Of a stretch of 64,000 nt of DNA, positions 1 to 64,000 are shown one piece after another. The stretch comes from Xestospongia bergquistia (lineage: Eukaryota; Porifera; Demospongiae; Haplosclerida; Petrosiidae), in NCBI GenBank assembly GCA_963965975.1, contig OZ014411.1:6123001-6187000 (forward strand), read 5' to 3'. Below the pieces are notes generated by a model, which searched no databases, was not told the origin of the DNA, and worked only from the letters and a program-made list of their open reading frames with translations. Numbering within the stretch: position 1 is the first letter of the stretch; each line of letters starts with the position of its first letter. A program made the position numbers and the translations under genes.

Positions 1-2128
1 ATGTTCAACATGAAGTGATAACCAAAGATGTTGAATGTCAGTTTAACTATCTCATCCCTTCTCTTGGTATGTCACTAATATATTGTCATGTAGTGATATT
101 ATTTTATTAGACAAGTTAGAGTATCTTGATGGTACTGGTGTTCATATAGCTGGTAGGAAACTTTTCCTAATCCAAGGAGAGAACAGTTGCTTATTAAATT
201 GGGTGGAGTATGGTCTAAGAATTAACATTCCTCATGGAACTATACCTCTTGGAGAAACTTGTGAAGTTTCTATTGCAGCAATTGTAGGGGGACAGTTTAA
301 GTGTCCCTCTGATACAATGTTAGTTAGTGCAGTTTATGCTATTTCTGTTTCCAAAGCACTCCTTCAACCAGTTCAGTTATCTATTCAACACTGTGTGTCA
401 ATAGAGACACAAGAACACACTGGTTACTTGAGTTTTGTTACAGCTGATCTGTATCAACCTGACCTTCCTTATAAAATGCAATTAGAAGAAGAGGGACAGT
501 TCTATCCTGGTAACCAATATGGCAGTATTAATCTTACAAAGTTCTCTATAAAGGGAATTATTAAAGCTCTTATGACACCAGTAAGATGGCTGTTTGGATA
601 TGATGATGTTGAACAACAAGAAACATTGTCGTCGTCATCTGAAGATGATACACAGTTTGTGGATGCCCACACAGGTTTAGCAACACATACCTCAGAAGGT
701 AATAATGTATTTCGTTTTATCTAGAGTTGGTGTATTATACTTTTATTATAACATCATAGATATGCATCAGTCTCCAGTCAACTTATATGTAGGTCAGGTA
801 GTGTATGAAGTGAAGTGTCATAACAAATGGCTCATGAGATTTCTAGTAGCTCAACATCTTGATGCTCTTTTAAAAGTATATCATCATTTTATAAGATTAT
901 ATTTATTAAAAAATTTTCTTGTAGTACATTGACACTTCACTTCCAAATGTTGAGAAAGATGTTGTTGTATTCTTTAAATTTCTAGAGAAGAATGGATATG
1001 TTGAGTTAGTGATTGGAGAAGAACAGGAACATCCTTGTCAAGGATGGAGTGTCTATCCTCATTCTTATCCTACTAAGGTATATGTCAATAATGACTCATA
1101 TTATTTATTATTAGTTAGTTCATTTAATATGAATAAAGCTGAATACTGTTACAGCAATTATTATAGGGATAGAGAATACATTTTTTATAATTATAATAGT
1201 CAATGCCATGCAACTCTGTTATTGCAGCTATAACACCAATTGGCAATTGAATGTTTACATAACAATACTGCATTAATATATAAATGAAAATTGATAGACA
1301 AAATTTAATAAGTGAAGTGCAATAACACTAATTATGTATATAATTTATTCGTAGATATATCAAAGAGCTGTAGACACATATGGAGCATGTTCTCCTCCCC
1401 AGTTTCCATCATGTTTGATTACAGTATCTGCTATTGTCAGTGCTACTACAGTCCCAGTACTTCAATATGGTATTAGCTTGAGAGGTATTAGTAATGAAGG
1501 AGACCTTACTCAGAAAATCTATATTGTGAGATTACTTGGTAAGATGTATCACTTATATACAACCAATCATTGTTTTTATATAAATAGCTACTGATACACA
1601 AGAGAAAAGAAAGGATATTACTAACAGTGAGTACATTTTTATAAAAGATTGTTAATTATATCCTTCCTTGCATACCAATTTACTATTATATTTAATTGAT
1701 AATATTCTGACCCCTGAACTCTAAGTTTAATAATCATAGAAGCTAATTTAGCATATACATATAACATACTAACTTTAACATTATATTTGTGATGTTATCC
1801 TTTTATTTTAGAACCAGATGAAAAACCCAACCCATCTGAAATATTTCGTACTCACATTGATGATCTTTGTGATGCTTTTGCTGTTCATTTTGATCGAATT
1901 ATTAATAGTCTCTTTGCCAAAAAACTAATAGGCCAATCAGTACTAGAGTCTGCAACAATAGAAGGTGTCTCTAATTATTACAAAGCCAGCAAACTAGTTC
2001 ATATACTGTATGGTCTGTTACTAGTACATAAAGATCCTGATCAGTATTTAGTTAAGATATGTGATGTACTATTAAAACAACATGATCAGGTATTAACTGA
2101 CATTGTTATTAGTATAAGAACTGACTAA
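1..2128 (+). CDS. 3' part of a ZU5 / UPA-like / CARD-like protein (upstream tandem copy, 5' end outside window)
   Basis: Exons read as 1-66, 111-698, 760-875, 925-1077, 1355-1538, 1588-1626 and 1812-2128, all with GT-AG borders and one continuous frame ending in TAA. Their lengths match the last seven exons of the complete copy at 5702-12873, except the first, which is cut by the window edge. The 588-nt exon encodes a ZU5 domain (GLRINIPHGTIPLGETCEV is the typical core). The next three exons are beta-rich and sit where UPA follows ZU5 in UNC5 and PIDD, so I call them UPA-like. The last exon encodes about 100 helical residues resembling a CARD. Kelch and Death exons presumably lie to the left. 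Domain calls are by eye; ZU5 is secure, UPA and CARD less so. Confidence 0.8.
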
Positions 2129-5100
2129 TAAATTCATTACTTTGTTAGGAATGACATAATAGCTTCTTTCAATTTATTAATATCAATTTTATGTTTTCTT
2201 TTGATATGACATTATTATACATGTATACTTTATACTGCCATTATTAATGTTATACAGATGAAATATTATCTTCTGTAGTTTTAATTATTGTTGATTGTTT
2301 GTTATTTGTTTAAAAAACATTTTAACTGAAATATTACTCCTAAATTACATACAAACATACACTGGAGTGTTCTAGTGAAAGAATTTAAACCAGAAAAAAG
2401 GACATTTAACATTATTGCTAACAGTGATGGTAAGGGTTGAATTAAATGACTTTATTCTATAACAGGCTCGTTGCATTAATCAAATACCATGACTACAATA
2501 AGGGTATAACTGTTAGTGATAATCAATAATAAAGTCAGAATTATAATCAATGCAATGACCTATTCTATGACTGTTCTACAATACCATTAGTAGAGAGAGG
2601 CTATAATTCTATAGCTCTGTTATGTTCTTACAATCATTTCAAAAATGTTCTTTCAGTACATGCTAGTAGTATAAACAATATATGATAGTTACCTTGTCTA
2701 ACTTGTGTATTGATTATTATGGGGAGTACAAAGAAAACAGTAAGGACTTTAGATTGCATGTCAAGTAATATCATCTTTTAATTTGTCTGTCTATATCCTT
2801 TACTTTCTCAATTCATCTTCTTTCAGTAGTCAGTTATATGTTCATACATAAATAAACTAATGTAATAAAACATGATATGTCACAATAGATAATAGGTAAT
2901 TGGTGACAGAGTTCATTCAAAATAAAATCAAGATGATCTTTAATATCATTGACAATCAAAAGTATTAAAACACTATTTGTTTATACTCATTAGTTACTAT
3001 AGTTCACTTCAACAAAAACAAGATTATAATAGTAACATTTTTATAAGATCATTTCTTCATAAGAGTTAATTTTGTATGTCACTTTGAAAACTTGTATTTA
3101 ACAATAGATGAAAACAATACCCAATATAGCCATATACAAACATAATGGGTGGTCCAAAATATAATTTTAATATAATAGTTGTACAATAAAAACATATGAA
3201 TACAATCAGTATATATATTACAATATATTGTACATAAGATATCTGATATTATCTTTAAATAAAGATGGTATATATTAATAATTATATCACTTTAACTAAT
3301 TTGTACTGACAAATCACCATTCTAAACAATTTCTACATCAATTATATTAACTTAATTTATTTCAACTGCTATAACAGTTTGATATGATAAAGCAATGATA
3401 CATGTATATGTCCATTATTATATCTATTGATCCATTATTTAATTAGTGTATATAGGTATGTTCATGAGACTATGAACATACTTGTAACATTAAACTGTCT
3501 TCTGATGTGTTGATATTTCAATCTATTATAGTAACATCACAAAATTGTCACAGCGTCCTGTTTAATGGTACTATCATTATTTTCACTATAATTTATTATT
3601 ATTTATTATCAAAATAGTGACATAGTGTGAAGTTATTTTGTAATGACAAGGAAGAATGCTGCCCAAAGGATGGTATACTATTTAACTAAGCATTTAATAC
3701 TCAATAACTGTTAGAACAAATGATAACTATGAGATAAACTGTGTGTAACTATAAAACATATTATTAGATATAGCTCAAACAAATGTTAACTATTAAGAAA
3801 ATAAGATATATCAATTGAACTATATACCTGTTTGATATCACATGTACTTGATGATGTACTATATTGTCTAAGGAATTTGCTGTATAGCAATTATTTTGTT
3901 TAAAAATGATTATTTTAACTAAGTGTAAAATTATTATATAACACTCTTCAAATGTTGTCTCTACTCAAGTACTACTCATAAAGTCATTATATTATACTGT
4001 GACTAAAATGTTAATACTATATATAACAATTCACAGTAGTCTTCTGTTATAGTAGTACATCCTCAAGGCTCAATCAAAAACTGATACCATTCCTTATGTA
4101 AAACTTTCTAAAACAGAGATATCATAAAGCAATGATACATGTATATGTCCATTATTATATCAATAATCCATTATTTAATTAAGTGTATATAGGTTGATTC
4201 CTTGACAAGACTCATTTTTAATAAGACCTTAAAGGCGTCTATTTTTAAAAGTTGTGTGTATAGGTATGGACCATTGGTTCATTTCTAGACTACTAGATTT
4301 AAAACTAACTACAAATCTTTCAAGCATTTTTGTAATGTAATAGGAAACTTTACTAGAGTTTGTAATTCTTTAGCTCTTTGGCATTAACTTCATTAATGTT
4401 ACTTGTCTCTGAATTATCACAGGGATACATGGGAGATTGGCACAGGTAATGAAATTAACTTAACATAAACTATCTATAAATTATATATATATTGTAAGTT
4501 GTACCACAGCCACGTACTCTTATTGTGCTGTTTACATGATGAACCACAACTTTCATCTGATAATTGACAGGTATTTTTCATAATTACTTCTATAATTGTA
4601 GCTTTAAGTCAGCTAACTTAAAGGAAGTAATTGATCCATATCTCCATCCATCCATTCATATAGCAATATATTGATCTAAATGCTATCACAGTTGAAAAAG
4701 AACATATATTTGGAGAAGTTATCAACATTCTCTAGACAGACTTTCAGAAGAGTTGTGATTAATATCTTGTCAGTCATTCCAAATTATTTGATTTTCATCC
4801 ATGTTGTTTTTACTCATCTCTAAATCCTAATGCTACTACATTTTTAAAGTTTGTTGTTGTTAGACATGTCATTGTATAAATTATTTTACATTTGGCAGTA
4901 ACCATGTGTCTAATGTTATTTGAAAGCATTCTAGTGTACATGTACTTTTATCAATAGTCAAAATAACATAAACTACACTATATTACTGAAACGATTACTC
5001 TACTCTATACACACATCTATTTACACAACATAGAGCAAAGTATTATGTTAGGTCAACGTATGCAATTCACAATTACTCTTTGGTTTGTCATAGCAACACT

Positions 5101-5661
5101 TTCTACAGTAACTTTTCTTTGTTTACAGTGTTTGTGGGTAATGGTACAATAAGGAATGTTTAAGAATTTAGTCATTAACAAATGAGTTATGAGTGACACA
5201 TCCAAAGAAGAGAACTAAACTAAGGAAGTCTATGCATGATGAGAGAGGTTTGTTAGCTTAAAATACAACACTCTTGTTAACAACCATTCTTCAGAAGCTA
5301 GCTATCAATATTGAAAAAAGGGTGAAGCAAATGGTTTGTGTGTTAGTCACCTTTAGATAGGGGGTATTTAAATAAAATTAATAATAATTTGATTACAATG
5401 TCAAATATTTAAATTAATTTGGGTTCAAAATATTGCAGGATTGTGGTTTATATTATTGTTTTGTGGCACATAGGTAGCTGGTATACCACAGTCGAGTCCT
5501 CTTGTTTTTACAGACTGAGGTAGAAATTGAGAAATAAATAACTTGCCTTACTAATCTCCTGCTAACTTTAACCAATATGCTGCCAGCCAACAAAACATTC
5601 TTTATGTCACCCCGCCTATGTAAATCAGCAGCTGCTGAATCAGTCAACTGGGAATTGTAGA
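2129..5661. other. AT-rich spacer between tandem genes
   Basis: I see no coding exons here. The spacer is a diverged duplicate of 12874-17050. The strand-minus open frame at 5453-5647 is kept in both copies, but everything else in the duplication is kept too, so it is not evidence for a gene. The last 250 bases are the least AT-rich and are the probable promoter of the Kelch gene. Confidence 0.6.
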
Positions 5662-5682
5662 GACTACGTAGATTACGTAGTC
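5662..5682. promoter_or_regulatory. Near-palindromic TACGTAG motif upstream of the Kelch gene start
   Basis: GACTACGTA and TTACGTAGTC face each other just 20 bases before the ATG, and a third CACGTAGTC lies in the first intron near 5739. Position and symmetry suggest a transcription-factor site or a structured leader. The paired copy at 17051-17071 has one half changed to ATTACATAGTC. Function is inferred only. Confidence 0.35.
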
Positions 5683-5701
5683 TATACAGTTTACATTTTA
5701 G

Positions 5702-8700
5702 ATGGCCACTGGAGTATCTTCAGGTTAGTACAATATCACGTAGTCATATATTACCATATAATTATATTTGATCTCAAGATATGGTATATATCATTCTCTA
5801 CAGGACAATATAAACTTGATAGTAGAGGTGGTCATCACACTCAAGTGATTGGTGACTGTCTATATTTATGGAGTGGGAATCAGCCAAACTTACCTCGAGT
5901 ACACAACAATAATAAGAAAAAGAGACTCACATCTCAAGTACAAATATTCAATATTACCTCTGGTAAATGGGATACTAAACATACCAAAGGGAATCCTCCA
6001 CTAGGAGTACTTAGTTATTCCTGTACTACATTGAACAACAAGATCTATTACTTTGGAGGATACTGTGGTCATGACAACTGCCATCATAACAGTATTAATG
6101 AACTAGATACTTCCACTCTAACCTGGACACAGATATCACAAACAGATGATAGGAGACCGGTAATGAAGAGAGCTGATGCTGGTTTGATGTTGAATGAATA
6201 TGGAGGAATACATCGTCTTCTAGTTATAGGAGGTCAAGGATCCCCACCCTCTACAAAACTACCACAAGCTCAGTATATTCGTATACCCATTGGTGGAGTA
6301 CGTACTAATGAACAGAACCTATATAACATATCTACTAGTAAGTACATTAATATATCATATTATACTATTAGATATCATATTACTATCATAGAGTACTGCT
6401 ATTGTGTTGAATCATCTAAAAAATTTATGGCATGTATTTTGATATCTATAAATACTCACTATTCCACCTGATAACTATTTTATACTGTTTGCTAACTTAC
6501 TAAAAGTAGATGAACACTACAGCAGTACTTTATAGTATATGTAATTATTGTATGATGAATGGATGTATGAAAGTAGTAGTAGTCAATTTTTAATAAATAA
6601 TTTTAGTATAATAGTTTCAATAATACATTAATCATCAGTTGACAAACCATTATTTTATTGATTATTATATTATGACCAAATTCCTACCTGACATAGTAAC
6701 AGGTAATAGTAAAGATTACAAGTTTTGAAGTAATAGTAATAGTTATAGTAATTAGGATTTTCAAAATTGAGGTAATAGTAATAGAAATAATAATTGAAAG
6801 GAAGTAATATAGTTAGTGTTGTGTTATTGTGCATTGCAATTAAAACACAAAACTTGTCAGAAAGCATTCTTTTAAGTTCCTTTATCAAATCATTCAAGTG
6901 AAACTATCACCTGTCTTTGAAAAGCTTTCATGATGGTACCCTTAGAATGTGTCTTGACAAAAAGATGACAAAGTATGAAAATTGTGATATTTTCATTTAT
7001 GCTAGCATTCTTGATCCACAATTTAAGCTGAAGTGGTATACTGACATAATGAGGTGGAAGAAATTATGTTGAGATTCATTCGTATGGCAAAAACCATTCA
7101 AAATGGTGATACTACTCAGTCTATAACTGATCCATGTGAACCCTCACCTTTCAAAAAGAAGAAATCTAGTCAATTGTTAAGCTATATATTCAGTCAGACA
7201 GAACGATGCCAAGAGAAGGAGATGCTGCTTACCTTTCTAAACCTTATTTGTCTGAGAGTGATGAGAACATTAGGGAAGTTAGCTCATTGCATTCTTTCTA
7301 TTCCTGCCTCATCTGGACCTGTCGAATGACTATTTAGCATTGCAGGAAAAATTTTCCAGCCTGAAAGATGTCACTTAACTGATTCCCTCTTTGAAAAACT
7401 AATGTTTATTTAATGAAATCCTAATGTATTAAGTTAAGCCATTTTCCAATAGTATGTAATAGTAATTTGTACTAGTTACTATTAGTTAGTTATGTAATAG
7501 TAATTAGTTAGTTATGTAATAGTAATAGTAATATATTACAAGTCAGTAATAGGAATAGGAATAGGAAAATTTAAATTAATAGTAATAGTAATATATTACA
7601 ATTGCCTGTAATTGACCCCATGACTGAATCCTACTATGATAAAAGTATGATGTGTGTTTTCTTTGTTCTACTTTTAGATGAATGGACAATACCTGATATC
7701 AGTGGACAGTGTATGCCACCTAATAGTAGCTTTATTATGGAAATGATACATAATACCAGAGCAATCATCTTTGGTGGTATAGTTAATGACAAATCACGTA
7801 ATACTATATATATAGTGGACATCATCAATAATACATTGGTATGTTATATTATCATTTATATACTGACTAATGACATGTTATAATGAATGTTAGTTGAGTT
7901 CATTTGTCTATAATTAGCACTGGCAGACTATCACTAAATCTGATCCTGCAGTACATTGGCCAGAGGAAAGGAGCCTTCATGCTGGCATTATAATCACTGG
8001 ATCTATATCACCTGTACTAGTGGTGATAGGTGGTATGGATATTTATAACAAAACACTAAAAGATTGCTGGATACTGGATATTAATAAAAAGTTATGGACA
8101 AAGGTATATCATCATGTGTTAGTTCTTCTAACAAGTTCTATGATAGTATGTATCTATTAAGTAGTAGTAGTATCGATTGTAAATGGCATATTTTATACTG
8201 TGTCTTAGCAGTGTCAGTTACAAGTAATTAGTAAGTTTATAGTAAGAATCACACAATGTGTTACTTGAAGCAGTATCAGTTACTATACTGTAGTGTATCT
8301 TGTCTTTAATATTGACACATAATGATGTAATAATATTTATATCTCTACATACTATAGATTAATCTACCTGACTCTGTCACTGAGAGATGGGCCCATTCTC
8401 TATCAGCTTACATGATGGGACCACATTGTGTGTGGTTAGTTATAGTAGGGGGTGTAGTTAGATGTGATGGTACATATGTCACAGACCCCAATATAACAAT
8501 GTTAATAAAACTTGGTAAGTAAATTAATTATTATGTTTACATTGCTATATATTCTTTGTGGATATGATAGGAACTATGGTATGATAATTTAGTTGACTAA
8601 TAAACTGTTTTGATGTACTACTGATATCCATATATTTATCATAAGAGATAATACTGTATATATTATATAAGTGTTCATTTAGTACATGTACATGATGTAC

Positions 8701-11700
8701 TGTTATATAGGTGACCTTGTTATGTACTACAATTTAGTATAGTCTTATTACTTCCATACATGTTATACTAGTAGTAGACTACCACATTATATACTGACAT
8801 TAGTAATCTTATGCTCTCTCATATAGTCCTCAATGATGATCAATGGTCAGTAGGGTTTGTACTAGACTCTAATGAACTGACCTCAACTGATAACTATCAA
8901 CAAAGAGTATTAAAACAACTCACAGAAGTAAGGAGACAATGGATAGAACAACAACAAACAAAATCAACTCAAGACAACTTGTCAACTAAGCAGACAGTTC
9001 TTCAAACTAACTATCAAGATGATCTTTTAGTTGCTCAACAAAACATACAAAGTCTTCAAGAAAGACTACTAGAACTAGAATCTCAACAAGATAGACATCA
9101 AGGTAACTTAGCAATTTTGATGTAGGTAGTTAAATAGTTAAGTAGATGGATAAATAGTAGACAGATAGTCCATATATCCTCTGTATGTTAGACTTTGTTT
9201 TTATGACAATCCATTCCTATGTAAATTCATCTATCTGTCCATTTTTTCTTTATCTGTCCATCATTTATTAAACCATCACACTTTGTTTGTCTATTAGACC
9301 ATCTTTTGTAATGAATTACAACCATGTGTTCTCAAATCATTGATCTATCAGTCCATCTCTTCATCTTTATCTTGCCATCTATTTTTTTATCTGTGTCCAT
9401 TCAGCTGTTATAGAGATGGATGGATAAAGAGATTAAGGAGAGACAAATGGAGTTTGCTCCCTTTTTCAATAAATTTATTTTATTTATCATTTGTTTATTT
9501 GTCTCCCTGTCTATCTGTTTGTTAATGGTGGGGGTGGACAGATGGACATTTAAAAAAGTTGCTAAATGAAGTAGTATCTCTGTCTCTGTCTTTTTATTCA
9601 TCCATCTATACTGACATCTATTATACATCTTTCAATCAATCTATTTATATCATAGTAGTGTGTGGAGGGAGAAAATGATGGATGGATATGAGAGGAAAAT
9701 AGATGGCTCAAACAAATCATTTTCTTCCCTATAATAATATCCATTGTCTAGTTATTAATACAAGTGATCATCATCACATATTACATGAGAAAGACAGCTA
9801 TATAGCTCAACTCACTTGTAAACTACAAACTGTTATAAACGAGAAAGAAAAGAAAGAAGAGATGATAACAACACTCCAAACACAACTACAAGAGTATAAA
9901 CAACAGAACTTACCTAGGACTCCTCAAAATACTACAGGTTTGTTATTATTATAAATATAACAGTTCATTACTTTATATACCATATATCACAGATATTATC
10001 AGTTATCTTCCTAAACTGGCAGTTGTTCTACAACCAGTACAAGAAGATTGGGAACTACTGGGTCATCAACTTAATATAGATCAGTTTGTACTGACTGATA
10101 TCAAAAGTAAAGGAGATTCTACTAAACAGATGAAGTACTTGTTAGAGGAATGGTCTATAAAAGGAGGTACATTGACGCAACTTGAAGACGCTCTACTTCA
10201 TATTGGCAAGAATGATGTCATTTCTGGTATGTTATATTACAGTGTTAATTTTATATTTGGTATACATGATTTAACAAATTAAGAAGTATAGTTTAACATC
10301 TCATAATTGAAGCATCCAGTAATATTAACACTTCAACAAAATTTGTTTAAAGAATTGTTTATATTGATATTTCTATTTAATAGTTAATATCAAAAAATGA
10401 TTACATAAGAAAGAAGGAAGTACAACTTTTTAACTTTGTGTATTGTAGCCCAGAATACTGTAATTGACATTTCTGTTGTCTGGGCTACAATACACAAAGC
10501 TAAGAACTTACACTTACTTGTTATTTGTTAAAAGAATTGTTAATATTATTAGATGCTTCAAGCCTGAGATGTTAAACTATACTTCTTAATTTATTAATTA
10601 TAGTATTCACACACAAGATTCTACCTAATGAATAGTAAAATCAGGTTAAAACAGGCAATGATATCACCATTTCTATGTGTTATTATAGTTTGTTTCCAAA
10701 TATAAAGGATTACATGAACTAATGAGAACAGAGGAAAGAGTTCAGGAAGAAGATTCAAATGTTCAACATAAAGTGATAACCAAAGATGTTGAATGTCAGT
10801 TTAACTATCTCATCCCTTCTCTTGGTATGTCACAGTATATTGTCATGTAGTGATATTATTATATTAGATAAGTTAGAATATCTTGATGGTACTGGTGTTC
10901 ATATAGCTGGTAAGAAACTTTTTCAAATTCAAGGAGAGCATAATTACTTATTAAATTGGGAGGAATATGGTCTGAGAATTAACATTCCTCATGGAACTAT
11001 ACCTCCTGGAGAAACTTGTGAAGTTTCTATTGCATCAATTGTAGGGGGACAGTTTGAGTGTCCCTCTAATACATTGTTAGTTAGTGCAGTTTATGCTATT
11101 TCTGTTTCCAAAGCACTCCTTCAACCAGTTCAGTTATCTATTCAACACTGTGTGTCAATAGAGACACAAGAACACACTGGTTACTTGAGTTTTGTTACAG
11201 CTGATCTGTATCAACCTAGTCTCCCTTATAAAATGCAATTTGAAGAAGGGGGACAGTTCTATCCTGGTAACCAATATGGCAGTATTAATCTTACAAAGTT
11301 CTCTATCAAGGGAATTATTAAAGCTCTTATGACACCAGTAAGATGGCTGTTTAGGTATGGTGATGTTGAACGACAAGAAACATTGTCGTCGTCATCTGAA
11401 GATGATACACAGTTTGTGGATGCTCACACAAGTTTAGCAACACGTACCTCAGAAGGTAATAATGTATTTCGTTTTATCTAGAGTTGATGTATTATACTTT
11501 TATTATTATATCATAGATATGCATCACTCTCCAGTCAACTTATATGTAGGTCAGGTGGTGTATGAAGTAAAGTGCCAAAACAAATGGCTCATGAGATTTC
11601 TAGTAGCTCAACATCTTGATGCTCTTTTAAAAGTATATTATCATTATATAAGATTATAATTTTTAAAATTTTTTCTTGTAGTACATTGACACTTCACTTC

Positions 11701-12873
11701 CAAATGTTGAGAAAGATGTTGTTGTATTCTTTAAATTTCTAGAGAAGAATGGATATATTGAGTTAGTGGTCGGAGAAGAACAGGAACATCCTTGTCAAGG
11801 ATGGAGTGTCCATCCTCATTCTTATCCTACTAAGGTATATGTCAATAATGACTCATATTGTTATCAGTTAGTTCATTTAATATGAATAAAGCTGAATACT
11901 GTTACAGCAATTATTATAGAGATAGAGAATACATTTTTTATAACTATAATCGTCAATGCCATGCAACTCTGTCATTCCAGTCTTAATACCAACTGGCAAT
12001 TGATAGCTTATATAACAATACTGCAATATATAAATAAAAATTGATATACAACTATATTGAATGAAGTGCAATAATACTAATTATGTATATAACTAATTTA
12101 TTCATAGATATATCAAAGAGCTGTAGACACTTATGGAGCATATACTACTCCCCAGTTTCCATCATGTTTGATTACAATATCTGCTATTCCCAGTGCTACT
12201 ACAGTCCCAGTACTTCAATATGGTATTAGCTTGAGAGGTATTAGTAATGAAGAAGACCTTACTCAGAAAATCTATATTGTGAGATTACTTGGTAAGATGT
12301 ATCACTTATATACAACCAATCATTGTTTTTATATAAATAGCTATTGATACACAAGAGAAAAGAAAGGATATTGCTAACAGTGAGTACATTTTTATAAAAG
12401 ATTGTTAATTATATCCTACCAATTTACTATTATATATAATTGATAATATTCTGATCCCCTGAACTCTAACCTTAATAATCATAGAAGCTAATTTAGCATA
12501 TACATATAACATACTAACTTTAACATTATATTTGTGATGTTATCCTTTTATTTCAGAACCAGATGAAAAAACCAACCCATCTGAAATATTTCGTACTCAC
12601 ATTGATGATCTTTGTGATGCTTTTGCTGTTCATTTTGATCGAATTATTAATAGTCTCTTTGCCAAAAAACTAATAGGCCAATCAGTACTAGAGTCTGCAA
12701 CAATAGAAGGTGTCTCTAATTATCGCAAAGCCAGCACACTAGTTCATATACTGTATGGGCTGTTACTACTACATAAAGATCCTGATCAGTATTTAGCTAA
12801 GATATGTGATGTCCTATTAAAACAACATGATCAGGTATTAACTGACATTGTTATTAGTATAAGAACTGACTAA
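5702..12873 (+). CDS. Kelch - coiled coil - Death - ZU5 - UPA-like - CARD-like protein, 1089 aa
   Basis: Fifteen exons: 5702-5723, 5804-6337, 7678-7838, 7918-8103, 8358-8514, 8827-9102, 9752-9937, 9993-10226, 10708-10824, 10868-11455, 11517-11632, 11682-11834, 12108-12291, 12341-12379, 12557-12873; 3270 nt, open throughout. Residues 8-353 form about six Kelch blades (YYFGGY, LVIGGQ, IIFGGI, VVIGGM, VIVGGV). Residues 375-495 are Gln/Glu/Lys-rich coiled coil. Residues 508-585 are a Death domain (DWELLGHQL to LEDALLHIGKNDV). ZU5 lies in 630-760, a beta-rich UPA-like part in 821-971, and a CARD-like helical domain in 990-1085. There is no signal peptide or membrane segment, so a cytosolic adaptor or sensor is likely. 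Death before ZU5 is the reverse of UNC5, PIDD and ankyrins. The acceptors of exons 9 and 10 were chosen to keep the frame; nearby alternatives give stops. The ligand and function are unknown. Confidence 0.82.
6900..7413 (+). pseudogene. Decayed hAT transposase C-terminal fragment inside Kelch intron 2
   Basis: One frame reads YASILDPQFKLKW, the LDPRFKL-type motif of hAT transposases, then stops; after a frameshift a second frame reads to LSIPASSGPVE. A TGA stop then replaces the Arg codon of the expected ERLFSIAGK, and LFSIAGKIFQPERCHLTDS follows, which is the hAT dimerisation domain. It lies between Kelch exons 2 and 3, flanked by GTAATAGTAATAG-type simple repeats (about 6700-6800 and 7440-7610). 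The element is dead and incomplete; no terminal repeats or target duplication could be set. Confidence 0.8.
9129..9740. repeat. Cryptic ATCT/ATCC simple sequence in an intron
   Basis: The intron between the two coiled-coil exons is dominated by loose tetranucleotide sequence (ATCTGTCC, CCATCTAT) and its reverse complement (GATGGATAAA). The mix of both orientations could fold, but no clean unit repeats. Copy 3 has lost most of it by deletion. Confidence 0.5.
10276..10592. mobile_element. Foldback MITE-like element with nested hairpin
   Basis: The ends are inverted copies: AAATTAAGAAGTATAGTTTA at the left and its complement ending at 10592, extending about 60 bases with small mismatches (TCTCATAATTGAAGCATC opposite GATGCTTCAAGCCTGAGA). 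Inside is a second near-perfect stem: GTGTATTGTAGCCCAGA (10438-10454) pairs with 10479-10495. It has no coding capacity. It sits in the intron between the Death exon and the linker exon. Target duplication is unclear. Confidence 0.65.
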
Positions 12874-15800
12874 TAAATTCATTATTTTGTTAGCAATTAC
12901 ATAATAGCTTCTTTCAAATTTTTAATACTAATTTTATGTTTTCTTTTGATATGACATTATTATACATGTATACTTTATACTGTAATTATTAATCTTATAC
13001 AGATGAAATATTATCTTCTGTAGTTTTAATTATTGTTGATTGTTTGTTATTTGTTAAAAAAATGTTTTAACTGAAATATTACTCCTGAATTACATAGAAA
13101 CATTCACTGGAGTGTTCTAGTGAAAGAATTTAAACCAAAAAAAAGGACGTTTAACATCATTGCTAACAGTGATGGCAAGGGTTGAATTAAATGACTTTAT
13201 TCTATAACAGGCTCGTTGCATTAATCAAATACCATGACTACAATAAGGGCATAACTGTTAGTGATAATCAATGATAAAGTCAGAATTATAATCAATGCAA
13301 TGACCTATTTTATGACTGTTCTACAATACCATTAGTAGAGAGAGGCTATAATTCTAAAGCTCTGTTATGTTCTTACAATCATTTCAAAAATGTTCTTTCA
13401 GTACATGCTAGTAGTATCAAGAATATATGATAGTTACCTTGTCTAACTTATGTATTGTATCATCTATTAATTTATCTGTGATATCCTTTGCTTTCCCACT
13501 TCATCTTCTTTCAATAGTCAGTTATATGTTCATACATAAATAAACTAATGTGATAAAACATGAAATGTCACAATAGATAATAGGTAATTGGTGACAGAGT
13601 TCATTCAAAATAAAATCAAGATGATCTTTAATATCATAGACAATCAAAAGTATCAAAACAGTACTTGTTTATACTCATTAGTCACTATAGTTCACTTCAA
13701 CAAAAACAAGATTATAACAGTAACATTGCTATAAGATTATTTTGATGATACTGTTGTTAATGTGAAGGATTAGAGATTTTGTTTAATCTAAATACTAGAG
13801 AGTTGTCAAATGTTATATATGATCCTGCTCAAAAATGTTTTCTTGAGTTACAAAAGCTTAAAAAATAGTCTAATTCTAAGTGCTCTCAGTAACAATAATT
13901 AAAGTTTATTGTTGTCATTAATGTGAAAGGCTACTTCATAAGAGTTAATTTTGTATGTCACTTTGAAACGTTGTATTTAACAAATAGATGAAACAATACC
14001 CAACATAGCCATATACAAACATAATGGATGGTCCAAAATATAATTTTAATATAATAGTTGTATAATAAAACATACAAATACAATCAGTAATTACAATATA
14101 TTGTACATAAGATATCTGATTATATCTTTAAATAAAGATGGTATATTAATAATTATATCACTTTAACTAATTTGTACTGACAAATCACCATTTTAAACAA
14201 TTTCTATATCAATTATATTAACTTAATTTATTTCAACAGCTATAACAGTTTGATATCAAAGCAATGATACATGTATATGTCCATTATTATATCTATTGAT
14301 CCATTATTTAATTAGTGTATATAGGTATGTTCATGAGACTATGAACATACTTATAACATTAAACTGTCTTCTGATGTGTTGATATTTCAATCTATTATAG
14401 TAACATCACAAAATTGTCACAGCGTCCTGTTTAATGGTACTTTTCACTATAATTTATTATTATTTATTATCAAATAGTGACATAGTATGAAGTTATTTGT
14501 AATGACAAGGAAGAATGCTGCCCAAAGGATGGTATACTATTTAACTAAGCATTTAATACTCAATAACTGTTAGAACAAATGATAACTATGAGATAAACAG
14601 TGTGTAACTATAAAACATATTATTAGATATAGCTCAAACAAATGTTAACTATTAAGAAAATAAGATATATCAATTGAACTATATACCTGTATGATATCAC
14701 ATGTACTTGATGATGTACTATATTGTCTAAGGAATTTGTTGTATAGCAATTATTTTGTTTAAAAATGATTATTTTAATTAAGTGTAAAATTATTATATAA
14801 TACTCTTCAAATGTTGCCTCTACTCAAGTACTACTCATAAAGTCATAATATTATACTCAGTCTGTGACTAAAATGTTAATACTATATATAACAATTCACA
14901 GTAGTCTTCTGTTATAGTAGTACATCCTCAAGGCTCAATCAAAAACTGATACCATTCCTTATGTAAAACTTTCTAAAACAGAGAGACAGTTAAAGAAAGA
15001 AAACACTATATTCCCATATACATAGTTTAGCTCAATAATATTATAAGTCACAATTCACAAACTAGTATAGACTGTGTACAAAGGTAGTGTAAGTGTTAAA
15101 AGAGATAAATAATAATTATTAAGATAATACACTTTAGTACAAGGATTAAATTTACTTATAAGTAGTACATGTACATTTGTACTTTTATGATAAGACATGT
15201 ATGTTTATTTAACCCCTTAGCTTTGTAATTACATGTATGTATATAACAATGACTAAAAGTATGTATACAAATAAAGTATATATTGTAATGTTGTACTAAT
15301 TGTGTACTTACAACTGTAAATATAAAGATGGTTCTTTAAACTTGTTTTCTACTTCATAATAGTACATGATAAATGAGTTATGAATGATACTTTCCAATTA
15401 AAGTACATGTAAATACAAACAAAAGTATTAATACTAAAATAATAATTATAATGTTGCTTCTGTTTTATTGGACATCATCAGTATAACATACCACTTATCA
15501 GTGGAACTATAGACAGCATTATATAACACTTTAAGTAAAAGTAATATATTGTATCTATCACCTGCAAATACATGATTTGATTCACTTGACATGCCTTATT
15601 TTTAATAAGACCTTAAAGGCTTCTATTTTTAAAAGTTGTGTGTATAGGTATGGATCATTGGTTCATTTCTAGACTACTAGATTTAAAACTATCTACAAAT
15701 CTTTCAAGCATTTTTTATAATGTAATTGGAAACTTTACTAAAGTTTGTTATTCTTTAGCTCTTTGGCATTAACTTCATCAATGTTACTTGTCTCTTAATT

Positions 15801-17050
15801 ATCACTAAGATACATGGGAAATTGGCCCAGGTAATGAATATTAACTTAACATAAACTATCTATAAATTATATATATATTGTAAGTTGTACCACAGCCACT
15901 CTTATTGTGCTGTTTATATGATGAACCACAACTTCCATCTGATAATTGACAGGCATTTTTCATAATTACTTCTATGATTGTAGCTTTAAGTCAGCTAACT
16001 TAAAGGAAGTAATTGATCCATATCTCCATCCATCCATTCATATAGCAATATATTGATCTATTGTTCAAATTCCCAAATGCTGTCACAGTTGGAAAAGAAC
16101 ATATATTTGGAGAAGTTATCAACATTCTCTAGACAGACTTTCAGAAGAGTTGTGATTGATATCTTGTCAGTCATTCCAAATTATTTGATTTTCATCAATG
16201 TGGTTTTTACTCATCACTAAATCCTAATGCTACTATATATTTAAAGTTTGTTGTTGTTAGACATGTCATTGTATAAATTATTTTACATTTGGCAGTAACC
16301 ATGTGTCTAATGTTATTTGAAAGCATTCTAGTGTACATGTACTTTTATCAATGGTCAAAATAACATAAACTATACTATATTAGTGAATTGATTACTCTAC
16401 TCTATACACACATCTATTTACACAACATAGAGCAAAGTATTATGTTAGGTCAACGAATGCAATTCATAATTACTCTTTGGTTTGTCATAGCATATGTTTC
16501 TACAGCAACTTTGCTTTGTTTACAGTGTTTGTGGGTAATGGTACAATGAGGAATGTTTAAGAATTTAGTTATTAACAAATGAGTTATGAGTGACACATGC
16601 AAAAAAGAGAGCTAAACTGAGGAAATCTATGCAAGATGAGAGAGGTTTGTTAGTTTTTAAAATACAACACTCTTGTTAACAACCATTCTTCAGAAGCTAG
16701 CTATCAATATTGAAAAAAGGGTGAAGCAAATGGTTTGTGTTAGTCACCTTCAGATAGGGGTAAATAATAAAGTGAATTTGATTACAATGTCAAATATTTA
16801 AATTAATTTTGGTTCAAAATATTGCAGGATTGTGGCTTATATTATTGTTTTGTGGCACATAGGTAGCTGGTATACCACAGTCGAGTCCTCTTGTTTCTAC
16901 AGACTGAGGTAGAAATTGAGAAATAAATAACTTGCCTTACCAATCTCCTGCTAACTTTAACCAATATGCTGCCAGCCAACAAAACATTCTTTATGTCACC
17001 CCGCCTATGTAAATCAGTAGCTGCTGAATCAGTCAACTGGGAATTGTAGA
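12874..17050. other. AT-rich spacer between second and third Kelch copies
   Basis: Duplicate of the 2129-5661 spacer with two additions (about 13,738-13,930 and 14,985-15,590). I see no exons or RNA genes. The minus-strand open frame at 16842-17036 is the partner of the one at 5453-5647. Confidence 0.6.
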
Positions 17051-17071
17051 GACTACGTAGATTACATAGTC
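17051..17071. promoter_or_regulatory. TACGTAG motif, third copy, one half degenerate
   Basis: Partner of 5662-5682, 19 bases before the ATG at 17090. The right half reads ATTACATAGTC, so the symmetry is broken by one CG-to-CA change. Confidence 0.3.
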
Positions 17072-17089
17072 TATACAGTTTACATTTAG

Positions 17090-20000
17090 ATGGCCACTGG
17101 AGTATTTTCAGGTTAGTACAATATCACGTAGTCATATATTACCATATAATTATATTTGATCTCAAGATATGGTATATATCATTCTCTACAGGACAATACA
17201 AACTTGATAGTAGAGGTGGTCATCACACTCAAGTGATTGGTGACTGTCTATATTTATGGAGCGGTAATGAGCCAAACTTACCTCGAGTACACAACAATAA
17301 TAAGAAAAAGAGACTCACATCTCAAGTACAAATATTCAATATTACCTCTGGTAAATGGGATACTAAACATACCAAAGGGAATCCTCCACTAGGAGTACTT
17401 AGTTATTCCTGTACTACATTGAACAACAAGATCTATTACTTTGGAGGATATTGTGGTCATGACAACTGCCATCATAACAGTATTAATGAACTAGATACTT
17501 CTACTCTAACCTGGACACAGATATCACAAACAGATGATAGGAGACCGGTAATGAAGAGAGCTGATGCTGGTTTGATGTTGAATGAATATGGAGGAATACA
17601 TCGTCTTCTAGTTATAGGAGGTCAAGGATCCCCACCCTCTACAAAACTACCACAAGCTCAGTATATTCGTATACCCATTGGTGGAGTACGTACTAATGAA
17701 CAGAACCTATATAACATATCCACTAGTAAGTACATTATGTATCATATTATACTATTAGATATCATATTACTATTATAGAGTACTGCTATTGTGTTGAATC
17801 ATCTAAAAAATTTATGGCATGTATTTTGATATCTATAAAATTTAATACTCACTATTCCACCTGATAACTATTTTACTGGTTGCTAACTTACTAAAAGTAG
17901 ATGAACACTACAGCAGTACTTTATAGTACATGTAATTATTGTATCATGAATGGATGTATGAAAGTAGTAGTAGTCAATTTTTAATAAATAATTTTAGTAT
18001 AATAGTTTCAATAATACATTAATCATCAGTTGACAAACCATTATTTTATTGATTATTATATTATGACCAAATTCCTACCTGACATAGTAACAGGTAATAG
18101 TAAAGATTACAAGTTTTGAAGTAATAGTAATAGTTATAGTAATTAGGATTTTCAAAATTGAGGTAATAGTAATAGAAATAATAATTGAAAGGAAGTAATA
18201 TAGTGAATGTTGTGTTATTGTGCATTGCAATTAAAACACAAAACTTGTCAGAAAGCATTCTTTTAAGTTCCTTTATCAAATCATTCAAGTGAAACTATCA
18301 CCTGTCTTTGAAAAGCTTTCATGATGGTACCCTTAGAATGTGTCTTGACAAAAGGATGACAAAGTATGAAAATTGTGATATTTTCATTAATAATGCTAGC
18401 ATTCTTGATCCACAATTTAAGCTGAAGTGGTATACTGACATAATGAGGTGGAAGAAATTATGTTGAGATTCATTCGTATGGCAAAAACCATTCAAAATGG
18501 TGATACTACTCAGTCTATAACTGATCCATGTGAACCCTCACCTTTCAAAAAGAAGAAATCTAGTCAATTGTTAAGCTATATATTCAGTCAGACAGAACGA
18601 TGCCAAGAGAAGGAGATGCTGCTTACCTTTCTAAACCTTATTTGTCTGAGAGTGATGAGAACATTAGGGAAGTTAGCTCATTGCATTCTTTCTATTCCTG
18701 CCTCATCTGGACCTGTCGAATGACTATTTAGCATTGCAGGAAAAATTTTCCAGCCTGAAAGATGTCACTTAACTGATTCCCTCTTTGAAAAACTAATGTT
18801 TATTTAATGAAATGCTAATGTATTAAGTTAAGCCATTTTCCAATAGTATGTAATAGTAATTTGTACTAGTTACTATTAGTTAGTTATGTAATAGTACTTA
18901 GTTAGTTATGTAATAGTAATAATAATATATTTATTACAAGCCAGTAATAGGAATAGGAATAGGAAAATTTAAATTAATAGTAATAGTAATATATTACAAT
19001 TGCCTGTAATTGACCCCATGACTGAATCCTACTATGATAAAAGTATGATGTGTGTTTTCTATGTTCTACTTTTAGATGAATGGACAATACCTGATATCAG
19101 TGGACAGTGTATGCCACCTAATAGTAGCTTTATTATGGAAATGATACATAATACCAGAGCAATCATCTTTGGTGGTATAGTTAATGACAAATCACATAAT
19201 ACTATATATATAGTGGACATCATCAATAATACATTGGTATGTTATATTATCATTTATACACTGACTAATGACATGTTATAATGAACGTTAGTTGAGTTCA
19301 TTTGTCTATATTTAGCACTGGCAGACTATCACTAAATCTGATCCTGCAGTACATTGGCCAGAGGAAAGGAGCCTTCATGCTGGCAGCATAATCACTGGAT
19401 CTATATCACCCTTATTAGTGGTGATAGGTGGTATGGATAGTTATAACAAAACACTAAAAGATTGCTGGATACTGGATATTAATAAAAAGTTATGGACAAA
19501 GGTTAGTTCTTCTAACAAGTTCTATGATAGTATGTATCTATTAAGTAGTAGTATCGATTGTAAATGGCATATTTTATACTGTGTCTTAGCAGTGTCAGTT
19601 ACAAGTAATTAGTAAGTTTATAATAAGAATCACACAATGTGTTACTTGAAGCAGTATCAGTTACTATACTGTAGTGTATCTTGTCTTTAATATTGACACA
19701 TAATGATGTAATAATATTTATATCTCTACATACTATAGATTAATCTACCTGACTCTGTCACTGAGAGATGGGCCCATTCTCTATCAGCTTACATGATGGG
19801 ACCACATTGTGTGTGGTTAGTTATAGTAGGAGGTGTAGTTAGCTGTGATGGTACATATGTCACAGACCCCAATATAACAATGTTAATAAAACTTGGTAAG
19901 TAAATTAATTATTATGTTTACATTGCTATATATTCTTTGTGGATATGATAGGAACTATGGTATGATAATTTAGTTGACTAATAAACTGTTTTCATGTACT

Positions 20001-20405
20001 ACTGATATCCATATATTTATCATAAAAGATAATACTGTATGTATTATAAGTACTATAACTCTTCTTAGTGTTCATTTAGTACATGTACTGTTATATAGGT
20101 GACCTTGTTATGTACTATAACTTAGTATAGTCTTATTACTTCCAAACATGTTATACTAGTAGTAGACTACCACATTATATACTGACATTAGTACTCTTGT
20201 GTTCTCTCATATAGTCCTCAATGATGATCAATGGTCAGTAGGGTTTGTACTAGACTCTAATGAACTGACCTCAACTGATAACTATCAACAAAGAGTATTA
20301 AAACAACTCACAGAAGTAAGGAGACAATGGATAGAACAACAACAAACAAATTCAACTCAAGACAACTTGTCAACTAAGGAGACAGTTCTTCAAGCTAACT
20401 ACTGA
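17090..20405 (+). CDS. Kelch protein truncated in its coiled coil, 416 aa (third copy)
   Basis: Exons 17090-17111, 17192-17725, 19076-19236, 19316-19501, 19739-19895 and 20215-20405; 1251 nt ending in TGA. The first five exons have exactly the lengths of those of the complete copy. The long second exon differs from it by about one residue (Gln to Glu near residue 30). All about six Kelch blades are present. The coiled-coil exon stops early because TAT CAA GAT of the complete copy is TAC TGA GAC here. The product would be a Kelch propeller with a short tail and no death-fold domain. It may be a real short protein, or a recently broken gene whose downstream exons are still intact (next entry). 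Confidence 0.75.
18291..18807 (+). pseudogene. Decayed hAT transposase fragment, duplicate copy
   Basis: Same fragment as at 6900-7413, in the same intron, with the same frameshift and the same TGA before LFSIAGKIFQPERC. It therefore inserted and died before the tandem duplication and was copied with it. Small differences include an extra AAT-type insertion near 18,388. Confidence 0.8.
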
Positions 20406-21174
20406 GACGATCTACTAGTTGCTCAACAAAACATACAAAGTCTTCAAGAAAGACTACTAGAACTAGAATCTCAACAAGATAGAAAAGGTAACCTAACAAT
20501 TTTGATGCAGGTAGTTACTTATATAAGTAGATGGATAAATAGTAGACAGATAGTCCATATATCCTCTGTATGTTAGACTTTGTTTTTATGACAATCCATG
20601 TATCACTTATATACAACCAATCATTGTTTTTATATAAATAGCTACTGATACACAAGAGAAAAGAAAAGATATTACTGACAGTGAGTACATTTTTATAAAA
20701 GATTGTTAATTATATCCTACCAATTTACTATTATATATAATTGATAATATTCTGATCTCCTGAACTCTAAGTTTAATAATCATAGAAGCTAATATAGCAT
20801 ATACACATAACATACTAACTTTAACATTATATTTGTGATGTTATCCTTTTATTTTAGAACCAGATGAAAAACCCAACCCATCTGAAATATTTTGTACTCA
20901 TATTGCTGATCTTTGTGATGCTTTTGCTGTTCATTTTGATCGAATTATTAATAGTCTCTTTGCCAAAAAACTAATAGGCCAATCAGTACTAGAGTCTGCA
21001 GCAATAGAAGGTGTCTCTAATTATTTCAAAGCCAGCAAACTAGTTCATATACTGTATGGTCTGTTACTAGTACATAAAGATCCTGATCAGTATTTAGCTA
21101 AGATATGTGATGTCCTATTAAAACAACATGATCAGGTATTAACTGACATTGTTATTAGTATAAGAACTGACTAA
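20406..21174 (+). pseudogene. In-frame Kelch-to-CARD fusion exons beyond the TGA
   Basis: After the TGA the coiled-coil exon continues open to a donor at 20487. A 39-nt exon (20642-20680) and the CARD-like terminal exon (20858-21174, TAA) follow. All boundaries are phase 1, so apart from the TGA the message would encode a 562-residue Kelch, coiled coil and CARD-like fusion. The second coiled-coil exon and the Death, linker, ZU5 and UPA-like exons are missing because of a deletion with its breakpoint near 20,597. Whether this is translated by readthrough or re-initiation, or not at all, cannot be told from sequence. Confidence 0.65.
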
Positions 21175-21950
21175 TAAATGCATTACTTTGTTAGCAATTA
21201 CATAATAGCTTCTTTTTATTTCTTAATACCAATTTTATGTTTTCTTTTTGATATGACATTATTATACATGTATATTTTATACTGCCATTATTAATGTTAT
21301 ACAGATGAAATATTATCTTCTGTAGTTTTAATTTTGTTGATTGTTTGCTATTTGTTTAAAAAACATTTTAATTGAAATATTACTCCTAAATTACATACAA
21401 ACATTCACTGGAGTGTTCTAGTGAAAGAATTTAAACCAGAAAAAAGGACATTTAACATCATTGCTAACAGTGATGGTAAAGGTTGAATTAAATGACTTTA
21501 TTCTATAACAGGCTCTTTGCATTAATCAAATACCATGACTACAATAAGGGCATAGCTGTTAGTGATAATCAATGATAAAGTCAGAATTATAATCAATGCA
21601 ATGACCTATTCTATGACTGTTCTACAATAACACTAGTAGAGAGAAGCTATAATTTTATAGCTCTGTTATGTTCTTACAATCATTTCAAAAATGTTCTTTC
21701 AGTACATGCTAGTAGTATAAACAATATATGATAGTTACCTTGTCTAACTTGTGTATTGATTATTATGGGGAGTACAAAGAAAACAGTAAGGACTTTAGAT
21801 TGTATCTCAAGTAATATCATCTATTAATTTGTCTGTCTATATCCTTTACTTTCTCAATTCATCTTCTTTCAGTAGTCAGTTATATGTTCATACATAAATA
21901 AACCAAAGTGATAAAACATGATATGTCACAATAGATAATAGGTAATTGGT
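20598..21950 (+). repeat. Third-copy tail, homologous to 1544-2904
   Basis: This segment resembles unit 1 more than unit 2. It keeps the ATTATGGGGAGTACAAAG stretch seen near 2718 and absent near 13,450, and it has CTACTGATAC like unit 1 where unit 2 has CTATTGATAC. At about 21,950 the match ends (GGTAATTGG then TTCTTCTC), and sequence leading to a diverged CARD-like exon begins. Confidence 0.8.
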
Positions 21951-21981
21951 TCTTCTCTTTTTTTATTCCATCTTGTATCAG

Positions 21982-22286
21982 CTGAAGACTCCTCTCCATC
22001 AGATATATTTCGTATTCATCTTGGTCATCTTTGTGATGCATTTGCAGCAAATCTTGATCGAATATCTGATAGTCTCTTTGCTAATGGACTTATAGGAGAA
22101 GCTGTTCTACAATCTACAACTATAGATGGTGTCTCTAATTATCATAAAGCAAGACAAGTAGTCCATGAACTATATAATCAGTTAAAAACACATAGTCAAC
22201 CAGAGCAATATTTAACTATGATTTGTAATGTATTGTTAAAACAAAATGATCAGAGACTAACTGACATTGTTAACACTATGTTATAA
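21982..22286 (+). CDS. Diverged CARD-like terminal exon
   Basis: Preceded by a pyrimidine-rich tract and CAG acceptor, this 305-nt exon opens in phase 1 and runs to TAA. It is clearly related to the CARD-like exon ending at 21174 (both share DLCDAFA/HLCDAFA, SLFA, LIG, DGVSNY/EGVSNY, VLLKQ, LTDIV) but far more diverged than the tandem copies are from each other. It could be an alternative last exon of the third copy, or the surviving end of an older paralogue. The open frame that follows (22290-22493) looks like AT-rich noise. Confidence 0.6.
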
Positions 22287-22632
22287 CTAATGTACTTGAT
22301 GAATTTATTATTATCTCTACTTTGTAGTCTCTTTGTTAATGCTAATAATATTTTTATTTTATTATGTATGCTTTATAATTTAGTACTGGAAATAAACTTA
22401 GAAATATTGGTTACTGTAAAGTTTATTTATTGCTATATAGCTTATTTGTTTATTAAGACATTTTTTTCTGACATAATCTACATTATCTGTTGAATACTAT
22501 TATACTCCCAATATTAGCAGTTAGATAGAAAGTCCATACTTTGTTTAAAATGATTATAATACAGTTCACTAAACCTATAGCTGATTATCTAGATATATAA
22601 GTGTACTATATAATGTTAAACAAGAAACAATA

Positions 22633-23309
22633 AATGTCACCGCTGTCATAGAAATTAATGTTACATGTTAATGGAGTCATGACACATAAAACATATAAAA
22701 GAGTTAATATTTTACTGAATGCAGTAGTGGAGTGGAGCTGGATCAAAACAATAATAGACAGTCACTAGCGTTTAAACAAGCTATGAAGTTGCTACAATCG
22801 TCTACTTTGTTAGTTTACTGTTGAAAGGATAGATGTATGAATGAATGGATTTGGTGAATGATGAGTAAGCAATATTACAAACTTGTCCTCGACGTTGTAC
22901 AAAATATTGATGGTATTTGGAATCAACAGATATTTCCTCTTGTACAACATTGTCCTGTAAATAATACAATATTGACATAGTTCATCTATCTATCCATTCA
23001 TCTATTCATCCATCCATCCATTTAATCATCCATCTATCCATTCATCTATCCATTCATCTATTCATCCATCCATCCATTTAATCATCCATCTATCCATTCA
23101 TCTATCCATTCATCTATTCATCCATCCATCCATTTAATCATCCATCTATCCATTCATCTATCCATTTAATCATCCATCTATCCCATTCATCTATTCATAA
23201 TGTTACTGCTGTCATAGCAACATCAATGGAATCATGAATCATGAATAAAAGGGTTAATATTTTATTGAATGCAGTAGTGGAGTGGAGCTGTATCAAAACA
23301 ATAATAGAT
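22633..23309 (+). repeat. Direct repeats flanking a 56-bp minisatellite
   Basis: About 22633-22759 recurs at 23199-23309 (shared AATGCAGTAGTGGAGTGGAG and ATCAAAACAATAATAGA). Between them, 22983-23197 is a CATC/ATCT minisatellite whose full unit is 56 bases (about 3.5 copies, recognisable by CCATTTAATCATCC once per unit). No gene is seen between 22,287 and 24,085. Confidence 0.75.
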
Positions 23310-24085
23310 AAGTAATATTGATAAGACTAATTGTTTCTATTATCGACATTATCTCTGAAGAAGACAAACAAAGATATAATTGAAAGTAGAATACTGATAA
23401 TCATAACACCTTCAATGACTACATTTTCAGTTAAAATGATACTGTTCACTATAATTTAACTGTAGAATCTATACTAAACAGTCATAGGACACTCATTACT
23501 TTGTAAGTTTATGATATACAGAGTCATGCTGATTTTTTTGATCTGTCAGTCAAGATGATTGTTACTTAGAATGTCATGTTTAGAATCAATCAACTGTTTC
23601 ACTCAATTCAATAATGTATACATGTACATAAAGACCTTATAAGAGAACACAAAAACTGTCAACTCTTCCACAACAGATGAGCTGAACTCAATCTTCTGTT
23701 AGTCTACTCACTATAAGAGCAGTATTTAAAGATGTCCTCTCAGTTGTACGTCCAATAGTGTTCATTATCCAGTAATAATTTCATAATTGACATTTTCAAA
23801 TTAAAGAATGAAAACATAAATTGTATAAATGTAAAAGATAAACATTAAATGTTATTTGTTTTATTCCATAGGAACAAATTAAAATTGATGTTACATGAAA
23901 AAGGTCACAAATCATGACAAATAAAATATGAAGGAAGACAGTAAATGGTCAAAAATGGTCACTGATTGAAATAGTGAAGTGTATGTAGATAATATTAAAC
24001 AAAAGACACTGTACATAAGTGACACTAACTATCATACTTCATATCATAATATCTCATATTAACTAGTATATTTATCATCTTATCA

Positions 24086-27000
24086 TCACTGTACAATAAG
24101 GATCACAGCTTTAGTTGTATCAATTGGAGTATCTCCTGTAGGTCTGGGAAGATGATAGATGTCCATAGATGTCAGATTATACTGACTGGAAGGATCTAGT
24201 TGGGATTTTTGCCAAATAAGTCGAGGAGAGTTATCACATAGAGCTATTTCTACCATACCAAACTGATGGGTTATCTAGTATATATAGACAACACAGATAT
24301 GTCAACACTATATACTCAGTATATGAAATAAGTACATGTATATTGAACTAACAGATATAATACTATAGAGCAGTCTCTAATACATTGACTTACTGGTATA
24401 GCAGAGAAAATAACAGGGAGAAGTTGACTGTAAGTCATGTGACTGTCACATGACACAGATCCTAACCAGCCTGGTAACATTGAGTAATGAGCGTAGTGGA
24501 AATAAGAACCCAGATAGACATCAATCACAGGAGATATTGAAGAGAATGAACTAGAAAAACAGGTTGGTTGAAAACCCAGTTGAGATAACCACTGACTTTT
24601 ACGATCATCAGACACTAGAGAACAAGTAATATAGTTACATAAAATATCAGTTAATTTACTTTAATGTCTGACTATAAAACCAGTCTTATTATAAGAATAT
24701 AGTGACTCCTTACCTACATCTGATTGTACTAATAGTCTTAGACAATCTTGAGTTGAGGGTCTTCTACAATAATCTAACTGAACACAGCGAGTAACTAACT
24801 CTCTCATTGCAGTATCTAGACATCCTGGTACCATATGAGAGTAAGTCACTGTAGCTATCTGTATACAATACAAATAGATATGATAGATCATACTAATGTA
24901 CATTATATAATATAAGTGTCTTATTAATTAAAGACAAGACTTTATAATTACAGAAAAAGCAGGAAGGAGAGAAGCATGAAGGTCAACACAAATAATTGAA
25001 ATGTCTACTTTTCCAATACTAGTCACATTACTATTTTTAGACATGCACACTACTAATTAACTGGATATCTGCTCATCGCACTGTCAGTCTTTTTGGCAAT
25101 TCTTGCTCAAGTGTGTGTCTATGTATAGTAACATGACTAGTATAAGAAACAGTAAAAAACATTTCAGTTATTAGCATGGGCATGTCTTACTCATTTCTTT
25201 TCTGCTTTTTTGGTAATTTTGGGCTCCTGCTTTAAGAGGAAATAGACTACACTTTCCATTATCATTACAATGATCAACAACTATAATATAACAATTAAAG
25301 TTTAACTGTTCAATACAAGTTAAGACTCATGACCTATAACTATAGTGAGTTATTTCCTCTTTGTTTGAACTAATTTCATTAAAAATAAGTGTTGCCTCAA
25401 TTAAGGTGCACTTTGACCTTTAACTTAATTTAAATGATTCAACAATACTGCAAAATAATAAATTTTGGCATATTTATAAATTTTTAGAGCCAAATTTAGA
25501 GGTTAAATTGAGGAATTGTTTAGTTAAAAATTTATGCTGCATTTTCTCAGTACAATAAAATAGTATCTAGTAGTGAATTTGTCAAGACACAAGGGAAAAC
25601 ACATTTGTTGATATAATTAAAGAAACATTTTAATTTTAGTGACAAATTTTAGAGAGTTCATAATATCTTTTGCTCTATGAAAACCCCTACGTTAGAAATC
25701 ATATATCAACTAGTTAACATTATATACCGTATACATGTACATGTACTAACCATCTGACTCTGATAAAGTTGAGCTTCAGCTCTTAACTGTCTGGTCTTAC
25801 AATCACAATAAAGTGATCTCCAGGGACGACGACCTGTTACCATGGAAATAAGACAACATCCAGCTTGCCAAACATCTAATCCATAGCTACAACGATACTC
25901 TTTGAAATGCTAAGAGAGAGAAAGAGAGCTAATGCAAATCCTAGATACTTAATAAGCTTTATATCACATATCTACTATATGTACTTACTTCAGGAGGATT
26001 ATAATGAACAGTACCAGCTTTAGCATCACCTCTCATACAATATCCTTGATGACTGTCTTCAAGTATTTGAGCACAACCAAAGTCTAATAGAAGGAATAAT
26101 GTATACATGTATATTGTGTACATGTAGTAGGATTTAAATCAATTGATATAATATACAGACAAATCATAACTATATCTACCTGCTACTTTTAGTCTTTGAA
26201 TATTTTCATCAATTAATAAGTTACCAGCTACAGAGGAAAGAGAAGACAGTATCAAAAAATGATAATATACTATGATATCTTACGTTTAATATCAGAATGT
26301 ACAAGGTTGATTGTCCTATGTAAAAAATCAAGTGCATCAAATAATTGACAGGCATAATTATGACAATCTTCAATAGATAGAGGACCACCATTAAAAAGAT
26401 AACTTTGGAGACAACCTAATATGAAGACAATATTATATCTAATATTAGTAGTACATTATAATGTACTAATTTAAAGTACATGTGACTCTATTAATATACT
26501 GACATATATCATATGTACAAGGATCTTACATGGCATTAATTCTAGAAATAGTTGCAATGTTCTATCAGCAGTCGAGGGTAAAAGAGATGCTCCATAGAAC
26601 TCAACTATATTAGGAGGATGATGTTTAGCAATAGAGGATAAATGAAGAGAAATATAAGTCTCATCTACAGTATTATCAGTCTCCTGTTCCTAGATGAGAT
26701 ATGTATACATGATAACATCAATCCATCCATCCTTTCGTCCTTCCCTTCTCTCCCTCAAACAATAGATCCATAGAACACTTTATTAATCATACCTCTTTTA
26801 GTGCCAACCAAAAAGCACTCTCTAAGTCTTTAATACAAAATGTAGTTGCACTTCCTCCACAACCTAACTGTTTGATTCTTACCCAGTGTCTACCTTCTTG
26901 ATAAAACCTGTGTCGATGAAGTAGAGCCTGTAATAGAAGATAAAGCACATTAGACAAGTACATTGAAATACTTACTAATCTCAGTTGTAGTCTTGTCTCT

Positions 27001-30000
27001 ATTAAGTCTTTAATCTTGATGTCAGATACAGGGAGTTCCTCTTCTAAAGCTCTCTGATAGATCTCTTCTAACTTATCAGAGAAAGTCCCTTTCATATATT
27101 CTAATATTGGTTGAGGACTAACAGGATCATGACAACAACCACCTCCATCACAACAATTAGCTAGAGACCAAATGTACATGTTAAATAATAACATACTAAT
27201 ATATTATACAGCATGATATATTCAAAACGTAAGGATTTTGCACTATAATTTCTAGAAAGCTTTCAGAACAGTACTACCATTCAATACACTCTACCTCATA
27301 TCTATAATTATATATAATGTAATCCATTACCTGTTTCATGTACAGTACAGTTACTGTCGGGACTAGCCCCTCCCCCTAAATGAGGTTGAGTACGTTGTTC
27401 TGATGTTATAGATGATGATGAACATTCACTAGTAGACGATGGAGACCGCTCCCTCCCTTGGTCACTTATAAGACGACGACTAATATTTGACTTGAAAAAT
27501 TTTTTCTATAGAAAGAAAAGACATAATAAATAATGTACTAATATAATATACAATACAAAATACTTCACAATAGCTATTTATCATATAAAAAGTCCATACA
27601 TTGACAATTCTCACATTGACAACATTCTCACACACAACAAATAGTCAATACCAAAATATAAGAGATTTAGAAACATACATTTTGAGATATAGTAGATCAC
27701 TATATTAGTACTACATTTCCTATTACTTTATAACATAACTGATCACTATATTAGTACTACATTTCCTATTACTTTATAACATAACTGATCACTATATTAG
27801 TACTACATTTCCTATTACTTTATAACATAACTGATCACTATATTAGTACTACATTACCTATTACTTTATAACATAACTGATCACTATATTAGTACTACAT
27901 TACCTATTACTTTATAACATAACTGATCACTATATTAGTACTACATCACCTATTACTTTATAACATAACTGATCACTATATTAGTACTACATTTTCTATT
28001 ACTTTATAACATAACTGATCACTATATTAGTACTACATTTCCTATTACTTTATAACATAACTGATCACTATATTAGTACTACATCACCTATTACTTTATA
28101 ACATAACTGATCACTATATTAGTACTACATTTCCTATTACTTTATAACATAACTGATCACTATATTAGTACTACATCACCTATTACTTTATAACATAACT
28201 GATCACTATATTAGTACTACATTACCTATTACTTTATAACATAACTGATCACTATATTAGTACTACATTTCCTATTACTTTATAACATAACTGATCACTA
28301 TATTAGTACTACATTACCTATTACTTTATAACATAACTGATCACTATATTAGTACTACATCACCTATTACTTTATAACATAACTGATCACTATATTAGTA
28401 CTACATTACCTATTACTTTATAACATAACTGATCACTATATTAGTACTACATCACCTATTACTTTATAACATAACTGATCACTATATTAGTACTACATTT
28501 CCTATTACTTTATAACATAACTGATCACTATATCAGTACTACATTTCCTATTACTTTATAACATAACTGATCACTATATTAGTACTACATCACCTATTAC
28601 TTTATAACATAACTGATCACTATATTAGTACTACATTACCTATTACTTTATAACATAACTGATCACTATATTAGTACTACATTTCCTATTACTTTATAAC
28701 ATAACTGATCACTATATTAGTACTACATCACCTATTACTTTATAACATAACTGATCACTATATTAGTACTACATTACCTATTACTTTATAACATAACTGA
28801 TCACTATATTAGTACTACATTTCCTATTACTTTATAACATAACTGATCACTATATTAGTACTACATTTCCTATTACTTTATAACATAACTGATCACTATA
28901 TTAGTACTACATCACCTATTACTTTATAACATAACTGATCACTATATTAGTACTACATTACCTATTACTTTATAACATAACTGATCACTATATTAGTACT
29001 ACATTTCCTATTACTTTATAACATAACTGATCACTATATTAGTACTACATCACCTATTACTTTATAACATAACTGATCACTATATTAGTACTACATTACC
29101 TATTACTTTATAACATAACTGATCACTATATTAGTACTACATTTCCTATTACTTTATAACATAACTGATCACTATATTAGTACTACATTACCTATTACTT
29201 TATAACATAACTGATCACTATATTAGTACTACATTTCCTATTACTTTATAACATAACTGATCACTATATTAGTACTACATCACCTATTACTTTATAACAT
29301 AACTGATCACTATATCAGTACTACATTTTCTATTACTTTATAACATAACTGATCACTATATTAGTACTACATCACCTATTACATAACTGATCACTATATT
29401 AGTACTACATTTCAAGTGATATCATGAGGTCTAAAGTACTCTATTAGTTATGATAGTACTTCCTTAATTGAATTGTATACAGTAAACTGTGACATCATAA
29501 TTTGTAATAATTATATTTATTCAATATTAATATGGTATAATTCACTGTTATTGATTGATCAGAAAGCAATTACACATTTTTCACTGCTACATCATTGAAA
29601 AATATGTAATTCTAATCTGATTGGCTGTTGCCATAGACACAAACACATGGACATTACTAGAGACTATTTAATGAGGATAGAAAAACACATATGGATCTTA
29701 TGGTTTAGAGCAGTATTCCTCAAAAAAATGGATGCTACTCAAACAAGGAAAGCTATATATGAATTTTCTGCACATGTTATAGCCTCCTAATAATTTAAGT
29801 CATTAAGAATTTCAACTCTCATAGGAGGGAGCTCTAAGCTTAAAAGAATAGATCTTCTGTGTCATTAATAAATAATATGTAAGATTATACGTTGTATATG
29901 ACCAAAAGGATAGCTCAATAGTGACTATAGCCTCTCATTTGTAGTCAAGTTGTCTTCTTCTCAAAGCAACAATCCTTACAGGAATACGATTAATTTGTAA

Positions 30001-30798
30001 TAGAATCAGTTTGAATGAAATTTGGGAGAAAATACACTTGTGTTGTTTCTTAAAATAGTAAACTCAAAGGCTTTGTCTCATGAGATTTTAACAACTTTAA
30101 CAAACAACACAAGTGTAATAAATTTGACTCAAACTAATTCTATTACATATCCTACCACTATGAATATTAATTGGAAACACACACACACAAGCATGCATAT
30201 CAACAGACGTACCTGTGTTTCATGACATATTTTATAATATGGACACTTCTTAGGACCACAATGTGGACTGTGATATTTAACCCAACTCTGTACTTTAGTA
30301 CACCAGGCACAATCTAAGAGAGATAACAAAATATGACATCACTTATCATTATCATTACAATATTAAGTTAACAGGAAAAAGAACTTCCTAGATGTTTAAC
30401 AGGAAGTTATCCAGACACTTGTCATAGTAACAAATAGATAACAGATACTGAAAGAATTGATTATATTGAGCTCTATGTACAGTATATATAGATAATGTGT
30501 GTCATATTTAATAGAATAGTCTTTCTGTAATTATTTAGACTAAACACTCCCACATTTACTATATTCATTAAGAATAACAGGAACTTTACTAAACCAGTTA
30601 CTAACTACATTAAAATGTGATATTACTAGTTAGAGTATATGATATTGTATATGTACTGACTTTATCTTACCATCAGTACAGTTATGAAGATCATGAGAAC
30701 ATAATTGTCTAATATAGAGACATATATCAACACTACATCCATTACCAGGACAGATTGATAAATGGTTTTCTACTTTTAACCATCGATGTTCTTCAGTC

Positions 30799-30832
<34 letters not shown>

Positions 30833-31707
30833 ATGTAACTATGAAAACAGGAAATGTATATGAAATGTTTACTCAGAAATTTGATACTGAGATATGTTTC
30901 AATTAGGATTGGTCAATTGGAACTATGATTTTCTCTAATACATTATAATTACAACATCTATGGACTAGCATATACTGTCTTTTGTGTGTAACAAAACCAA
31001 AAGAGATAAAATGAAGAGTTTAATTTTCCCCATGTTTTTATGAAAATTTTGTTAGTTATCAATGTGTCACTATTTACTGAGGTACTGGATGTACATATGA
31101 AGAATATATTAAGTAAACACAACTAATATTATTATAATGAAGGCTATGTAGTTTATATAACAACTACTTTGTTGGTATTCCATTTATTTAGTTTCATTTT
31201 ACACTTTAAGTACATCCTTTACAGGTTCTTCTTAGTAGAGCTTGATTAAGATTTGTTCAAACAGGTAGAACACCCAAACCTCATATCAATACCACTACAG
31301 TCAAATTTCATACTAAAACAATTACAGACAAGTCTCATACTAAAACCATTACAGACAAGTCTCATATTAAAACCATTGATTACAGACAAGTCTCATACTA
31401 AAACCATTACAGCCAAGTCTCATACTAAAACTGTTACAGACAAGTCTCATATTCATACCATTACAGACAAGTCTCATACTAAAACAATTACAGACAAGTC
31501 TCATACTAAAACCATTACAGACAAGTCTCATACTAAAACCATTACAGACAAGTCTCATATTCATACCATTACAATCCAGTCTTGTACTTATAAAAATACT
31601 ACAATTCTATATTATAACTGTAGTGCATAGTCACTTACAATGACAATTCTCAGAGCAATAGGTTCTCGTGGTGGTCTTTGTACAGGTTGTCTTGTTCCTT
31701 CAGCCAT
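24086..31707 (-). CDS. TAZ-like zinc-binding region plus protein kinase (non-RD), 646 aa
   Basis: Fourteen exons: 31707-31639, 30797-30671, 30313-30213, 27505-27331, 27160-26976, 26927-26793, 26689-26530, 26415-26284, 26227-26180, 26083-25989, 25909-25751, 24858-24714, 24614-24394, 24274-24086; 1941 nt, in frame, TGA stop. Residues 27-96 are Cys/His-rich with TAZ-like spacing (H35, C39, C44, C49; C63; C67, C70; W76, H80, C84, C89, C95). A low-complexity Ser/Gly linker follows (100-165). Residues about 234-500 are a kinase domain: glycine loop GCGGSATTF (242-249), ALK Lys263, HSDIKPGN (Asp359, no Arg before it), DFG 378-380, PPE 409. Residues 511-646 are of unknown type. The small introns and phases support the model. 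The family is probably MAP3K/TKL-like, but I cannot place it. Confidence 0.82.
24859..25750. other. Kinase intron without recognisable content
   Basis: This 0.9-kb intron lies between the two last parts of the kinase domain. It is AT-rich, with no exon, repeat array or RNA gene that I can see. Confidence 0.5.
27694..29413. repeat. 46-bp satellite array, about 37 units, in a kinase intron
   Basis: Each 46-base unit contains TGATCACTATATTAGTACTA and CCTATTACTTTATAACATAA. Units are nearly identical and differ mainly at two bases after TACTACAT (TT, TA or CA before CC). Two units have TATCAG for TATTAG, two have TTTTC, and the second-last is shortened. The array has no spacers, so it is not a CRISPR. 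It fills most of the 2.7-kb intron between the TAZ-like exons and the linker exon. Confidence 0.95.
30801..30827 (-). repeat. (CT)n tract serving as polypyrimidine tract of a kinase acceptor
   Basis: On the minus strand a CT dinucleotide run abuts the CAG acceptor of the first TAZ-like exon (30797). Confidence 0.7.
31321..31580. repeat. 27-bp minisatellite in kinase intron 1
   Basis: About nine copies of a 27-base unit (ATTACAGACAAGTCTCATAC plus TAAAACC), with a variant unit carrying ATTCATACC that appears twice. A degenerate copy lies at 31,285. Because 27 is divisible by three, open frames appear on both strands; these are not genes. Confidence 0.9.
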
Positions 31708-31763
31708 TATAAGTCCATTGATTAACTAAGTAAGAAAGTTATAAATTAAGTTAATATCTGTAG

Positions 31764-31953
<190 letters not shown>

Positions 31954-31979
31954 ACAAAAGATACCATACACCAGCAATG

Positions 31980-33120
31980 TTTATGTTTAGAACTAACTCT
32001 CAAAATCTTACAATGTAAGAATTAAATTTAGAAAATTATGTCATCCCTACATAAACAATATTTGTCCTTCCCAATTACAAACAGTACCATATGTTCTAAT
32101 ATTACTAAATCAACTGTCTACTAACAACCTTGTTTACTGTGTTCATTATAAAGATGTATACCACTAACAACATAAGAATGATGTAATATTCTTTGTAAAT
32201 GTTGAAATAGATTATTAACTTGTTATAACATTTTGTAATTGAAGTTGAGTAATATATGGGAGCATACTATAGAATTATAATGGACGATGTATCCACAATA
32301 GTCACTTGTAGAAATCAAAACCACATCAAGATGGGTGTTTCTGAGTAAGTAGTAAAACAGTTGCAATAAGATCACAAGTTTCAGTTAGTTCAAAATTAAA
32401 AGTAACCTCAAAAACATAATTGTATTAAACATTTTGTAGTATTCAGAATGAAAAAGAAACTTAAAAGTTTAGTTTGTCTATTTGTATAAGCAGTCACATT
32501 TCCATGTCCTCAAAATTGCTTTACTTTATCAGCACAAGATAGCAATAACGTTATTTAACAAAAAATGCTCACTTCTAAAAGATATAGACTATCTGTTTCC
32601 TTCTTACAAGACAATCAATCAATAAATATGTTTCCAAAATAATACATCAAAACAATCACTAATTCAACGCTTGACTACATTTAAAAATGAAGGAAACATA
32701 CATATTTTAATAACAATACTATTATAAAATTACACAGAATATTATCATGTACAATCCACAACAGAGACTTATTAATTTTCTTAAACATGACTTTTACCAT
32801 TGAAATTAAGAACAGAACTAATCTAAATATCTTATATGATCTTATAATACAAAGTCTCTAATATTTTAATAACCACTACTACTAATACCATATATCAGGA
32901 CATGCTATTAAACTATGCATGTATATTTGTGTGTGTATGTGTGTGGTGTTTGTATGTGCGTGTACATTAACAAACTGATATGAATTTAAGCCTATACTAG
33001 CAATGAAACAACATAGACTCTAGTACAGTTACTTGCTTTACCTTGCAGAGCCATGTGTTCGAGTATTAGTACATTGTATATAGTAAGCTACTATGTATTT
33101 TATCATAATCCTTTCTTTAC
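31980..33120. other. Inferred leader intron of the kinase gene
   Basis: AT-rich sequence with no coding exon seen. It lies between the probable 5' untranslated exon and the acceptor just before the kinase ATG (CTTAG then TTAATC at about 31725 on the minus strand). Confidence 0.4.
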
Positions 33121-33364
33121 CTCAGTTATACCAGAACACAGGAGGAAGATTTTTCAAGATTTTCAGCTGCACAAATCTACTAATCCCTATGCTGCCTGCT
33201 AAGTACTGTCCACTTTGTAATAGCGTCCTCGCGAACGAAGTTTTATTTGAGCTTGAAATGATGCTCGCCCTTTTAAACGTCCTGCAGTGTGTCAAAAATA
33301 GACAAATCGGGTAATAACCTTGTGAGAAAAGGGTAACTTTTTTCTCTGATTCTGTTCTCTTCAC
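33121..33364 (-). promoter_or_regulatory. Probable 5' untranslated exon and promoter of the kinase gene
   Basis: This block is much less AT-rich than its surroundings and contains several CpGs (for example TCGCGAACGAAG on the plus strand). On the minus strand it ends in CTGAG followed by GTAAAG, a good donor, and the next downstream acceptor precedes the kinase start. Upstream (33,395-33,420) is TATGACGTAAT, a CRE-like site. The open frames on both strands stop before the donor, so I read it as untranslated. Confidence 0.45.
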
Positions 33365-34639
33365 TGAATTGACGGAGTTATCCGGACACTAAAACCGTTT
33401 ATTACGTCATAATTACGGAATTAAAAATGAAAAGAATTTGCTATGCAGTGAGCACTTACATTAAATTGATGATAATCGAGTTTAATAAGAACAATAGTGA
33501 CAAGACTATCATTACGCACTAATCACTTTCGTTTTAGCTTGAATAAAAACACATTGCCAGAATACTGAATTCGATCATATATACACAATTGATGTTACTT
33601 TTGGTTACTAGCTGTAGTAATTTACAATATATATATATAATTATAGTATAAAATAATGATGAAGTTTTATTTACAAACGTCTAACAATCACTCAATGCTG
33701 AGATATGGACGATGACAATAAAAAGCAGGCTTTGTACAATGCAGTGTGCATATCTGGATGTGTATTATTCAAGTTGAATTTCAGAAAGTTTGCTATAAGG
33801 TTTCCATTTCAAACAATATATCTTGACATAAGTTGTTAAAATATTTTGAATAGAGTATACTAGTTTTTATAAGAGAAAACATACTGACTAGATAATAGCA
33901 CTGCTCAAATTAAATATTTTGTCAATATGTTCTATACACACATTGTCTAAATGACAATGATTAGTTTGTAGCTCTGCTTCAAAATATATTACCCATCAAA
34001 TCTGTTGAAATATGATCCTCTACTTTATACATTAAATTATGTGACAATCAATAAACCAGTCTGACAATTTATATTGTTTCTTTGCTGTGAAGTCTCATCA
34101 TTAGCAATTTTAGTCTTGCCGTAAATCCTTGTTCAAATTTCTTTATGATCACTATATAAACTACTGTAAAATATAACAAATTTAAAAGTTAGTGACCTCA
34201 ATAACTCTATTTTGTTCAAACTACTGTGTATTTCATGTGTGTGGATAGAAAATTGAATAACATAAACCAATAGAGCATACTTTCTATGAGAGTTGACATC
34301 ACTAAGCACAACAGTTAACGATCTTTATCATGATTGTAATAGCAACATTTAAGTGTCTATTAAAATTATAAGAAATATAAGAAAATTGGATGTTACTTTT
34401 TCTCAATATGTTGCTAATAATTTCTTAAAGATTATAATAATTATTTGTTGAGTATTACTTTCACAACTTCCCTTTCTTTTTATAATTAGTAAAGGCAGTT
34501 CCTAATAACTGACCAATCATGCATCACCTTATGTAGAGCTCACTGGTTTTGGAACCACGTTGCAGGTCTGATGGAGAAGACTTGATGGAGATAATTCTAC
34601 AATTGTCAAAGAAAAGGGTAAGATCCATGTATGCATATT

Positions 34640-35127
34640 GTACAGGTAGAATTGAGAAAGTGAAAGCAATATTTTACCACCAGATTTTATCACTATGCAT
34701 GGATGCTATCAATGAGTATATATAATATTATACATAATATTATGAAAATACTTAATTATAATCAAAAAAGTTTCTAATGAACATAATCTTTTTTGCCTAG
34801 CTATATAGAAAGATACTTATTTCCTTTGTTTTGGAAATATATAGGACTGGGCTCATTTTGAGTTACCGGCATCATCATTGAAATTGCAACTTCTATTAAC
34901 TTTTATTCTGAATTCTTTTTCTCTAGGCTAGAAAATAAACTATATAGTTGGTCATATATGGTCACAGTGTAACAACTGAATAAAAAAATACCAGCCTGTA
35001 CATGTATGAAGTTTATTGAACAGGTAGAATTGAGAAAGTGAAAGCAATATTTTACCACCAGATTTTTTCTCTATGGATGCTATCAATGAGCATATATGAT
35101 TGTATTAGCAACATTTAAGTGTCTATT
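34640..35127 (+). repeat. Pair of dispersed direct repeats
   Basis: About 80 bases at 34,640-34,720 (AGGTAGAATTGAGAAAGTG to ATGCTATCAATGAG) recur at 35,020-35,095. A second segment, TAGCAACATTTAAGTGTCTA at 34,340, recurs at 35,106 directly after the second copy and directly before the foldback element. Confidence 0.75.
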
Positions 35128-35130
35128 TAA

Positions 35131-35348
35131 GTGACAAGGCACATACTTTTAAACAACCTGCTTAATAGCAATAGACCTCAAAAACACATGATACTATGTC
35201 ATATCAATTATTAAGAGATACTAAAAAATACATACATATTTAAACAACATTGTGTCTCTAATTGATATGACATAGTATGAAAATTCTCATGTGTTTTAGA
35301 GGTATATTGCTATTAAGCAGGTTGTTTAAAAGTATGTGTCTTGTCATT
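35131..35348. mobile_element. MITE-like foldback element, about 218 bp
   Basis: Two arms of about 80 bases are inverted copies: the left starts TGACAAGGCACATACTTTTA and the right ends with its near complement, TAAAAGTATGTGTCTTGTCA. Shared inner parts include AACAACCTGCTTAATAGCAA and ATGATACTATGTCATATCAA. The right arm has a short insertion. The central spacer is about 45 bases and non-coding. Confidence 0.8.
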
Positions 35349-36651
35349 TTTACAATTATACTGCTGTACCCAAGATATTAGAATAACAACTATTTGTAAA
35401 CCTCAATTCAGTATCTTATTCAGAAATTAGGAACTCCAGCTATTTTGCAGATATGTATATCAGTGACAAAAGTTTATACATGCTGTCTATAATATGTACA
35501 GTGCTATCTTGTAACTCCAAATTTCATAGAACATTATTGGCTTGAAATTGATCTGTGTATAACATTGATGTAATTATTTTGCACAAAAAAGTGTTTTCAT
35601 CTAATCGCACAACAATGCAACTGAATTAAAGAGGCAGTAACATGAACTTGTAGTCACTTATTGGTAAGTTTTTTCATTCACTATACTAACAGTAATTATA
35701 ATCTTCTCTGATCTATAAACAGCCTTTCGTTAAAAGGAAGCAATTGCATTAGATTTAATATATAATCGAAAATCAAGCAACTCCTTCATATCTTTGTACA
35801 ATACCTGTGATTCCAATTCCAGTGTTATTGTACAGATATAACTAAAAGTCCGATTTAGGGTGAAAGATAAGAATTGCTTATGAGTATGAAAGAAATTAAA
35901 CTCAGATGCATTAATACTATGTAGTATATATTATATTTAATTTGAAACACAAACAATAATATTATTAATCATATATTAGGCTACACTTACAGCGTTGATT
36001 TTACACTAAAATTAGAAAAATAATAGATATAATATATTTTATTCAGACAAAAGAGGAATATCTATCTGCTTATAATTGACTACAGGGTGGAGCTAGCTAT
36101 TTAAAGGGAATCATAATTGTAGACAATGTATGACTCGATCAGTCTATCACAAAGTTAAATGTTAGTGCTAAATATAAATAACATCATAATTTAGTAGTCT
36201 ATTGTTGTTTCTAGTAAGTAATAAATGTAAAAGAGCTCTTGATCTTTTATGCTGAGCTGTTTGACTAGGAAGAGATGCTTCACGTGACCACTGATGTGTA
36301 CTATTCTTCCAAGGCCTGAAAACTGATTTAATCACCATGCAATAGATTTTTTATTGTTTCATATAAGTTAAAGATCTGTAATACACTAAATGATATCACT
36401 AATAATGCCTCAAGGCCAAACATATCTACACAGAACGACAGCCTTTGACGGGGCTTGTTACCAAGTGCACGTGAGCTTGAGCTTGACTGATGTCGAACCT
36501 TTGAGAGAATACTTTGCTTTTTTAGCTAGTATCAAGTACATTTTTACTTTATATGATACATAAGTAGATATCCTTCACTTCTGCGTTATAAAATATCTAA
36601 AATTTGGAGTTGTTGTGGATTCAAAGCCAACCTTAACTTCGACTAGCATCA

Positions 36652-36659
36652 TGACGTCA
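36652..36659. promoter_or_regulatory. CRE palindrome TGACGTCA
   Basis: A perfect CRE/ATF site in a stretch with a CCATTGG (reverse CCAAT) near 36,843. No transcript can be assigned. Confidence 0.3.
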
Positions 36660-37269
36660 CTGCTTCTTCTTGCTACATTGTCAATATGCGTGTGAAGAAA
36701 GAGGCTCTCTTTTAGCCTTTGCAATGGATGGATTGTCTTGAAAATAACCATACATATAAAGCACAAGCTTAGCAACATTACTGATCTTTAAAATATGCCG
36801 TAAACGCTTAGGAAAGATCGAAAATAGGGTATAGTTTATCGTCCATTGGTTTCAATGATGGCTTGAAGGTGTGCTAATCAGACGAAGAAAAATAAGTTTT
36901 TGTTGGTGTTATATGCATCCAATTCTCTAGTCACTGTATAAGACAAATGCTAATACTATAGGGTAACTATAGGCAAATTCAGGTCCCAAAGCATTGTGTT
37001 CTTCCTGTGATATAGAAGACTTTTCTACGTACATCAACTCTCTTGTTGATGAATAATGTAATGTAACACTAAATAACTTCATGAAGCGAAGAAAGATTCC
37101 TTTCAAACCTCTTACACAGAAAGATGCATTATGGCACTACTAAACTACGCTATTGATATAGAAGTCCATTGTTCACAGATTCTATTAAACTGATCTAAAG
37201 TTATTTGGTAAGCACACCCATTTGCTCTTAGTACAGTATATCCCAAACACTAATATCTGTGATCCACGG

Positions 37270-37315
37270 CACGTGATCAAAATCCCTAGGCCGTCCAGTA
37301 GCCATAGTATAAAAT
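37270..37315 (+). promoter_or_regulatory. Histone H1 promoter: E-box and TATA box
   Basis: CACGTG at 37270-37275 and TATAAAAT at 37308-37315, about 105 bases before the H1 start codon, implying a short leader beginning near 37,335-37,340. Confidence 0.65.
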
Positions 37316-37420
37316 AGAAACGCAATTGCTCAACAAGCTTATTATTCAGAAGCTGATCCGAGGTTCTTGAGGAGATCTTTTTCGTCTTTCTAGTTGTTTA
37401 CCCTGCAATCTACTGCTAAT

Positions 37421-37966
37421 ATGTCTACTACCCCAAAGAAAGTAACCAAGCCCAAGGCCGTCAAGAAGAAATCCGCTTCTGAACATCCCCCTTACAATGA
37501 AATGATCAAGGCTGCTGTTGTCGCTTTAGCTAGCAGATCTGGTTCAAGTCGTCAAGCTATTGCAAAGTACATCAAAGCTAACTACAAGGTTGGTGAGGGA
37601 ATGGAAACTCATTTGAAGATGGGATTGAAGCGTGCCGTGGAGAATAGGTCTCTGATGCATGTCAAGGGGACTGGTGCCTCTGGTTCTTTCAAATTAGTTA
37701 AAGTTGAAAAGAAACCCAAAAAGCCTGTCGCTCCCAAGAAACCCGCCGCCAAGAAGACAACTCCAAAGAAAGATACTCCCAAAAAGGCAGCTAAGAAAAC
37801 TCCTGCTCCCAAGAAACCAGCTAAAAAAGCTCCAGCCAAGAAAGAGGGTGTAAAGAAAACAACTACGAAGAAACCAGCTTCCAAAAAGCCTGCAGCAGCT
37901 AAGAAGGCAACAAAGCCAGCAGCAAAGAAGCCAGCCGCAAAGAAATCCACTCCAAAGAAGAAGTAA
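37421..37966 (+). CDS. Linker histone H1, 181 aa
   Basis: A single exon encodes a short Lys-rich N-terminus (1-21), a winged-helix globular domain (22-93: HPPYNEMIKAAV, SSRQAIAKYI, LKRAVENRSL, GTGASGSFKL), and a C-terminal tail built of KPAAKK/TPKKxxPKK-type repeats ending KSTPKKK. It binds nucleosomes and linker DNA in the nucleus. I start at MSTTPKK; an ATG nine codons upstream (37394) gives a non-histone extension and sits in the leader. The length and lack of introns fit replication-dependent H1 genes, as does the 3' stem-loop. GC content is higher than in neighbouring genes. The strong open frame on the opposite strand is a shadow. Confidence 0.96.
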   Translation: MSTTPKKVTKPKAVKKKSASEHPPYNEMIKAAVVALASRSGSSRQAIAKYIKANYKVGEGMETHLKMGLKRAVENRSLMHVKGTGASGSFKLVKVEKKPKKPVAPKKPAAKKTTPKKDTPKKAAKKTPAPKKPAKKAPAKKEGVKKTTTKKPASKKPAAAKKATKPAAKKPAAKKSTPKKK

Positions 37967-38011
37967 ACATCTGAACTTTCTTATTCACTGACTATTCTTT
38001 TTTTTCTAAAC

Positions 38012-38027
38012 GGCTTTTTTCAAAGCC
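38012..38027 (+). terminator. Histone mRNA 3' stem-loop
   Basis: GGCTTT TTTC AAAGCC forms a 6-bp stem with a 4-base loop, preceded by AAAC and followed by ACCA. This is the metazoan replication-dependent histone processing signal bound by SLBP, 45 bases after the H1 stop. A purine-rich AAAAGA follows at about 38,039, where the U7 site is expected. The transcript is therefore probably not polyadenylated. Confidence 0.88.
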
Positions 38028-38044
38028 ACCATTTTCTCAAAAGA

Positions 38045-38755
38045 TTTCATTTGGTTGTTATACATTTAATCTTGTATTATACCACTCATAGCCACCATGT
38101 TTAACATCGTCCTTATATTTTCCATTTTAGATGCTTTGCATCTTTTTATTCTCAAAAATGTAGTTACTAGTTTGTCTATTGTAAAAATTAATTTAGTTAC
38201 TAATTTTTGGGTGGAGCTCATTTGCAGTTTCGTGTGGACATGGTAATGTAAACAATCGAGTATTAAATATTTTTCAAAAAAATTACCTCAGAAATTTTCT
38301 AGGGGAGGGAAGCGAAACAAAGTGTGAGTGTTAATTATTGTTATTTAGTTCATAAGAGGTATAAAAGAACTTAAGCCTTTAGCAAGCAGAGTGGTTGAAT
38401 TTTGTTAGAAATAAGAGGTTTTTCTGCAGTTACCAAAGTCACAAAAGTATAGCATCATAGCAAGCAACCAGACTCTTGAAGTTTTTCAACTGTAATGTAA
38501 AAATGTAGTTAAACTGTGCCAATCAAAACACTACAAAAGTTCATCAGATTTATAACATGACCTGTCTTTAGCTACTTGACTCGAATGTATAAGTATGTAG
38601 ATGAAGATGGCCTAGCCATACATCAATTATATATAATCTGCATTCTCTACACATAATAATAACATTATTAAGTTTCATTTCTTCTGTCCAGAGAAATGTA
38701 TTGTGCATACAATATTATAAACGCAAACCGCCATAAACGATGATTTTTCTTGATA
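38045..38755. other. Intergenic region between H1 and WDFY3
   Basis: No exon, repeat array or RNA gene seen. Confidence 0.5.
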
Positions 38756-38761
38756 GAACAT

Positions 38762-38796
38762 CACGTGATCATTAGATCCTGCACGTGTGCTATAAA
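38762..38796 (+). promoter_or_regulatory. WDFY3 promoter: two E-boxes and TATA
   Basis: CACGTG at 38762-38767 and 38782-38787, and TATAAA at 38791-38796. A leader exon follows to a donor at 38865 (CTAG then GTGAGT), and an acceptor at 38941-38942 begins the second exon with the start codon at 38983. Confidence 0.55.
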
Positions 38797-38944
38797 TGTC
38801 TATCAAAAGGAGGTGGTCTGTACAACGAGTGTTTGTTTGAAAGGGCCTTACTGTTGTCTGCTAGGTGAGTTTCTAATCTCCCTAATGTTTTTTTTGCGTT
38901 CAAATACCTAAGGCTCACATTTTTTCATTCTGTTTCTAACAGCA

Positions 38945-38962
38945 ATGGCTACTATTTTTTAA
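38945..38962 (+). other. Short upstream ORF in the WDFY3 leader (MATIF, stop)
   Basis: ATG GCT ACT ATT TTT TAA begins three bases into the second leader exon and ends 20 bases before the main ATG. It would be met by ribosomes first and may lower translation of the main frame. Confidence 0.5.
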
Positions 38963-38982
38963 AACTTTACTTTAGTATAAAA

Positions 38983-41409
38983 ATGTCGGTGATGGATTTT
39001 TTATCTAATCTACGACGGGGCAGTCGTGCTGTTCCCCAAACTATTCACGAGTCTCGTCCTTCTGAACAAGACCTAGCTCTGCAAACTCTACGCAGAAAAT
39101 ATCGTGAATATCTTCAGTGTCAGGAGACCACAGATAAAGAAGCTAAATTGTTTCAACTGGTTCCTCTCTTTAACAAATGCTGTATTAAAATAGAAGAAAG
39201 CAAGTTAGTGGAAAAGTTTGGAGAAGTGTTTGATTTTGCAGAGAATGTTGCCTTCATATTCGTACGTCATGTAACTCAACTCGCTCAATCTAGTCCAGCG
39301 GCAGTGCTTGAATATTTTGAGACAGATGGTGAAAATCCAAGTGCTGGTATCAGCCTATTAAAAGGTCAGTACTGTTTACTATTACCATCAACATTAAAGC
39401 AGGGTTTATGTATGAAGTGTCATATTAAGGCTAATTATTGTACATAGTCTATTTGTCACAAATGGCTTATCAATAGTAATTTTAGAAGTTTTGTTGTGAC
39501 CATAATTTCATAAACCATGTTAGCCTTAATTTGTCATAAGATATGTCTCGGTGACTCTCCTTTATTTAAGACAGCAAAGTAGCTGTTGTTGTTTAGTGGA
39601 CTAGCTGTGTGTAATGATAACACATCAAGAATGTACTATATAAATGATTATCAAAGTTTTTTCATGTTAAACTAACTTTGGACTTCACTATATCAAGCTA
39701 GTAGACTGTATTGTAGTAGTACTTCAGTACTCTCAAAATAGAAATATCAAAGCAGTTGCTTATGACTTGTTTTTTGAAGATTGATTCCTCTGAATACACT
39801 ATACTGTATAATGGTTTTGTGTGGGCCATTGTTTTGAGATAATCCAAAAACAGCATGAACATCTGGTTTTGTAATGGAATTTAAATTGAGTTCACTTTCT
39901 TTGTATTCTAATTATCTTAACAAAAAAGGTAATATGCCTTCCTTAATAAGTGATTACATCTTTTATTGTAATGTCAGTTTTGCACTATCACAAGTTACTA
40001 CTTTGTGTTATGATGGCAGTGGGTGTCACCATTGTGCTTAACTAATAAACATCAAGTGCTAGTCCTAATTAGGAATAGTTTGTTAAGGCTGCTGCATACA
40101 CAAACACACACACGTGGATAATCAGATGATATATACAATTCTATACAACACATACATGAGTGCATGCTTATATAATTATTATGAATATATCCAGATTATT
40201 ATCAGATAAATGGCTTATTGCTCATCAACATAGCACACAATCAAATTGCACTTAATTATCTTTACTTACTGATTTCTTTTTTCTATCTAGCTATTGCTAT
40301 ATTAGCCAGAGGTCCTGATACCTTAGTAAATGCGATGATGAGTTCTAATCTTAGCTCTATACTAGTTCGTTGTCTCCACATCTTTCTTGACTTACCACCT
40401 CCTGTGAGTTATTAACTTATATTTATACCTCATTAACTAGCTAAGTGGATTTGGGAGTATACTAAACCATCAGCTGATTATGTTGAAACCTTTACTAAGA
40501 AGTTGAAAGTTGTCTATATGGCAGATGTATGCATCTATGGTGACCACACCTACCATTTCTATCTATATTTTTCTTATACTTTGTTGAATATAAACTAAAT
40601 GTGTACAGTTAATGGTTGAATAATTGTACTAATAACAGGAGAGAGATGGTAAGCTAATCCCAAGTTCTGAACGAGTTAGTCTGGGAAAACTATTTCTTTG
40701 ATGAAAAGTTTTGTATAACCTTTCAAGCTGTTCATTATGTACTTGCTTTACTACTTCCCTGTACTCAATGTAGTACAACTTGGCCCCATTCTGTACTTAG
40801 GGCTTGTTCTTTCCAGTCAGTCATGCTAACTATTAGTCTTATGTCAACAAATAGTTGAAAGATAAACACAATATAGAAAGCTACTTTTTTTCTAGACACA
40901 ACATTTTTAAAACTTCCATGTCATGAAAGTATCTTCATTAATAGTACCATGCTAGACTGATATAATAAGACTATAAGACTAATTAGAATAATAATACTTC
41001 ATTTTTATTGTATTTCATTGTTAATGGTTAAGAACAATGTCAATTAGTGTGCTTTGAGCATTTACAAGTCAATACACAATACAACAAATAAGTTAATTCA
41101 ATCTGTTTTCAAATTTGGTGCTAACAAAACTTTAGCATTTCAAGAACACTCCTAACATTGTTACAGCTTCATCTTTAAAAATAGCAAAATGGTAGTCACT
41201 TACTGCGACATCACAAAAATAAAAGATTATTTTAAAGTTGTAATCTTGTTTAATATGAACATGTGATTATAAATGTCTTCACTGTTGTCTAGGCTAGTCC
41301 ATTATATGATGACAGTCCTGTTGCTAGTGATAGTGGTACTGGTAACAAAAACACTTTATCACAGCAGAGATCTAACTTACAGAAACTATTTATTAGAGTT
41401 GTCAACAGG

Positions 41410-41452
<43 letters not shown>

Positions 41453-44400
41453 TTATATATATATATATATTATGACTATACAGCTGTAGAAATAGGATGG
41501 GAAAGTTTGTAGCTTGTGCTAGTTATAAAGTCATGGATATATATCCCATTTTAACCTACTACTATCAAATCTTATTATATCAGGTTATTGCGTCACAATC
41601 AAGCTGTTGAAGATTTGTTAAAATTTGAAGACTTAACTCTGTTATTTGCTGCTATATCTTTTCCTTGTTCATCACATAACAAGATATGGAGAAAAGCATC
41701 GGCTGAAGCTCTGATGACTGTCTGTAAACACAACTTAACAGGTAAGTTAATAGCCCCCTCTCTTGTTATGTTGTAGTTGAGTCATCTTTGTTGAATGAAG
41801 TAATAATTGTTTTAAATAATAACACAAAATATATACCAGAATTATATAACAATTAGTCAATTACATAACTCTATTGATTTTATACAATATCTCTTTTTTA
41901 TATTAGATGATGTCATTACTTTTATTCACAAAAAAGGTTGTATTGGATTCTGTATTCGTAACATTAATAGCTTTGCTAAGAAGCATCCTCCACTGGATAT
42001 TACAGAGATATTAGTTGCTCTCACCTGTTGTCTAAAGGTACCCCTCCTTAGCAAACACAAGAACATATATAGTTATTTTTAAATGATATCAAGGTCAATG
42101 TTAGAGACATATGTTTGTGATGATGGCATTCATGTTGTGTTCATTTTCCATAGTTTCACACTATTATCTTATTCTCTAAAGTAATTAACCTGGACCTTTT
42201 ATGTAAACTAAGAACATTAGCTTTGTTTTCATATATGGAGTCATGTCCTTTGTACAATAGATGAATGTACTTCTAATGTATTTTAGGACTCCTCTGAGTA
42301 CTCACAAAGTCTTATTACCGACTTCTCTGCTGGAGGTGGTTATCAGTTTTTGTTTGAGTTTCTGCTATTATTAGATAGCAATGGAGAACAAGATGCTAAA
42401 GATGCTCAACGTCATGTTGTGTTATTGACATGTGACCTTGTATCTTGTGGTCATGCTTCGTTAGAAGTTGTACCTCTAGACCCTGGTCCCTTTAATCCTG
42501 GATTTAAAATACCTGAGCCACTATATGGAGGTAAAAAGTATATATAATGTATACACTGCTGTTTTAATTCCACCTCCCTCCCCTCTCTCTCTCTGTCTTT
42601 CTCCAGCAACAACAGTCAAAAACAAAGATGCATTTTTAGTTCTCCAAAATGCTTTCTTGCATTCACAAACTAGTCATCTAGGTAAAGCTGTTATCGATGC
42701 TATCATCAACGTTTATAAATGTGACTCTGCTAACTTCTTCATGCTGGAACCACTTCATACTTTGTCTACGTTTCTGGAAGCTTTACATGATAAAAATGAA
42801 GATGTACAAGTAAACTAAATGGACACATCTTAGTTATACTTGTGCCAAGTTGCCAACATTGTTTCTTATATAAATTGTATAGTTTATATCAAATGACCAT
42901 TAGACTAACAAGAACCTGTTTATATGTAGACAATGTATTAGAACTATATGTCTAGTGCAGTAGTGCTAACAATCCAAGCCAGTAGAGAAATGGTGTTCCT
43001 ATTAATGTAATATTGTTCATAGTATGTATATTTTATGTCAGTGTAACTTATTTACCTTCCATTCTATAGAAAGCTGTTTTCCAGTTGTTGGAATTTGTCA
43101 TTATTGAATTAAACTATGTACCAACTGATGCACTCACCAGTGTAGGACTACTACTGGAGAAATCAGAGTAAGTGATGTGATTGCTATAGAAGAAGGTTAG
43201 AACAGATGACATTGCATGCATAGTGTCTGAAGGAGTAGCAATGACAATTTATAGGGCAATCAAATAAGCTGTGTGTCAACAAGTTATTAAAAGTATATGC
43301 TCTGTGTATAAAGTAATGATTTGTTATTAGTATGGTATCTAGTAGAGTTCCACTTCCTAGTATTAAGTCCTAATTTGCACAGATATGGTCAATATTATTA
43401 TTACTGTGCTATTGTAATTGCCTACAGATGTCATTCATGGATATGTGTTCACTTCAAACACATACAGTTTATGTGTTTGAAGTTATATATATATCTACTA
43501 CAAATACATGTACTATACACACACACACATATAGTATATATTATGCATTGTATGCACTATGTAGCTCCTTACTGTTCTACATTACTGTAGGTATCCACGT
43601 ACTCAATGTCTAGCTCTGAACTATATTGTCAAATTTATCAGTCATAAAGCATCATTTAAAGACATTTATAGAGAGGCTGGTATACTTACATTGTTGAACA
43701 ATGCACTCAAAATGTTCACAGAAGAAATTAAGAATGAACTGGCCAACGAAATGGATACTGTATTAAATACAGGTATGTGTGACTGATAGATATACATTTT
43801 GTTATTATAAGTAATTATAAGATATATGTTTATTGAAATTAAGATATCGCTCAGAAATCATAAATTTGTTGTTTTTCTTTGTACAAAATTTCGATTTTTA
43901 GATATTGTTGATAAAATATTTAATGTTTATTTGTCACTGTGCTACAATAGACAATCAACATAAGATAATTTTAACTTCAATGTCATTGAAGTGCATACAG
44001 TTTGAGTCTAACTGTACAATAAGACCAGAGATTTTAAATGACTAGATTAGTATCAAAGAGTGACAAAGATTTTGTTGCATTTTGTTGCAATCTGTCACTG
44101 ACAAGATTGTCAGTCATTGATCAAAGACTTTGTTTCATTCCACTGCATTCTGCCACTGAATTTAACAAGATTGTCAGTCATTGATGCGAGTAATATATAA
44201 CTAAGAACAGTTGTATATTAAAATTTAGTCTTTATCTTCTTTTTTAGGTACATTGGCTTCCAGTGAACTTGGTCCACTCAATTCTCCTTCTCTACCTCTT
44301 GCTACACCAGAGAGTCAAACCGAGGAGTGTGTCTACCTTATCATGGAATGTCTACGAGCAACTATTGAAAGTATGACCAATTGACCATAACTGCTATCTT

Positions 44401-47400
44401 TAAACATTTGTGTTGTGTCCTTTACTTTATTATTAAATAATTTATATGATGGGACTGTTCCCCCTCTAATTATTATCTATATCATATTCATCTTTATTCA
44501 GATAATGACATTAATGGTCGTGCATTTCGTGAAGCTGGTGGTAGTATTTGTGTTATGGAAATGATCCAGATACAACGATATCGTCGTATGGCTCTAAGAC
44601 TAATGACACAATTAATACTACTAGAAGGTAATTATGGTCTTGATGGATAGATTAATAGATTGATTGATTGATAAGCTAATTGATAGACAGACAGATTGAC
44701 AAGGTGGATAGATTGAAGGTGGACTTGTATAATGTCTCTCTTATTCTTTAGAAGGATATGTTCATATGGGTAAATTGTTAGATATGCTCAATACTGCCAA
44801 ACAAACTGCTGTCGCTCTTAGAATTGACATTTTACAAACTATTCTTGGTGTGTTTCAACTTGACTCTAGCTGTAAAGCTCTCTTTCGTGATGGGTGTGGT
44901 TTCCATTATCTCATTTCTGTATTGACTTCCCTATATGGAAGTTTAGGTCCACTTAGAGGATATCCTTGGGATAACGGTTAGTAAATGTTTATAGATACAA
45001 ATTCACATTTCTAGCATCCATAGTAATGTTCTCTTATATCATTAACAGTTCAGATTATATATGGTTTGACTTCTATTTGATACAATTGGTTTGTTCATAC
45101 TGAAAGTAACCTGTCTATTTGATGGGGTAGAATTGTGACACTACATATATGTACATGTAGTGATTAGTGCAAAGAAGTGTCTTAAATCAACCCTATTGAC
45201 TAATGTACATTGTTTTTTCATGTTAATTTATTGTAGAGTACACTGTTATAGTACTGGTATTCTGTTGTTTTTCTATTGTAGTTGCTAAGGCTGATATTCT
45301 TCATCTGGTTCAATTAGTGTTCACAGTATTGACTGTAGCTATGCAGGATGACCCAGCCAATAGACTGTTCTTTGAGACTAATGTAAGTTGAATGTGTCAA
45401 CACAGTGCATGTACTTGTTTACTACTGGTAACTGCCCCCCATTCATGTACATGTATAACTGTCCTTATACATGTATATGTACATGTAATGTATATTTTAC
45501 ATGTAATTACATGTACATGTAATGTAATGTACATGTGCTATACAATTTACATGTAATATACATTGTAAGTGTTGCCACAACTATGTACATGTCACATTGT
45601 TCTGTTTTTTACTAATTTAGATAAGGTTTGAAAGTTTCTCTGTTCCACTTAAATTGTTGGGTTGTTTCGCTAAAGATGTGGAAGAGTTCCTACCAGCTAC
45701 CACATGCCTTGGTGTACTCCAGGATATACAATCTATTGAGTCAGAATTTCAACCTCTCTGTCATCCTAGTGTTGAACTGTCACGTGATTCTTTCATATAT
45801 TGTGCAGCTGAATTATTTCGTTATCTTCGTGACATGGCTTTAGGGATACCACTTAGCCAATCAAAACCACTCCTGAAGCCTGCCAAATCAGCCTCTCCTG
45901 TAACAAACACCGTCATCTCTTCAGCCACGCCCATTTTAAGTGGTCATCAACATCATTTAGATGGACAACCTAAGAAGTTTTTTTCTGGATATTTAGTCCA
46001 TCCTGGTGCTATATTGTGTATGATGGATCTGTTACCAGCTGTAGACTATGATAAAGTGGTTGGTCAAGGTGTTATTGAAGCTCCGTCTAGTGACACACCC
46101 TCTACGATGAGGAAGAAACTCGAATCTGATTTTCCTCGTGTTGTTGCAACAATGATTGATATTGATAGTGAAGATCATGCTGATGCCGATACAGAGGAAA
46201 TCAATACAGAGATTGGAAGACAAGTGAGATCGTGTACATCTGGTACTATAGGTACATGTATATGTATATTAGAGATCAGAACAGTTGTCTGTTATAATCT
46301 ATCACCTGACTCAAGATGTCTAACTGACTCCCTTATAACTAATATACTAAATTGTTAGTACAGGACATGAATAATCAGTAGATACGTCTACTGATATATA
46401 GTAATCCAGGTCCCATAATGACTCTATAGAGTGTTAACAATGAGACTTATTGTTATCTTTTATTGTATATCTAGTGGTGTCTCTATCTTCAAGATTGCGT
46501 TGTTAGAGAGATATACAACATTGCTGGTCCAGAAAGAAACCAACAGGCAATGTGTCAGGTAACACGTGTACATATATAACATGTGCATAGGCTTGACAAG
46601 ATCATGTTCATACTCCTGTAGCTTTGAAATACATGTCTGTTGAACTTGATAAGCGGTTGCCTAGCAACCAATAATAATATTCATGATAGCTATGAATAAT
46701 TATATAATTAAATTGTTTATCTGCGTTAAACAATTTATAAGATTTACTCTTTTCATTTATTATATGTAGGTTGGGTTACCAGGCAGATTATTATTACGTT
46801 GTAGATGTGCCCTATCTGATGAGTCACACCCACTTCATCAAGCACTAGAGAGAACCTTTGAAAAATTATCATATCAAGCACTAACTCCTGCCGACTTCAG
46901 GTAATATATTACATTCAACATAACTATGCATGTAAGGCTAACAGCTAACATTGTATATTTTAGTTACTGACTTACTTATATTATCATATTTTATATAGGA
47001 ATTTTCTGCGGTTAGGTGATCCATTATGTAGTGCTATCAATGATGTTGATAAAGACAGGCTTAATCATATTGCTAGACGTATCAGAGATCAGAAACAACT
47101 TGAGTTAGATCAGAAAGAAGATGAAGTTGAAACTGAGGATGTTGGACTAGGAGAGACATCAGTTGCTATAGAAACAGATGAAATGAGTGAAACTCTTAAA
47201 TCAACTGATCAGAACAAATCATCAATTCTAAAAAGCATTCAATCTGGTCAACCTCTAACATTAGCTCGTATACAAAGTTTGGTCTCCATGACAACACCAC
47301 GTGATGGGATGCTATATGGTGGCACTACGTTAGGGTCCAGTCCTCCATTTATTGAGTTTGACATGAGCTTAGATGGATTTGGTTGTCTATTTCTACCAAG

Positions 47401-49223
47401 TGTATTCCCACAGGTAATATAAAGAAATTACATGTAATATGTGTTAATAGTATGTGTGTGGATAGAGGGTGTGAAATTGTTACTAGTATTAACACTTATA
47501 ATCCCCATGGGTTAATTAACCCTGCCTATGTTTTAAGTTGTGAAATTGGACACCTGCAATTTTTTGCTATTTTGGTGACATTCAAATCTCACACTCATTC
47601 TCACTCTCTCTCTCTCTCTCTCTCATGCACATTCATAGACTGTATCTCAGACTACTCAGTCAAACACAACGTCAGTTTCCACTACAGGATTTGGTGTAGC
47701 CGGTGACCGTCAATTTCCACCTAATAATGGAATGACCTACTCAACATGGTTTTCAATGTGTAACATACAACCTAGTGAACACCATCCTATTAATCTACTT
47801 ACACTATCACAATGTTTTCTAACAACAGAAAAAACATTAGCTAGTTATCCTCTGTTAAGGATATATCTTATACCTGCCGAGAACAGTTTATATGTCTCCA
47901 CTCAAATGCCACGAGAAAAGAGAGATCCAACAATTGAAGACTATATCCATAAAGATGACAGGTTAGTATAAGTAAATTTGCTACAATGTATGTGTGTTCT
48001 CTTTGTGTCTGCTTATATAGAACACACATTAGTGACAGTATTGTACTTACTACAACTGTTAGTTGTTAATTGTTGTTTTCTTTGTACAGGAAAGAAAAGA
48101 GTCTCGAAGTGAGTTTTGAATGTCCTCAGTTGTGTCAGTCATCACAAGGGGTGTGGCATCATGTTGTTATTGTCATACAAGCTAAAGGATTACGTGGGAA
48201 ATCTAAGGCTACATTGTTCCTTGATGGGAAACCAATGGGTTTACCACAAAAAGTAAGAAAAAATATAACCGACTTGATTGCAAAGTGTTAAATATTGTAC
48301 AAATATGTTGAGGCATTATTTTATATATTGTGTTTGATTATCTCCTTTTTTCCTGATTAACATGGTGCCTGCCTTGTAGCTAGAATGATGCTACACTATA
48401 AAGATACCTGTCTTGTATTTATACATATTCCCAGTAATAGTAACAAGGTTGTTTATTCCTCTACTGTTATTATTGTACAAGTAGAAATGTTTTGTAATTT
48501 TGTTATTATGTATATCATATATGATGTAATTGAATTTTTACTCCCTTTAGTTACCTTACCTCCATCCTTTACCACTGGCAGTCTCTACCCAGTTCCTGCC
48601 CTTTCCATCTGAAGCCTCACCATATCTAATTAATGCTCACATTGGTACTCATGTTGATAATCGATACATTAGTCCTCTTGTCTATCGTCTTGGCCCGTCT
48701 TACTTATTTGATGAGTCACTCCCACATCTTTCTGTTCATCGCATCTTTCTATTAGGTCCATTGTACGTAGGATCATTTCAAAACCCAACTCAGGGTAGTA
48801 TGGTAAGTCATACTATATAGTATTAATTACCTATTGTATTATTATCAAAGTTACCACTATTGTTTTTATTCTCGTTGTTTATCTTTGTAGTCATCCAGTG
48901 CATATACTGAATCATTGGGTCAACTTGTATCTGAAGAGAGGATAGTGTTTGGCTTAGTGGCTGATCGTCCATCTAATTATAGTTTAAATGATCTAGTGGA
49001 AACTTATCAATACAGTTATTATGATATTGCTACCATTGCTAGAGAGGTATGGAAAGGATATATGTGTATTTGTATTATGATAATATTTTAATTTACTATA
49101 CCTGTTAATAAACTAAACAGAAAATATTGACCTGTTTGTAACAATTTGCCAATAACTGAAGTATTTTGGTAGGAACAGAGACCTTGTGTATGAATGTAGT
49201 ATCATTTTTACACACTGTATTAT

Positions 49224-49280
<57 letters not shown>

Positions 49281-52200
49281 GCTATCTTTATCAGACAAGG
49301 ATGATGTTACTCCAATAACATTACTTAGCAACAGTGTGCTACATCTAGCAGGTCCAGCTAGATGTATAGGAGGTGTGGTTTGTGGTTACTCTGGTATAAG
49401 AACCTTTGAACCTCAGGTATGGAAACTGTTATCCAGACTTAATATACTTAAGTGTTTGTATTAGGCAACTGAATTTATATCAGTACTAATTGAATTTATA
49501 TCAGTACTAATTGAATAGATATATATGTTATATTATATATAATTATATGTATTAATATACACTTCTACATGTAATTATGTTAGTCATGGTGTTGAGTAAG
49601 GAATGTAAACAACTTTATGTTTATGTCTGACTTATTTGATTTGTGTTGATTGTCCTTTCTCTTTTAGCCACTTCGTAAGTTACTGTCTGCTGTGGGTGGT
49701 ACCAGTGTTGTTCTTGGTCTAGTTGCCATGGCAACCAATGTAGACAGTCTGTATGCAGCTATGAAGGCTGTAGTTTGTATTGTTGGAAATAATGATAGAG
49801 CATTGAAAGAAATGGAGAGAACAGGTGGTTTTCAGGTAAAAGTTTGAGTGTTATAATAGTACTTACTACAAGTATGAGGGAGAGAGGGAGGAAGTACACT
49901 ATACACATACTTATATACAGATGTAGTGTATTGCCTCCCTCCACTTAACAGTTGTTGATGTTCTGTTAATGTCAGTGGAGATTAGAGATAAACAATTGTC
50001 ACTTCTACTACATGTGTATAGTGTGGTTGTAATAACATCAAGTTATACATTTAAGAGGTACATGTATAACAAGACCAGGAAAAGAGAGAAGTAATAGTAT
50101 ATATATATAATATAATGTTAGTTGTGAATGTGAGTGTGTTCACAATAGCACATGAACTATTACCTCTCTCTCTCTCTCTCTCTTCATACTCTGGTTGTAC
50201 ATGTATATACATATAGATCTTAATAAGATATAGTGACTTGTAGAACATTGTTCATTACAATTCACAGTTATTATAACACAGTTCAATATTTGGTATCACT
50301 ATTTGAGACTTACTCTACTCAAGTTACTATAATATCTTGTATTATTAACATATATATATCTCAGTTGTTAGGGATGTTGCTACGTAGTAAGAGTCATCTT
50401 GTGAACAGTAATATACTTCATTTGACATATACATTGGTTGGTACTGTGGACAGTGAACATGAGAGTGCTCGTATTCCTAACATTATTGCATTTAAAGATT
50501 TACTAGCTGGTTAGTATATAAATATATGTGTGTGTGTGTGTCATGTTGTATAGTATACTTCTCCTATTAAATGCATTTGTTTTGACTTTGACTTGAGGTT
50601 CCCATTTTAAGCGTTCAAGAAATATTTGTATATGTGAAATACCAGCTGATTTTTTATGCTTTCTCTAACTATCAAAGTTTAAATAATGAATGTTTTGTGC
50701 AATGTCTGGTGACAAACTAGTAATAGCCCACAGATAATGACAGTAGCAGACTGGTTACATAACCAAAGTCTTAATAAGACAAGCACATACATTTTTGCAA
50801 ACCTATTAGACCACACCCAGTACAGTTATACATTTAAGGATGTACTGTTGTAAAACTTCTGAAATAACACAGACAAATGATAGCATTGTATTATATGAGT
50901 TTATTCTCTCTTCATTTAGATCAATCAATTTGGAAAGATACTGGAGAGGACATACAGAAATCGTTGTATCAGCATTTTTATGATCTACTAACACACAGCA
51001 AGTCAGTGTACTATTAATGTCATAAAGATAATTTGTAAACATAATCTTTAGCTACTTCAGAGATATATTTAAATCTACTACATTATATCTTTTAAATGGG
51101 TATTACAGTAGTCTATTAGTATCTACAGAAACGTATGTAGTAGATGGGAAACCAACCGTAGTTGCTTTGTTATACTAAACTGGAATTACCTATTGTGATT
51201 TGTTAACTCTCTATGTTAACTTATATTACCTTGAAAATTTCATATATACTGCCAATTAGATTGTCTATGTTGTTTACTCTTCTAGTGATCAATTGACTAA
51301 TGCCCATTCGATGTTAAGTGTCAAATTGATACCTGAATTGTTGACACGTCTCCATGACAACCAACTATCTGATTCTACTATTAAGGCTATGATCAATGTT
51401 GTGAATGCATTGATGTCTCATGGACCATCAAATGAAGATATTAGAAGGTAATATCCTAGTAATAAGAAAATAGATGTACATATGTATACTCTTAGTCTAT
51501 GTTTATAAATAGCATTGTACACTGTCCTCTGTAAATAGGCATTATATTAATAGCTCCAGTATCATATACATGATGATGTCTTAACACTGATAGTGAAGGA
51601 GACCACTGAATCAAACTAGCCTACATATATCATGTACTGTAGTGTTGTACAATGTGTGGAATATGAAATGTGTTGTCCTGCTATTGTTCCTTGTAATACC
51701 ACAACATTGTACATGTGCCATTTATTTTTATAGGTTTGGTCAATTGTTATCAAGTTTACTACCACGAGATCACTCAGAAGAAAATAAAATTAGTCTTTAT
51801 GAAGGTAGTCGTGAGACTGAACAAGAAAAAGGTACCACTTCATCTTCCTTGGATGATCAGGATGTAACAAAACAAAGGAAGCAGATCAGATTACGTAATC
51901 TTTTATTAGATGTGTTAATGAGTCACTTTACTACTGAACATAATGAATTTGATACGAAGTAAGTCAATATATTAATATTGAAATGTAATAAAAGTCACCA
52001 GTGTACTTACTAAAGGAAATTGTTAATATTGTCTAAAATGTGACATTGTTAACAAATCTTCACTTACAGTATATCTTGCTAACACTACCTAACACTAGTT
52101 TTCTTAGTTTTTAAATGACAATATTATATTTTTAGTTACCAATGACTCAAGCCATTCTGACATTGATATTGTTACTGCTGGATCTAATATGTTGTGTACT

Positions 52201-52372
52201 ATCTCTTTTATTGTGTGTAGTTTTGCACGTCAAGTTATTGCTACTCTTGGTTTTGATTGGTTGTTGTTGTTCTTGCAACCTCACGTACACATGGAGAATG
52301 TGATCAGAGTATTAAGGATGTTAGTGCTATTGTTGCTAGGTGATACAACACTAAAGAGAAAGTTTTTGTCAG
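38983..52372 (+). CDS. WDFY3: WDFY3/ALFY, N-terminal half (28 exons, 1799 codons; 3' part not in window)
   Basis: Exons: 38983-39364, 40291-40403, 41293-41408, 41584-41741, 41907-42037, 42287-42530, 42607-42809, 43070-43167, 43591-43772, 44248-44370, 44502-44627, 44752-44976, 45282-45382, 45621-46223, 46475-46558, 46770-46900, 46999-47413, 47639-47961, 48090-48252, 48551-48802, 48891-49046, 49282-49416, 49668-49835, 50365-50509, 50920-51001, 51286-51447, 51734-51958, 52221-52372; all in frame. Landmarks shared with animal WDFY3: LVRCLHIFLDLP, AFLVLQNAFL, LVSMTTPRDGMLYGG, SLDGFGCLFLPS, ILHLTYTLVGTVDSEHES, LGFDWLLLFLQPH. The LamG/ConA-like segment lies in the 47.6-48.8 kb exons. ALFY is a scaffold for selective autophagy of protein aggregates. 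The PH-BEACH, WD40 and FYVE parts are absent. Reading past the last donor gives TAA at 52390. Confidence 0.92.
41411..41470. repeat. (AT)n microsatellite in WDFY3 intron 3
   Basis: TA repeats start a few bases after the donor at 41409, with one CATT interruption. Confidence 0.85.
49229..49279 (+). repeat. (CT)n microsatellite forming a WDFY3 polypyrimidine tract
   Basis: About 25 CT repeats run directly into the CTAG acceptor of the exon starting at 49282. Confidence 0.85.
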
Positions 52373-54090
52373 GTTTGAATTATTATACATAATGGAGGGA
52401 GGGAGGGAGATATTATTAACTTGCAAAATGTTTTCCTAATAATACTGAACTCTGGTAAGTGATGTAATACAATGGAACAGCGATATGGTTACCATTATTT
52501 CAAACAAGTTGAATATTGATCAACTTGTATATGTGTCATCATTGTAACAATATCTGTTAGTAAAATGTTAAATAAAGGGAGATTGTTTTAACTCATCTTT
52601 ATGTAGTGAAAATTGTTCATTTTGGCTAAAATACTTTAGTTGTTTTTGCTATGGTATATGAGTATTCCATGTACCATATGTGTACATATGTGTGTGTGTG
52701 TGTCCGATCCCATCATTTTTCTTGACATACAAGGTGCCAGACAGTTCTGTAATTGTTGTGGTCCGCGTGTTATATACATGTACATGTATTTTACCTAATT
52801 TTAATGTTGTAGTCAACAATTTAGAGCAACAAATAGAAACTGAACTGCATTCTTTTAATCACTAACGCACATTACGTCCAATGAGATTTCTATAACATGT
52901 TTGCAATCATAGATGTGACTAATCATGGTTTGAGGTCTTTCTGCTTCAAACTTGTAAAATCCCTCCACTCTTTTCAGGTCTTTAGTCTCGATAATTTACT
53001 GTGCTATTAGTATCTTCAAAGAATAATTTGTGATATTAATCTTGTTTTTTTTTATATTACTTTCAAACAACAAGTAAAATTAAACAACACACTTTAAACA
53101 CTACATACACTATTTTTTTCTTTTGAGCTCTTTAATATTGTGATATGACTGTGTTCTAAAGCTTCCAGCATAGAAACCAATGAATATCATTACTTTCAAC
53201 ATAATTATTTTTACTTGGATATGACTGGACTAAGCTTTGGAATTCTGTGTCTTAAGAAAATGTCTCTTGTATCAGATGAGATTTCTTGTTCACTCATTTG
53301 TTGCCTTCTTTGTGGTTCTTCATAGGAGGTTTGTCTTTATATGTGTTATAATATGACATAACACAATTATTGATATTAACTTTAACATAAACTTCTAAAA
53401 TTTCACGAATGATTTCTGAGTAATGATTTTAATGACAAAGTTTTAGAGGTAGATTAGAATTCATTAATTAATTTTAACAAAATTAGAGGTATTTCTAGTA
53501 CAAATGGTGCATAGGTCTTTAAGAGTAGGATGTGTTGTGCAAGGCTAACGTGTATATAAAACAGAATGGAACCAGAACAGATATTAGAGAGAGATTTATG
53601 ACAAGTCAATAGAATTCAACGAACACGATAGTTATGCTATGGCTGTTAACTAGGTGTCTTCCTCACAAATTGTGAAAATTTTCCAGTATTTTATCAAGAA
53701 TGGTTGGATCTATAACAGGAGAGGTCTTTTGAAAGTGGCAATTGTCTGCTGTTCCTATGAAATGACTAGAGATACCATGGAAGTCCAAATATACTATAAA
53801 TGATGGAAAGTACATAACCAAATTTTAAAAGCTACTAAAAGAAAAGACAACAAATGAATTATTTACCTTAAAAATGAACTATTTTATTCTTAAATAATAT
53901 TGTGAAAAATATATAATCAACTTTAGTAACTAATTTAAATAATTTTAAGTAGTACTCATATATAGTTATGATACAATTATGTATCTTGGTCTTCATATGT
54001 TTCATCTTTCTTTTTATCTACTTCATTATTCCCATATATTTCATTGATATCTGCAAAGGGTCATCAGACTTATCTGTATAGGGTAAACTA
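52373..54090. other. No gene recognised downstream of the last WDFY3 exon
   Basis: AT-rich sequence. A possible AATAAA lies at 52,571 (TTAAATAAAGGG), which could end a short WDFY3 transcript. No further WDFY3-like exon was found here. Confidence 0.5.
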
Positions 54091-54097
54091 ATTCCTT

Positions 54098-54520
54098 CTA
54101 ATCTGTTTGTGTAATAGATATATTTGTTCTCTGAGCTATCGAAAATATTTGTGATGCACTATTTTTAAGTTGTCTTGTGAGTAGCCTATTCCATCTTTGA
54201 TCCATTGAACAAGGAATGCTTTCTTGGGGGAGGAAGATTATCTTGAGGAGAGGGTGTTGCTTTTGTATCCACAGTTGAAAGAACATATTTGATCTACTTT
54301 TTGCAATAATTGACTTTAACAACTTGTTAAAGAAGACATCAAGTGGTTGAATTTTGCTTGTACAGCCAGTCACCAGGTATTATTGTCAAATCAACATTGT
54401 GACTATGAGCTAAATCAATGAACTCTTCTCATGAGGTGAGAGAGCATTGACTGGTAGTAGAGCCCGTCTAACCTTTGGTACACAGTGATATAACTGCTAG
54501 TTGAATCATTCAAAATCCAT
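54098..54520 (-). pseudogene. Decayed pogo/Tigger-like DDE transposase
   Basis: Minus-strand reading gives SHNVDLTIIPG in one frame and then GCTSKIQPLDVFFNKLLKS in another. This is the end of the DDE_1 catalytic region of pogo/Tigger/jerky transposases (iPgGcTskLQPLDV). A separate piece, VLDEWLDGF, appears further upstream near 54,520. Frameshifts and stops show it is dead. Ends and target duplication were not found. Confidence 0.72.
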
Positions 54521-54549
54521 CCAACCATTCATCTAAAACGTTCTTGAAC

Positions 54550-56090
54550 ACAGAGAACAAGTTGCTGCTAAACTCCCACTCTTCCTTTTTTCAACATGCA
54601 CTTTTTTCTTTACATTTTTACACCTTGTACTGTCTTAATGTGGAGAACTTTTGACCAGAAATTTTTAGTTTAGTTTTTTATCTGCTACTTCCTGTTTCTT
54701 TAATCATGATATATGCCTTGTATGGTATATAATTGATAGGCGTGGTTTTAAAATGTTTAAATTTCATTTGATTTAGTTCTGTGGACTTTACAGTAAATTC
54801 AAAAGGTTACTACTATTCCTACCATTGTTATCATCTATGTGAAGTTGTTACATAGATGGAAAAGTAACATGGATACCATAAAAGTGAGTCTAACAGGCTC
54901 TACAGCAATAACAATACATTCTGATCAAAATACAAAGACATATAGAGATTCCTCCTAACATATCTTCGAGATCTTTCTCTTAAATTTTTTTTTGAGAAAG
55001 ATACAGTCAATCAAACTTTTCTTTGTTGTTCATCATTCATAGGGTGGGTATGTGAGCAGGGCTTCAAAAGCAGTTAACGTAGATTTGGTTCAGAGTTAAG
55101 CCAGTTCTAATTGAATCATGCACATTGCTGCCAATTCAAAAGGTTGATACAGATTCTAATGCTTTCATCATCTGTGCAAAATAAAAAATAAAATTGATGG
55201 GTCGACTACTTTTATGTTTATTATTAACCATTCATGTTTATAATTTGTTTTAAAAATATTGTCCTCTACAACATGTGTTGTACATAATTAACTTGGCTCA
55301 ATATAGAGATAACACAATTACATTTGCTTTTAAAAGGAAATGAATATAATTAATTCATATTAAAGCCATTCAAATAAACAGAGTGTCATCATTACTAGGT
55401 AGTGTACCCAAATAATGTAATATTATTTTGACATTGTACACTCTCTTACTAATCACACAGACTAGATCTATGCAATTTTACTGATACATCCAAAATATGT
55501 CATTATTGAGTCAAATAGATACTGATACCAATATTGACGGAACACTACTAGTTGGATCTTGAACCATTTCAAATAAAGTTCACTGCTTACAATAATCTGA
55601 TGAGTTTGTTTTTGATTGAAAAACAAAACCAGCATTTTTATTCAACTTTTTTTCTGATATAGCAGTAAGTGTTTTTATCCACTACTACTATCATTTGTAT
55701 CTAACCAAATAAATTCTCTGCTATGATGAGCATAACTCATGTTTTGTCTGTAAATATCATATTTTGTCAAGTAGCTAAATAGTAGCCTCCTTTTTCTTTG
55801 TATGGTACTGTAATTAGCACCACTGTCAAATTTACTCCTCATAGTAGAATTGTCTACTATGTTCCTGTTTTTTTCCAATCTAAAAGGGACTTTAATGCTT
55901 TTATTTACAACACAAATAGACATTATATTACACAAAATGTTTTTATCAGCCAGGAAATAGTTGAAATGTGAGAATTTCTTGAGCAATCAAGCTCATGACC
56001 AAGTAATAACATATGACGTCAACTTTTTGCTTTATGTAGATGATTATCTGTTTTCCTTGAAATTGCTGTCAAAGCTTTAGCCATCATATC
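54550..56090. other. AT-rich region, probably transposon debris
   Basis: The minus-strand open frame at 55675-55986 (103 codons, Ser/Asn/Lys-rich) matches nothing I recognise and has no splice or codon support. The rest holds no recognisable feature. Confidence 0.4.
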
Positions 56091-59000
56091 ATATCTGATG
56101 TAAAGAGTTCTACAGTACTGTTTATGATAAAGGTTAATAGTCAATTTAGCTTGAATTATTTCTATATTTAAATGCCACTCTTGAATAGTAGCTTCTCTCT
56201 TAAACCTTAATTACAATAGATGCCAAGACTTTTATTTGAGGAAATACAGTAATTGGTCAACCCTCTCAATTATTGTAGGAAATTGTGACAACTCCAGTTA
56301 TTGTTTTTGTTCATATATTAATTTGTGGTGACAATTTGTTTACTAAATCCACTCTTATATAAATAACATGGAAATCAAAAGCCAGGCATTACTATTGCAT
56401 CTAAGAACAATTAGTGTTAAACTATAGTTTTAATATAGTTCAAAGCAGGAAAAACTCTTTCCTAACGGACCTAGTCTATGTACATGTATTGAGGAAATAT
56501 ACTTTGTCAAGTCTCTCCTCTTAATTTTCTTGCTGATTATAGGTTATTGGGACAATTCCAAAGAACTTGCTCTTGTTCTTATATTAATTTGTGGGGTCAA
56601 GAGTCAAACATTAATAATTAAAAGCAACAAGTTGTGATTAGTGTCAAACAATAATTTTAATATAGGTCAAACACAGGGAAAGTTCTTCCCTAAAGGATCC
56701 AGTCTATGTACTTGTATACATGATGTATGCACAGTGCTGTTGTTTTTAAATAACCTTCATATTTCCTAGCTACATCATTCTGTCTAATACAGTATCTCAC
56801 AGAACAGTTAAACTTTCTCCTGGTTACTTCACCAGCTTTCTCCTCAAGCCAAATTTTTCTTTACATAGCTGTTGTAATCCTATAATCTTAACTAATTGTT
56901 ATATTTAAAAGAGTTCTCTTAAAAGACAAGTCTTTTAAACTGCACGCTCCTAATTAATTTTGTTAATGAATAACAATCATACTAACATGATCTATACAAT
57001 TTTACTGATACAGATTCATTTAAAAGATATCATTATCAATATCAATACAGATACTGATATGCTACAGCTCTTATTGAGGAAATATACTTTGTCAAGTCTC
57101 TCCTCTTGATTTTCTTGCTGATTATAGACTATTGGGACAATTCCAAAAAACTTGCTCATATATTAATTTGTGACCCAGTCTATGTGTATGCAGTGTGACC
57201 TGCCAGTGTTTTTAAATAACCTTCATATTTCCTAGCTACATCATTCTGTCTAATATAGTATCTCACAGAACAGCTAAACTTTCTCCTGGTTACCTCACCA
57301 GCTTTCTCCTCAAGCCAAATTTTTCTTTACATAGCTGTTTCAATCCTGTAATCTTACACAATTGTTATATTTAAAAAGAGTTCTCTTAAAAGATGAGACT
57401 TTTAAAGTATGGAAATAAGAGCCAGACATTACTATTACATCTAAAAACAACCAAGTTAGGATTAGTATCAATTTGTCAAAGTATAATTTTAAGTATAGGT
57501 CAAACACAGATAAAAATTCCTTCCTAAGTGACCCAGTCTATGTGCATGATGTATGTACAGTGTGACTTGCCATTGTTTTTAAATAACCTTCATATTTCCT
57601 TGCAACATCATTCTGTCTAATACAGTATCTTTTAGAGCAGCTAATAACTTTCTCCTCATTACCTTCTCAGTCAAAGCCACTTAGACATCTTTTATGGTCC
57701 TAGCTTCTAGGTCAGTGTAGTGGTCAGTGTAGTGTTGACACAACATTAGCAATTGCTAAGTCAAATATAAAACGAAAAAAGTAGTTAAAAGTTTTTCTTC
57801 CTTTGGTCCTAATATGGTAATGCTTATGTTGTTCGTTAAGACTATTAATTCTGGGCATTGAACTGATATCACACTGCCATCTTTGTGTAATTGACACTGA
57901 CTACTGACTTTATTATTGCCTGGTTGTGAGTTTGTAACAATGTATGTACAGTATGACTTGCCCTTGTTTTTAAATAACCTTCATATTTCCTTGCAACATC
58001 ATTCTGTCTAATACAGTATCTCACAGAACAGCTAATAACTTTCTCTAGCTTTCTCCTCAAGTCAAATCTTTCTTTACATAATAACCATTACAATATTGCA
58101 TTCATTTCTTAAAGGTATCAGTACTAAAAACATCAAAACAATATAATACAAAGGGGATTGGAAACTTACAATTATTTCATATTATTTGGGTTAGTCCTAC
58201 GCGACTCTACCCATACAACATAGGTGTACTTTTATAGTGAGTAACCTCCTCCCCTTTTGAACCTAAATTAAAATAGACGATGTGGCACTTATAATCTTAT
58301 TTGCAAAAATATGTTAATTGGTCACACCTCTCCTCTTAATTTTCTTGCTAATTGTACTAGATAATTGTGATGACTTTGGTCCTAATATGGTAATGCTTAC
58401 GATGTTGTTCGTTAAGACTATTAATTCTGGGCATTGAACTGATATCACACTGCCATTTTTGCGTAATTGACACTGACTTTATTATTGCCTGGTTGTGAGT
58501 TTGTAACAATGTATGTATAGTATGACTTGCCATTGTTTTTAAATAACCTTCATATTTCCTTGCAACATCATTCTGTCTAATACAGTATCTCACAGAACAG
58601 CTAATGACTTTCTCCTGATTACCTTTCCAGCTTTCTCCATTACAATTTTGCATTCATCCCCAACTGTTAAATTTAAAATAGTTTTCTTAGAGTAACAAGA
58701 ACATCAAAACAATATAATACAAAGGGGATTGGAAACTTACAATTATTTCATATTATTTGGGTTTGGGTTTGGGTCATCTTTGCGTAATTGACACTGACTT
58801 TATTATTGCCTGGATGTGAGTTTGTAACAATGTATGTATAGTATGACTTGCCCTTGTTTTCAAATAACCTCCATATTTCCTTGCAACATCATTCTGTCTA
58901 ATACAGTATCTTTTAGAACAGCTAATAACTTTCTCCAGCTTTCTCCTCAAGTCAAATCTTTCTTTACATAATAACCATTACAATATTGCATTCATTTCTT

Positions 59001-60480
59001 AAAGGTATCAGTACTAGAGTAACAAGAACATCAAAACAATACAATACAAACTTACAATTATTTCATATTATTTGGGTTAGTCCTACGCGACTCTACCCAC
59101 ACAACATAGGTATACTTTTGTAGTGAGTAACCTCCTCCCCTTTTGAACCTAAATTCAAATAGACGATGTGACACTTATAATCTTATTTGCAAAAATATGT
59201 TAATTGGTCACACCTCTCCTCTTAATTTTCTTACTAATTGTAGATAATTGTGATGACTCTAAATAACTTGTTTGTATATTAATTTGTGGAGACAATTTGT
59301 TTACTAAATCCACTTTAATGTAAATAATATAAAAATAAAGAGATGATACTAATATTGAATCTAAAAAATCAAGTTAATATTGTTAATATTGTTAATAATG
59401 TCTAACTGTTACGCATAGACATAACGATAACTTATACCCAGTCTTGGGTTAAAATCCTCTTTTAATAACAAATAATAATAAATAATAGGGAGGGATAACC
59501 AAACCTACTAACTGAATATAATGAATATAATTGAGCTATTTATAGTTTCTCATCTGGATCACATCTGGAGGATCTCTTTCCGGTTGACCAATCAAATTCT
59601 GAAGGATCACGCTTGAATTGACCAATCAGATCTTCCCAAAATTCTCATTTGATCCATTAGCTCCAGTCTTTTGTGATTGTGCTGAGATGTTAGATGTAGA
59701 CAGTTCATCTGTCACACTAACTATAGTTTTTAATATAGGTCAAACACAGGGAAACATTTTTTCCTTGCTGACTCAGTGTATGTACACTGTATTTAGCCAT
59801 TGTTTTCAGATAACCTTCATATTTCTGTGCAACATCATTTTGTCTAATACAATATCTCTTAGAGCACCTAAACTTTGGCTTGTTATTTCTCCTTACAATA
59901 AATCATTCTTTGTGTTGCTATTACAATCCTATACTCATCCCCAACTGTTGCATTTCTCTTAAAAGATATCAGTACTAGAGTAACAAGTGTGTCAAAGTAA
60001 TATAATAAAAGGAAATCAGAAGTATACTATTATTGGATAATATCTGAGTTAGGCCTACGTGACTCCACCCATACCACACAAGTATATTTTTGTAGAGATT
60101 AGCATCTGCCCTCTTGGCACTGATCTAAAATAGATGCTATAACTCTCATTTGAGAAAATTCGGTATTTTATTTATCTTTCTCCTCTTAATTTTCTTGTTG
60201 CGATAACTCCAAATAATTTGGTTCATATATCAATTTATGGGGACAAGTTGTTTACTGAACCCACTTTAATATAAATAATATACATGATGTATGCACAGTG
60301 CCATTGTTTTTAATAACCTTCATATTTCCTTGCAACATCATTCTGTCTAATACAGTATCTCTTAGAACAGCTAATAATATCTGGGTTATGCCTACATGAC
60401 TCCTCCCATGTCACACAAGTATACATTTGTAGAGAGGTTAGCTGCAGAATCCACTTTTAATGAAAGATATTGAATGAAGC
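56090..60480. repeat. Mosaic of diverged direct repeats (about 0.4-1 kb units)
   Basis: At least eight copies of one block (containing CTTCATATTTCCTTGCAACA and CATTCTGTCTAATACAGTAT) occur near 56,755, 57,210, 57,580, 57,975, 58,545, 58,862, 59,813 and 60,317. Other blocks recur between them in partial order: TATAGGTCAAACACAGGGA; CTCCTCTTAATTTTCTTGCT; TTAATTTGTGGGGACAA; ATTATTTGGGTTAGTCCTAC. Copies differ by deletions as well as substitutions. On the minus strand the most conserved block reads RYCIRQNDVARKYEGYLK. No complete gene is evident. Confidence 0.8.
59407..59716. mobile_element. Solo LTR, about 310 bp
   Basis: The element begins TGTTACGCATAG, ends CATCTGTCACA (TGT...ACA termini), and is flanked on both sides by CTAAC (59402-59406 and 59717-59721). 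Removing it leaves sequence that matches sister repeats at 56,411 and 56,655. It contains CCAATCA motifs near 59,590 and 59,620 and AATAAATAATAG near 59,480. No internal coding region remains, as expected after LTR-LTR recombination. Confidence 0.8.
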
Positions 60481-63200
60481 AACTAGGAATATTATAATAT
60501 CTTCAATTGCTCTTTCTTGCCTATCTTAAGGAATCATTACTGAAAAAACAAAATCATGTACATGTACTTATTGTATATGGAAATTGAACTATGTCCCAAA
60601 ACTTACTTGCTTAAAAATCATGTCCTGTACCTTGATGATTAACATGTTAATAGTTTCTAATCTCCTTTCATTCTTGGACAAGTTCATTGATATTAACTAA
60701 ACATACATACAACACAATAATGGCTGTAAAGATGATTTGTTAACCCAATTATGCAAAAGTATTAATTCTGAAGACTTGTGTCTTTTCAGTTTTAGTCAAA
60801 AACATACCAACGAAGAACAATCATAATTTATATAAGTAAGTATAAAAGATGAGAAGAACCAAAAACTAATGGGAAAAAAACCTATGACAAAATATTTTAA
60901 TTTTTTAGTTCTTGTCAAAAATAGTGCTATAGAGCTGAAATACAGAACAGTGTTAATATAAGACATACAGAGAGACATGTGGGTATGTTAAAGATATACC
61001 TAATCTTCCCAAACAACTGTCTGGGAACAAAAGAGTGGCCAACTTTTTAAAGTTGGTTGTTAAAATCATGTGGTAGTCTCACTGGAAATAACCCAATTAT
61101 GCAAAAGTATTAATTTGCCACATAATTTTGTATGTTGGACATTCTGTATTATCATTACTTTGACAATTATTGATGAACATTGTGATGTTATTGATCAGTG
61201 GATGTCAAAGTGAAATCAACTAAGATTTCAGATGTATAGACAAAATAAAGAATGATAACATTTTACAGAAGATTAATTCTTTGCATTGTGTTAGGAAAAA
61301 GGGATAATAAAACGTTGTTAATAAACTGACTTAACTGAGCATATAAAATCAATATTTTCTCAAGCAAATTTAGTTTCTATTAACAGTAGTGGACTATATC
61401 TACTAGTTAGCAGTTTGTACTAATTACTGATTGTAGCATTTTTGAACACTTAGAACAAAATTAATTCAAGATTAATCCAAGAGTCAAGTTTATTTTATGA
61501 ATGATTGTAGTGCTCTTGATAAAAGAATGGCAATCATGAAGACTGTGATATTATTACATTCTACTATAAATGTGTTTTTTTAAATTGATCTACAGTAGTG
61601 ATATAGTACTTTGGCATTCTGTGTTTTCATCAAAGAAAGTTGATTGCCTTAAATTGAATTTAAACCAATGAATTGAATTTGCCTTGACTATAGTGAGGAA
61701 TACAACTGTTCTTGTTTTGAACTTTATTACCATTTGGTTTAACTAACAAAGAATGTTTTAAGAATTATTTCAAAAGTATCCATTTTGAGAGCTAATCTCT
61801 ACCGGTTTGTCCCATCAATTACTCAGGTTATCTAGCTTTCACTTTCTCCTGGGTTATCAATAAGGAATAAATGACAACATTATTGAAGTGTTGGACAAGT
61901 TGACCTTCTTGTCATACATCACCATTTCTAAGGAGTTGCCCTCTTGTGACCATTTATATCATAAGTGAAACTGTAGATATGTAGATCAAGATCTGGGCAC
62001 ATTACCCCTAATGCTAGTAACTGTATCCTTAACATTGAAGAATGGCTATCCCATATTTATAAACATCAATGCTTTTGTATTACCATATTGTATATGCAAT
62101 TTCCATTAGTTTTTTTTTATAATTTTTGCCAAAAGACAAAAATTAAGCCTAAATTTCTAACATGAATTATTGTTTTTAAAAAAATTATATGTTGTATTCA
62201 AATATCATAAATGTTATAAACTTAGCATACTGCTACCTCACTGCCAACGTAAAAACCAGAACACAGTTGGTACATAGCATCAGATTCTTAATAAATTATA
62301 AAACTTGAGGTCTTGGTTTAATGATTTTGTCATTGGACATTGATCTTTGAGTGTGTCGAGTACCAGGAAGACTTATCCAATACTCTCTTATAAAAGCTCG
62401 CAGTATTCAAATATCATAGTCACAGAGCATACTGCTACCTCACAGCTAATGCCAAAACTAGAACACTGTTGGTACAAAACAACAGGTTGTTGAAACAAAG
62501 CAAAACATTTATTAAATCTGATCTCATAACAATAAAGCTAGAGATGAGAAGACTAATAGTTAAATGTTTATATGCAATGAAGATCTTGTTAAACAATCTT
62601 TATAATAGCTTTATCTATTATTCAATGGCACACTTCCACAATGCCACTAAGGTGAATTTCTACATGTCTAGTGAAATCAATTTGACATAGTGTGTAAGAC
62701 AGCTATTTGATGAGTGTCTACATATCTAGTAGAGCTTTTTGTGCAAATTTAGCAATCGAACTGCACAGATAATTTGACTTCTCTTTATAAGCAATACAGA
62801 CATTATGCATATATATGGGATTAGTACCAGATGGCTATGCAACACCCTTGGTATAAAGAGTTGTTACTTGACCTTTAATGATTTTATCAATAAATGTATC
62901 AAAAATAATAGAGTGAAAGTTGTTAACCACTTGTTGGTTGTAGATAGTCTCAGAATGATGTGGATGACTCAATGGATGTTTTTCTATTGTGTAACAACCA
63001 ATGAATAATTGAATATTATGACTTTACTATGAGCACTTTGAACTTGACATGACTGATCAAAGCTTCTAAGTTCTCAAGGGCGTAGGAAGATGAAAATGAC
63101 TAGGGGGGCCCAAGACCAAGCTAATCTCAGAGTAGCTAGCTATTTGAGAAGTTCTTAAGAGTGCACTTTAGAGACAGATAAAAATACAACAAAATCAAAA
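60480..63200. other. AT-rich region without genes
   Basis: Only small repeats are visible: AACCCAATTATGCAAAAGTA at 60,742 and again near 61,089, and a 75-base direct repeat at about 62,197-62,275 and 62,406-62,480 (CATACTGCTACCTCAC, GAACAC, GTTGGTAC). A short hairpin, CCAACTTT/AAAGTTGG, lies at 61,039-61,056. Confidence 0.5.
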
Positions 63201-63261
63201 GTTACCAAAGTAATGCTTTCTACGACTATTCACAGACACAAAATCTCTAGCTATTTCATAT

Positions 63262-64000
63262 AAATCAAGTGAGTCTGTTAAGTCTTGGTGAATATAAAAA
63301 GAGATTATTTAACCTAGAACTTGTCATAGTGTTTCTCAAGAATGTCTTCAAGCGGCAAAGTGAAGAGAATGAGCGCTCAGCTGTAGATGTAGTTACCGGA
63401 AATGTCAAGTATAGCTTCATAAGTTTGTCAACTTCCAGGAGCATTCCTTTATATACATGGCTTTCATTCATAGCTTGGACAATAGTACAAATGTTGATAA
63501 CTTTATTTACACTCTAAGAACTTGTCTTGATGACATCTGGGAGCATAGATAACTGTATCTTTAGCCTTTCTATGTGAAAGTCCAGCTTTAGATATGTTTC
63601 CAACTCCCACTGATTGATGATTGGTTGCTTTCATTGACATATTCAATGAGACTTGTTTCAATATTGTTGATGATCCTCATGTCTTCTTGGATAAACCTCC
63701 TTTCGACCTCACCAGCCGCTAGTTCACACACTTCAAAATACATATGACGATGTCTATCTCTTGGAGTTTTGTATGCATGAGGACTTGAACCATCATCAAA
63801 TTGCTTAGGCCTCTTCCTTTGACGGGAGAGAGTTGGTTGTGTCGTTAGACTGCCACTGTCAGATACTATGGCATTGTAAAAAGCATCAAACTTTGCTTCA
63901 CTTCTTAGGGACCGTAGATGCGCAGTAAAAAGCTCAGCACCATGAACTGCCTCTTGAACACTGATATCTGTTGCCTGTAAATTAATCGATAATTGCTCTG
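63262..64000 (-). pseudogene. Decayed hAT transposase, P52rIPK/ZMYM1-like, running off the right edge
   Basis: From the right edge the minus strand reads ...LQATDISVQEAVHGAELFTA, then ...FDDGSSPHAYKTPRDRHRH and FEVCELAAGEVERRF, typical of the domesticated-looking hAT group that includes P52rIPK and ZMYM1. A frameshift near 63,590 and an in-frame TAG near 63,521 interrupt it. The C-terminal dimerisation domain follows: KLYLTFPVTTSTAERSFSSL, then RLKTFLRNTMTSSRLNNLFL. The N-terminal half lies beyond the window. Confidence 0.85.

Follow-up and report, generated by a model that had tools for sequence, protein, structure and literature searches.

The genome of the sponge Xestospongia bergquistia contains a predicted 15-exon gene, copy B (5702..12873, + strand), whose 1089-aa product combines a Kelch propeller, a putative coiled coil, a Death domain, a ZU5 domain, a UPA-like region and a CARD-like end, in this order. 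Coordinates refer to the window, i.e. the whole stretch of 64,000 nucleotides that was analysed (contig C1, 6123001–6187000; the genome comprises 146 Mb in 21 contigs). We propose, with moderate confidence, that copy B is a member of a tandem family of autoinhibited intracellular sensors or adaptors that use death folds as output.

The rebuilt coding sequence of copy B is 3270 nt long (1089 codons plus stop), contains no internal stop and shows GT-AG borders in 14 of 14 introns; the sequence of the window is AT-rich and the introns are short. All 15 exons and their GT-AG borders are kept in two neighbouring copies, Y and A, and the reading frames of B, A and Y are open across the 15 exons, which bears out the single 1089-residue frame of the preliminary description. 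Exons 1–5 (5702..8514, + strand, as are all features of copy B given below; residues 1–353) encode the Kelch propeller (PF24681, E = 2.4e-34), with seven Kelch or propeller models above cut-off and about six repeats by visual count of the translated sequence. Exons 6–7 (8827..9937) encode a Gln/Glu-rich stretch which, judged by eye in the translation and by a crude heptad count, may form a coiled coil. It is followed by the Death domain in exon 8 (9993..10226; PF00531, residues 515–586, E = 5.2e-7, 30.2 bits versus a cut-off of 22.6), by a linker in exon 9 (10708..10824), and by exon 10 (10868..11455), in which the ZU5 domain (PF00791, residues 654–727, E = 1.3e-4) exceeds its cut-off by a narrow margin (22.6 versus 21 bits) and precedes an acidic linker. 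Two elements were seen by eye in introns of copy B: a remnant resembling the end of a hAT transposase in intron 2 (6902–7420), an intron of 1340 bases in B, 711 in Y and 180 in A, and a MITE-like element with inverted ends in intron 8, between the Death and ZU5 exons (10283–10593).

Kelch, Death and ZU5 thus exceeded their Pfam cut-offs as the preliminary description led one to expect, but UPA and CARD were absent from the families listed for B at E ≤ 10, a listing in which HMMER filters discard most matches above about 0.1. UPA also gave no PDB or hhalign sequence match; CARD gave no Pfam match at E ≤ 10 in the paralog Z (see below) and no PDB sequence match, and the UPA-like and CARD pieces of Z were without matches in the Pfam search. 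Exons 11–13 (11517..12291) lie at the UPA position after ZU5 and align with further ZU5 genes of this genome, with which they share candidate intron positions: the introns of B after residues 859 and 910 coincide with candidate donors in loci L003, L005 and L007. From position and alignment we infer that these exons may encode a UPA; no sequence search confirmed the identity of the UPA-like module proposed earlier.

The C-terminal domain (exon 15, 12557..12873) was modelled with AF2. Three of the five models were poor (pLDDT 48.8, 46.7 and 41.3), and the other two reached 91.0 and 90.0. The best model (pTM 0.82) predicts a six-helix CARD fold, with a first helix split into residues 7–13 and 15–24 and five more helices. 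CARDs were the nearest solved structures to this model in both Foldseek and VIA-align, with no Foldseek match at E ≤ 0.001. CARD proteins made up 19 of the 20 best VIA-align rows, which include 1z6t, 5wve, 8xqk, 5juy, 1dgn and 8jol (which we take to be CARD proteins); the remaining row is a designed protein, one such protein (7vty) scoring among the CARDs in this structure comparison. These predictions support the assignment of the C-terminal domain of B as a CARD-type death fold. The fold prediction, in contrast to the profile searches, thereby agrees with the CARD-like end described previously and completes the arrangement of a Kelch domain and two death-fold modules with ZU5 between them, of which Kelch, Death and ZU5 are identified by Pfam.

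Self-BLAST of the window revealed long duplications, and 29 kb of sequence upstream of the window was added to the analysis of the resulting array. The array consists of an inverted and diverged copy Z, followed by Y, A (across the window edge), B, C and an orphan CARD-like exon, and ZU5/UPA-like fragments are scattered upstream of the window; these tandem paralogs were absent from the preliminary description. The 3′ end of copy Y, ∼5.4 kb upstream of the window, has no stop where B has one (it ends in RTNL). The first exon of A lies ∼3.1 kb upstream of the window and its 3′ part at 1..2128 (+ strand). In copy C (17090..21174, + strand), exons 1–6 are followed directly by exons 14–15, which joins Kelch-coiled coil to the CARD exon; the Death-ZU5-UPA-like exons are missing, exon 6 contains a stop, and the copy is probably a pseudogene. 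The orphan exon (21984..22271, + strand) shares 61% identity with exon 15 of B. Copy Z, an inverted gene about 14.6–21.3 kb upstream of the window, has the same domain series as B by homology, with Death (E = 1.9e-8) and ZU5 above the Pfam cut-offs and a ZU5 frame that is interrupted by a stop or a border problem. Its identity to B is 67.5% in Kelch (a few residues having been filled in), 86% in Death, 28% in the ZU5-UPA-like part and 62% in the CARD exon; this unevenness along the gene suggests an exchange of modules or rates of evolution that differ between them. Some 19.9–20.1 kb upstream of the window, Z carries a Gly/Ala-rich hydrophobic stretch after K-F-S, where B has its acidic linker. 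Elsewhere, the window holds 37.5 tandem copies of a 46-base unit with 96% matches (27695–29411) and a frame that by eye resembles a lysine-rich linker histone, followed by a histone 3′ stem-loop (37394–38051; Rfam RF00032, 36.3 bits).

The stop in exon 6 of C, the interrupted ZU5 frame of Z and the hAT- and MITE-like intron insertions seen by eye would fit a decaying array in which most copies are pseudogenes, but we regard this as very improbable because all 15 exons are open in B, A and Y, with dS > dN. Indels between these copies were multiples of three in all cases in exons (5/5 for A/B, 2/2 for Y/B and 5/5 for A/Y), and in 11/30, 9/26 and 7/18 cases, respectively, in introns, where intron 2 was omitted from each pair owing to its length. 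From Death to CARD, dS exceeded dN, with dS ≤ dN in only 7, 0 and 0 of 200 bootstraps (A/B, B/Y and A/Y); the coiled-coil exons alone gave no significant sign of constraint, as dS ≤ dN occurred in 40, 70 and 45 of 200 bootstraps.

Divergence among Y, A and B is distributed unevenly along the gene. Nucleotide identity ranged from 77.8 to 92.2% over the six 60-residue bins of the Kelch part (residues 1–360) and from 86.5 to 98.9% over the next twelve (residues 361–1080), and dS was 0.27–0.39 in Kelch versus 0.07–0.10 from Death to CARD. Judged by identity and dS, the Kelch part of these genes appears to be older than their signalling part, which is the outcome expected of conversion or exchange. 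With a Kelch dN/dS of 0.41–0.44, i.e. no overall positive selection, this divergence is no proof of diversifying selection and may reflect only gene conversion downstream of Kelch. The pattern fits an arrangement as in variable recognition with constant signalling. Kelch proteins often act as scaffolds or ligase adaptors, and a Kelch dN/dS below 1 would also suit a protein of this kind without an immune role, whose death folds, like those of ankyrins, would do no more than mediate assembly. We consider this unlikely: neither BTB nor any other ligase domain was found among the 14 Pfam families listed for B, and a multicopy array with exchanged modules would be more typical of recognition genes.

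A search yielded at least 33 ZU5 matches in the genome, and 10 of these loci were examined (L001–L008, of which L006 is copy Y, plus A and B). The family ZU5 profile matched the ZO-1 ZU5 structure (E = 0.002), and L001, judged by eye, looks like a protein of the ZO-1 type. L002, on another contig, encodes a coiled coil, with which the sequence examined begins, then Death (E = 4.8e-9) and ZU5 (29.7 bits), both above the Pfam cut-offs, a UPA-like region and a CARD-like end unlike that of B (Pfam CARD 13.2 bits, below the cut-off of 23.9). L003, L004, L005 and L007 have ankyrin-like repeats before ZU5 (by eye), and L008 has ZU5 preceded by a frame without Pfam match. These five genes resemble B in their homologous ZU5 (hhalign of B/A/Y against L004, L005, L007 and L008: 96%, E = 2.4e-9) and, for L003, L005 and L007, in the two candidate donor positions mentioned above. 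In contrast to B, no Kelch was seen in the stretches examined of these loci, and the end of L004 gave a weak Death match below cut-off (E = 0.019).

Copy B might instead represent two genes or two main isoforms, Kelch-coiled coil-Death and ZU5-UPA-CARD, divided at intron 8, which is long and variable (481 bases in B, 224 in A and 333 in Y) and is followed by an exon 9 with a Met and a weak acceptor with a poor pyrimidine tract. However, the phases join in frame, all three copies retain the acceptor AG, intron 9 is only 43–44 bases long, and Z and L002 have their domains in the same order. We therefore judge such a division to be improbable.

How would such a protein work? In the reading that we prefer, the Kelch propeller would be the recognition end and the coiled coil would cluster the protein, while the Death domain in the middle and the CARD at the end would provide two death-fold outputs. 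ZU5 and the UPA-like region would restrain the CARD, and perhaps Death too. Ligand binding or damage to the N-terminal part would free the death folds, which could then nucleate assemblies of death folds and attract caspases or adaptors. An intracellular location and an immune role of B are likewise inferred, and coupling of a propeller sensor to death-fold signalling, as suggested in the preliminary description, is plausible.

In NLRP1 and CARD8, which are inflammasome sensors of humans, a ZU5-UPA unit (FIIND) is followed by a CARD, and autocleavage takes place between Phe and Ser (PMC3210808); in NLRP1, ZU5 is reported to block release of UPA-CARD (PMC8081665), and UPA to promote CARD filaments (PMC7794386). 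B resembles these proteins in its ZU5, the region at the UPA position, its C-terminal CARD (in B by fold) and an F-S at the place of cleavage. In contrast to them, it begins with Kelch, coiled coil and Death, lacks NACHT (absent from the 14 Pfam families listed), has no counterpart of the catalytic His and gave no FIIND profile match. The ZU5 of B might thus self-cleave at Phe769|Ser770 (codons at 11299..11304, + strand, where CARD8 has its F|S autocleavage site; PMC3210808) with the halves staying together, and loss of Kelch-Death-ZU5 would then free a 320-residue UPA-CARD. The F-S occurs as K-F-S in B, A, Y and Z and as D-F-S in L002, the residues after it resemble those of CARD8 (FSIKGII versus FSLMGIL), and the order of ZU5, UPA-like region and CARD-type fold is the same. 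However, a His before the Ser is described as required (H270 in CARD8, H942 in rat NLRP1; PMC3210808, PMC8081665), and whereas that of CARD8 lies 27 residues before the Ser, B has no His at 727–770. Moreover, L005 and L008 have F-C in place of F-S, and there is no profile link to FIIND, the FIIND profile compared covering the second half only. Such autoprocessing therefore appears rather unlikely, and because the catalytic His has no counterpart we prefer an autoinhibited, not necessarily cleaved switch.

B shares with UNC5, PIDD and ankyrins a ZU5, a region at the UPA position and one Death domain in the same protein, but its Death domain (515–586) precedes ZU5 (654–727) and a CARD-type fold forms the end. 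The earlier statement that Death comes last in known ZU5-UPA-Death proteins sets B apart in this respect; it overlooks NLRP1 and CARD8, in which CARD follows ZU5-UPA (PMC3210808). Likewise, of the claim that no characterised protein with this order is known, the unusual Kelch-coiled coil-Death front stands, whereas the ZU5-UPA-CARD half has a precedent in the FIIND-CARD proteins of vertebrates, so that the C-terminal half of the order is not new. Among the titles and abstract openings listed for matches in PMC full text, which leaves most subscription journals outside, Kelch-coiled coil-Death before ZU5-UPA-CARD was not described.

According to one study, death-fold proteins have expanded greatly in Amphimedon, where many of their architectures are unique, and FIIND or UPA-ZU5 is fused to some animal TRADD-N proteins (PMC8195603); another lists cnidarian combinations of NACHT with ZU5, CARD and Death domains (PMC8260672). 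An odd domain combination in a sponge is thus not surprising by itself. B is akin to the Amphimedon Death/TRADD-N expansions in that death-fold proteins were multiplied and shuffled within one lineage, but those are defined by TRADD-N (PMC8195603), which none of the searches made reported for the copy B protein. An NLR survey describes FIIND-CARD for NLRP1 of humans and for some NLRPs of fish, and for invertebrates only CARD- or Death-type NLRs (PMC11508797).

Against this background, the array could be an inflammasome-like sensor family of an early-branching animal with the output of NLRP1/CARD8 (a ZU5-UPA switch, an F|S self-cleavage site and a CARD) and a degradable N-terminal half of Kelch and Death, the sensor half diverging and the output being kept uniform by conversion. 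We give this reading little credence; if true, FIIND-CARD signalling would be far older than vertebrates, or would have been invented twice. With ZU5, a UPA-like region and a CARD under a Kelch sensor in a sponge, the origin of switches of the NLRP1/CARD8 type would become open to testing, and the known immune repertoire of an early animal lineage would gain a class of receptors.
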